Source of the DNA: Cokeromyces recurvatus
Lineage: Eukaryota; Mucoromycota; Mucoromycetes; Mucorales; Mucoraceae
Assembly: GCF_025118155.1 (NCBI RefSeq)
Contig: NW_026251410.1
Span: 310,001 to 374,000, forward strand
DNA length: 64,000 nt
Direction: 5' to 3'
Both the position numbers and the translations under genes were made by a program. Position 1 is the stretch's first letter; each line of letters starts with the position of its first letter. Under the pieces are notes generated by a model, which saw only the letters and a program-made list of their open reading frames with translations, searched no databases and was not told the origin of the DNA. Positions 1 through 64,000 of the stretch are shown here, one piece after another.

Positions 1-1372
1 CTGCCTTACCTAACTTTTCAGGTGATAAATCTTCGAAACGAGGAACAATACGGCCATTTGTAGCAATTGCAATCAATTCAATTTCAGGACCACCTACCCA
101 TCTCACAGCAGGTAACTTATTTTGTAACAACAAGTGATTAGCCTCATCATCAAAACCCCATTGACAAATAACCAAGTTGGCACCTGATTGCTTCACTTGA
201 TCAATCATCTGATTGAATTTCTCTTTTTCATAATTCTTTAATTTTTCATATTCTTCTACAGTTGTAATATCGAGCTTATGCTTTGTCTTGGGTCTTGGTG
301 GTTCAAAAGCACATGTTAAGATAGCAATCTTTGCATCACGAACTTCACGAGGCATTTGAGGATGAGACATATCTTTATCAACAACAACACCTTTCACCAA
401 AATGGTATCTTCTAAAGAGCCACCTACTTTACCATCTACTTTGATCAATTCAAAATCAACATCTTTACGTTCCAAGTCAGCAACAGATAAAACTGCTTCA
501 ACTGCAATATCAGCATATTTTTCATGATATTTAGAAACACTATAAAATTTTGTTAGTTGCAATGAAATTATATAAATAAAAAGAAAAGAAAAAAGAAAAA
601 AAAAAAAAACTCCCTCCTTTACATTTTACTACCAAGACTAGTCATGGCTGTCTTTTTTAAATTAGCAACATTATCTTTACTAAACTCAATAGTATCTGAA
701 ATGTCATCTAAATGTTTAACTGCAACAGCGCAAGCACGTTCAAACCCATCTGCAATACGAATAGGATGAATACCACGATCTAAAAGTTGCTCGCATTGTT
801 CCAACAAAGCACCAGCAAGGACTACACAAATATTTATAGTGTTAAAATAAATAATTTATAAGAGTGAATATTATTGGTTATTACCAACAACACCAGTAGT
901 GCCATCACCAATTTCTTGATCTTGACTTTGTGATAATTGAACAAGTAATTTAGCAATTTGATGTTCAACTGCCATTTGATCAAGGATAGTAGCACCATCA
1001 TTAGTTACAGTAATATCACCATCAGGAGAAATCAAGATCTTGTCAAGACCTTTTTTTTTTTTTTTTTTTTTTTATGAAAAAAGAAATCAGTTAAATAAAT
1101 TCTTTATTCAATAGTTTAATATTTACCTCGAGGACCGAGAGAAGTTTTAATAATATTAGATACAGTTTTAGCAGCGAGAATATGTGACTAAAGAGCATGA
1201 TGAATATAAAGAATTATAATCTATACTAATACAAAATTAAATATATACTTACACGAATAGCAGCGATGCCACTTAATCTCGACTTTTGTTGCCCTTCTCT
1301 AACAATAATAAAAGGTCTACCATATTCATCGGTAGCATAAACAGCTGAATTAGGATCGATGTTGGTTGCCAT
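1..1372 (-). CDS. CCT5: T-complex protein 1 subunit epsilon (CCT5), 3' end cut by window edge
   Basis: This is the epsilon subunit of the cytosolic CCT/TRiC chaperonin, which folds actin and tubulin in an ATP-driven cycle. Five exons are visible: 1372-1253, 1187-1127, 1049-885, 821-623 and 539-1, with consistent phases. The product opens [21 protein letters not shown], the typical CCT5 N-terminus. It then shows the group II chaperonin ATP-site motifs: a SLGPRGLDK segment, NDGATIL, and GDGTTGVV in exon 3. Exon 5 carries the apical-domain segment ending near [14 protein letters not shown]. The frame is open at base 1, so the C-terminal part lies outside the window. The intron before exon 3 ends in a run of about 23 A followed by G, instead of a pyrimidine tract. 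The family assignment is secure; exact splice sites are inferred. Confidence 0.95.
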
Positions 1373-1485
1373 TTTCTTTTATTAATGATAAGAAGGATGA
1401 CAAGGGGAAAATAAATGAAAGAGTTTTTATATAATTATTATTATTGTACAGAAAGTCAAAGAAATTTTTAAATTATGAACGCGCA

Positions 1486-1545
<60 letters not shown>

Positions 1546-1700
1546 TGTCAATTTGGTAAACTTCTCAGCCAATTGAAATATGAATATACACACACACATA
1601 TATATATTTTTTTCCCTCCTAACAAATATCAAAATCAGAAGGGGCAGTGTTTAATTAATAAATAATATAAAATAAATAAAGAGAATAATCATAATATAAA
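1373..1700. other. Intergenic, CCT5 promoter side / mucin 3' flank
   Basis: There is no gene here. The stretch holds one of the longest homopolymers in the window (about 54 A, near 1490-1543) and a short CA/TA microsatellite near 1590-1606. It separates the CCT5 start from the stop codon of the mucin gene, both transcribed leftward. Confidence 0.7.
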
Positions 1701-4700
1701 TCAATAATAATGATTATTCCGTGTGATTTGATATGGTGCTGGAACAGCGCCAAGCATGTTACTTTGCATGATAGGTGATGAAATGCTTTCAGCAAACATT
1801 CTATGCTGTTCTATAGCCCTTTTCTCTACTTTACGTCTATGTCGACGATAGAGTTGGATACCAATAAATGTGGCAACTGCATATACACAGACACCAACAC
1901 CTACGCAAATACCAATGATACCTCCACTAGAGAGTCCACGTCCTCTGTTACCGTTATTTTTCATATAAGCTGAAGATTGAGCAGCAGCACTATTACTATA
2001 TTGGTTTGATATAGTATTAGAATCTTTTGAAGCTTGGTAAGAGTTTCCGTTATTATTAGCGATTAAGCCTATATGATATAATTAAATCTTTAGTATTTAT
2101 AATATAATAAACTACAATATATATATATATGTATATGTATATATTACCAGCATCACTTGTAATAGAATAATTAGGATCAATAAATGTAGGTAACTGTCCG
2201 TTATTAGGATTGTATAACACACTACTGGAATTGGAAATCAAATTTTGCAGTGTATTCACTTCACTCTTTGGTATAGCAATAGAAACAATAATACCACTAT
2301 GATCATTAGAAGAAGCATACGTTGACGACCTCTTTTTCTTCTTCTCTTGCTGATTGCCATTACTTTGAGTAATGGATACAATGATAACATCATTCGTACT
2401 GATATTTAAGCTTTTGCTCAAGATGGATGGTAGATCTTGAACAAATTGCGCTGTCAAGATAGGGTCGTTTACTAATGACACATAAGAAATAGTATTAAAC
2501 TTGATGTAGGTAAGCTGATCTGTGTCTATATATATATATAAATAAGTAAGTAAGTAAGTACAACTCGTTATATAAATAAATAGATACATGTATATTATTA
2601 TATTATAGTTTACCTGGAATGGTTACATAGAGATTGGGTGTAATGAATTCGGGTTGTTCACTATTAGATTTAGAATTTTCACCCAATGTACTATTACTTG
2701 ATGATGTAGTTGAATTATTTAAATTGGTACTATCATCACTTTCATTATAATTATTGATTGATGGTGTAGCCGTTGATGAATTTATGCTTGTTATCTTTGT
2801 AGTCGCAGTCGCAGTTGCAGTCGCAGTCGCAGTCGCCGTAGGAGAAGGGCTTGAGTTAGCAGTAGGATACTCAAATGATCCAGTTAACCACGACAATGTT
2901 TTATATGTGTACAAATGTGTTGGATTAGATTGACTTGTAGTTGTTTTCGTGCCTATATCAGTAGTAGTGGTAGCAGTAGCAGTAGCAGTAGCAGTAGCAG
3001 TAGCAGTAGCAGTAGCAGTAGCAGTAGCAGTAGCAGTAGCAGTAGCAGTAGCAGTAGCAGTAGCAGTAGCAGTAGCAGTAGTATTAGTATTAGTATTAGT
3101 ATTAGTATTAGTAGAAGAAGAAGAAGAAATGCTAGTTGAAGAGATAGTAAAGGCAGAAGGATTAGGCGAAGAAGAGGTTTGGCTAATATAAGAGTTATTG
3201 ATGGGTACTGTGGTAGCTGTAGGGGTTGAAACAATAGTAGATGTTAGGGTAGGCTTTATAGAAGTAAAGGCTGTCTTTATAATAGAGAAATCAGAAACAT
3301 GTCTACTACTGGTAGAGACAATAGGCTGAGTTGAAGATAACAAAGGAATATTTGTGGCTGTAGTATAATAAATTTGGGTTGTTGTTGTAACGTTAATAGT
3401 ATTGCTTCTTTCCATTGTTTTACTAAATGATTTAGTCTCTGTTACAAGTGAATTATATATTTGTGATGGCGATATAGTAGTTACTGCTGTACTGGTTGTT
3501 GTTGAACTAGAAACTGTACCAGCAGCGATTCTAGTGGCAACAATAATACTAGTGTTACTAGTACTAGCAGCAACAGAAACAGTAGTCATACTAGTAGTAG
3601 CAGAAGCTTCAGTAAAAATAGTACTCATACTTGTCGCAATAATAGAAGGAGTAGTAATAGCGCTAGTGCTACTAGTTTTTGAAGAAGTACTAGTAATGAT
3701 ATGTGTGGCAGCAGAGACAGAAGAAGAAGAAGTAGTAGAAGGAGAGGTAGTAATACTAGCGCTAGAAGTAATACTAGCAGCAGCAATAGTAGTAGCAGTA
3801 GTAGCAGCAGCAATAGCTGTAGTAGCTGTAGTAGCTGTAGTAGCAGCAGTAGTAGTAGTAACAGTAGTAGTAGCTGTAGTAGTAGCTGTAGCGGTAGCAG
3901 CTGTAGCAGCAATAGCAGTAGTAGTAGCAGTAGCAGCAGCAGTAGTAGTAGTAGTAGTAACAGTAGTAGTAGCTATAGTAGTAGCAGTAGTAGTAGCTAT
4001 AGTAGTAGCAGTAGTAGTAGCTATAGTAGTAGCTGTAGTAGTAGCTGTAGCAATAGCAGTAGCTGTAGCTGTAGCAGTAGCTGTAGTAGAAGAAGTAGGC
4101 ATACTAACAGAAGTAATACTAATAGCAGTAGTAGTAGCAGCAGTAATAGTAGTCATTGTACTTGATTTATAAGTCGACTTCCTGTCTAGATCTAACATTA
4201 ATACTGATGATACAGTTGAGTAGCTCGAAGAAGAAAATGGTACTTTTGAAGATTTATATACTGTTCCGATTGTTTTTGGTAATAAAGATGTAGATGTTGG
4301 ATCTTTTGTTAAGTAAGGAAAAGAGTTAGTCAATGTTCGGCTATTAGTATCATTGGGCTTTGGAGAACTTGATATGAATATGGAATTTGCGTTATGCGTA
4401 AATGTAGTTTTTGAAGGGGTTAGTGATGTAGTTGTTATAGTAGGATCAGAGTTAATAGATACTTTATTGTTTGTAATACTTGATGTTTTTATGGGATTCA
4501 TATTCGATGACATAGTTGTATGTTTTTTGGCGTTATTTGTAATCGTAGGCATAGAATGTTTTAAAGTAGTTGATAATGTCTGTTGGCTAGTAGAACTTAT
4601 ATAGGATGTGCTTATATCATCTTCTTTAGTACTGGATAATATGCTAGATACTGAAGTGGTTGGATGCAACCTCAAATCGCCATCCATATTATTCAATATT

Positions 4701-4915
4701 GAAGTAAAGCTGCTCATAGTTGCCGAGTTATCGTTTATTGAATTCGTAGACGAAATTACAAGTGAAGTTGTTTTACTTGATTTCGTATTCAAAAATGAAC
4801 TAACACTAGTTGAAAAACCCGAGACATATTTATTGTTACTATGCAATAAGCTCTTTATTTTTCCTTTATGTTTCTCTGTAATTGTAGGAGTTATATTGTG
4901 ATAAGTAGTAGTAGC

Positions 4916-4949
<34 letters not shown>

Positions 4950-6069
4950 GCTGTCTTAGATAATGTAGGCGTTATTTGAGATGATATAAATTTCCTATGA
5001 TGAGATTTGCTTTTAATATGATGCTTTATAGAAATCTTGCTAGTTGTGGTATCCCTCTGACTAGTTGATGAAGTAGCAGTAGTGCTGCTAGTCATAATAG
5101 GAATTGGAGGTTGTGTAATTTCTTGTTTAGTAGAAGATGTATGCTTATTTAAATGGATCTTTGATGTAGACGTAGATGTTTTTCCATTTGTGGAAGATAG
5201 GTATTTATCTAATCTATCTTTTGTACTCTGCATTGTTACAGCAGAAGTAGAGTATGTGGTTATAGGTTTAGTTATTGTAGCAGTCAATGAACTTGTTTTA
5301 GAAGGGTGATGATTTTTTGAGTATTCTGACGTAGTATACTCTACAGTTGATGATGAAGAGATGGTATTTTTTACATGTTTGGAAGAATGATGACTATGTT
5401 TAGTTTTCTTCATTGCTTTTTTATTATGGCTCTTAGCCATAGATGTGACTGAACTTGTTGAATAATCCGATGTCAAGGAGGGTATGGCTTGATAATAGGT
5501 AGTTGAAGTTTTGATCTTTATGATTTTAGAGTTCTTCGTATTTGACGTTTTTGGTTTTTTATTTTTAGTAAGCAACTTTTTGTCATGTTTTTTATGTGAT
5601 GTATCTATTATTAATCACACCAAGAAAAAAAAAATTAATTATAGCAGTTTTTTTTTTTTTTTTTTTCTTAAGTCTAAAACTAACCAAAAATTGTAATAGT
5701 TGCTAGTTTTGTTTTTGTGGATGATTTGATCTTCTTCTTTAAACTTGTTGAGGATAGTTGAGCGTTGATAGTAGTTGATGTCTTTTCATTTTTATGGGTT
5801 GTAATAGTTTCTGTTGAAGGAAGAATTTTACTTTTATGTTTTGTTTTCACATCGGTGACTTCAGAAGTCTCTTTCATTGTATGTTTCAGCTTATCTAATT
5901 TATTGCTTTTATGTTTTCCCTGTTGCGTGATTAAAGTTGATGTAGCAACACTTTTCAACCATTCTTCTATAATTAGAAGGCAATTTATTAACTGCTATGA
6001 AGAATTTTAATTGTATAAAAAGAGATTATTACCTGAGGAAGAAGTATGTTTAACCTTTCTAGTAGTAGT

Positions 6070-6101
<32 letters not shown>

Positions 6102-6503
6102 CAATTACACTAGAAGTTGCATCTTTGTTTTCCTTTTTTTTATTATGTATCGATGCATCTTTATCATTTTTTACTTTATCTTTCTTTGATAAAACATATA
6201 CAATGTCAGCAGAATGTTTAAATATAGAATCCTTTTTTTTATTGCTACCAAGATATTTGTTGTAAATGTTCAGTGGTGGAGATTTAATTAGGCCTGATAA
6301 ATTCATTGTTGTATGTTGCACCTGATTCAGTAAAAAAAAAAAAAAAAATGGGTTTAATAATTGATAGCTGAAGATGATATCGAATCGATTCTTTATTATT
6401 ATTATTATTAGCTTACATTAGTTTGTTGCGCTGCAACAGCAAGTATAAACAATGATGCGTAAAGGCATAGTACTATAATACATGATACGTTATGTTTGTA
6501 CAT
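1701..6503 (-). CDS. Large Ser/Thr/Ala-rich type I membrane mucin, Msb2-like signalling mucin candidate
   Basis: Six exons (6503-6417, 6321-6033, 5966-5685, 5604-2614, 2525-2148, 2068-1701) join in phase to about 1464 residues. The N-terminus is a clear signal peptide (MYKHNVSC, then a hydrophobic stretch ending LAVAAQQ). About 1100 residues of Ser/Thr/Lys-rich, then Thr/Ala-rich low complexity follow, as in heavily O-glycosylated mucins. Exon 5 encodes a non-repetitive domain (ISYVSLVNDPILTAQF, later SKSLNISTNDVIIVSI) placed just outside the membrane. Exon 6 has one transmembrane helix (GIIGICVGVGVCVYAVATFI) with a basic stop-transfer patch and a short cytoplasmic tail. This order (signal, mucin repeats, globular domain, single helix, short tail) is that of Msb2/Hkr1 sensors upstream of MAPK pathways. 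I infer that role; the family link was not tested. Part of the repeat region is directly encoded by microsatellites. Confidence 0.7.
2970..3079. repeat. Coding hexanucleotide microsatellite (GCAGTA)n
   Basis: About 18 near-perfect copies of GCAGTA on the plus strand are read on minus as an alternating Thr-Ala tract in exon 4 of the mucin gene. A GTATTA hexamer block follows at 3080-3111 and encodes Asn-Thr repeats. The unit keeps frame, so slippage would change mucin length in two-residue steps. Confidence 0.9.
3775..4160. repeat. Imperfect GTA/GCA trinucleotide array inside mucin exon 4
   Basis: This 380 bp run consists of almost only GTA, GCA and related triplets and encodes a Thr/Ala-rich stretch with occasional Ile and Val on minus. 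It differs from the hexamer array in being degenerate, so it is probably older. Long open frames in the other five frames here are by-products of the triplet periodicity. Confidence 0.85.
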
Positions 6504-7714
6504 TTACATTCGTTTTTTTTTTTCTCTCTGTAAATTAGTTTAATCAATGAAACAAAATGTTAGAAAATGAATGTAATGAATAGTTGTAAAGAAGAAAATG
6601 AAAAGACAGGAAGGAATAAAGAAAAAAAAGAAAAGAGGAGGATATAAATGTAAATGTAAATATTAATATAATCAAATCATTGACAGCTGTAAAAATTGCA
6701 TAGTGTTTTACTTTTAAGAATAAAATAAAATTATAGCTCAGTAAGAAGTTTTGATAATTAATAAATGACAAAAAAAGAAAACTGTGAGACATCTTTAAGA
6801 GATAAATATATTGATGAGTTGGCGGGAAGGTTTCTTTTAACTATAAGAGCAATGTAATGACTTATTCATGAAAAAAAAAAGGCTTTATATTTTAACTTTA
6901 AGGTAGATCTTTCTCAAGTTATAACATCGTGTTTGTCTATAAATAACACATACATATTTAAAATGTATATGTATATAAATGCTCTATTATTAAATCCTTC
7001 TCTATAAATGATACATCTGCCAAGTTATTTTTTTTTTATATATAATGTTCTTCAATATCATTTTTTTTTTTTTAAATTAATATAATGTTTTAATTGACCG
7101 AAAATCAGGATATGTCTTGGAAGAATCACGCAAATGACTATTCGTCTTTGAAAAATGCAACATCCGGTTTTCTTTCTTTTTTGTCTTCCAAAAAATGACG
7201 GTATCTTTGGCTTTTATAGAAGAGCCAAAATCTATGTCTTCAACGACACAAAATACAACCTATTTCAGATATAACAAAAAAAAAAAAGTATAATATTATT
7301 GTCAATACAACTAACAGCCTAAGCAAAGTGACTAAAGTTGTTTTAGCAGATGAAGGTACCTATCAAAATGAATGAGAATGCAAGTTTCTATGTTAATTCT
7401 GCTGCAGTATCATCTAAACCTTGATTACTCGAAATTCATTTTGCCCTAGTATTCTACACTCCTAATCGATATTATGTGCTCTCAAAATGAAATAAATATC
7501 TGGAGTGAAAAAAAAAAAAAAAAAAAAAAAAAAAGATCAGCAAATAAATAAGAACGGCCTTTAAAATTAAATTTATGTCTTTGGAAATTAAAATTTGCGA
7601 CTATAGCCACATAATTTCCGAGAATGGGAAAGTGCATTTAGCCTTTTATTTTTTCAATTTTTACACTAGACATTGATAAATACTTAAAAAAAAAATCTTT
7701 AAAAGGATTCCTTT
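6504..7714. other. Intergenic upstream of the mucin gene
   Basis: I see no gene in this stretch. It contains the presumptive promoter of the leftward mucin gene, short T runs, and AT-rich DNA. From about 7090 the composition becomes less simple and may be the outer part of the transposon relic that follows, but I cannot place an element boundary. Confidence 0.5.
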
Positions 7715-8320
7715 TTTCATATTTAAGCAACTATCAAAAAATGTTACAGCATAACTATTCAGACTTCACAGTTCTGTAAATTTACTTGCTTGGATGCTTC
7801 TGCTAATCTTGGTAGAAGAACATCCTTTTCCGTGATTTCATTTCTTCTTATGCCTATTTTGACCTTGAACCACATCTCTTTAATGGAATTCAAAAAAAAA
7901 AAAAAGAATATGGAGGCAAATACATGCACTTATTTCCCCTTTAAAGAAATGAATGCTTAGGCCTCAAGAGATCTATAAATCCATGCAATATATATTCATA
8001 TGCTACTTGTCAAGAACTTCAATGATGCTGCTTAAAAAATAGAAATTAGTGATTTATATGAGTGCCTTACTCGACCATTCCCTTCAGTACTAGTATGAAA
8101 AAAGTATACTTTATTTTCTTCTTAGAGACTACAGGCGTAGGTTTTCGCAAAATAAGTTTGACTATTTACTTTTCATACATGGCACCAAGTATTGTTATAT
8201 AAAATACCTCTTTTATGTAGTTACAGTCATCCTTGAAGCTGTGTTGCGAAAAGAGCGACCAAAAGTCCTTTTGACATGCATATTAAAATCTTGCTTCGTT
8301 GATAAAGACACCATTATTGA
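7715..8320 (-). pseudogene. Decayed Tc1/mariner-like (DDE_3) transposase
   Basis: Reading the minus strand and allowing for stops and frameshifts gives the ordered landmarks of a Tc1-like transposase. There is a VFIDEAGFN-like segment (seen as VFINEARFN near 8300) and a LRKPTPVVSKK segment near 8110-8160. Near 7890-7930 is KCMYLPPYS, the usual YLPPYSP motif. Between 7750 and 7890 is a C-terminal block, NSIKEMWFKVKIGIRRNEIT, equivalent to the NPIEQFW-KVK-G-RR region. Several in-frame stops and poly-A/T insertions show it is dead. The upstream N-terminal part (8320-8840) is not clearly recognisable. Confidence 0.7.
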
Positions 8321-9516
8321 AAGAATCAAAATTCAGGCAAGTTGTTTCCACTTCAAGTTTTTTTTTCCCGCTTTTTTTTGTTATTGTTACGTTTTTTTTT
8401 TTTTTTTTTTTTTTTGGCAGCTTGACCAATTTCTTTGAAAATTTGTTATATAAATGATCTTAAAAAAAAAAACCAATTTTTGAAATCTTTCACTTCTATA
8501 AGTGATAATTCTATTAAATATCAAAGATACACTGCATTGCTGATAAAGATTAAATAAATGCTTCAAATAAAAAAAAATCACATGATATTTATGCTGAGCA
8601 AGCTCTGCAGTCAAAATCCTTTAAAATCTCTGGTTTATCAAGAATCTTTGATGATCATTGTGTTGTTAACCTGTAACTTGTGAATATTGTTTTTTAAACA
8701 TCCATTATTTCTAAAGAAAAAAAAAAAGAAAAAGGAAACAGATTTAATTGAAAATGTTGAATATTCTATACAATAATTACCATAAGGAGGAGCTTCAAAA
8801 AGCAATACACGTTTTCTATTACAGGAGAGCAAAAAAAAAAAAAAAAGAATTATTATGTTTCAGCTATAATTACAACACAACTACTACCGTCCTTTCTTTT
8901 TATTAAAATTAACGTGTTATTCTAAAGTAAATGACATAAAGTATGTGGGTATATAGCAAGATAGGTAATATGGATGTTATAACACTAGGCAAAAAAAAAA
9001 AAGAGCAATTCTGGATCTACTTACTAATATGGAAAATTGTTTTTAGTAAAATGAAGATCATGTGTTGTTGCCAAAACACATGAAAATGTTTATACCAAGA
9101 TTTTATCATAAATAAGGGCAATAAATACATATACACATTTATATATATATGTGTGTATGTGTGTATGAAACTAGCCCGTTTTTAATAACTAAAAGCTGTT
9201 ATTACACGGTTTAGTTTAAAGTATCTTTTATTCCTCTTAAATTATAATAATTTGTTAATGTAAATAGAACAAATTATAGGCAATAACACGTGTGACGTCC
9301 TCCTCCGTAAGTATTTTTGTTATCATTATTTTTTTTTTTTTTTTTTTTTTTTTTTTGGGGAAAGGAAAATCTTTCTAATGTATGATGCACTACACTAAAC
9401 TTTATTTATTATTATTTTTTTTTTAACAAAAATTCATTATTTTCTACCTTCTTTTTTTTATTATTATTTTATTTTATTTTTTGTTGTTGTTGTTGTTGTT
9501 ACTCTAGTTTTACAAG
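8321..9516. other. Intergenic, Rab gene 5' flank
   Basis: No intact gene is present. The left third probably continues the transposon relic as unrecognisable fragments. The right part holds a T26 run near 9331-9356, T-rich stretches and a GTT microsatellite (about 9482-9500) immediately before the Rab start codon, which fits a T-rich fungal promoter. Confidence 0.5.
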
Positions 9517-9824
9517 ATGACAGTAGAAGATGAGAATTCATATGATTATGTTTTTAAATTAGTAGTTGTTGGTGATTCAGGTGTAGGTAAAACAAATTTA
9601 CTGGGTCGATATGTTCATGATACATTTGATTTTGGTTCGAAAAGTACGATTGGCTTGGATTTAACAATAAAGCATATGATGATAAAAGGTAAAAAAATTC
9701 GTGTACAAATATGGGATACTGCAGGACAAGAGCGATATAGATCCATTACAAAAAGGTAATAATAATGATAATAAAATAAAAAAAAAGAAGGAGGAGAAGA
9801 GACAAACGATAGGTATATGGGCGT

Positions 9825-9866
<42 letters not shown>

Positions 9867-10322
9867 TTGTTTTGTTTTGTTAGGTAAGGTAGGTAATATA
9901 TGTCATATAGATATTATCGTGGTTCAGTGGGTGCTTGTCTCGTTTATGATATTACAAAAAGGGAGTCATATGATAATATAAGTCGATGGTTAAATGAATT
10001 TAAAATGAATGAAGCACATCCTGACAGCGTTATTATGCTTATTGGAAATAAATCGGATCTTCAAGACAAGCGTACAGTAACACAGGAAGAAGCCATGAAT
10101 TATGCAAAAGAACATGGACTTTTATTTATGGAAACAAGTGCTTTGGAAAGTACAAATGTAGAACTTGCATTTGACTCTGTAGTGAATAATGTATTTGATA
10201 AATTATCCGGTAAAATTGCAACAATGGATGATAAGCGAGCTGAAATTATGCGTGGACAAGCAATCGATTTAAATCCTCCGCTAAATACTGATTCCAAACA
10301 CCCAAATCAATGTGCATGTTAA
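9517..10322 (+). CDS. Rab-family small GTPase, Rab11/Ypt31-like
   Basis: Two exons (9517-9755, 9911-10322) give a 216-residue Rab. It has the P-loop GDSGVGKTN, switch I STIGLDLT, switch [21 protein letters not shown] and ETSAL, and ends in a CAC double-cysteine motif for geranylgeranylation. The blocks [17 protein letters not shown] and [14 protein letters not shown] are closest to Rab11/Ypt31, which acts in Golgi exit and endosome recycling. The switch I sequence GLDLTIKH departs from the usual Rab11 GVEFATR, so the sub-family is less certain than the Rab assignment. The 155-nt intron contains about 35 consecutive T. The start is chosen because it sits directly after the promoter-like T-rich region and gives a normal Rab N-terminus. 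Confidence 0.92.
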
Positions 10323-10779
10323 CACAAAAGAAAATTAAATTAAATTAAATGACTCTTTTTTAATAATAATACCCATTCCTAACCTTAACTCTTTCATTCT
10401 AATAATGATTATATTAAACTACTTTGGTACCCAGTTCTTTATCATTCATAATGTAGACTACGCATATATATTCTAAGCAGATTCATAAATAAAAAAGATC
10501 AATGACACTACTTACTACTCCTCATATTTATTTATTTCAAGAAGAATTTAACTTGAGAGTTATTAAACTAATTAGAATGTAAACAATCATTGTTGCCCAT
10601 AAAATGGACCAAATAGATATCAGTTAATGTGCTCGTTATACTTGAAGAATAGGAATTTTATACATCTAACAATATTCACTCATACTAAAATGATGACTTG
10701 AGGAAAGAAACCCCTAGCTTTTTTTTTTTTTTTTCAGCATCAGCAAGCGAATCACTCATTTATTATCAAAAATGTTCTA

Positions 10780-10822
<43 letters not shown>

Positions 10823-11391
10823 AATTAAAATTGGGTGTGTGTGTGAAAAGCAAAGTCATCATGATAGACTGAATTCGTACTCTAATTAGTGAGTCCAGTA
10901 GTGTTATAAATAGAACAAGACTATCATGAAGAAAACAAAACTGTTGTTGTTGTTTTTTGTAGAGTAAAATAGATACTACTTTTTTTTTTGAAGGTAGTAA
11001 ACTTGACTTTTTATTTTAATTTTATATCCGTTTTTCTTTATATTTAGTGTATCTATTTACAAATTGAACATACTGTAACAAACTTTACGAAAAAAAAATA
11101 AAGTTATTTGGACTTGATAAAAGGAAACCCTGTATGCAGTGTATTTGCATATGTAAAAATAATCTTTTATGTTCAATTGTTATTGCTAAAGTAAATCAAT
11201 GCTCATATATTCTTGATTATAAACAGACTATTTTTGTATTATAACTAAATTAAATACATAACGACTAATTAAAGAGCAAAGGAAGGTAATAATTTTTTTT
11301 TCTTGATTGAGTGACCAATGTGGCTATATATTTTTGACTCCATTAATAAATCTGAATTTCAATAAATATCATGCCACAATTTTTATCAATG

Positions 11392-11431
<40 letters not shown>

Positions 11432-11470
11432 GACCCGTCTGTGCCCCTGAGCAAAGTTTAACCCCACCAG

Positions 11471-11503
<33 letters not shown>

Positions 11504-11614
11504 CTAAACTTAAACCTAAAAGGAAAAAAAAAAAGTCCTCCAAAACTAACCTTTCTCTTCTTTTTTATTTTCATTTATACTCGATTTAAAAAAAAAAGAG
11601 AAAGAATTAGATAA
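10323..11614. other. Intergenic between Rab and FAD monooxygenase
   Basis: There is no gene. It contains a long A run (about 10780-10819), a T33 run (about 11394-11427) followed 45 bp later by an A30 run (about 11471-11500), and otherwise featureless AT-rich DNA. The T33/A30 pair could form a hairpin around a less AT-rich 45 bp core. Confidence 0.55.
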
Positions 11615-13771
11615 ATGGTTATGTCAGATTCTTCTATACCTACTCCACCTTCAAAAGTGGATTTCCTCATAGTTGGTGGAGGTCCTGTTGGATTGTTAGC
11701 AGGAAATTTAATTGTTCAAGCAGGATTTACAGTTCGTATTCTCGGTAAGTTGAACTTAATCTTCAGAAAGTATATTCCTTCCAATTCATAAATTATATAA
11801 ATATATGTGTATACCATATATATATATATATATATACCTATTTATTTTAGATATTGAATATGAACCTAATCATTGGGGTCGTGGTGATTGGATTCATGGT
11901 CGTACCCTCGAACTTTTAGAAAGAGCTAATTTAGAAACTGAATTATTAAAGACAGGTGTTAAAGTTGAGAAGCTATCTTCTTATATGAATGGCAAGTTAC
12001 AAAAGGAAATCCCTTTTGTACCTGAAGAAATCGAATCAAAACACAAGTAAGTTAGCGAATGATGAGTTATATATATACATATTGATTATTTTTTTTGGGG
12101 GGTTCATATAGCTATTTGCTATGTGTGGGTCAACATATTACTGAATCAAGTCTTCAAAGTAAATTATCGCAATATGATATTCAAGTAGAAAGACCTACAA
12201 CTGTCGTTCATATGGATCGTGATGAAAACAAAGACAGTGAATATCCAATCAAAGCTACTGTTTTAAATCTTGAAGAAGGCAAAGGAGGAACTGAGGAAGT
12301 GAGATGCAAATATGTATTAGGATGTGATGGTGCACATAGTGATATACGTCAACAACTTGGTATTACTAATGAAGGTGAAACGAGTGAAATACATGCAGGT
12401 GTACTTGATGCTTTAATAAGAACTAATTTTGCTAGCCGAAAAGAAGTTTGGTACGTGTGTATGTTATTATTATCATTATTATTGATATTGTGACTAACGC
12501 ATATACATATACACAGTATTGTACAGAGTAATTTCGCTAAAACAATCAGTATGTTTCCTCGTGAAAATGGGTTAACAAGAATATTTGTTCATTTTAATGA
12601 AAATGAACATGAACAAAGAAAAGAGCAACATAATCGAAATAAGATTCAATTAGAAGATATCCAAAGAGAAGCCAAAAGAGCATTATTACCACATCGAATT
12701 GAATTCTTAGGTATTTTATATTGGTCTATTTATGTTGTTGGACAACGATATGCTTCTCGAATTGATTCAGAGGATAGACGTGTCTTTCTTTGTGGTGATG
12801 CAGCTCATTCTCAGAGCCCTACACTTGGTCAAGGTGTCAATACAGGATTTGGAGATGTATTTAATTTGGTAAATTTACTTATTTAGTCATTTAAACATGT
12901 ATATACATACATACATACATATGCATACATATATATTTATACATATTTATATACATTTATATCTATTTTTATACATATCTAGATTTGGAAGATTTGTATG
13001 GTTGAAAGAGGTCAACTAAATCGTAAATATTTATCCACGTATCACAGTGAAAGATGGCCGGTAGCACAAACTGTACTGAGTATCGATAAAATGGCTGCTA
13101 AAGCTGCTGCAGGCCATCAAGCAGCCGATTATTGCGAAGTAGTTGAAAAGAACCGATTATTTACAGCTGGTTATGGAATTAGTTATGAACAGAACAGCAA
13201 AGATGAGGTAACGCTCATCTCTAATTCAGAAGAAGATAATGATGATACAACGGATAATTATTGTGTTCAACCTGGTATGCGTGCCCCTAATTTTAAAGTA
13301 TTTGGTTATGCCTCTGGTAAAAAGACACGTCTTTTTGATATTCATAATGATCTAAAAGAAGATTCACCTAATTGGCTCTCCTTTACCTTATTTGTCTTTG
13401 CTCTTGATCTAAGAGCAACTCATGACATTATATCATCCCTACTGAATGAAATTCATAATAAGACAACTGACTTATTACTACCTCCTATGCATATCGTCAT
13501 TGTCACCACAAGTACTGCAGATCAAATCTCTACCTATGAAAAATGCCTTCTACTAGACAAGGACAAAATCGTCATTGATAAACTAAATCAAACACAATGT
13601 CATCGATTTTATTATCAAAAGCAACATTCTTCTCGTTATCATCATTTGGAAAATGAAAAGGTGCAAGCTATTCTTGTCAGACCAGATGGTTATATTGGCC
13701 GTATTATAAGAAGTAATGATGGTATCATGATCAGTAACAAGATTATTCATTATTTTTCAGATTTATTATAA
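11615..13771 (+). CDS. FAD-dependent aromatic monooxygenase, phenol 2-monooxygenase type
   Basis: Five exons (11615-11744, 11851-12046, 12112-12450, 12517-12868, 12983-13771) join in phase to 601 residues. The N-terminus has the FAD dinucleotide fold IVGGGPVGLLAG. The middle has the DG motif LGCDGAHSDIRQQLG. Near residue 310 is the second FAD motif, VFLCGDAAHSQSPTLGQGVN. The C-terminal 180 residues (from PGMRAPNFKVFG) match the thioredoxin-like dimerisation domain of phenol hydroxylases. Family members use NADPH and oxygen to hydroxylate phenolic rings; the substrate here cannot be read from sequence. Length and domain order are normal for the family. The next gene starts 167 bp downstream on the same strand. 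Confidence 0.9.
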
Positions 13772-13938
13772 CTTGAATAGAATATATGCAGCATTCAATA
13801 AATAAATAAATAAAAAAAACACCTTTTTATTTAAAAGAGAAGAAAAAGGGCCTGATTTGTGACTCTTATTTTGTTGTCTTTTATTCAGATTTTTATTTTT
13901 TGTTTTTTATTTTTTGTTCATTTTCTGAAAAAAAAAAA

Positions 13939-14841
13939 ATGAGCGAAATAAATATAGCAGAAGATATGGAAACACAAAATACAACAGACACTATTTCAAT
14001 TAAACAAGAAAATTCGCTGGAACAAACGAATTTAGAAGATAAAGAATGGGATGCAGACATGGAATTAGCATTGTTGAATGCCATTTCGCGTTGTAAACCA
14101 GTTGGTACACTATTTCTTTATTATATTTTGTATTTGTGTAAACACTCATAAATAATAATCAGGAATTCATAAACATTTCCGAATCATTAGCATTCAAAAA
14201 CAATTTAATCAACATAGTCCAATACCATGTTCAATAAAAGATATTTGTCAAAAGTTAAGCGAATTTTATGGCATGGATGCTTTAGATGAACTTGTAAGAA
14301 GAGAAAAAAGAATAAAACAGTCCTAATGAGTTAATTAAACAAATGTGTTAGGAAGAAGAAGATGAAGAACAAGAGGTAGAAGAGCAAGAAAAAAAAAAGG
14401 GAAATATACATGAATTTTCATTACCACTTGAAGATTATGAACAATTAATATCCGAGCATAGACAAGATGACCAATCGATATCATCTGTTCATGAAGAAAG
14501 TACATCACCTACCTTACCTCCTGCTAAACGCACGCGAACAAAAAGAGATTCTTCTCCAGCAAATTCTGTTGCTGATTCAGTGACTTCTACTCCTGAGCCA
14601 GATGAAAGTGAGTATTTCCTAAAGATATATTCATATCTTATTTAACCCCCCCTCTCCACTCTATTCTATTCTTATTATTATTTTAGATAAATCAGCAAGA
14701 AGAACATCAAGGGGTACAAGAAAGTCAGAAGCTACACCCGAACCAAACTTAAGAAGTAGTGGGCGTAGAGCAGGAAGATCATCTAGTACTACATCAACTG
14801 TAACTCGAGGAAATAAAAGACAAACTAGTAAACGTAAATAA
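13939..14841 (+). CDS. EAF7: NuA4 histone acetyltransferase subunit Eaf7 / MRGBP
   Basis: Four exons (13939-14104, 14163-14293, 14352-14607, 14687-14841) encode 235 residues. The conserved CT20/Eaf7 domain is at residues 35-100: EWDADMELALLNAISRCKPVG, then HKHFRIISIQKQF and KLSEFYGMDALDELE. This matches the W-E-x-LF-x(n)-KPVG-HFRM-I pattern and the L-x-x-Y-M-x-L-x-E end of MRGBP. The domain binds the MRG-domain subunit (Eaf3/MRG15) in NuA4. The rest is an acidic stretch and a basic Ser/Arg/Lys-rich tail, probably disordered and nuclear. The start is an ATG preceded by A-rich sequence. Confidence 0.9.
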
Positions 14842-15454
14842 ACATGTGAAGCTCGAATATATCGCCTTCAAAAAGGGAAAATGCCGTTTTATTATTATTA
14901 TTATCATAAGCTATTAACATCATTGGCTGATCCAATCATTATGTAGTACACTGTTATTGAGCTACATTTGACTTCATATGAATTCATACCTGTGGCCATC
15001 AAAAAGCAGCAGGTATATTAAAAGTAGAATATGACTTTATCTTTCCAAAAATATATATATATATATATATATGTATATATTTCAAATACATGATAATATC
15101 TTTAAGGGCGTATGCAGTTTACCTGTCTTTATTTTTCTTTATTTTTATTGTTTTGTGTCCATATTTTAAACCAATTTATCGAAGATAGAATGAGCAAGAT
15201 AACTACTACAGGAGGGACATTTTAATATATTTCTTTCATCTATTAGAAAGAGTAACATAAATACATATATAGCAAGTAGCAAGAAGAAGATAACATTAAA
15301 ATAAGCTCTATTATCATTATTATTATTTAAGAAAAACTTGCAAACGTGACAGACACAAAGACTGACCATAGAAAGAAACATAATACTGATCTAGAGTTGA
15401 CCATATAAAGGGATTATTTGATTCGGAGACACTGATTATTGAATTATTTAGTCA

Positions 15455-15495
<41 letters not shown>

Positions 15496-16801
15496 ACAGA
15501 AATGAGATGACTTTTAACAGATACAAAAGAAATCCATGTTGTCTTATTCATGCTTATTTTTTTTTTTTTTTTGAATCAAGATGACTATGTAAGGGTCGAA
15601 TAATTTAACAAGTCAAAGCCAAATACAAATTGTTACATCTGCAATAGTACAAATATGAATGGTTTTTATAGAGATTTCTTTGCTGCTAGATAAAGTATTG
15701 CTAATGACATTCAATGAATAAAATATGTGTGCGTCACTAACAATCATACGCAGGATAGGGGGACTATAAGGAACATCGCCCCACCCCCCCTAGCAATTAT
15801 CCCAAACTTTATCAATCAAATTTTCTCTTGGTTTAAATTTAAAAGTAACAGAATCTGTAATAAAAAAGTTCATATTATCAAGTTAACAAAGATAAAACGA
15901 CAGTTCATTAAACTATTCTATTTACAATATATAATATTTATATTTGAAAGCATCTGAGAAAACAGTCCAATAGCTATTTTCCCCCTTTTTTTTTCTTTTT
16001 CAATAGGTTAAAGTATACGCATAAAAACAAAGCATAAATATAATGACTGCCTAAAAACTATACATTTGTATTCATTTGATGTGAAGCTGAAAGTTTAAAT
16101 TCCTCCTCCTTTTTTGATACTATAGTATAGTCTTTAAACGAATAGAAAAAATTGAATAAAAGTAACCAAAAAAATACAAATATCAAAGTGATTTTATCAG
16201 TAAAAAGCCTTATTGGAGTTGTATAATAAAAGTCAAAGCATATCATTCAATGGTACAACGGAATTGAATTCAAAAGTAATACGTTTTCAGACTTCTAATA
16301 CAAACTACTTGTGAGGCTATTATTGTATTAAAGTGATCTACCTTGATCTTATATTTAATATATATATATATATTTTCCTTATCATTGTATATTAATGATT
16401 TATTTCTAGCTCAATTCAATTTTTTTTTTTTTTTTTTGGTCTTGTTGCTTATTTTTAATTATCAACTGTCTTATTTTAGGTTATAAAGTAAGTCTCTTAT
16501 TTTTTATTGGTTATTTATATTTTTGATTCAACAATTGGGGCTCCCCCCTTTTTTTACTGCTTTCTATTGTTATCATTGTTTTATTTAAATGACCTACAAA
16601 TTCAGTACTCCACAAGTATTGGTAGCAGTATCCCGGTTAGATCAATCTAACAAGTAACCAATTCAGTTTTGTTAACACAAAAAAAAAAAAAAAAAAAATT
16701 AAAAACGAGTATTTAAAATTTTATGTTTCTTTCTTTTTCTCCTTTTTTTTTTTTTCTTTAAACGTTCGTTTTCCTTACCTCTTTGCCTGTCAATAATCAT
16801 T
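14842..16801. other. Intergenic, 2 kb
   Basis: I find no convincing gene. Contents are a TA microsatellite (about 15052-15072), an A33 run (about 15458-15490) and a G/C-tract hairpin near 15750-15800. A perfect 7-bp-arm palindrome lies at 16636-16651, upstream of the desaturase. A 71-residue open frame on minus at 15166-15381 has two CxxC pairs (CVCHVC, CPSC) around a hydrophobic segment; it might be a small membrane protein but has no supporting signals. Confidence 0.5.
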
Positions 16802-18150
16802 ATGGCGACAGAAAGAAACGTAGCCAGTGTTAAAACACCAACAAAACAATACAATATTGACGAGGCAATTGAAAGAAACTGGGAGATCCCAGACTTCACC
16901 ATCAAAGAGATTAGAGAGGCTATTCCAGCACACTGTTTCCGTCGTGATACTTTTAGATCATTTACCTATGTATTTCATGATGGTGTTATTATTGCAACCT
17001 TAGCCTATTTGGCCTCTTATATTGATACAATTCCTAACGTGTATGCTCGTATTACATTATGGCCATTATACTGGATTGCACAGGGTATTGTTGGTACCGG
17101 TGTTTGGGTCATTGGTCACGAATGTGGACATCAATCTTTTAGTCCTTCAAAGGTAATACATATAAATATATATATATATACATTTATATGTATATACAAT
17201 ATGAATGATAGGTTATTAAAATTACTCTTATTTAGTTTATTAATAATACTGTTGGATATATTCTTCATACTTTATTATTGGTCCCTTATCATTCCTGGAG
17301 ATTCTCCCATTCTAGACATCATAAAGCTACAGGTCATATGTCAAAAGATCAGGTAAATGAATTTTTTTTTAAAGGAAAGGGCGGGGTAGAGGATATAGAA
17401 ATCTTAATTCTCACTATTTTTTATTTTTTTTTTTCTTTTTAATAGGTTTTTGTTCCAAAGACTCGCTCAAAGATAGGCTTACCATCTCGTGAAAAAGATA
17501 CTGAAGGAGATGGACCTCATGAAGCACTTGAAGAGGCACCTTTGTTTATTCTTTATCGTATGGCTCTTATGTTCCTCTTTGGTTGGCCACTTTATATCTT
17601 TTGTAATGTCTCTGGTCAAAACTACCCTGGTTGGGCCTCTCATTTTAACCCTAACTGTGCTATCTTTGACAAGAATCAATACTGGGATGTGATATCGTCA
17701 ACTCTAGGTACCTTATCCATGATGAGTCTTTTAGTTTACTGTGGATATGTCTTTGGTCCTCTTGCTGTCATTAAATATTATTTCATTCCTTACTTGAACG
17801 TTAACTTTTGGCTCGTCTTGATTACTTATTTGCAACACACAGATCCCAAGTTGCCTCATTATCGTGAAAATATCTGGAATTTCCAGAGAGGTGCTGCCTT
17901 GACCGTAGATCGTTCTTATGGTTTTATCTTGAATTATTTCCATCATCATATCTCTGATACTCATGTTGCTCATCATTTCTTTTCAACTATGCCTCATTAT
18001 CATGCTGAAGAAGCAACTGCTCATATCAAGAAAGCACTCGGTAAACACTATCATTGTGATAATACACCTATTCCTATTGCTTTATGGAATTGTTGGAAGG
18101 CCTGTCGCTTTGTTGAAGATGAAGGTGATGTTGTCTTTTTTAAGAATTAA
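16802..18150 (+). CDS. FAD12: Delta-12 (omega-6) fatty acid desaturase
   Basis: Three exons (16802-17152, 17236-17352, 17446-18150) give 390 residues. The three histidine boxes that bind the di-iron centre are intact: HECGH, HSRHH and HVAHH. GHMSKDQVFVPKTRS follows the second box, a signature of fungal Delta-12 enzymes. Four hydrophobic membrane spans flank the boxes. The enzyme acts at the ER on oleoyl chains in phospholipid to form linoleoyl chains, using cytochrome b5 as electron donor. Mucoralean fungi need it for gamma-linolenic acid synthesis. A Delta-15 specificity cannot be excluded by eye. A 16-bp palindrome about 150 bp upstream may be a regulatory site. Confidence 0.93.
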
Positions 18151-18291
18151 ATTATTTGAATATATTATATGTTTGTATAGCAGATTCCATCCTATTTTTT
18201 TTTTTTTATATATATAACATACCTAATAAATAAATATGTATATAAAAAAAAATTTCTTCATTCAATATTTTCGGTTGAGTTTGAGACGCTT

Positions 18292-18343
<52 letters not shown>

Positions 18344-19440
18344 GAGACGATTACGAATTTTATTTGGACGAAATGATTGGAATAGGATAGGTATACTAAG
18401 ACTGTAGATATATCAAGCCAACAGTTATCCTTCCAGTACCTACTCATTATGCCTCAGTAGTTCTAAAAAAGCATTTCTCATTTTCTTTTAGAGTGTCCAC
18501 AGAAACTCATTATGTGGACTTATGATTTTTGATCTATATGCCCTTAGTTAACCTTCACAGATAAATATATATACAAAATACTCAGTGTCGATTTCACATA
18601 CCTCCTTGTCTTTTTCCGTCATAATATAGCAATTATCTCATTCTCATCTCAATTATTCAGTATACCATTTAAACATTCTGGTGTATAATTTTCACTAGAT
18701 ACAGTAGCAGATCCGGTAACTTCTAGCTTTATAAGTCAATGTCAATAATACTTCAAAAAAGGCATTTAGAATAGAATATTTTCTTTTAAAGAATTAGTAG
18801 TTACCAGAAGCCATTCATATCAAACTAGTATCAGGTTAGTAACAGCCAGAACCACACTTTTTTTTTTTTTTTGTAAGATTTGAATGAGGGCATATAGTAT
18901 GGTAACCATATGTATTCTAGTGAGAAAAAAAAAAGAGACATCATTTAAAACTTCAGACACATCTACAAATGTAGTGAAATAAGAATGAAATGTTGGTAAA
19001 TTCGAGTACATCTTGTTATTGGCTTGAGATTAATAATAATTAAAAAAAGAAAAGAATAGAGTTTTAAATTAAGAATAAGCTGGTTTTATTAAGATAAATA
19101 GGTAGTTGTCTTTATATAACTTTTTTTTCATGACGTTGCTGGAAGATTCTTGAAGTATGCTTTCAGCGAGATTCTTAGCAAAGGGAAAATTCTAGCTTAG
19201 GGTCTACAAAGCGTAATTGGAATCCAATAGAGATGGGGGGAAGGGAAATTAAATTCAGAAGACGACTTGGGTTCGTGACAGTACCTTTCATAAATAATTC
19301 TATCAAATCTATTAAATAAATATATTAATACAAAGGCAGAAAAGATTAAATAAGGGATGCTTAACTTTAAAAGATTATTTGTTAGCGTCTTTTTTTTAAA
19401 AGAAAACAGATCATTCTGCTGCACCAGTGACTAATTCCCC
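18151..19440. other. Intergenic downstream of the desaturase
   Basis: No gene is recognised. It holds a T45 run (about 18298-18342) and ordinary AT-rich DNA. A 75-codon open frame on minus at 19197-19424 has no recognisable domain and partly overlaps the flank of the structured element that follows. Confidence 0.5.
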
Positions 19441-19825
19441 CAATCTGATTATTGATCCGATACTCTGGTTACCCATGACACACAGTGAGCGTAGTCGAAC
19501 TATTCGATGGCGTCCTGGTTAACTACCCGGAGGAATATCTAAGGCCTGTCCATATCATCCTTATGTACATTTTTAGTCGATCACACGCCATTGAATGCTT
19601 GTACATGCACACTCGTTTATTCTTGCTACGATCAATAAACAGATCCCCTATCCTTTCTTTAAAATCATCTCCTTCAACATAAGTACCGAAATTCTCAGGA
19701 TGTTTCTGCCTGGCTTTATCGTTGGTCAGTTATGCGCATCATTTTACAGGAAATGGATTACTTAATGCACGATAAACTACCCCCTCCCACTTCTTGATCC
19801 AGGCAAGAAATGACTCAACTGATTG
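19441..19825. ncRNA. Candidate structured non-coding RNA, multi-branched
   Basis: This gene-free patch is visibly less AT-rich than its surroundings, lacks homopolymers, and folds. The closing stem is 19441-19445/19821-19825 (CAATC/GATTG). Helices follow: 19449-19456/19631-19638 (8 bp) with 19490-19494/19626-19630 stacked on it, and 19502-19513/19585-19596 (12 bp, one G-U). Others are 19532-19538/19552-19560 (7 bp, bulged), 19703-19713/19799-19810 (11 bp, one bulge), 19715-19721/19770-19776 (7 bp) and 19740-19744/19751-19755. The helices are mutually compatible. Neither strand shows a clear RNA-family motif, so strand is left open; a TTTT stop for a minus transcript lies near 19398. RNase P, RNase MRP, SRP and telomerase RNAs are all possible in size. 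Pairings were found by eye. Confidence 0.45.
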
Positions 19826-20153
19826 TCCCTTTAAACTTGTTAGCACTATTCCCCCCTTTCTTTCTCACCTACTCTTCTTCCTTCCCTTTACCTTTTTAAC
19901 TTTTGTCCCCGTAAGAGGACTTTTAGATGCTTTTTTTTTCGCATAATTTGAACTGACCTAGGCAATCCAATATAACAAAGATATTATGTGCTCATAGGTC
20001 GCTTTATAAATTTTAATTTAAATAAAAGTGTTTAATCGTAACTACACTACTACTGTTGTTTAAATTATTTAATTCTCCGATTTCCCCTTGATTTTTTTTT
20101 TTTTTATTTGAAAAAAAAAAACAGCCGAGTAATTTTTTTTTTTTTGTTCAAAC

Positions 20154-22259
20154 ATGTCATATTCTATTCCAGATACAATTCATATTGGATCCCGAATTCA
20201 AATTGAAAATGAAAGAGCTACGGTCAAATTTATTGGTGTAGTAGGTAATTCAAAAGGTGAATGGTTAGGGATTGAATGGGATAATCCTCTTCGTGGGAAA
20301 CATGATGGTACTCATGAGCAAGTAAACTATTTTAGTTGCAGGTATGAACAACATCAATATTACATTCAAACTTTCACGCTAAATAATTAATATAAATAAT
20401 AATAAAAAGATATCCTACTTCTGGATCATTTATTCGTTATCATCCAAAAAAGATATCAACAGGCATTTATTTCTTGACAGCGTTAAAAGATAAATATTTA
20501 GAAGATTTTGAAGGAGAATATGATGAATCAAAAGATCGCGGAGAACTATATTGGGGAGGAAATAAGAGTATTAAAGTAGAAACCTATGGTTTCAAAAAGA
20601 TTCAACAATCTCAAAGGTATTATTTATCGTTTTTTTTTTTTTTTGTAATTGTATGCAATAATAATAATAATCATGTTAGACAGTTGAGTAATTTAAAGGT
20701 GGTTGGTTTAGCAGAACAGCTTATTGCTTTTGCAGGTGCAACAAACGAAATTAAGAACACAGAATTAGGTAAAATAGTGAATCAGCATATTTCATTATTA
20801 TCATTATTAACTTTCCTTCAAGCAATTGAGGATTTGGATTTATCTAGAAATCTTATTTCAAACTGGGAAACAGTTTCTGAAATAGTATCTCAATTACCTC
20901 GATTAGAAATCTTAAGAATCAAGTAAATGAAAAAAAAAAAAGAATATATATTTTAATAACGTACATCACTTTTAACACATCTATTTTTTTTTTATGTAGT
21001 CAGTTACGATTGACAAGCCCACAACCAATACAAAAGTTTAATTTAGACAACCTAAAAACATTAGCATTAAATCAAACATTAATATCATGGAAAGATGTCG
21101 AAATACTTGCAACCTCATTATTACAATTGGAAGATTTACAATTAGGTGGAAATGAAATTAGTGAGTTAAGCAGTGTCAACTTTCCTCAGTTAAAATGTTT
21201 GAATTTAGAAAATAACCTAATTCACGATTGGAAAGAAGTTCTTAAACTTGGAACATTACCAAAGTATAACATATATATACATCACGTTTTTATTATGCCT
21301 TATTTATCTTATCTTATAGGTTACAGACATTATTTTTAAATGATAATCAACTTCAAATCATTGAAAAGCCTATAGGATTATTCAAAGAATTATCTTTTCT
21401 ACGTATTGAACGCAATAGGATTGATAATTGGGATAGCATAGATGCATTGAATTATTTCCAAAACTTGACTAAGCTTAGATGTAAAGAAAATCCGATTTTT
21501 AAAGGTTAGTAGTAAGTAAATAAATTAAAAAAAAAGAGGGCTTATGTTTAACTTGTATGAACAATATAGAATTAGATAAAGAAATAGAAACAGCACAGGT
21601 TGTTGGAAGAATTAAGAACCTATCAAATGTTAATGGTAACACGGTAAAGTATGTTTGTATTTCAAAGAAAAAGGAAGAGGGTCTAATTGGTATAAAGTTA
21701 ACACATAGGGAACGTATAGATTTAGAACGTTACTATATTAAATTATGTACAAAAGATGGCTCAAGTCATGAAGCTATTGCTTTAATTCATCCTCGATATA
21801 ATGAATTATGCGCAAGTAAATTCAATCCATATTCTTAATCAGATTGACAACTAATTATCTATATATATTCTTGAATGATGAATAGATCATGGACAACCTG
21901 ATTTAGAAATACAATCAAAAGGACCTTCAATAGCATTGAAAGATCGATTGATCAATCTAACATTAACACAAAGGAAAGTTGTTGATTTGACGTCTATTAA
22001 ATTTCAAAAACATCTTCCAGCTGTTTCAAAATCAATGACAAAAAAATTTTTACCAACAATGACTGTAAGGAATACAAAACATATCATTCAACGCTTACTA
22101 AAGATACCGGCAACGAAACAAGCTTTGTATTTATTACAGCCAATATTAAATAACAAGGACCATGATTTGATGGTGATGGAAATTACAGATGATTTGAGAG
22201 ATTTAAAGTTTTACGGTATAAATGATGGAGATGAAATATTAGTTTTAGAAAATGAATAA
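20154..22259 (+). CDS. TBCE: Tubulin-folding cofactor E (TBCE)
   Basis: Nine exons (20154-20341, 20410-20616, 20680-20768, 20823-20922, 21000-21263, 21320-21504, 21570-21643, 21698-21815, 21886-22259) give 532 residues, close to human TBCE (527). The N-terminus is a CAP-Gly domain (GEWLGIEWDNPLRGKHDGTH). The middle has leucine-rich repeats (LEDLQLGGNEISEL, LKCLNLENNLIHDW, LTKLRCKENPIF). The end is a ubiquitin-like domain. TBCE takes alpha-tubulin from cofactor B and assembles the alpha/beta heterodimer with cofactors C and D. The 54-nt segment 21644-21697 has GT-AG ends and is a multiple of three without a stop, so it could be retained. I treat it as an intron because removal joins the family-typical segment before RERIDLERYYI. 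The gene is convergent with its neighbour, 24 bp apart. Confidence 0.93.
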
Positions 22260-22283
22260 AAAAAAAAAAAAAAAAAATAGTTT

Positions 22284-23949
22284 CTATGACGCTAACGTAC
22301 GAAACTAATAAATAAATAAAATTAATAAATAATATTTACATGATGTATCAAGATAATAATTTTTACTTACAAGTACAGTATTAGGCTGTGAAGTCATTGT
22401 TGATGAAGTTGCATTGGTAGTAGCAGTTAATGTCATCTTTGGTTGCTGTATTTTCTTCTTATTAAATATATTCCATTCAGATACAAAATATTCTATACTT
22501 TGAGCAGCCACCTCACCTCCATTATGAGGTAGTTTTGATTGAGGATCCTTACATGTACCAGACATGTGTGAAGCACGTTCTATAGCTGAAGCCCAATGAC
22601 CAGCTTCAAAATCTTCTCGAGATAATTCAACGGCACTACCTTGATCTGACATTAATTTTAATAGACCCAGTTCTTCAATAAATTGAGGTCTAGGTACATA
22701 TACAAAGGGTGTACGATGACCTATACATTCAGAACAAGTCCCATAACCTAATTTTCCTAATAATACATCACAAGCATTTGTAAGGTCAGGTACATAAGCA
22801 TCCTTAGGAGCTCTATAAAATCTCTCTGGCATAGGAACTGATTTAGGAGCAGCACATACAATACAAATCCAACCAGAAGGTAATGGATGTTTCCTCCCTA
22901 CCCAACCATCTTGACCCAATAATTGGCCACCAAATGATAAAAGTAGAATTTTATGCGACTTGTAAATTTCTTTCGGAATTTTCATTTCCTCCAATACTTC
23001 TTCACGCGGTCGTCTAAATTTACGGAAAACGAGAGGGACATCAATGATTTGTCGTACAAATGAATTTGACTGAATATTTGAGATAGTTGTACAAGGCAAC
23101 TGAGTTATTCCCTTTCTTTTTTGAGTAGGCACAATCGCTGATGTATTGTCAAATGAAGGGATACGAATTGCACCCGGTAATCGAATTAAGAGATCTGCAT
23201 ATCGATAATCGGCTATAATTTGTTGCACCATATTTTGTATTTCATTATCCAACATATCTCCTTCACGTAATCCTAAATAAACTTCATCAAATGTAAAATT
23301 ACTAGAAATTACAGCTGGGATATTAGCTTTATTGGCTGCTGCACTATAGGAGGGAGGGAAATAATAATATGAGTAACAGTTATAATCATCGTCTCTCTCT
23401 CTCTCTCTCTCTAAATATATATATATATATATATGTTTATCTAGTCTATATTTATATACCATACCAAGGTAAGAAAGGTGCATCACATATAACACAATCA
23501 GCATGTACACTTTGTAACCATCTTACTTCATTTTCTATAATACTTGTTCTCCTATTCAAAAATGATTTTAAATTTTTAATTGTTTGTTGACGGTCAACAG
23601 TGTAAGGTAATGGTTGAACTACTCCAGCATCAATATCTGCATGTCGATACATAGCTCCTACTTGAATAACACCTTGAAATATAAAGTCTGATGCTGTTGA
23701 AATAACATAGACTTTATGTTTGGCTGGTAAATTTAAAATATCTATTATAATTTGATTGGCACGAGTTGCATGTCCCCAACCTAATATAATAATGATGAAT
23801 ATTTGATTGACAACAAAATCTCTATTTGACTTTTTTTTTTCTTTTTCTTTTTTTTTTTTTTTTTTTTTACCATGACCAGAAATATAGAAACAAAATGTCA
23901 GCGATTTATTTAAACAACTTGAAATAGAATGAGCAGTTAATCCAGTCAT
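22284..23949 (-). CDS. Stand-alone glycosyltransferase resembling the N-terminal domain of arabinokinase
   Basis: Four exons (23949-23871, 23780-23465, 23343-22371, 22304-22284) give 462 residues. The N-terminus FYISGHGWGHATRANQII matches the glycine-rich start of MurG/GT-B-like domains. The overall order is that of the N-terminal half of plant L-arabinokinase: ISTASDFIF, a conserved WL followed by D-x-V-x-x-D, AAANKANIPAV-SNFTFDEVY, YADLLIRLPG, DVPLV-RK-RR, LLLSFGGQ, LPSGW-C-VCAA, KDAYVPDLTNACDVLLGKLGYGT, PFVYVPR, NGGEVAA. No GHMP-kinase domain follows; the reading frame ends in a 7-codon last exon. The substrate is unknown. If the GTAAGT donor at the end of exon 3 were not used, the protein would end 21 residues later instead. 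Confidence 0.85.
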
Positions 23950-25019
23950 TAGGAAAAATTAAAATAAACTAATGTATTTAAAAACAAGTTAAAAAAGTTT
24001 CATAAGAAAAAAAAAAGGAAGTACATGTATTTATTGCTTACCTTGTTTTCTTTTTTAAAAAAGTTGAAGAAGAAGAAGAAAAAAAAGCATCCTATTTTTA
24101 TATTCTGTTTGTTCTTTACACTTAAAAAGCGTAATTTGTTCTGCAAAATTTAAAATACCGCTTTATATATTTTCTTTTTTTATTTTAAAAATAGATGTGG
24201 ATCTATTTTAAGTTTTTAACCTTATTACAAGACCAAAATGGTCAATTTTATGCAACCCAATTAAAAACGTTTTTTTGAATATCAATCTCTAGGGCAAATC
24301 AAATGAGGTACATATTAATGATATCTCTTCTTATTACTTGGCAATAAATTATATATCTCTTTCTACAATAAGAAGACTTATCATTTGATTTGATATGTAT
24401 CAAAATCGTTTATATATAGATAATATCAGTTATTACAATGACTGTTCCAATGATGACTAAGTGAATGTTTCTTTAGTTAATCTTCTCTTGTATTGTATTA
24501 TAACACTAAGATTATTTATCACTAAGATTGGTTTATATCTTATTATAATCTAACTCATGTATAGATTTTATACATTTATTTTATGAATAAAAGTTATTAC
24601 CATGAATTAGATAAAATCGAAGGTTTTCATGTCCCGTATATTACAATATTTTAGCTGTAATAATCTAAAATAGTGACTTCAACATCAATGTTCGTTTTAC
24701 AGCGAACTAAATTCGTTTTGGTTTCTGACCAAAGTTCATTTTGTTCATTTTGAATTTTCTTTTATTATTATTATTATTATTATTATTTCGACTTTTTGAG
24801 TCCATTGCATTTAGATGAGTAACAACTTTTTTTTTTATAAAGATGGATGAGACAGTATTATGGATGAGCAAAGGAATGATGCAATAAACTTGGAAAAAGA
24901 AGTTGTCCCTTACAACCTTGGCACTTTGATGACCCCATCTTAGTATCGAGCTTTTCAAAGCCACTTTTATACTCAAGCTACAGAAGAGATTGACTTAAAG
25001 ATGGAGAAAACCAGCTGAT
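23950..25019. other. Intergenic, glycosyltransferase promoter side
   Basis: I see no gene. It is AT-rich DNA with the presumed promoter of the leftward glycosyltransferase at the left end and an ATT repeat near 24760-24786. The right end may already belong to the transposon relic that begins about 25020. Confidence 0.5.
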
Positions 25020-25361
25020 GAGTTAGCAGAAAAAATGTCAAGTGGCAGAAAGTACAACATGTACTCTGACAAACAAAAGTCAGTCTTCTTTTACTTCAAC
25101 AGAGTCACGCTAAGGAAGGCCACCTCGTCTGCACGTAAGACCCAAGTTGAGATTAGAGAACTTTTGAAGGCTAAGAAAATGAAGACTGATTGGAGACAGG
25201 AAGAGAAAGAAGCCTGCAGGAGAAGAAAATTGTCTATAGGAATTGCCACTGGACATTATAGGAGGTTTATTTCCAAGACACTGAATAAAATGGTCAAGTT
25301 CCCTGAAAATATGGGGATGGTTTCTCCAATTTCAAAGAATGGGGTTTGTAGCTTCAATTGA
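25020..25361 (+). pseudogene. Internally deleted Tc1/mariner-like transposase
   Basis: The open frame from 25035 begins SSGRKYNMYSDKQKSVFFY, the helix-turn-helix N-terminus seen in Tc1-like transposases of Mucorales. After about 55 residues it jumps to GIATGHYRRFISKTLNKM-KFPENMG, which normally lies in the C-terminal third of the catalytic domain just before the second Asp (YLVMDNAPIH). The intervening catalytic region, including the first Asp, is absent, and the frame then leaves the homology. It is therefore a deletion derivative that cannot encode a working transposase, although the 108-codon frame itself is open. Confidence 0.65.
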
Positions 25362-27370
25362 CGCTTTTGGAAACCTCAAAGGGTGGAAATCATCTTCACC
25401 CCCCCCTAATATAGGGAATTTGAATTCTCAGTTGACAATATTCAGGTGTCGTTTGTTTGCTCTCTGAACCAAAACATGTTAGAATAAAGAGGTCCATTAC
25501 GTTAGCATTTCTAGAAGTTGATAACCGATTACTTTGTTGTATTTGTAAAAGCAATGGGTTAAATATAATTGCAAGATTTAACTATTCTTCGATCCAGATG
25601 ATATAGAGGTGTAGATTAATTGTAGGGTAGGAAAGAGACATGAGTATTTTCTTAGCTATTTAAGTAATAATTATGATAGATTGTTTGGATAAAAATTGGA
25701 CTTCAGGCTACTGTCTTCTCATGAATAAATCACCTATACATAAGCCTGTCGTTATCAGAAAACTTATTAAGAGCAGAGGTTACATGTGTGCGTATCTACC
25801 GCCCTCTATTTTTCCTTTCTAATTCCAATCGAAAAATTTTAGTCAAAGATATATTTCGCTTCTAAAATAAAAAGTTTTAATTTCATCTGACTACTAATAT
25901 AATCCAAATTCTGATTAATCTTAAACACATTAATTTCATTAGTCATGTTGTTAGTATTATGATTGTAGTTGTCCTTATAACCAAGTTAATAGAAATAAGC
26001 TATTATTTATTAAATAATAAAAAGGTTATTCAACTAAAACTAGTGTATTGTACTTCACAGCATCGTATCCATTCTACATTTAGTTTTAATAACAATCATT
26101 GTTAAAGTAATCGATTATTAAAAAAAAATAATTATATTCATTGCACTATGTAATAATAAGAGTTCAATAGGGTTATGACCGTTATATACAATTACATAAT
26201 TATTTATACAAGTCATACATACTATTTATATGCATCTATAATGTTGAATATTATTATGTAATAATAACAGTATAATATGGACAATGAGTATTATTGATAA
26301 AGCTGGAGTATTCACTATGAATTAATATTAACGCGTTGCTTATCCCAGAGATAATAGTTTGTTATATTTCATTTCCAGTAACAGCGACAGCTCAGGGAGA
26401 ATAAAGATAGAAATAGATCTTATTGCAAGCAGAATTGTTCAGAGACATAATGCTTTACTATATCAGTATTCACTTTTCCAAATCATACTTCCATTAATAT
26501 CACTTACATTGCAGAAAAAAATATATATATATAAATAGCCTTTGACATTTTTCCGTATTCCTTTTCCTTTTGTACAATTTTTGTATCATCATTATCAAAT
26601 AAACTACACGAAGCTTTCGTAAGCATGTCTTTTCTGTTTTCTCTTTTTCATTTAAAGCAGATGGCGATATGATGGAAAGAAAAAATAAAACTAAACTTAA
26701 TTCATGTCGACAGTATAAGTTCACTAAAATTTATATCATACAATACCTTAGCTTACAATTTTATTTACATATTCTTACAACTATTGCTATCTCTTTTTCG
26801 TATATCCAAAGTAAATTGCTTCAATAACCTTTCAAGCCACTTTCTAGATCAGAATATTTGAAAATTCATGAGTTACTTTTACTGCAAACATTACAACATA
26901 TTGATTTGATATAATATAGCATAACTACTGGGTGACAATCATGACTATCAACTTTTTTTTTTGTTGATTTGTCTTTCGTTTAATGGCTACGACCACATTT
27001 ATTATTTCTAACAGATATATACTCTCCACCACTATCCTTCTCTCCCTCACCCTCTCTCTCCACATTGTCCTTTGTGCTCTAAAAGAGCTTCTTTATACTT
27101 TTATATATATACATCTGCATTGAACTAGTCTAGGCGAATTTGGTGAATAAAATACTCTCATTCAAGTACGTACATAAAAAAAAACAGTAGTTTCCAAACT
27201 CAGACAATATTTATCAACAAGTTTTGATATCGTCGCTACTGTGGAAATCTCTGATATTTGCTTTCTTTTATAATTTTATTTTTATTTGTATTCTTATTTT
27301 ATTTTTTTCTTTTCTTTTTCTTTTTCTTTTTCATCTTTGATTAATTAATTCATTCATATTCATAACATAT
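25362..27370. other. Intergenic, 2 kb
   Basis: No gene is recognised. The DNA is AT-rich without strong repeats. A C/T-rich stretch near 27030-27060 and TTTTC repeats near 27301-27330 lie just upstream of the GT8 start and are probably its promoter. Confidence 0.5.
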
Positions 27371-28273
27371 ATGGTTACTACTTGCACTGTTCATGGCGCT
27401 TGGGCAGTGGTGTTAACAAGTTCGAATAATTATATCAAAGGGGTTTTTGCCTTAAAACACGCTTTACACACTATATGTAAAAGCTCATATCCTCTTTTGG
27501 TTCTGTATACATCCGCAGTTAATGATGAAATAGTAGAGATATTAAGTAAAACAGGCTGTATTACAAAACGAATTGATCCTATTCATCCAAAGGGTAAAGT
27601 AGAATATAAAGCTGAACGGTTTACTGAAACATGGACAAAGCTAGCAGTATGGAGTCAAGTAGAATATGAGCGTTTAGTATTACTGGATGCGGACATGTTA
27701 CCACTTCAAAACATGGATGAACTGATGCAGTTGAATTTGCCAGATAAGGACTGGGTAGCGGCCTCGCATGCATGCATATGTAATCCACAAAGGATCAAGC
27801 ATTATCCATCCTTTTGGACACCGTCTAATTGTGCTTATACGCATTGTGATACCTTGGCCTGCATGGATCCTAATTTGGCCAAAAATGAAGCCAACTACTT
27901 TAATAGTGGATTAATCGTATTAACACCAGATAGTGATAGGTTCAACAAGATGATAGATTATTTAAACAGTATTGCAGATCTTAATATATATCCTTTTCCA
28001 GATCAAGACTTTCTAAATGAAATATTTAAAGATCGTTGGATACCGATATTGTACATTTATAATGCTCTAAAGACACTTGAATCAGCGCATCATTCAATGT
28101 GGGATATTGATAAAGTGAAGAACATTCATTATATTCTATCAAAACCTTGGGATATATGTGTAGATGATGATCTACCTTATTCAGAAAATAAGTATAAAGA
28201 GTTATACAAGATATGGTGGGGTATATACCTTGATACTGTCCATTTTAATATGCTAGAGAAGAAGAAAAATTAG
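27371..28273 (+). CDS. Family 8 glycosyltransferase (glycogenin / galactinol synthase-like)
   Basis: A single exon of 300 residues. The start WAVVLTSSNNYIKGVFALKHAL is the nucleotide-sugar binding start of GT8 enzymes. RLVLLDADMLPLQNMDEL carries the DxD metal-binding motif, and FNSGLIVLTPD with FPDQDFLNEIF are the next conserved blocks. The end IHYILSKPWD, then KYKELYKIWWGIY, matches fungal GT8 proteins that resemble galactinol synthase. GT8 enzymes are retaining transferases using UDP-sugars. The exact acceptor is not evident, and the glycogenin-type C-terminal extension with the glycogen-synthase binding motif is missing. It is unusual in this window in lacking introns. Confidence 0.88.
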   Translation: MVTTCTVHGAWAVVLTSSNNYIKGVFALKHALHTICKSSYPLLVLYTSAVNDEIVEILSKTGCITKRIDPIHPKGKVEYKAERFTETWTKLAVWSQVEYERLVLLDADMLPLQNMDELMQLNLPDKDWVAASHACICNPQRIKHYPSFWTPSNCAYTHCDTLACMDPNLAKNEANYFNSGLIVLTPDSDRFNKMIDYLNSIADLNIYPFPDQDFLNEIFKDRWIPILYIYNALKTLESAHHSMWDIDKVKNIHYILSKPWDICVDDDLPYSENKYKELYKIWWGIYLDTVHFNMLEKKKN

Positions 28274-28372
28274 TCATACAGTGCATACACTCTCGAGTGG
28301 AACATTTTTTGAACTCCATGGTACATTTTTCGAAAATAAAATGGAGTATTTAGCTAATTAAATTTGAACGAA

Positions 28373-28419
<47 letters not shown>

Positions 28420-28679
28420 CGTAATTCATAATGAGCTTTTTTTTTTCATGAAGACGGTTCCAATAACATTACAAATGAAGATGGAACTGAAGCTATAAAT
28501 TTCGAGATTGAAGGCAATCTTTACAACCTAAATATACTGACAGACTTTGAGGAGTATCTGAAAAACAAACCTCTGGACGTCGAAATGTCTGAGAACAATA
28601 ATATAGAAGCTAGTAGTAGTAGTAAAAGCATAAAGGATACTGACTTACCCAAAGGGTAGAAATATATGTTGCACGATGG
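28274..28679. other. Intergenic with poly-T and a short coding-like fragment
   Basis: It contains a T36 run (about 28378-28413). From 28446 to 28659 there is an open, acidic and Ser-rich frame (EDGTEAINFEIEGNLYNLN...) ending at a TAG. It sits directly before the transposase relic and may be the degraded 5' part of that element. I do not recognise it. Confidence 0.4.
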
Positions 28680-29235
28680 ACTTTTTATTTTTATTGGAAA
28701 TTGCAAAAAGGCTTTCCTGTTCATGCTACTGCTTCCAGAGCCAATGTGAGCCATAGCACCGCAAACAACTGGTATCAGAAGTATCTAAGCGATCCTGACA
28801 ACTATGAAATGAAAAAAAAAAGACCGATCGTAGTAGCAGACCTGTTTCTAAGCTGCAGGAGTTCCACGAACAGCATTCGATTCATTTTTTTTTTTGATGA
28901 AAATCCATCAGCTGTTATAACTGATGCTGTAGAGAACTTGACTGCGGCTTTTGAAGGGCTTGATATTAAAAAGTCTAGAGCACATGAGTTTATGAAAGAC
29001 GAATGTAGTCTTTCTTTAAAAGTCGTTACATTGCATCCAAGCCCTCGTAATGATGAAAAAAAAATTAGGAAAGAGATTAAAGTGGGCGTAAGCGTGGATG
29101 GATACCGACATGAACTTAACAAAAAAACTGTGTATTTATTGACGAGTCCGGTTTTGACATACATATGAGACGCAGTAGAGCTTGATCTAGAAAGGGTGCC
29201 GAGTCTATAATCCCTACTACAAGTGCTAGAGCAGT
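28680..29235 (+). pseudogene. Decayed Tc1/mariner-like transposase, N-terminal to mid part
   Basis: Across three frames the plus strand gives, in order, the HTH region LQKGFPVHATASRANVSHST and NNWYQKYLSDPDN. Next comes a LQEFHEQHSIHFFDENPSA-like segment and then LTAAFEGLDIKKSRAHEFMK. The first catalytic motif CVFIDESGFDIHMRRSRAW appears near 29125-29185, followed by an ARAVTYCNW segment. A poly-T tract near 28885-28896 causes one frameshift and a further shift lies near 29075-29110. The C-terminal DDE half is not found downstream. It is a truncated, inactive relic of the same superfamily as the other three copies in this window. Confidence 0.75.
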
Positions 29236-29409
29236 ATAACATACTGTAATTGGAGCAATTTCTGAAATAGGTGTTATTAACATTACTATGAGAGTACCCC
29301 CCCGCCTCCTAAAAAAAAAAAATAAGATCCAAGACGGTAAAAAAAAGAAAAACAAAAGCTGCCCTACCCAAATCCTCCCAAACCAAAGGTACAACAACTG
29401 GCCACTATC

Positions 29410-29796
29410 TTAATTTTATCAGAGAGACTGTGATATTTCTTGTAAAATATCAAATAAAAAAATATTATAAAATGAAAATAATAATAAAAAGACAAAAGAA
29501 AGTCAACAAGAACGAATAATAGTTCTGAAGTCAATTATTTTTATTTATGAATTTAAATGGATGGGGTATTTATAAAAATTGTTGAAGAAGTCTGAGATAA
29601 TATGTGAAGCAGAAAAAAAATTGGTTACGATCGAATAAGATTTGTTATAGATAATGAAATGTTAGAAGTTTTTAATATTATTTGATCAAGTGGATCAAGA
29701 GAGTTTCAGGAGAATCTAGATACAACTCGTTCGATAATTTTATGATCTGCATGTTTAATCAAGAAATATGACATTATAAATCAGCTCATGACAGAT
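29410..29796 (+). repeat. Dispersed repeat, copy A
   Basis: About 380 bp that recurs in the same orientation at about 37340-37686, with roughly three quarters or more identity by eye. Shared landmarks are a TGTGATATT start (29429 here, 37360 there), GACAAAAGAAAGT, GGGTATTTATA, AGTGGATCAAGAGAGTTT and ATGACATTATAA near the end. No coding potential is seen. The TG start and CA near the end would fit a solo LTR, but I see no target-site duplication. Confidence 0.75.
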
Positions 29797-29848
29797 CGAA
29801 AGTTTGGCTAAGTTTTATTTATATATAAACATACCATTGAAAAAAAAT

Positions 29849-30381
29849 ATGGCAATCGAAGTTAGAGAGATAACAGACTCAAGCTATACTCAAACATTAT
29901 CAGACTTGGGTATAAGATTATTTTATGACACCTTTTTTGACGCTAATACAGCCTCTGATAAGCAAGCTTATCTTGATGAAAGTTAAGTCATACAGTAGAA
30001 ATTCAAACCAAGGAATTAGCTGATTCCTCCATGTCTACATTCATGGCATACAATACAGAAAATGATTCGCCTGTAAGTTTTTGTCAATTAAGACAAAACA
30101 AGGATGTGTATAACTTTATTCAAGATTCCGATGCTATCGAGCTTCAAAGAATTTATGTGGATAAACGATATATTGGTAAAGGGGTTGGTAAAACACTTTT
30201 GAACTCGAGTCTTGAAAAAGTCCGTCAATTATGCAAACAAGCAATGCGGTTAGGTGTTTGGGAGCGTGATCCTTCAGCTATTAACTTTTATACACGTCGA
30301 GGTTTCTATAAAGTAGGAAGCTATACATTCAAATTAGGTTCACAAGAAGATACAGATCATATCATGATCAAGAAACTTTAG
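29849..30381 (+). pseudogene. GNAT-family N-acetyltransferase interrupted by a one-base frameshift
   Basis: The first segment (29849-29985) reads MAIEVREITDSSYTQTLSDL and stops at TAA. One frame over, the sequence continues without loss: from about 29980 the alternative frame gives a typical E-x-x-x-ELAD-S-FM-AY GNAT segment, which runs into SPVSFCQLRQNK and ELQRIYVDKRYIGKGVGKTLL. That last block holds the acetyl-CoA binding R-x-x-G-x-G/A signature. The end, LGVWERDPSAINFYTRRGFY, is also typical. A single missing base near 29981 would restore the whole 170-residue enzyme, so this is either a young pseudogene or a base-calling error. No splice pair of sensible length spans the break. The substrate is unknown. 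Confidence 0.7.
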
Positions 30382-32678
30382 ATTTGCTGTAATATAATTA
30401 TTATTATTTATTTTACTTAACGTACATTGAAATGAATTGGTTCTATCCCAATGATTACAATGGTTGTAAATAAATTATATAAAGACTAAAAGGGAGATGA
30501 GAAGAATGATATACCAAATATGAAGAAGGAAATGTATTTTTTATAACAAAAGTTTCTTTTTTTTTCTTTTAAATCTCTACTGTTGCTACATTTTAGCTCA
30601 GGAACAGTATAAATATCTCTTTTTGTAATGAAAAAAAATAATACTCCATAGCAATAATGTTCGTATTATCACTGTCTTCTCTGTAATATTTACGGCTTTT
30701 GAAATATAATTCTTAGCCTCTTTTGGCATTCAAGTTTGTAGGCATTGACAAGTATTTGATAATATACTACACAGAACAATAGATTTATTAGGTAATTCAT
30801 TTCAACTTTTTTTTTTTTTTTTTTTTTTTTGATGAGGCAAAATATAAACTTTAAATGTAATACTGGATAAAGGAAGAGTTGAAATTATTCATTTTGTTTA
30901 TACAACATCTAGATAACGTTTTAGTAAAATAATAAAGGAAAAAAAAATGATGAATATTCTCAGAAAAGAAATATCCTTGCATTTATTACTGTTACAGTGA
31001 CAGAATTGTTATATTTATCAACATTTTTTTTTTTTTGAAGTAATCGAAAACATTCTTCTTTACATTAGTTTATAGAGAGATATTCATTGTTATTACAATA
31101 CTCTTGGTAGAGCTTTTTAAGTCTTTATTCTTAAGTAAGCCATAACATAATGTATTATTAGCTAGAGAAGCTTGCTATTAATTAATTAAAAGAGTCTGTA
31201 TATTACGTTTACTTGTGATTATTTCCTAAGATGTGGATTAAGACCAAACATAGTAACTATAGATTTGTATCTGTATATGTTTAAAATAAGGCTTTTTAGA
31301 CACTCTATTATCTTTCTATAACTTGAGGACCATAATTATACAAGGTACATAATATACATTCATATAATATATATAAAAGGGAGGGGAGCGTTTAAAGATT
31401 GTTGTTTCTGATATACGATCTGACTATAATAGTATCACGTAACAAGAATAACACTGTTCTTCCTGTATCTATTGCCGTTGCTTGGTAGAATATAACCATA
31501 ATACATCATTATTCATGTTGCTGCTGCTACTGCTGCTGTAAAAAGAAAAAAAAAAGGAGTCGTTGGTGTAGTACAAAAAACAAGAATAATTAAAAAAATT
31601 AAGGGTTCATTTGATTTGGTGGGGAACCCTTGAAGTGATTCGATTCCACAGCCTAGGCTTGGGCTAAATATGCTGCGAATTCTAGTCACTCTCCAAACAC
31701 CCGTGTTACTTTCATCAGAAATAGAGGATACACATAGGGCTATATTTACTATAAACACCACTGCAAGCAATGAGTATATCTTGTAAAAAATATAATACAG
31801 GATATAATCAAATTTTAGCAGTGATTTTTAAATGTTATTATTTTGATCACTTTTTATTAAAAAATGTTTAAATAAAAATAATATTATATTTTGGAGGTTA
31901 TAATAGTATTCATGTATCCAAAAAAAGTATATCTCTACTGCCATTTTCTATCATTTTATTTAATTTTTAATTTTACAGCTATTTTGGCTGTAGACCAGGA
32001 ATTTCCTTTATCCGGCATTTCCGCCAATAAAATTACATAAAATGAAAAAAAAATAAAAATTGCGGATTCTGAAAAAGTACTTTAACATTTTTTTTATTTA
32101 TTTTTCATTTTTTTTTATTCCCCACAAATTTTATATGCGTAACTTTAATTATAGGCTTATAAAATGTAAATTACATTTCAATAATGTAAAATACATTGCA
32201 ATTGTTTCAAATCATACTTGATGTTTTTTTTTCTCACTCAAGTTTTTACCAAAAAAAAAAATAGTACACGTAATATAATAAAAATATGTATTATAATTAT
32301 ATAAATAAAATAAAGAATTTTTATTATATGTAAATAAAAAAAAGATGTTTAATTAAATTGCATTCAATCTAATCTATTTTGCATTTCAATTAGATCGTGT
32401 AATGTGTTGATTTATTAATTGACTTTAATTTTGAAATGAAGAAAAAAAAAACTAATTGCGAATGTAAATTAAAGCAATTCCATTATTAGTGATTATATAC
32501 ATTCGTTTACAATTAGTGAATTTAGAGAAAAATAAAAACAAGATTTAGCAATTATATAATTAATGTAGTTGTGTTCATTTCAATTAAATTCCTTTTTTTT
32601 TTAAAAAAAAAAAATTCAAATTTAATCCCCCCTAGTAAAATTATTTTATATTTTACTTTTTTTATTCTTTATTTAACA
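30382..32678. other. Intergenic, 2.3 kb, no gene recognised
   Basis: It is very AT-rich. Near 32160-32205 two palindromes of the form ATGTAAAWTACATT occur side by side. A minus-strand open frame at 31513-31770 begins with a hydrophobic stretch and could be mistaken for a signal peptide, but it lacks an ATG at its natural start. Nothing else can be supported. Confidence 0.45.
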
Positions 32679-33600
32679 ATGACCAACATTACCGACATTG
32701 ACAAATGCAAATGTTCTGCAATCAGCTCAAAAAAAAAGCCCTAAAGACTTTACTATATATTTTCAAGAGGTAATTACTACAATTACAAGAGTAATGACAT
32801 CTCCATTGTTTAATGAAGATGACATTGGTAAATGAATTAACACATGTAATTAACAATTCTCAAATATTTTTAGTAAAGGATATTATTGTTCAAAGTAACA
32901 GACATTTTGAAAGGTAAAAGATAATAAGTTAGTGCAAAAAATATAAATGTATTGCTAAGACTTTTTACATTGTATATATAGAGTTTGCTGCTATTCAATA
33001 ATTTAGTTCGTTTTATTTCAATAGCGGACCGAAAAAAAACTTTTTTTTTAAAAAAAAAGAGGTAATCACATCCTTTTTTCCTTTTTTTTCATTTTTAATA
33101 CATTCGTTAAACTACTAATTTTTTATTGTAATAGATGTTCATTTTAATATTGTTAGCTATTACTCTTTTTATATATGTATTTAAATTATAGGTCTTTGTT
33201 GATTATTTCAAATTGTAAGTATTTACATTATTTTGAAAATATATGTATCTTTTTTTTTTAATTTTCTCTTTTCTTAAATCAAAAACAACTAAAATGAAAC
33301 AATTAAATAGGTATGTGTTGGTCTTTATTATGCAGCAGCAATATTTGATTCAGATCTACAACAAAGACTTGTATTATTTATCTATTGAAAAAAGGTATAT
33401 AAAATAACACCTTTATCTTTAACTATTTCAATATGTGTATTAACAATTCTTTATATAACAGGGAGGTCAAGTACAAGTGTACGTCATTCTAATGTAACAT
33501 TGAAAGGTATAGTGTGGGAAAAAAATAATAATACCCGAGATTTAACTAATATTCTTTTCTCTGCAGCACAAACATAGATCTAGCCTTTTGTATTTTTTTT
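32679..33600 (+). pseudogene. Possible decayed intron-rich gene of unknown family
   Basis: Several short coding-like segments are separated by good GT-AG pairs. One begins MTNITDIDKCKCSAISSKKK. Another, one base off after a poly-A run, gives KDFTIYFQEVITTITRVM and ends EDDI at a GTAAAT donor near 32826. The next exon, VKDIIVQSNRHFE, joins it in phase. Farther on, FIMQQQYLIQIYNKDLYYLS and EKREVKYKCTSF also join across an intron, but then meet stops. The pattern is more regular than chance, yet in-frame stops follow and no family is recognised. I regard it as a relic or a mis-read of random AT-rich DNA. Confidence 0.25.
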
Positions 33601-34215
33601 TTTTTTGGTAAATATGATATTTCTATACTTTATCATATGTTAGCTTTTATTAATTATTTATTCTATTAATAGTGTATGCTTCTTTTGTAAATGGAATACT
33701 TTTCTGTTGATCACTTCAATTGCTACTACTTTTTGTTTCTGTTCTGTATGATAATCCTTGCAATCTCTGTGTTCTTTTTCTTTTTTTTCCCCAAAGCCGA
33801 AAGGATTCTTTAATCAATGGCCATGTTATCAATAGAATATGTATTCAAGGTAAGTGTAATATTTTACATGTAATGCTTATAGCATACTCTTTTATTATAT
33901 TATTATATTATTATTATATTATATTATATTATTATTATTATTATTATTTTATATGTACCAATTTTTTATGTAATAAATAAATAAATAAAAAAAGTAAATA
34001 AAAAGCCACATTTTTTGTAAACAATGTATTTAATAATGTCCAATAAAGAAAGGCAATAAAGAAGCCTATTTAATATAAACAAAGCCTAAAAGGGAATAAA
34101 ATACCATCTATATAACCCAATAATGTATAACCATGTTTTGATGAGTCATGAAGCATAAAGCCAATGATAAACAACATGGTATGTAAAATATTAGCAAATG
34201 AAAAGCAATTATAAA
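33601..34215. other. Intergenic, AT-rich
   Basis: It holds T and ATT-rich stretches (around 33893-33948) and no recognisable gene. It may include further fragments of the decayed gene to its left. Confidence 0.4.
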
Positions 34216-34490
34216 GTACAGGATTTAATCAAAACTTGTAAAAAACAGTACATGAAATATATAAACCCTGTGTGTATCTTGTAGAAAAAAGTACAAGAAA
34301 TGTTCAAAACTTGTATATATCCTGTAGAAAAAGTGCAAGATTTGTTTATATCTTGATTATATCTTGTATGATTTTGAGGCAGGATTTATACATATCTTGT
34401 ACATATATCTTGCACATACAAGAAATGTCTAATTCTTGTAGTACATGATATAGTGCAAGATATAATCAAATCCTGTGTTATATCTTGTAA
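34216..34490. repeat. Cluster of short inverted motifs (ACAAGATAT / ATATCTTGT)
   Basis: Within 275 bp the heptamer CTTGTA or TACAAG, or a one-base variant, occurs about a dozen times in both orientations. Examples are around 34233, 34276, 34290, 34345-34375 and 34395-34425. The outer ends are inverted: ACAGGATTTAATCA near 34219 is matched by a reversed copy near 34467-34483 (TAATCAAATCCTGT). This resembles a fold-back element or the subterminal repeats of a DNA transposon. No coding capacity is present. Confidence 0.6.
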
Positions 34491-34718
34491 AAAATATACT
34501 CAGATGATTGCAGTGCACCCGACTCATACCACCACGGCCATTTATACCTACAACTAATATTAATAATCACTACACAATACCAGTATTACCTACTACCACT
34601 ACCACTACCACTACTACTTTGACTTGATTTTTATTTTATTTTATTTTATTTTATTTTATTTTTTTTTTGTAATTTTTATCATTGGATTATGGAACAGTCT
34701 ATAATATATATGTATGAA

Positions 34719-34763
<45 letters not shown>

Positions 34764-35662
34764 ATTTTTATTACTAACATTTACTATTATTATTATTATA
34801 AATAAGCTATATTGGAACATCAAATGATAGACTTTATTATATCGCTTGTGTTATAATATATATGAACCTTTTTATGATATTTGTTATAGAACAAGCTCTG
34901 GATATAAGCATAAATAATATTATAAAAGATGAATTACATAATACAGGACAAACTATAAGCCTGAACATATAATAAAAGATATCATACCTTACTGTATATA
35001 ACATCTTATAAACAATATAATATAAACCCTATTGACATTCAATCATCTAAATGCATCAACTAATAAAGACAACGTATCATTTCTAAATATTTATTTTTAT
35101 AACCTTGACAAAGGATTCAGGTCGTCTTTGATCCAATAAAATAAAAATACAAAAAATATCAGGAACATACACTCAGATCAAACAATAATTTTTTTTTCAC
35201 CCATAGATCTGTCTCTTGAATCAACACAATGTATATCTGAATACTTATCCTTTTTTTTTATAGTTATTTCTATCTCTTTGATTCAGGATTCATTAGCATA
35301 AATACAAGTAGTTGTTTAAACACGAAATAATCTTTATATCATTCTTTTTACATTGAATAAACAAGTCTCAAATCATACTTCCTTTTGTTCTCTTTGTCTT
35401 TCTTTTCTTCTTTAAGCCAAACCATCACATTTACCATGCACATTACTTGAACTCACATTACTGTTATAACTTTTATCAATTATCCTCATATATGTGATAA
35501 GCGACTTTAATGACTTCACTCAATAAAGTAAAAGATTATCCATATCAATTATGGATTTTAGCTTCGTTTGATTGCTGACTAGCAATTAAGAACTTATCAA
35601 AAGCTTCAGCATCCGACATGTTAGAGATACCCAATTTTAATTTTTAGAGACTTATGTGTACA
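34491..35662. other. Intergenic, AT-rich
   Basis: It includes ACT repeats (34590-34618), TTTTA repeats (34635-34662) and an A run of about 40 (34720-34760). A short open frame on minus from about 35620 begins MSDAEAFDKFLIASQQSNEA; it may be another fragment of the decayed gene immediately to the right. Confidence 0.45.
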
Positions 35663-35733
35663 TTAATCAGAAATGAATGATATTTGCTCTAACGTTAGAA
35701 TTCGTTCTGAAAACATCAAAAATAAAAATTGCA

Positions 35734-35764
<31 letters not shown>

Positions 35765-36105
35765 GAAATACGCCCATAACTCTCATTTTAACGATATATA
35801 GCCTCAATCCATAGGTTCTTTGTCTTGTAGAATTCACTAAGGAAGTACCAAATTTGCCTGTTTGGTCATTGTCATAACTTCTAAAGTTTTTATAGCTCTC
35901 TACATATCTTACCCAACTACCAATGTTAAAAGGATTCATAGATCGTTTATCACTTTTATCAGCTTTGGTCACTAATTCAATATCCTTAATATTCTTCCTT
36001 ATTATTAAAGTAGTTATTTTTAATGTTGAATAGCTTATTTGATGTATCAGCTATAACAAGTCTGTCTTCAGTTTCATACCGTTTTTTTTTTTGTTCCTCC
36101 ATCAT
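35663..36105 (-). pseudogene. Decayed gene of unknown family
   Basis: From an ATG at 36105 the minus strand reads through ETEDRLVIADTSNKLFNI, then needs a one-base shift near 36000. It continues with DIELVTKADKSDKRSMNPF, SWVRYVESYKNFRSYDND and STRQRTYGLRLYIVKMRVMG, reaching a poly-A interrupted intron-like gap (35733-35762) and a stop near 35663. The composition is clearly protein-like and the frameshift is the only gross defect. I do not recognise the family; the look is of a multicopy, possibly transposon-linked gene. Confidence 0.45.
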
Positions 36106-36615
36106 TAAAAATTTACTATTTATATTATATTATATTATGTTATTATTATTATTATTATTTTCGTCTATCACTGATGAGTCGATTGTCTCTGAACTAATAT
36201 TTTTTTTTCTTTATCCCAAAACTGTGTTCTATAAAAAGTTGTCTGCTTATTTTTGCCATACAAGTTTTTTTTTTTTTTTATGATAACTTATTCTTTCACG
36301 TTTTTTCATGTACGTCATTGTTTTTTAATTCGTTACATTTAACAACGTCTTCTTGGTTTGTCAATTCTTTACGTATTCTTTCTTCTATTTCAAGTCTTTG
36401 AGTATAATCACACCAGTAGTTTATACTATTTCCTTACTGTTACATATTATAATTTACAAGTATTCTGTAACCGCAACAAGTATGACAGTGGTTCTAAATA
36501 AATAATGTGTAACTTTTTATAGCAATTGTACTACACAATACGTATTAACTTTAGAGCCCATCCTCCTTTCTTTTTCATTTTTTTTTATTTTATATGAGAA
36601 AAAAAAATTATTGAA
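36106..36615. other. Intergenic
   Basis: I see no gene. The DNA is AT-rich with ATT repeats near 36121-36160 and T runs. On minus there may be a few more codons of the decayed gene to the left (a short KEKKILVQRQSTHQ-like stretch), but this cannot be supported. Confidence 0.4.
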
Positions 36616-36969
36616 GAGGTAGTCCTTTATAGTGTAGAGGTGGATTAGATTCTGTTCTTGTTTGCTTCTACTACAGCCGTGTTACTCCCAGGAATTCTCT
36701 CAATGCTGCGGGCTTTCCTCTCTTGCATGGTAGGAAATTACCCCGCGATTTAACAACATCTTTTTATCGACCTCCATTGAAGGCCTGGTGTTGAACATTG
36801 GATCCTGGAAGGTAGCATGTTATCAGCAAAGCTCAGAACTAACCCCGATTTTATTATTTAATCACTCCCATCTACAGCTAACAAAGTTCATCTCTCCATG
36901 ATCGCCGCTTGGCCAACAGAAAGGCGCTACCCTTTCCGATCAAGTCATTTTATTTAACTCAATTTTTTT
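36616..36969. ncRNA. Candidate structured non-coding RNA, long rod with two terminal hairpins
   Basis: This patch is distinctly less AT-rich and free of homopolymers. Seven helices nest in strict order: 36618-36622/36927-36931, 36634-36640/36868-36875, 36642-36653/36835-36844 (10 bp, two bulged A), 36661-36666/36825-36830, 36678-36685/36812-36819 (8 bp), 36688-36693/36803-36808 and 36701-36705/36796-36800. The tip splits into two hairpins, 36708-36719/36732-36746 and 36754-36758/36789-36793. A TAGTGTAGAGG at 36630-36640 fits a Pol III A box, and T7 at 36963-36969 would end a plus transcript; T9 beyond 36610 would end a minus one. The rod with a two-hairpin tip and about 330 nt length recalls SRP RNA, but I see no SRP-specific motif. 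A diverged fold-back element is the alternative. Confidence 0.45.
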
Positions 36970-37339
36970 GTTTATAAACCCAAACTTTTAGGTGTAGTTG
37001 CCGAGTTGTGGTATTCAAAAAAAAATAAATAAAAAACATTTCCCTTTTATGCATGCATTTGCTATAATCTTATATCATCAAACAATATTTTTTAATAAGA
37101 ATTCAACGACCGTCGAAATAAATAGGCATAGTTAGAGTCACTTACTCTTCCTTTATTAAATATTTAACTTAAAGTACCTGGACAAATAGTATAAAGGAAT
37201 GCGGCTTCAACTTATTTATGTATTATACTTTTTCATGTTACATGAACTTAAGGAAGTTGGTACTAAATAGGATTCTGTCGTAACTAATACTTTTCTAATT
37301 CCCCTTTGATTTTAGATATTCTTATATGAATACCTAACT

Positions 37340-37686
37340 GTTAAAATCATAGATAAAACTGTGATATTATTTGTAAAATATCAAGTAAAAAATATTATAA
37401 AATAAAAATAATAAAAAGACAAAAGAAAGTTAAGGAGAGTGAACAATGGTTCTAAAGTCAATCACCTTATTTATGAACTTAAATTGATAGGGTATTTATA
37501 AGAATTGTTGAAGAGGCCTGAAATAAGATGTGAATCAGAAAATTGTTATAGGTAATGAAGTGTTAGAAGTTTTAATATTATTTGATAAAGTGGATCAAGA
37601 GAGTTTTTCAGGGAAATCTAGATAGAATTCCTTGATCTACATGTTTAATCAAGGAACATGACATTATAAGTCAGTTCATGACAAGA
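37340..37686 (+). repeat. Dispersed repeat, copy B
   Basis: Same-orientation partner of the copy at 29410-29796, with scattered substitutions and small gaps. Its TGTGATATT start is at 37360 and the ATGACATTATAA block is at 37658-37669. It carries no coding frame. The two copies are about 7.9 kb apart. Confidence 0.75.
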
Positions 37687-39699
37687 TTAAACACTATTCC
37701 AACTGATAGTTTAAACAGCAATGCAGTCGTGTTTGAATTCATCCGTTGTTTGTTGTATAGTGTTGTGTATATAATGATGTATTACATAATATCTTACAAT
37801 ATACAGATCAGAGTCATGAAGGACTCGAATGATATTTATAGCTATTAGTAGTGCACTTTCTGCATACAATATTATTTGTGAGACATATATGAATTATAGA
37901 CTGTACCTATTAGTTATACACACACATTATTATCTAATATACTAATTTATAAATACAATCATATACTATCTATACACTATACACTATAATAACTTTCATT
38001 CAAGTAGTACATTGAGGAATGACTATAATACAAAGCATCTTCCACAAGTATGAACAAACGAGATCTCGTTATTTGGTTTCAAGAAAAATAACCGAACCGG
38101 CTAGATCGAGCACGACTAATTTAATCAAGGCAAAGACTAGAGCTCAACCATAATATCTTTAATCATTTTATGGGAAATATTCTTCTTTCATTCTGTTCCT
38201 GTCGCAAAGTAACCCCATTCTTCACAAGATATAAAATAAGCATACATTTTGCACTCCTTTTTTAGAGATGCAATTTTTTAATTTATCTCCTTATTCAATT
38301 TTTTAATTCTTATTTTTATTCAATTTATAATAAAAGTTTTTACAAAGTGTTCACAGACTTATTCTATCTTCTTTTTTTTTATCTCTAAACAACAGAAATA
38401 ATAAATAAATAAATAAATAAATAAAAATAAATAAATAAATAATAAAAACAATGATATTAGTCTGGTTCCATTTATGCTTTAAGATTAGAAGTATTGCTGA
38501 GATATAAATGATAGGATTGAGGATTTTCGTAAATCCTAATTATTAGGACCAAGATGGGTTGCGTTGGTTTAAGGTTGTAACAAATTTCTATGCCATCAAA
38601 ATCTTTGATTCGTTTTCTATATTTTTCAACATTTTCTTTGGTATATTTAACAAAGAAAAACATACAAATTGTCTGGACTCTTAATCTTTCCATTATTGAT
38701 TGAAGTTACTAGAAACCTTTAGTAGCCGCTCTAGTGTAGCTCTTACTTTAAAACAGTAAATATATATAAATAGCTGTAGCAAGCTACAAACATATTTGTA
38801 TAGAACAAAACAAGTTACGCTTTTAAACGAATAGTCTATCTGCAACACCCAAGGTAGCTAAAGAGCCCCTTAAGATACAAGGATTAATGAAAAAAAAAGG
38901 GAGGGAGGTAGCAAAGGAAAGAAAAGAAAAGGAAAAATAATAATGCAAGAAATGTATTGTTTGTTGGGGGGAGGAGGAGGAAGGAAAAAAAAAGGAACCG
39001 ACCAAAAAATGTTTTACCCTTGGATTTCTTGGAGTTGAAGATAAGCCTTTAATATGTTGAAGATGTATCAAGTTTATAACTGATCAGCAAACAAACTACT
39101 AGAGTAGATAATTATCACGTTATTGAAGAAGTCTAGGGTTGAAGTGTTAGAAGCAAGTTGAAAAATAAATGATCAAAGGAATATCTATTATCTGAGATAT
39201 TTGAAGTCGTTAATAATGGACTGTAATAATTCTTTGTAAGAGGCTTGAATGGGTAATTAGGTCAAATATCGAGTAAACATTTGGTAGCCTTCTGAAGTAG
39301 TTAACATATAGTCTATGGTAGACATTCGTTACTATAGAATTGAAGATAAAGATACTGCAAGTAAGCAAATAGATTTAGCCTTAGTATTTCCATGTTTATC
39401 TAAACTTTCATTGTAATAACTGCTATTGAAAATAACATCTGAATCTCTTATCATCTAACGAATGAATATCATTATGATTTAATTAACTATTTCTGCATAT
39501 GAATGTGTATTGTTTTTCACCAATTACTGGCCAAAATTTATTTGGTAACTGGCTATCACCAACTTGAAATATAAAATATGATATATACATGAATTGGCCA
39601 AGGTCATCTTATTAAATAAGCTTTCTATCATTAAGGTTAATAAAAATGCTGCATTTAAATAAATCCTTAATAATCTGAAATGAATGCATTATTACAAGG

Positions 39700-39760
<61 letters not shown>

Positions 39761-40205
39761 ATTAAAGATTCCTCTTTCATGGATTGAGTTCTTTAAACTT
39801 ATTCTCTCTATGTAGGTAATATTAAATAAGAGACTATATTCATCTTCTATTAAGGCTTTCAACAAATGTCTTTAAACTTATTATGTCTTTCATTACCGAA
39901 TAATGCTTATGCTCATTCATAGTCAAGTCTACTAAACCATTATCATTTAATTTACTGATAACGATCATTACTGAGACTTTTTCTTTTAACAGATTGCTTT
40001 TTTGCAAGATTTTACTTTTATTGAAACAAATGTCCGGGCGGTAATTAAAAAAAGGAACACACCCTTAGAACTAGACTTCTAACTTTATTGGCCAAAACCG
40101 CATTTCAAAAGCGGTTTAACCAAAAGAGGGCAGTAACTTAAAAAAAAAAAAAAATATTGATAATAATCATTTCTATTATTTTCATTCATTAAATCCTTTA
40201 ATCTA
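37687..40205. other. Intergenic, 2.5 kb, kinesin promoter side
   Basis: There is no convincing gene. A 73-codon minus frame (38472-38693) reads protein-like (KYTKENVEKYRKRIKDFDGI) but matches nothing I know and has no splice or promoter support. An A run of about 55 lies at 39701-39755, among the longest in the window. A hairpin (40095-40117) lies about 90 bp before the kinesin start. Confidence 0.45.
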
Positions 40206-43125
<2,920 letters not shown>

Positions 43126-43195
43126 GTAAATAAATAAATAAAACCAAAAAATTTTTTTTTCTTTATTAATTATATTATATACTGGAGTAAATAAA

Positions 43196-44779
43196 TCAAA
43201 GCTTGCTTGTTAAAGTATGATCTTCTTGATTCTTTAAACATACTTCCATATCTGTTATATATTGTCTTAGAGACCTTTGCTCCATTTTACCAAATACGAA
43301 TCCTACTACAAGACATACAGTTGCAATGATTGAAAAGAGAATTAAAAGTAAACTGTAGATAGCGTTCATGAATAACGTCTGATGATAGTATATGATAATA
43401 ATTTGAGTTATAAATAAACCAAGTATAATAAAGACTGATAATAGAAAGAAGTTTAAAATGGTATTAGCTGTCCTTTTCGCTTTGATCAAATCCTTTTCTA
43501 ATAGGATTAACATAGTTTGCAATGTTTCTGGTAATAGTTTTGTAAAACAAGGATTTGCTAAAAGGACGAGAGCAGCATCATCATCAGTAACGGCTACATC
43601 ACCTTTTATTTTAAACAGGGAATGGACAGCAAAATGATCCGAGTAACTCATTTCTGTATGCGTTATATATCCTTCTAATGCTACTCTGGATTCTATGCAG
43701 CTTATTTTCGGTGTATGTCTATAGAAAATATAATCTAATCTGTCACCCATTTCTTTAACATGAGCTTGTTGCTTTAAAAAGTGTTTAGTCCATGTATTTA
43801 AGGGTGAATCACAAGTTATACCAAATAGTTGAATACATTCAGAATCTGTGAGTTCATTATTCTCAAGACGTTTTAAACTGTTTGCCATTTCATCTTTATG
43901 AATTTCTAACCAAGAATCCGTCATAAATCCATGATTCTTTAAAATAGTATAACAATAACTACTAGGGACACTATTAAAATCACCCGTCTTTTTTTTTTTT
44001 TTTTTTTTTTGGCATACATTAATATAATAATAATAATAAGGACAGAATGTAGATCATATTACCAATATAACATGTTTACCCTGAGCGACAGAAGCACGTA
44101 CACTATTTGCTATTTGCCAACATTGAGTAATCCTTTGAGCTTCATATGCATTGTTATTTCCATATTCAGCTTGTAGCTAGTAGCAATTATATATAAGTGA
44201 CTTTTTGTTTTGTTTTTGTTTAATATTATGTAAGCAACTTTACATGAGTAGTATAAACGTCAATGAATCCAACATTAGGATGATTAATACAAATACATCC
44301 ACAACCTTTTCCAACATAAAAATCTCCTTGAAATATTTGAAGTGGTCTCCCTGATAAAGTAAAATGTATATAAGACGATGATAAAATTTGAAAACGAGAC
44401 AGCAACACTAAACCGCTTCCTAGTGTACCACTAATATGATGTATAAAACGATTATAGTCATTGCCAATAATAAGTTACTTACCTATAAAAATATTTTGTA
44501 AAAGGTAATTTATGCTTCACTTTCTCTTTTATATAGTCAAAGTCTTCCCACATCCATACCTCTTGAAGCGCTACAATATCATATTGTTGTTGACACATAT
44601 AATCGGCAATTGCAATTAACCGAAATCTGCGTTTCTTTGCTACAATGTTGAGACCCCTTTTTTATTACAACAAATACATATAAACACATGATTGAATCTA
44701 ATTCAAATAGGATATGTCTATTTTACCAACAATTTAAAGATAAAACAGATAATGTCTCTTCCTCATTTTTATTATTCAT
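43196..44779 (-). CDS. ISC1: Neutral sphingomyelinase / inositol phosphosphingolipid phospholipase C (Isc1-like)
   Basis: Five exons (44779-44727, 44656-44483, 44430-44244, 44176-44063, 43987-43196) encode 439 residues. The endonuclease/exonuclease/phosphatase fold is clear: VLSLNCWGLNIVAKKR, YDIVALQEVW with the metal-binding Glu, THLQAEYG, VILTGDFNS, DRLDYIF and a final YSDHFAV with the catalytic His. Two hydrophobic helices near the C-terminus (after ANTILNFFLLSVFIILGLF) anchor it in membrane, as in yeast Isc1. The enzyme hydrolyses complex sphingolipids to ceramide. The acceptor of exon 5 is preceded by a long run of A. Exon phases agree throughout. Confidence 0.92.
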
Positions 44780-45015
44780 TTCTTAGAAACAAAAATAATA
44801 ATAATAAAATACAGAAATTAGTATTATTATGATTACTGCATTTTTATGAATATACGGGCGGTAAATAGAAATGTATTTTACAAATTTCCTAAAACAGATT
44901 TGCACAATGAAATAAATTGGATTGCATAAATAGTTCTGCAGTAACATGATTACATAAGTGCAACCACTAACAATATTAAATTTTGTGAACAATTGTCTTG
45001 TGATTTGAGGAAATA

Positions 45016-45055
<40 letters not shown>

Positions 45056-45614
45056 AGATGAAATTGGAAATAAGAGCAAAGTCCTCCGTATATATTTGCA
45101 TAATAGAGAATTACATCAATCAAAGTCATGCCATGTTATGCACTGGATTAGAAGAAGCCCTTCCAAGTCATCTTTACCATTGAAAGACCTAACTGTAAAG
45201 TTTTGTGGATATAATATAATTTCTACAATAGACCTATACAGGCTATAGTGGCTTATTATATATGGATATTTATATATACATATGTGTGTGTGTGTGTGTG
45301 TGTGTGTGCTGTTTTACACAGAACTTTACAATGATTCTTTTTAATTTTAAAGGATTTATTACAAAAGCTTATTACCTACCTAAAAGCATAATTAGCTAAT
45401 AATATCTCTTTTAATAATAGTAGTAAATCTGTTTAATACTATGCAATCACTCAAATAACTTCTTAACAGTTATATTCATTTTTTATTATTATTGTCTCCC
45501 CCCCCTAAAATACATATGTCAAGCTGTCTAAAATAAAGACTTTGTACATTAAAACATTGTATAGGAGACGTCATTAATAATAGAAATGAAAAAAAAAAGA
45601 ATCCATACATTGCA
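44780..45614. other. Intergenic
   Basis: No gene is seen. It contains an A run of about 36 (45019-45054) and a TG microsatellite (about 45284-45309). A CGGGCGGTAA sequence near 44854 also occurs near 40034; it may be coincidence or a shared short element. Confidence 0.5.
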
Positions 45615-46132
45615 TTATTTTACAGTTTCTCCATTTATTCCTAATCTTTTAACTTTCTCTATCAATCCATTAATTGAATCTTGTAATAAGGTATTATCAT
45701 CATTCATGCCTATTAAGGCTAATTTGTCAGTGATGGATAATATGACATTATTTAATTCATCATTATCCGATTCTTTTCTTAAGAATAAAAAATCTGATAG
45801 CCCATGATATGAATCATAAGAAGGTAATCCGTATGTATTAATATGCTTATTTGCTAAATGATTTACCAACACTTGAGTAATCTACTAATGTTGTTAGTTA
45901 AAAATTGCAGTATACAGATACTGATTCCCTTATTAAAGTATATTACCGACTTCAAATCTTCATATTCATCTTTTGCACTCTGAGATGTATAATCAACTTC
46001 TTTTATAGAATTATGAATTAAATGTTGTGATTGTCGAAGATTATCCATCTTTAATTTTGCTAATAATAAAGGTGTAAGACGAAAAGGATCTGAAGCTGGT
46101 ATATTTGCCCCTATAAAGTTATCAATACAAGG

Positions 46133-46179
<47 letters not shown>

Positions 46180-46705
46180 TTAAAACATACCAACCTTCTT
46201 GTAATAACATTAATACACATTGATAATTTCCTGCAAGTACAGCTTTTAAATAAATATGAATAAATAGAAATAAGAAGAATAGTCATTTAAAAGGCTAATG
46301 TTTATAATTATACCCACCCATATGTATCGGTTGAAGTCCATCCACATCTCCCATCCCATTATTAACGTCAGAACCTGCTTGTATTAATAGCTTTGCTATT
46401 TCTGTTGCAACTTCAGGGTCATCCTTTCGACTGCAAGCAATATGTAATGGTGTCCTTAGATGTTTATCTCGAATCAGATCTGGGTTTATTTCTGGTAATG
46501 CTTCTAATATTTCTTTAACTAGTAAAACAATTTAAGTATAATAATTTAATATATATACTCAACATTTACCATCACCGGGAGGCTTTCGTGCACAAGCATC
46601 TAATAATACAGAATCAGAAGGTGCTAATTGAAGTAAATCACGCAATCTATCGACTCTTTTATTCTTTTTTATTTGACAAGTGGTCTTTGTAATTCGATTC
46701 TGCAT
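45615..46705 (-). CDS. Ankyrin-repeat protein, ANKRD54-like
   Basis: Five exons (46705-46570, 46518-46318, 46242-46195, 46110-45947, 45881-45615) give 271 residues. Ankyrin repeats are visible in residues 60-140: DKHLRTPLHIACSRKD, IAKLLIQAGSDVNNG, GLQPIHMAVLAGNYQCVLML and ANIPASDPFRLTPLLLAK. The N-terminal basic motif and the C-terminal helical segment (SITDKLALIG) without repeats resemble ANKRD54-type adaptors. The molecular partner is unknown. The intron before exon 4 includes a run of about 39 T on the plus strand. The acceptor of exon 5 was chosen as the second of two adjacent AGs, because the first would create an immediate stop. Confidence 0.82.
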
Positions 46706-46784
46706 TATAAGTTGTTTAAAAGAAAAGAGAGAAAATAGAATAAATTTACTCCGGAATTTCTTTAATTATGTAATACCTAAAAAT

Positions 46785-46820
<36 letters not shown>

Positions 46821-47134
46821 ATTAAGTATACTTGATGTTAGCCGTATTACTATTTTTAAATATGAGTACAATTGTCAGTAATAGCGAAAATGTTGGCATC
46901 TTCTGCTGTGCAGATAAACGACAATGAAATAATATTTATGCAGTCAAAGTGATATTTAGATTTTTACCAGTTATAATAGTCTATAATAGACAATGTATTT
47001 TTTTTTTTTTATGTACAAGTCGATAAAGTTCTTTAGTTATTATATCTTGAACTAAAATAAGGATGATTTGTAACATTGTTCATAAAATAAAGAAAAAGAA
47101 ACTGCGCTGAGACTACTACTACTACTACTATTAT

Positions 47135-47166
<32 letters not shown>

Positions 47167-47510
47167 TTGTATATATAAATACATGGAATTAAAATGTATT
47201 CGAAAGAGTAATCACAGTCGATAACCATTATAGCAGTTCTTTTTTTTTTTCATTAAAGATCAATGAATGATAGTTCTTATTAAATTAAAAACTTATTATT
47301 CGCATATTCTATCTGATAAGTTACTTGGATTTTATATATGAAAGAATTAAAGTTGATTAGAGTATTTAAACGTACATGTCCATTGGCTCCATATATGCCT
47401 TCACAGGTTAACTTACTCTGTTTGTTATGATAGAAGAAATATATATATATATATATATTAATGTATAAGTTCATATCTCTTCTTCTTTTTTGGACTATGA
47501 CTATACTGAA
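46706..47510. other. Intergenic with CTA microsatellite
   Basis: It contains an A28 run (about 46788-46815) and an interrupted CTA repeat (about 47116-47166). No gene is present. The right side leads into the rearranged transposon relic. Confidence 0.5.
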
Positions 47511-48402
47511 AAAGAAGATGTCGTATTGTAAATATAATTGTTTGTTAAATATGAAGGCCTGCAGAGCAGTCATCAAACCGTCTAGAAGAATAGCGCACAA
47601 ACCCTTCAAAAGATGATTAGACAACTTGATTGCTAGCGTCTGCAATTATTTGAGGAATAGTATCTTTTTTTTTTCACTACTCTTAACAACTAGGCCAAAG
47701 CTGTTCTATTGGGTTTTAGTTCTGGAGAGTAAGGTGGTAGGTAAGTGCATTTGTAGCCACGCTCTTTGATCATCTCGCCAATTATTTTACCTGTATGTAT
47801 GGACGCATTATCCATGATTAAATGCTGTCCCTTTATTTTAGGGAGTTTGTCCATCTCAGCAAGAACTTCTTTAATAAAATTGTCATAGTGTTTGGTTACT
47901 GTGCCCTATGTTTATTGCTTCCTACTATCGGCTAGCTTTCTTTTCTATGAAGAAGGCATGGGTTTTCTTAAGCTAATTTTAATCAAGATTTTTAGCAGAA
48001 ATGGTGCTCAAGATGGAAATTGAATTGACTCTAGCTGGCTGTAAGTACTTTGACTTTGGCAGCCTTCCCTTTTGAAAATCCAAGCCCTGAGTTCTTCTCA
48101 GGTTTTCATTAAATCCTAAACCCTAACTTTTCGATAAAAACACAGTTGTTCATAGAGTCAACACCTATCTCTTTCACCGTTTCTAACCATTGCTTTCTCG
48201 CTTGGATTCTTTCCGGAGTGTTTCTGTTGAAAAAAAAAAAAAAAAAAAAATACTATTCCTCAAATAATTGCAGACGCTAGCAATCAAGTTGTCTAATCAT
48301 CTTTTGAAGGGTTTGTGCGCTATTCTTCTAGACGGTTTGATGACTGCTCTGCAGGCCTTCATATTTAACAAACAATTATATTTACAATACGACATCTTCT
48401 TT
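47511..48402 (-). mobile_element. Rearranged Tc1/mariner relic flanked by perfect 152-bp inverted repeats
   Basis: Two arms, 47511-47662 and 48251-48402, are exact inverted copies by eye, each ending in a T or A run on the inner side. The 588-bp core on minus is a decayed DDE_3 transposase. Its landmarks are ARKQWLETVKEIG, a NCVFIEKLGF first-Asp region, KISLRKPMPSS, then HYDNFIKEVLAEMDKLPKIK, HLIMDNASIHTG (second Asp) and GYKCTYLPPYSPELKP (third acidic region), with several stops and shifts. The right arm reads on minus as the YEGLQSSHQTV segment, which normally precedes the catalytic domain. So the arms are an inverted duplication of internal transposase sequence, not ordinary terminal repeats. 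Confidence 0.75.
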
Positions 48403-48516
48403 TTTTTTTCAAAAAGCATGTCACTCTTTTCTTGTATTATGCGACATCATTTTAAGGAAAAGGTATAGAAATATGCTTTGATGAATACAACATTATTTTT
48501 TAAAATGCGACCTAAT

Positions 48517-48558
<42 letters not shown>

Positions 48559-48787
48559 GTGCAACATTATTTGAGAAAAGGTGAATGTGGAAATTCAGTG
48601 TAACCTAGCAAAATTATTAAAGTAATTATAAACAAAACTCAATCCCTTAATTTATTTTTTCTTTTCTTCTTTCTAAGTATAACGAGTTAAATGCTATACT
48701 TGATATTTTGATTGTAATAATATCTATAAACATTATACGTGAAAAAAGTTATAAATCTTTTTCTTTATTATTATAATAATAATTAAA
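48403..48787. other. Intergenic before the histone-fold gene
   Basis: A T38 run (about 48519-48557) and AT-rich promoter-like DNA are present. No gene is seen. Confidence 0.5.
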
Positions 48788-51700
48788 ATGACTTCAGGTA
48801 ATAATAAAGGAGAAAAAAAACAAAACAAAACAAAATAAATAAATAAAAGTTTATAAATAAGCCAAAATAACCTTTTATATATAAATCATTCTATAGACGA
48901 ACATTATATATGTCAAAGGGCTGCAAATGCTATTATTTCTGAAATAGGACCTTTTAGAGTATCAACTGATGCTTTACAAACTATCAACCAATTTTTAGAC
49001 GAATTTATAGTACTTTTATTGACTTGTTCACTTTCATTAGACTTATCACAGATTAAAACTGCTATTTTCAATTTATTACCATCGACATTAGGAAAGAATG
49101 CTATTGTAGAAGCTGAACTAGAGGTTAAATCGTTTACAGAGATAGAGTCCATTGATTACGATCTGTATGAACGTATGCGTAAGTTGGAAGGTTCTCAGTT
49201 TCCTATAGAAAAAGCCATCCCTTTATTAAGAGAGAAATGTTTTCAGTATTGTACATTAGCAGATAAGGAAGACCAAATACATTTACAAAGGAGAATGAAA
49301 CATAATAACGATTCAGTTATCGTCATTTCACCGATTGTAGCTATATATGTCACAACAATTATAGAACATGTAGCAGAATATCTGTTAACAGCTGTAGCAA
49401 TGACAGCAGAGCATGAAGATACTGATTATATTCGAGTAAAAGAAGTGTTTTTGGCTTTGATTGATGATATTCAATTAGGGCATGTCTTCCAAAAAATGAG
49501 TTTAAAAGATAAAATGGAGGTAAGCATGCAGATGAATAAAACTAAAAAGTGGAATGCCTATATATTAAATCTTTTTTATTCTTATTCTATACATATATAG
49601 AAAAGAGCTGGAGTATTCCAAAGTTATAGATCACCCTACTTATCATCAATTAGCAGTAGAAAAAGTTATACAACAACAGTTGATAGTAAGTTTTATATGC
49701 TATCATGTTTTCTCATATATTTAAATATACTACCTGTTACACAGACGAAACTGAATCTTTTCTCAATATTTCTTTTGACGATCTTGATTTGGACTATCTT
49801 GAAGATAATTCACAAACAAGCACGTTATCGGCAAAAATACCCGACATAACTAGACCCCAATCTACCATGTCACATAATACCGTTAATAGTCGAAAATCGA
49901 CCTACCATCTCTTTAAAAACAATAGAAACTCATTAGCTAATAGTAATGCATCACCACGTGCGTCTGTCTATGACCCAGATTTACCTATTATGAATTTTGA
50001 TGATTTAATCAAATCAGGAGAAACTGTCAAAGTCTCGCTTACACCAAATAGATTAAAATCCATTGAAACTAAAGATGAGCTTGTGGTTCCTGAACCAAAA
50101 TGGGAACGACGTTCAATCTCATCACAACGACTCTCTGAACATATTGTGTCAAGACCTTCTTCACCGCTTGCCCGACATAATACAAATTCAAGTCATAATG
50201 TCAAAAGTAAACAAAGAGCTTCAAAAACATCTTCTATTTCTTCTTCTATAGCTTCAATATCCAACATAACTACTACAACGACCACTACTACAGCTTCTTC
50301 ATTAAGTAATGGTTCTTTAGATGATTACCATCAACAGTTATCAATTGAAGTTGCAAAAATTAATATTCGAAACAATGAAACACCTACTTCTCCCCTTAGT
50401 AAAAAAAGCTTTATTGTTACAGATTCTAATCGATTTGAAAACCCTCGTGAGGCACCGAAGCCACCGATAACGCCACTTACAGCATTATCACCAAAAAGCA
50501 AGACAATGAATACCATTATAGATACGACGCCAAAAAGCATTTATAAGCCGCTACCTTCTAGTTTGTCCAGTCCAACAACTACAGACATTAAACAAAGTAA
50601 GGCTTTATCAAAGAATTCGAAATCAACAAATAGCTTGTCTCTTGTAGAGGAACCTACCTCTTCTAATAAAAAGGCCTCTACAATCAGTATAAAATCGCCC
50701 AAAATATCCCCCTTTAAACATTCAAGGACATCATCTCCAGAACTGAACGTCCCACAAACATCAAAGTCAAATAATTCGACTAATACTTTTAATACCAATG
50801 GAATGATTATTAGAAGAAGTAGTATGAGTAGTAAAAAAAGCAGAGAAAGTTTACGCAAATCAAAAGAAGAAGAAATAAAGCGAGAGCCATCTAATGAACC
50901 ACCTCTACCGTCAACAACAAAGATTGCTAAAAAGCATTATAACGAAGAAATGATTAAAACTTTAACAGATGAGCCACAAGAATATATAACAGAGTTAAAG
51001 TATGTACAAAGCAAAGAAGATATTTTTACCTTCAAACCGGCAAGTACGGTTTGAAAAAAAAAAGAAAAAGAAAAAAGAAAAATTATAATAAATGATACTC
51101 TATCTAATAGCACTACTTGTTCTATTACTAGTATTAATAATGCAGTTAAAACTGATTTCAATACAAGTCTATTTGTAAGGTTAAATGATCACCATCTAGA
51201 AGATTACAATACAGATACAATTGGCATAAACAGGGTATTCAATAATATAGACAGTGGCAATGGATTGATAACTCAAGATAAAATGAATAATAGCTTGTCT
51301 CCTGAAAGGCCTTCAAGTATAGTTGCCAAACGTGTATCCATGCTTGGGAATAATCGACGTCAGTCATTGCATGAAAGTTATGCAACAGAAAAATATAATC
51401 AAGATAACTTATTGCATCAACGAGTGAGTGCGTCTATTAAGCAATGGGATGACAAGGTTGAGCAGCGAGAAACTACTGCTACGCCTGTCCCTCATAGACG
51501 TTCTGTATTAAGACAATTACAGCTCAGGGAGCAAGAGGAGCAGCGTACTCATGGTGTATTGGACAAAGTATTGAAATTTGAACGTCGTGCTTCTTCTTTG
51601 GATGAATTTACCCGGAGGGAACGATTTATGTATCTCCAGCAGGATCCTTCGGTTATTGAAAAAAAGTCAAGTATCTTGACTACAGGTCAAAAACGACTCT

Positions 51701-51888
51701 ACGTTAAACCACTCGTATATCGAGCCTTAGGGATTGATCAAACTACTCAAACTGATTTCCCTGATGATACTATTATAGACAAGGATGAAGAAATTCATGG
51801 TAAGGTTGAGGGCGATGAAGAATGGTTTTTACAAGATTGGGATGATCAAGAAGAGGTTACCATTGTGGAATGGCTTCTTGGGGAATAA
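48788..51888 (+). CDS. Uncharacterised protein with N-terminal histone-fold-like region and long disordered tail
   Basis: Five exons (48788-48797, 48897-49519, 49601-49685, 49745-50999, 51132-51888) give about 909 residues. The first 80 residues (ANAIISEIGPFRVSTDAL, then LDEFIVLLLTCSLSLDLSQI) look like a histone fold. Residues about 145-210 (VIVISPIVAIYVTTIIEHVA, later VKEVFLALIDDIQLGHVF) strongly resemble the H2A helix 2-3 region. About 450 Ser/Pro/Lys-rich residues follow, then a C-terminal part rich in charged helices ending EWFLQDWDDQEE. I do not recognise the family. The junction before the last exon is uncertain. The frame upstream and downstream is the same and is broken only by TGA at 51052-51054, which the GTATGT...CTAG intron (51000-51131) removes. 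Exon 1 holds only ten coding bases. Confidence 0.7.
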
Positions 51889-52037
51889 AATAAATAGTCA
51901 CACTTATTGCTCTAGCCAATAAGACACAAATACATCATTTCTTATTAAATCTATAATATTTTGGTTTTTTTTTATTATAATTGAGAAAAGAATAATCTCC
52001 TTTAAATAACTAATCAAAAAACAAGAAAAAGAAAAGG

Positions 52038-52769
52038 ATGAGTTCATTATTATTACCAACTGTATACCTTGGAGGATGTATTGCTGCAATGAGTGCATTT
52101 TCATATGTATATCGCAGGGCAACAAGTAATCATTATTTTTTATTTTATTTTATTTTATTTTTTTATTTTCTTAAATGTACATGTATACAAATGGCTAAAC
52201 ATGCTTTTTAATATTCTTCATTTACAGTGACTCGCTCGATTGAAGCATGGTTCCCAATTAACACACAAAAAGAAGAATATATTGCACTTTTAAATAGTGA
52301 ATCAGCCATCCCAGAACATCATTTACGTGCAGCCCTTTTGCGTCGAGCCATGGAGGCCGTCCGTCGTCTTATCCAAGTCCAACAAGAAAAGCCTGCTCTA
52401 CAACAGTTGATGAAAGCAGGTAGCATAGGTGATGATCTTTGGCAGGAGTTTAGTGCAGCTGAACAAGAAATCACAGCCGAGTTACAAGAAATTGCATTAG
52501 AGGCCAACACCTTTAAAGAAGGATGGGGACAGACAATCTTTAGTACAGCAGCTCAAATGTTAGAACATGAAAAACAAAAGCAACTGCAAGTAGAAATGAA
52601 GGCTATGCTAGAAGAAGAAACACTACGCAAGAAGAAGGAGGAGGAAAGAGAAGCCAAGGAAGCTAAAGAGAATGAAGCTAGACGTGCCAAAGAGGCTAAA
52701 AAAGCCGAAGAAGAATTATTGAGAATGGAAGAGCAAGAAAAGAAAGCAGCAGCTGCTAAAAAGAAATAA
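52038..52769 (+). CDS. SEC66: Sec66 (Sec71), subunit of the ER Sec63 translocation complex
   Basis: Two exons (52038-52125, 52228-52769) encode 209 residues. The first exon carries a transmembrane helix (LLLPTVYLGGCIAAMSAFSY). The conserved Sec66 domain follows: LRAALLRRAMEAVRRLIQVQ, ALQQLMKAGSIGDDLWQEF and EANTFKEGWGQTIF. The C-terminus is a charged coiled coil of Glu/Lys/Ala ending in a lysine run. In yeast this subunit joins Sec62, Sec63 and Sec72 to drive post-translational import into the ER. It lies 149 bp after the histone-fold gene on the same strand. Length is normal for the family. Confidence 0.9.
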
Positions 52770-53059
52770 ATCCATGCGCTTTTTTCTATATACATATATA
52801 TATCAATATATAAAAATTGAATAAAATAAATAAGCTATATTATTTATGGATGAGTTATTCTTTTATATTCTCCTTAAAAAAACAGAAAAAGATAAAAGAA
52901 AAAAAAAAACTTGTTTAATGTAGTACAGTAGATTCTGTCAACTATGAATGTCGTTGACGAAGAATCCCAAACATAATAAATCGAAAGTATATAAAGAAGT
53001 GTTATTACTTTTATTTTTCTCTTTATTTATTTTTTATTTTTTATTTTTTTCGTAAAATT

Positions 53060-54575
53060 ATGGTGCAATCTTCGGCTCCAATATTTGTTGAACTTGGTAT
53101 TGTCGGTCCTGATGTGCTAGAAATCATTTCAGAATTAATATCACTTGTTTGTATTTCAGCATTATCAGCAGCTATTGGATCAAAGACATTTGGAGAGAGC
53201 TTAAAGACAATAAATTATGGTCGTTTTTTAGTTATTCTGCTTTATTTAGTATCTTGGGCCTTTGCAGTTACATCTGTTGTAGTTGTGTCTACTAATAATA
53301 GTAATATAGAATTACTAAATAGAGCCCCCTAATTTTCTGATTGATTTTTTCCCCCCTTCGTAACTAGATAATATAATTTCATGTACTCTAGGAATGCTTT
53401 CCTGCGATATATTTTATGCTGGGAGTAAAATTATAATTTATGCTTGGTTAATTGAACGTATTCATCTTGTTACTGCAGTAAAAACATCTCGTTTTAAAAC
53501 ATGTCAATATAAAGCTCATATAGGGCTTTTATGTCCATATATTATTATATTCGTCCTGATGGTATATTCCAGATTATAGATAGATCATAATTGTATGTTA
53601 ACATAATCTTTTAGTTAACTTATAGAAATATATATCTCGAATCTGATGGAAAATGTACTATTGGTCTTCAATTAGTTGCAAGTGTTCCTTTACTTGTAAG
53701 TTATTTTTTTTTAAAAAAAAGGAGGGGCTTGTATAGTATTCAGATGCTAATATCTATATACATGTACATATATACATATTTGTATATTGATAAATTAATA
53801 CATAGGTTTACGATTTTGTAAGTACATACAAAAATCTATTTTTTTCTTCTTCTCTAAAATGAGTATTCAATATTTGGTTGGTATTTAGATACTTAATTTG
53901 TACTTGACTTGGCTCTTTATGGCACCTTTAATGAATGTTGGCTTATCCTCAAAGGTGAATTGGAAGAGGTCAAAGCTGTATAGAGTAGCACGTCATACTT
54001 TGGTCGCCTCTATTGTATCTCTATTAATCTCATTTGTGAATGTATTAGTTGTTGTTATTACACATGGTCATGAAAGGGGTTTGGTTTGTCTTACAATGTG
54101 TACACTAGATGTGACGGTAAGATTTAATTGATTATTTTAACTCATGAAGCTAAATAAATATGTATATACATATATGTGTATAACGCTATATAGATCAATG
54201 CAGTAACTGTCTATTGGGTAAATATATATATATATATATGAATATTATATATATTTATATATGTTAATATATACAAGTTATTGCCCTTATTATAACTCTA
54301 TAAAATAGGTTACAACAAATCGTCGTACAAATAAAACCAAAAATACAAGTGGGAGAGGCAACAAACCTTTTCGTGAATCAGAAGATCGTATCTCGGCTGA
54401 ACTTACTTTTGATGCTCAAGAGCCACAAAATCATGATAATATTTCTAAATATGAGTTTGCTTCTATACATTTAGACCGTGATAGTAAACTAAACATGAAT
54501 GAAGATGATAGTGGCGAAAGTGTTAGATCAATACAGATTTCGCAACTAAGTGCAAAACCATTACACCGTTATTAA
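53060..54575 (+). CDS. Multipass (about 7 TM) membrane protein of a fungal family, receptor-like
   Basis: Seven exons (53060-53300, 53392-53561, 53615-53695, 53806-53817, 53889-54116, 54194-54217, 54309-54575) give 340 residues. About seven hydrophobic spans are visible. Conserved-looking segments are MLSCDIFYAGSKIIIYAWLIE, a DGKCTIGLQ loop between spans, VPLLVYDFILNLYLTWLF, KLYRVARHTLVASIV and RGLVCLTMCTLDVTINAVTVYW. The last 90 residues are a polar, cytoplasmic-looking tail. Topology resembles fungal GPCR-like proteins, but no ligand or G-protein motif can be read, so receptor function is only a guess. Exon 4 is 12 nt and exon 6 is 24 nt; both preserve frame and are needed to join the spans. 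Confidence 0.8.
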
Positions 54576-54866
54576 TTCTAATTTTGCTTTTTCTAATAAA
54601 ATATATAAGACCAGTTTTGTTATCAAGGTAAACATGTATAAAGTAGTTTATTAAGATTATAGTGGCTCTATATAAATATATGTAAATATGTATATATAAA
54701 ACAAAAGACTTTATAAAATAGTATAGGGTAGCAGTATTATTTGATAATAGCAAACAATAATATTACCGTGTTTAGTAAGATATAATATTTGACCTAGTAA
54801 TTCGTGAGCAATACATAGCCCATTAGAGAGTCTCATGGTACGCTATTAACCAATTTCAAGGAAAGT

Positions 54867-54909
<43 letters not shown>

Positions 54910-54984
54910 AACAAAACAAAAAAAAATCGCAATAGAAATTATATTTTATCTTAAACATATAAAAAGAATAAAAGGGTAATTATA
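54576..54984. other. Convergent intergenic region with AC microsatellite
   Basis: Between two facing 3' ends. An AC repeat of about 16 units lies at 54874-54906. There is no gene. Confidence 0.6.
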
Positions 54985-57002
54985 CTACTTGTCTTCAGCA
55001 TGCTTTTCTTCGGACGTAATTGGTTCTCCATCAATATTGTTTGAATCAGCTTGATACTGTTGTTGACCATAATATTGCTGATACCATTTATAATAAGCTT
55101 CTTGTTGTTCTGGCGTAAGTTGTTGACCATTATAATATTGATTATAGTAAGCTGTATAATCAAAGTTTGTTTGCTCATCTGAGTCATTTGTCTTGCTTTG
55201 ACCGGAAGAGGGATAGGCGTCTTTTGATTGAGCAGGATCATTTCCTGATAAAGTGTTATCATATTCTGGATATTGTTGATAAGCTATATAAAATATAAGT
55301 CAACAGTATATTAAAATTATCACTAATATCATTTTCTTACAAGAACCATCATTATAATACTGTCCATAATATTGATTATATTGCTGCTGATAATCATATC
55401 CGCTTTCATCATATTGATCATATTCTTGCTGTTGAGGCTTGTATCCTCTTGAATTATATCTTCCTTGATTAGCCTAATTTATAATATAATTAACTACAGC
55501 CAACACAATAATGCAAAGACTCATTTTACCTCTGCTATTTTATTTTCGATAAGTTGCTTTGCAATAGAAACGCAATTAGGATCACCTTATTGTTACAATT
55601 ATAAGTACAAATATAATAACTTTTTAAAACGCTTACCTACCAGATATATTTACAGTACGTTCAGTAGAATTGGGATCTGCCTGCGTATCAATCTTTACAC
55701 AAGCACCTGATTGATCCTGTATAGACCGAATAGTTTCTCCACCTGATTAAAAATAAAACAAAATAAAATAAATTTGCTATGAACTGCGTAAAAATAAATA
55801 AATATATTTACCTCTTCCAATGATAAGACCAACGATTGATACAGGAATATTTATAGAGGCGTGCTCTTCATCCGATTTTCCTATACGACTACTATAGCCA
55901 TTATTGCCTTGTTGATTATTTGCATTCCAATTTCGAGTAGTAGTTGACTAAAATAAAGAAGTTAAACAAACTATATATATATATATAAAGATATATTATA
56001 TGTTATTACGTTATTATTTCCATAAACAATGTCTTCAATAAGTGATTTTGCAGCTTGAATAGCAGATTCAGATCCTATTAGAGTAATCATTCGCTCATTA
56101 TGTTGATTATCTGAAGCAATTATAATATTGGCTTTGCTACGCTTCTTAAAGTCGCGAATTGTTTCGCCACCACGTCCAATGACAAGACCTACTTTATTTG
56201 CAGGAATCTGGATAGTTGTTGAAGATTCATTTTCTTGATCATTATTACTGCTGCCTGAATATCGATCATTTTCGTTTGATTGAGCATCAGATACCATTTG
56301 GCGAATCATATCACGAGCAATAGCTATTTGATCTGATTCACCATATAAATAAACAACTCTTTCATTACCAACAGGATCTTGAAAAAAAAAAGGGCTTAAG
56401 TTATACATAAACATATAAATTAGTTTCCTTACCATTAGCAAATTGGACCTTAGTGACACCAGACATACGTTCAATCTTTTTTAGATTTTCCCCCCCTTTG
56501 CCAATTAGTAAACCAACCAAATGATTAGGAACACTATATTCTTCTTGTTTTTGAGAATTATACGAAGATTTTCGTTCCTCTGAACCAAGACCATATCTTC
56601 GTGATTCTTTAACATCATCTAATTAAAAGAAAAAGTTATAAAAAATAAAAAGTGATGGGGAAGGTAAGACATACAAGACGGTCTTGAAGAACCACCATCA
56701 TATGCACTTCGTTTACTGCCGTAATCATCTTGAGAGGATTTAGTTGTAACAGAGTTATCATCGCTATAGCTTCTTTTAGTACCTATAAAAAAAAAGTTAG
56801 TTTTACATCGAAATAGTAGTAAACAACATGTACCAGTTGATAAATGAGAACTGACAGAAGAGGATCCAGCAGTTGATTGCCGTTTCAACTTTTCAGCAAT
56901 AGCCCTTGCTTTTAATAAAGCATCATTAAAATCAATAGAAGAAGACTTTTCTGAAGTTAAAGATGGCGGTGGGGGAACCGCTGAATAATTCTTTTCTGTC
57001 AT
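54985..57002 (-). CDS. KH-domain RNA/ssDNA-binding protein, FUBP/KHSRP-like
   Basis: Nine exons (57002-56834, 56782-56675, 56618-56433, 56377-56010, 55947-55812, 55742-55641, 55585-55530, 55473-55341, 55283-54985) give 518 residues. Three KH domains are marked by GxxG loops: GLLIGKGGENLKKIERMSGV, GLVIGRGGETIRDFKKRSKA and GLIIGRGGETIRSIQDQSGA. The C-terminus is rich in Tyr/Gln (YNQYYGQYYN, then QQEAYYKWYQQYYGQQQ), as in FUSE-binding proteins. Such proteins bind AU-rich mRNA elements or single-stranded DNA to control transcription and RNA decay. The target is unknown. It shares a roughly 120-bp promoter with the divergent HemK gene. Confidence 0.9.
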
Positions 57003-57038
57003 AATTAAGTAATAAAGAATAATAATAATAATAATAGT

Positions 57039-57083
<45 letters not shown>

Positions 57084-57120
57084 AAAAAGACAAAGGTGGG
57101 TATTAAGACAGTCACCTGCT
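57003..57120. promoter_or_regulatory. Bidirectional promoter between KH protein and Mtq1
   Basis: Only 118 bp separate the two divergent start codons. The segment contains an AAT microsatellite (57017-57070) and an A run. It must hold both core promoters or overlap the 5' leaders; no specific factor site is evident. Confidence 0.6.
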
Positions 57121-58159
57121 ATGCTTATAAAGCTGGAAAATTTGCTTCTCAATCATTGTTATTATTTTATAATGAGATTAAGAATGCAAGTCAATAAATG
57201 GTTTCAAGCTTTAATACCAGTATGCAATGGTGATAAAAGTCATGCTAAAAGACAGCTTATTTGGCTTAAAGAAAAAGTTCTGATAGAGAATAATAGAAAT
57301 CAGTCATTACCTCTAAGTTCTTTATCACAAGCAGAACAAGATTTGCTTGATTCATATATTGAGCAACGCATCAAGAAGCATAAACCTTTACAATATATAT
57401 TAGGTAATTTAGTTGATATTAGAGTATATACTTAGTATTCATATTATTAGGTAGTCAGCCATTCTGTGAGTTGGATATCGTAACACGACCTCCTATATTG
57501 ATCCCAAGGTAAACTAAATACTATCTGTTTACTTTTTGAAGACTTCTTATATTATTAGATTTGAGACGGAGGAATGGATTATGAAAGTATCTAATTTAAT
57601 ATCTGATCAGTTATCAAAAGGACAACGATTGTCACAGCCCTTGGAAATTCTAGATGTTGGTACAGGTACTGGCTGTATAGCACTTGCTCTAGCAAGGCAT
57701 TTACCCAGGGACTCTGCACATGTGACTGGTATTGATATTTCTAGTGAAGCTATCGCATTAGCTAATCAAAACTATCATAATTGCAAACAGTCTTTAAATA
57801 ACACAGTTAGTTTTAAAGAAATCGATGTTTTCAAATTAAACCAGCAGCCAAACATGATTGTATCAAATCCTCCGTATATTACTACAAATGAATATAAGGA
57901 TCTAGAACCAGATGTCAAAGATTGGGAAGATCCAAGGGCTTTGGTAGCAGCAGAAGAGGGAACATTTGTACATAAGCGGATTATTGAACTTGCAAAAGAG
58001 TGTCGACCTGTATTTAAAGATATACCTTATCTTTTTATGGAAATCGGAGGTAGACATCAAGTTGAGATATTGAAAACACAAATGAGTAAGAATGGATTTC
58101 AGAATATTGAAGTTTGGAAAGATTTTGCTGATAAAGATAGAGTCATTTTAGGTTATTAA
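57121..58159 (+). CDS. MTQ1: Release factor glutamine methyltransferase, HemK / Mtq1 type
   Basis: Three exons (57121-57403, 57451-57508, 57559-58159) give 313 residues. Landmarks are the N-terminal helical domain ending HKPLQYILGSQPFCEL, the substrate-linked RPPILIPRFETEEW, the SAM-binding LEILDVGTGTGCIALALARH, and the catalytic VSNPPYI, which binds the glutamine side chain. The enzyme methylates the Gln of the GGQ motif in class 1 release factors. The N-terminus is long and hydrophobic/basic, which fits mitochondrial import and the Mtq1 branch. A second in-frame ATG at 57172 (MRLRMQVNKWF) could be the true start. Confidence 0.9.
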
Positions 58160-58458
58160 TAACAAGCTTTTTTTTTCATTCTCTTCTAAATGCATATACA
58201 AACATATTTTAATTAAAGATGCCTATAAAGAATATATAACAGAAAGCTTCGTTTATACAATTATTCCTATTTAAAGTCGTATGACCTTTTATAAAATAAA
58301 CCTTGTGTGAGTCCCAATCAAAGAAAAATCATATGGCATAAAATGATACTAGAAAAATAAAGTTTTTTTTTATTATTATTTCTTCTACATAATCTACATT
58401 GAATCTCCTCCGCCCTCTTTTTTCTTTTCACTACTTTCCTCTTCTTTCTATCAGAATC
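58160..58458. other. Intergenic, 299 bp
   Basis: AT-rich spacer with a T8 run and a T/C-rich stretch just before the next start codon, consistent with a promoter. Nothing else is seen. Confidence 0.5.
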
Positions 58459-58503
58459 ATGGCAATAAAAGGTCCTATATATTGGTATGTATTATTAAAA
58501 AAA

Positions 58504-58541
<38 letters not shown>

Positions 58542-58875
58542 ATAAATATATACACATATATGTACATATATACATGTATTTAAATAATGATATTGTTACA
58601 GGGCTGTTGTGCCATTCACAATTATTACAGTATTTACTATTTCTAAAGCTGGTAATAAACCATCCCCATCACAGCATCCTATACGATTTATACCATCAGG
58701 AGAACCTCAATTTGATTCAGCAAATATGGATAGAATTCGTGCTGACTGGCATTTAAAAAATAATGGAATTGGATTACGAGATGTTAGGTATATATTAAAT
58801 AATTTTAATAGTAATGATAACATATTTTGTTTCTAAGGGTACATGTTATATAGTCGAAGTGGAGGAGGTGTTTAA
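58459..58875 (+). CDS. Small conserved-looking membrane protein, 77 residues
   Basis: Three exons (58459-58484, 58602-58787, 58854-58875) encode 77 residues. It starts MAIKGPIYWAVVPFTIITVF, which is one membrane helix near the N-terminus. It continues with HPIRFIPSGEPQFDSANMDR and ends LKNNGIGLRDVSRSGGGV. The choice of the last acceptor gives the glycine-rich SGGGV end, which I think is common in a family of small fungal proteins; the alternative upstream acceptor would end in RVHVI. I do not know the function. The first intron holds a TATC microsatellite (58509-58540). The stop is 50 bp from the facing FMP27 stop codon. Confidence 0.7.
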
Positions 58876-58925
58876 ATTGTATTGTGTCTGCATAATAATA
58901 AAACTTTCTTCCCCCACAAAATAAA

Positions 58926-61900
58926 TTATATTTTTCCCACATTCAAATTTTTTTTTGTTGCTTGCTGTCTTGTTTTGAAATTTGTACTTTTATGAAGCCA
59001 TTGTGTAGGACCGTTATAATATTTACCGAGCAAATACTTTCCTTTAATTGTTAACTGAGCTTCATCATGTAAATGTTGAGTAGCCCTAGATAAGGCATGT
59101 GAGTTTATATAAGGTAATGAATTATCCTCGGTGGTGGGTGATTCATCATTATTTTGATTTATCTTTTTAGTCTTTCGAAGTCTGCAAATTAAATTTGATT
59201 CAGTGGACTAATTACCATATTCTATATGTGTTTTTATACTTACTTTGACCAAAGATGACTACTTTTTTTAGATCCACTTTCTGAGCTTACATCTTCAGAT
59301 CGAGCCGAATACAATGATACTGTATCTAATATATCTTCTAGTTCATCATTTCTGGAACTTTCTGAATTAGTGTCATATGATATGGGTTGGTGTCTCACGT
59401 CTGTTACATATGTGGGCGTGCTATAGATAGAAATACTTGATTCAATTGGTTTTGTATTTTCTCGTGGATGTCGTCGAAGGAGTTTTTCTTTAAGCAAAGC
59501 TGGACTATTATGTAATAACGCAGCTCTCATAAAGTCTAAATAAAAGGGACAAAAAAAGGGACAAAAAAAATTATTATCGATGGAGGAAATATAAGTAATT
59601 TTATGTTACCTCTCTTAATATTTGATACTAATTCGAACCATGACCATGTCTCATTTCTAAATTCTAACGTTGGTTGTTCAAAGGCAAAATCTCGCAAGTC
59701 TTCAAGGTTTTTTTCTTTTGGACCCTTATTTTTTTTTAATTATTATTATTATTATTATATATTTTTTTTTAAAATCATTTGAAAGCTTACTTGATAACTT
59801 AGACAATGTCTGGCTCCTGGTATCTTAACTAGAATAAATGTACGATTACTTGAAGCTCTCTTCTTCATAACAGATAAATCATCAATTATTCTATTTTTTG
59901 CTACTATTTTATATGCTGTAGTTTGCTTTTTGTTTTTCTTTAAACCTCGTGAATTAGAAGTAACTTCATCAGATGTTTCTTCTCTTTTGAAAGAATTGTT
60001 AACTGTACTACAACTTGTTGTATTATTAAGCTGTTGTAAATCATTTGATAGATTATTACTACTTTGTATAGAAAGTGAAGTGGAAGAATTCTGAGCTTCG
60101 GCCATTGATTTCACTGCATTGTTGTCTAATTTTTCACCATAACCTGACTGAAGTGAAACTAAAGAAGATGGTTGATCTATTGCAAGATCAAATTCTAAAA
60201 CTGTAGAAGCTGTAACTTCATGTTGCTTTTGTGTTTTTTCAGGAGGAAAAAGATAATATGCTAATTCTTTACCAAAACTATATGTCATCTGTAATCTTAA
60301 CGGATGTAAATTGATTTCTAAATGTTGTGTCACAGGGATACCTCCAACTGGTGCTAATGATACAAAATAGCAACGCAACATTTTATGTCTAGAGAAATCG
60401 TATGGCTTGTGTGAATCAACATAAGGTCCAAGGACATCCACAAAGACGGGTGACCGAGATAAATTTTTAACTTGGATTATATCCACCTCTAATGTATTGA
60501 TTGATGAATGATCCTCTTTACTAACAAAATCATATGTAAAATTATTCAGCATACATTCACAAAGTGGCCTTTCATTGTTAGTAAGCATTTCCCATTCAAT
60601 TTGTCGAGCACAAAAAACAAATTTGAGATTGGTTTTAGGTTCGTGGTAATCTTTTTTCTGATTGCTCTGCATCAATTTAATAGCTTCCATACCTAAATAA
60701 AGCTCTTCTAGGGTATCATACAATTCTAGACGAATTGTCTTGAATTCCTCTAGTTGTTGACTATCCAAAAGAGATCTATTTTGACAGTACTGATCACGGG
60801 CATATATTAAATGTCGTGCCTTTTGTTGCAAACCAATAATTTTTTCCGTAGCTTCAAACATGCTTGAGCGATCAGCAGCCATCATGATTTCGCGAAGACG
60901 AGCAAGACGCTCCTTTTTAGCAGGCTCCTTATATAACAAGAGATCTGTAGCAACTTGATAGATAGCATTATACTGTGCTGAATCAGCAATGAGTTTAAGT
61001 TTAGGAAAATTAAGCTGTACAGAATCACATCGGTCTTCAAATGGGTGAGCTTGTGAACATACATTAGAGTTTGCTTTAATTCTTAATGGGTTATACTTAT
61101 CATACTGTAATGTAGCTGCAATTTGATCGCCAATACGCTGAAATTTATCTGAGCTTTTGACATAGTTAATTAGCATCTCTGGAGGAATCCAAGCAAGCCA
61201 ATTATCACTTTCTTTAGCCCCATAATGATTATCTAGCAATAAATCTACGCTATCAAACTGTTCCTTTTTAGCAACAAAGAATTGAAGGTTATCAAGACTC
61301 ACAATTGTTCTGTGCTTCACGATTTCCATTTCAACATCTGGATCAGATTCATCAATGATATTAAAACCCTTGACTTGTGTTCTTTCATTGGCCACAAGCA
61401 CAATATTGTTTACATCACAATCACTCTGTAAGCTGATTTGTGGGTTGAGTAAGTCTATCAAATAACTACTCTTCATCACGTAATCATTTGGAATCGTCTT
61501 TAGCTGCATCAGTGGATTATTGACATTTTCACTAAGTGAAATATCTACCTCATCTTTTTGAGTGGTTGACTGTTGCTGCTCAGTTTCATTAGAGACATAA
61601 AATGTAGAACTTTGCTCTGCTAGCAGTTTATTGATTAATTCCTCTACTATCGAAGCATTCATATCGCCTTCGTTATCATCTAAAACAAATTGTTTATATT
61701 GGAAATCAATTGTATCAATTAAATCTCTCAAAAATTTAGCTGTACGTGATGTCATATAGTAAGCAAGTGCACGGCGATGATCTCGAAGATCCAAACCATG
61801 ATAGACAATATTTCGTATTGAATTATTCCATAATATTTGTGGATTATGGGCAATATAGCGTACTTTAAAATGCCCCATTAATTCTTCCCATTCTGTCAAT

Positions 61901-64000
61901 GAATCTTTACCAAAAATTGTAGATGTTGAATACATATCTGTCTTCTTAACAAAAGTCTTATTTTGTACAGTAAGTTCCTTTAAATATTCTTGAATCATAT
62001 GTCTTTTTTCATATAAGATTCTAGTTTTTTCCACAGTAGTATCAGACTATATATATTTATATATATATGTATATACATATTTAATTAAAATCAAAAAAAA
62101 AAAAAAAAAAAAATAGAAAAATAAATATAATTGAATACCATTTCTTTTAGATGTAATTTCTCTTTTTCTTCACTAGCTTGAAGTTGCTTTGTTTCAATAT
62201 TATGAAGACGGGTTTGATGTTTTCTAATTTGTATATCTATGCTGTTGCATCTATCTTGAAGCAAACTCATTTGCATCTCTCGCGTACCAATAGCAGTTCC
62301 AAGAATACAATTATGCGTTTTATCTAAATATCTGTTTCTGTATAAATCATCTCGATTAATTTGACGAAGATAATAGATACATGGTACAAATGCAAAAGGG
62401 AGGATTTGGATGGTCGGCAAAATATCTGGTGTAGTTACACCGATTTCTACAAAATCATCCAGATCTATCCAGTCTGCTGAATCTAAATCATTCTTGAGCT
62501 GACAATTTAAACCTTCCATCATTTTCAATCCACTATTTTCATGTAATAGATAATCATCTTCCATTGGAGTAGGGTTATTAACATTTTCTATTTCAACATT
62601 ACCAGTGTAACTTGCTTTTACTGCACGCAAATCTACACTTTTTAATTGAACTTCTGCTTCAGTGAATGGCCAGTTAGCTTTTAGACGTTTCTGATCCAAC
62701 TTATAATCTGAAACATTAACAATGACTCGTCTCTGATGAATATCCATACTAAAATTCTTTACAAACCCTTTTAGACCTACAGAATCACCTAATTCTTCTG
62801 CTATCGTCTCTTCGCTTACTACATTCTCATCTTTGATAAAATAACCTACAATCAGGGGACTTACAACGACTTTATATTTCATTGTACTCATATGTCGACC
62901 AAATTTTTGAGTAGGACGAGTGTCAGTTTTAGGGAAAAGTGATCCATCACGTAGCGGATAACTCATGGCACCACCAAATAATCGAAACCAGTTCACAAAA
63001 TGGTCGATAAATCCAGGTGATAAATGCATGGAGTTACCTGTTACGGGCCCTTGATCAGCATCATATGAGGATAATTTGATAATGCTCAAAGAGAAATGAA
63101 TAAAATCGGATCGAAAGCCCTTATATGCATCATAATCCTAAATAAGCAAAAAATTAGATTTTTTTTTTAATAAACAGATGAATGCGTATTTACCTTTTGA
63201 TGTACGTTCTGAGGCGTTTTATATTTAACTTTATAATGTGGTAAAAAATGTAACAGTCGCTCTTTATGTACTTCTCGCGCTTCTGGCATCACATCATTGT
63301 TCTCATCACATATTTCACAATCACACATACGTTCTAAATGGCATCCTAACCCCATTCGAATACCCCCAGATAATTTGAGCGCCATTTTTACAAAACGTGA
63401 TTTGTTACTGGATGAGTTTAAAGTAGAGCTAGATACAGAATGATGCACACTACGCATCTCCTGTTTACCTATTTGATTTACAGTCATAATATAAGGTGAA
63501 ATATATCCTCCTCGCAAAAGATCAGGCACACCAAATGCATAATCTTGACTAATAATTTGCATAAACTCTCCTTCTGGATTTTTGTGCCCTATTAACCAGA
63601 CAACATTATTTCGCCAAACTTTCGCAAGCCCAAAGCCCTTCTGGCTCATATCATACGGATCACGCGTGCCTTTCATTACTACTGCAAGATCACCACCACC
63701 AATAAATGAGATCTTTGTTTGTGTATGTATCAGCAACCTAATTTTATCCCAAAATCCAATCTTTTGTGAAGGATCTATAGGAGGCTTTGTGAATGTGTCC
63801 AGAACACGTGTTATATCTTGAATAGCAGGCTGATAAGGAACAGACCAGCAAATATAGGATAAAGCAGAATTGTGAACATCAATATTAACCACAGAAAAGA
63901 ATTTAAGTGGTGTACTAATACGCACAATATCCATTGAATAGTTATTTATAATAGGCACATGAATACAACGTGTGGCATCTTGATCTCCCATATCATCGCC
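58926..64000 (-). CDS. FMP27: FMP27/BLTP2-type bridge-like lipid transfer protein, N-terminal part outside window
   Basis: Six exons (64000-63194, 63137-62139, 62046-59791, 59724-59610, 59535-59244, 59181-58926) give 1574 residues of the C-terminal portion; the frame is open at the window edge. Typical landmarks are WDKIRLLIHTQTKISFIGGGDL, GLGCHLERMCDC, HLSPGFIDHFVNWFRLFGGAM, then a long helical segment with KERLARLREIMMAADRSSMF. Near the C-terminus are FEQPTLEFRNETWSWFELVS and LTIKGKYLLGKYYNGPTQWL. These match the FMP27/Hobbit/KIAA0100 family, very long rod proteins with a lipid groove at ER-plasma-membrane and other contacts. A poly-A stretch lies in the intron at 62094-62113. The ATG at 63991 is probably internal, not the start. 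Confidence 0.93.

Follow-up and report, generated by a model that had tools for sequence, protein, structure and literature searches.

As a rule, SRP (7SL) RNA has a single gene or a small number of them, and the conserved proteins bound by its tips leave it little freedom to change. In Mucorales, the Rfam model used for this RNA is Metazoa_SRP (RF00017). As regards promoters, the U6 gene of yeast uses a TATA element together with a downstream B-box. According to a study including a search of Lichtheimia, this genus has one SRP RNA gene and Rhizopus oryzae has two, and no PSE or TATA motif was found in the Lichtheimia search (PMC4133162). A repeated context has been described for some basidiomycetes (Astraeus, Russula, Lactarius and Auricularia), whose SRP RNA genes are located inside the rDNA (PMC9849065). 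Dispersed elements derived from 7SL RNA are represented by SINE1 (Alu, B1, and the hagfish SINE1-1_EBu), which is stated to be known from primates, rodents, and hagfishes only (PMC10886601; for hagfishes, PMC7245038), the first of these reports also indicating that no 7SL-bearing TRIM had been found.

The DNA analysed here, hereafter the window, is a stretch of 64,000 nucleotides from Cokeromyces recurvatus, corresponding to positions 310001-374000 of contig C17 in a 28.05-Mb assembly of 64 contigs. The relatives listed for one open reading frame of the window include one from Jimgerdemannia flammicorona, at 42% identity, in keeping with a Mucoromycota fungus. A previous sequence-only reading had called attention to the stretch 36616-36969 as a candidate structured RNA placed in a gene desert. 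Indeed, no open reading frame of at least 120 aa is present between 29243 and 40586 in a mechanical list made with the bacterial code and ignoring introns, and the bin 36001-37000 has a GC content of 0.312 vs. 0.278 and 0.266 in the adjoining 1-kb bins, in agreement with the locally GC-richer patch that had been described. The nested complementarity was also recovered, as a long nested rod with tip hairpins that can be folded on either strand. The expected excess of folding energy over dinucleotide shuffles was found for the minus strand (z -2.91, with 0 of 100 shuffles as good), whereas the plus strand was just weakly better than its shuffles (z -1.64, 6 of 100 as good). When the transcribed part alone was folded (36943-36616, minus strand), a z of -2.61 was obtained, with 1 of 100 shuffles as good.

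The gene sits on the minus strand, at approximately 36943-36616, opposite to the strand first proposed, and the A-box promoter that had been read on the plus strand is replaced by promoter-like elements located upstream of the minus-strand gene. The transcript assigned to this SRP-RNA-like gene (36616..36943, minus strand) is approximate at both ends and is based on the folding z and on how a 28-copy profile aligns with the canonical SRP RNA gene of the genome.

This canonical gene is located at C62:511623-511919 and reaches 122.8 bits with RF00017 over the full model, above its gathering threshold, and 53 bits with RF01502 (Fungi_SRP), below the cut-off of that model. It is the sole locus reported in the genome by RF00017, with 26 of 75 candidates scored and a limit of E 10, and by RF01502, with 27 of 40 scored. 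The family to which the window gene belongs remains below the Rfam SRP threshold. The Rfam check suggested by the sequence-only reading gave nothing at gathering score in the whole window, and SRP was not listed in an 801-bp scan of the region or, at E up to 1, in the scan of seven other copies; a marginal match was obtained in a 401-bp scan only, where Metazoa_SRP aligned with 36940-36880 of the minus strand with 19.6 bits (E 0.0039), the gathering score being 70.

The profile built from 28 full-length copies aligns with the C62 gene from end to end (positions 1-331 of 337, 61 bits, E 1.4e-18), and, in the 14 loci of the genome searched with it, the next matches appeared at E 1.2 and 5.3. The identity between the window gene and C62 is 47/57 in the Alu domain and 153/233 aligned positions elsewhere. 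The minus-strand gene is, almost certainly, a full-length divergent paralogue of the SRP RNA, and the resemblance to this RNA that had been perceived has been borne out. It had been suggested that the RNA of this locus could be a divergent form of a housekeeping RNA, or else one not yet described; the kinship with SRP stands, but the single housekeeping SRP RNA is the product of C62. RNase P or MRP RNA, an idea first considered for the plus strand taking into account a P4-like pair and an ACAGAAA motif, was dropped, the matches being on other contigs and the minus strand being SRP-like. The best genome match of RNase P (RF00009) is on C15, with 112.9 bits, and that of RNase MRP (RF00030) on C34, with 40.6 bits, under the cut-off; neither model was listed for the window region in the whole-window, 801-bp, or 401-bp scans. 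As a separate observation, a genome-wide search with RF00001, limited to E values not above 0.001 and with 47 of 295 candidates scored, reported no 5S rRNA, and this RNA may be absent from the assembly or may have been missed by this first look.

The Alu domain (36887..36943, minus strand), comprising helices 2, 3, and 4, is intact as far as its letters and predicted pairs indicate, and its assignment is based on the identity with C62, the helix 3 pairs, and the Metazoa_SRP match. The UGU motif between helices 3 and 4 (36918-36916 in the window) is present in 30/30 rows, and reads UGUUG in the window copy, in agreement with UGUNR. Twenty-five base pairs, belonging to helices 2, 3, and 4 of the Alu domain, distal helix 5, and helix 8a, were placed manually within blocks free of gaps. 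These pairs are standard in the window copy in 24 of 25 cases, and in both the window copy and C62 in 23, and seven of the 25 show double compensatory changes between the two genes (two in helix 3, two in helix 5, and three in helix 8a). Sliding the partners by 1 to 4 positions never gave more than 2 double changes or more than 15 standard pairs, and random redrawing of the changed letters reached the observed value, 9 changed pairs intact out of 10, in 30 of 100000 trials, although this last control is generous because the pairing blocks were picked by eye. Among the 28 copies themselves, the paired positions show no deficit of variation (17 variable columns of 210, vs. 11 of 119 for the unpaired ones).

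In the S domain, the equivalent of helix 6 (CAACA...UGUUG; 36754..36793, minus strand) is aligned with C62 helix 6 in the profile alignment, the helix itself being assigned by hand; GGAG letters occupy the aligned place in the window copy, and the flanking helix of C62, with its GNAR tetraloop context, is not formed in the predicted fold. The equivalent of helix 8 (36708..36746, minus strand) retains helix 8a, paired as GCGGG/CCCGC vs. CUAGG/CCUAG in C62, although its tip is non-canonical. C62 has a canonical helix 6 GGAG loop and a GNRA-capped distal helix 8 with a GAGG/AGCA loop, and by hand comparison with it no clear counterpart of the symmetric loop and GNRA-type loop of helix 8 for SRP54 was found in the window copy. 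Nevertheless, a run of 40 columns in this tip (283-322) is invariant throughout the 28 copies. Moreover, the 5' arm of helix 5 contains approximately 30 nt of extra sequence relative to canonical SRP RNA.

It could be considered that these genes encode working SRP RNA isoforms, which would assemble with all the SRP proteins, bearing an altered helix 8 similar to that of basidiomycetes, and would form an extra or stage-specific SRP. The full-length homology to C62, the conservation of helix 8a and distal helix 5, and the invariance of the helix 8 tip are consistent with such a role, as are the single genomic locus for an SRP54-type M domain, recognised by two exon-like matches separated by 112 bp, and the altered helix 8 known in working SRP RNA of basidiomycetes (PMC4605306). 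However, the distal helix 8 and helix 6 loops of C62 lack a clear counterpart in the window copy, and the genome already has a canonical SRP RNA gene, which makes working isoforms unlikely in our opinion.

The search of the genome with a 391-bp query from the window gave 31 matches. Twenty-eight of them, including that of the window itself, are full-length at 96-100% identity; the others are a copy on C33 at 89%, one on C50 cut by the contig end, and a weak match (C62:511863-511956) overlapping the start of the canonical SRP RNA gene. The family is thus formed by 30 copies on 19 contigs (28 full-length, a degenerate one on C33, and that truncated at C50:1), and the single-copy status previously assumed for the locus was abandoned.

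A PSE-like upstream box of 17 bp, TACCACAACTCGGCAAC, is found at 36997..37013 (minus strand), and is followed at fixed spacing by the TATA element GGGTTTATAAAC (36970..36981, minus strand). In the 28-Mb genome, there are 30 perfect matches to the pattern TACCACAAYTYRGCAAC, corresponding to 29 copies of the SRP-like gene and the canonical SRP RNA gene, and a box with one mismatch was found upstream of each of the two U6 genes detected. The sequence TTTATAA appears 18 bp after the box in 29/30 copies, as well as in the canonical SRP gene and these two U6 genes. Allowing up to two mismatches, 53 box sites were obtained, vs. 27 for a reversed control pattern: 30 perfect, 4 with one mismatch, and 19 with two. 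Besides the two at U6 genes, the one-mismatch sites include one on C4, located before a Tc1/mariner-type transposon (identified by eye), and one on C8; the 8 sites fetched from the 19 with two mismatches resemble transposon sequence on inspection by eye. In the stretches examined, the RNase P and MRP genes are devoid of the box even when two mismatches are allowed, and the promoter pattern is absent from the viral and prokaryote contigs searched.

At the other end of the gene, a run of 9 T on the transcribed strand (36599..36607, minus strand) has the form of a Pol III-type terminator, and at least 6 T are found after CTCTTCAATAA in 29/29 copies that extend so far. A SNAPC3 gene is present in the genome (156.9 bits; this was the sole SNAPc component searched), and its open reading frame matches human SNAPC3 in the PDB (E 3.3e-14). 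The loci relating to U6, the SRP promoter, and SNAPC3 are C31:181402-181594, C64:530722-530914, C62:511919-511988, and C17:84016-84636. Taking into account that the box and TATA layout is common to the SRP-like, canonical SRP, and U6 genes, and that a SNAPC3 gene exists, it can be read as a SNAPc-type Pol III promoter. The layout looks like that of type 3 Pol III promoters (metazoan and plant U6), with which it shares an upstream box at a fixed TATA distance, common to U6 and SRP RNA genes, as well as SNAPC3; unlike them, it belongs to a fungal host. We infer its actual use from this arrangement, and it is very probably a live Pol III promoter.

Most copies lie within several-kb repeated segments. 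In the window, the segment around the gene that is common to most copies extends over 34882..37687, as indicated by identities of 84-90% over long alignments to several of them. The neighbours of the copies are ordinary genes (SPT5, P450, MBOAT, aminotransferase) or transposon open reading frames. In contrast to the common flanks, copy L040 lacks adjoining flank homology on either side, with just 26-37-nt matches at least 190 bp away, L027 and L029 are devoid of downstream flank homology, and L031 of adjoining upstream flank homology. The existence of copies without flank homology on one or both sides suggests that the unit is the gene plus its promoter, moved as DNA.

The left part of the common segment is occupied by a separate interspersed repeat of approximately 530 bp with sharp ends (34882..35413, plus strand), which starts TGTTATAG and has at least 43 matches in the genome (40 of 241 candidates scored), and it occurs at many places lacking the SRP-like gene; in 5/5 fetched loci without an SRP-like gene, homology to the window stops at the ends of this repeat. 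An LTR or TRIM element was also considered, given a sharp left end starting with TG, but this end is that of the separate repeat and the right ends differ between copies, and the idea, though conceivable, is not supported. In the flank of another copy, L038:1670-1738 (plus strand), a snoZ17 match below threshold was observed (25.6 bits vs. 44, E 0.46), which corresponds, placed by eye, to approximately 35930-36000 of the window on the minus strand; possibly, a C/D snoRNA lies beside the SRP-like gene.

The dispersal of the family brings to mind the 7SL-derived SINEs, with which it shares its dispersed condition, its origin from 7SL RNA, and the retention of the Alu domain. A mobile SINE-like family, in which the Alu domain of an SRP-RNA-derived element would serve its own spread via a LINE, as in Alu and B1, could account for thirty copies dispersed on 19 contigs with the Alu domain intact, and open reading frames for reverse transcriptase and endonuclease are found near some copies (L017, L028, L030, and L032). 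Nevertheless, the promoter elements upstream of the transcript are kept in all 29 box-bearing copies, and retroposition of a transcript would not carry them. Unlike in those SINEs, the S domain has been retained, under the same constraint as the Alu part, the promoter is external, long flanks are common to most copies, and the host is a fungus; an unsystematic inspection by eye of where ten copies end showed neither an A-rich tail nor a target-site duplication. We consider spread as a SINE highly improbable. The rDNA-linked SRP RNA genes of fungi also have a repeated context, but the copies of the window family are located on 19 contigs by ordinary genes or transposon remnants, and a separate canonical gene exists besides them.

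To evaluate constraint, pi was calculated in 28 of the 30 copies (all but the degenerate one on C33 and that truncated at C50:1), and the comparison with the flanks was made in the 20 of these 28 whose flank homology extends over the entire stretch. In the 28 copies, pi is 0.0147 in the transcript vs. 0.129 in the box-TATA spacer. A fold-back transposon, for which many copies with divergent arms would be expected, is not in keeping with this value: the copies are many, but their arms are conserved. In the 20 copies with flanks, the transcript has a pi of 0.0134 and the terminator stretch one of 0, vs. 0.028-0.058 over the 150 bp downstream and 0.042-0.096 over approximately 400 bp upstream, so that the transcript is two to seven times less diverged than its nearest flanks; from 36379 downwards pi exceeds 0.13, the alignment being poorer there. 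The S-domain part is under the same constraint as the Alu part. In the same 20 copies, the PSE-like box varies as much as the adjacent sequence (0.041 vs. 0.042), and the value for the TATA element changes with its delimitation (0.0055 for 13 columns in 28 copies, or 0.0434 for 12 columns including the next variable base in 20 copies). The nearest downstream flank is also rather conserved, which slightly lowers confidence in an expressed, selected family.

Gene conversion probably acts as well. L018 (C64:83468) and L017 (C64:185348) differ at 6 gene and promoter columns, their nearest flanks being identical, and the six differences of L018 match letters that other copies have, which points to this process. 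Gene conversion alone could produce part of the low divergence. Divergence of gene and flank are weakly correlated (r 0.26, in 20 long-flank copies, with 120 and 112 of 190 pairs usable). It might be argued from both observations, together with the non-canonical tips of helix 8 and, apparently, helix 6, that the copies are decaying SRP RNA pseudogenes, carried on segmental duplications and kept alike by gene conversion alone. However, the terminator is kept in 29 copies, as is the PSE-like box with its fixed spacing, pi in the transcript is below that of both flanks, and one clearly degenerate copy only, that on C33, exists; decay of this kind appears very unlikely to us. The lower divergence of the transcript suggests selection, which is likely, not proven, in addition to gene conversion.

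Compared with described SRP RNA, the members of the family have full-length homology, the Alu domain, helices 5, 6, and 8a, a Pol III-type terminator, and the promoter layout of the canonical gene of their own genome, and they are unlike it in their thirty dispersed copies, sub-threshold Rfam scores, non-canonical tips of helix 8 and, apparently, helix 6, and longer 5' arm of helix 5. The explanation that we favour is that each copy would be transcribed by Pol III from a promoter external to the transcript, in which the TATA element comes 18 bp after the PSE-like box, with a start approximately 35 bp further on. This promoter would be bound by SNAPc, as would occur for U6 and the canonical SRP RNA in this fungus, and the transcript would end in the T-run. 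The RNA would then fold as an SRP-like rod. With less certainty, its Alu domain would bind SRP9/14-type proteins and dock on ribosomes, and the altered tips of helices 6 and 8 would no longer provide the normal platform for SRP19 and SRP54. The product would be an Alu-domain particle modulating translation, and not a normal targeting particle. The copies would have spread as DNA, mostly in several-kb repeats, and their similarity would be maintained by selection together with gene conversion.

It seems somewhat more probable than not that the family is expressed and under selection, an Alu-type role being its favoured function. That an Alu-type particle is formed is quite possible, though slightly doubtful. 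SRP14 was not found, although the search made for it gave no signal at any locus. The complete proposal, that a second, multi-copy Alu-domain RNA has arisen from SRP RNA, with its own ribosome-docking particle and approximately thirty SNAPc-type promoters, spread and homogenised as DNA, is put forward tentatively, as a conjecture that we would sooner doubt than accept.

In the open-licence literature searched, no report was found of dispersed SRP-RNA-derived genes in fungi, or of an SRP-derived dispersed family outside vertebrates. What would be new here is a dispersed family of SRP-RNA paralogue genes with an external promoter, to which a function can be ascribed by inference. If true, this would be the first family of dispersed RNAs of 7SL origin in an organism other than a vertebrate, and would reveal a PSE/TATA Pol III system in fungi. 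The box and TATA common to U6 and SRP RNA genes, with a SNAPC3 gene in the same genome, make a fungal SNAPc-type promoter directly testable. Such an SRP-like family would parallel, in a fungus, the Alu-type RNAs of vertebrates, and one canonical copy accompanied by thirty near-uniform divergent paralogues would make it possible to ask which function an SRP-like RNA has when it is no longer tied to targeting.
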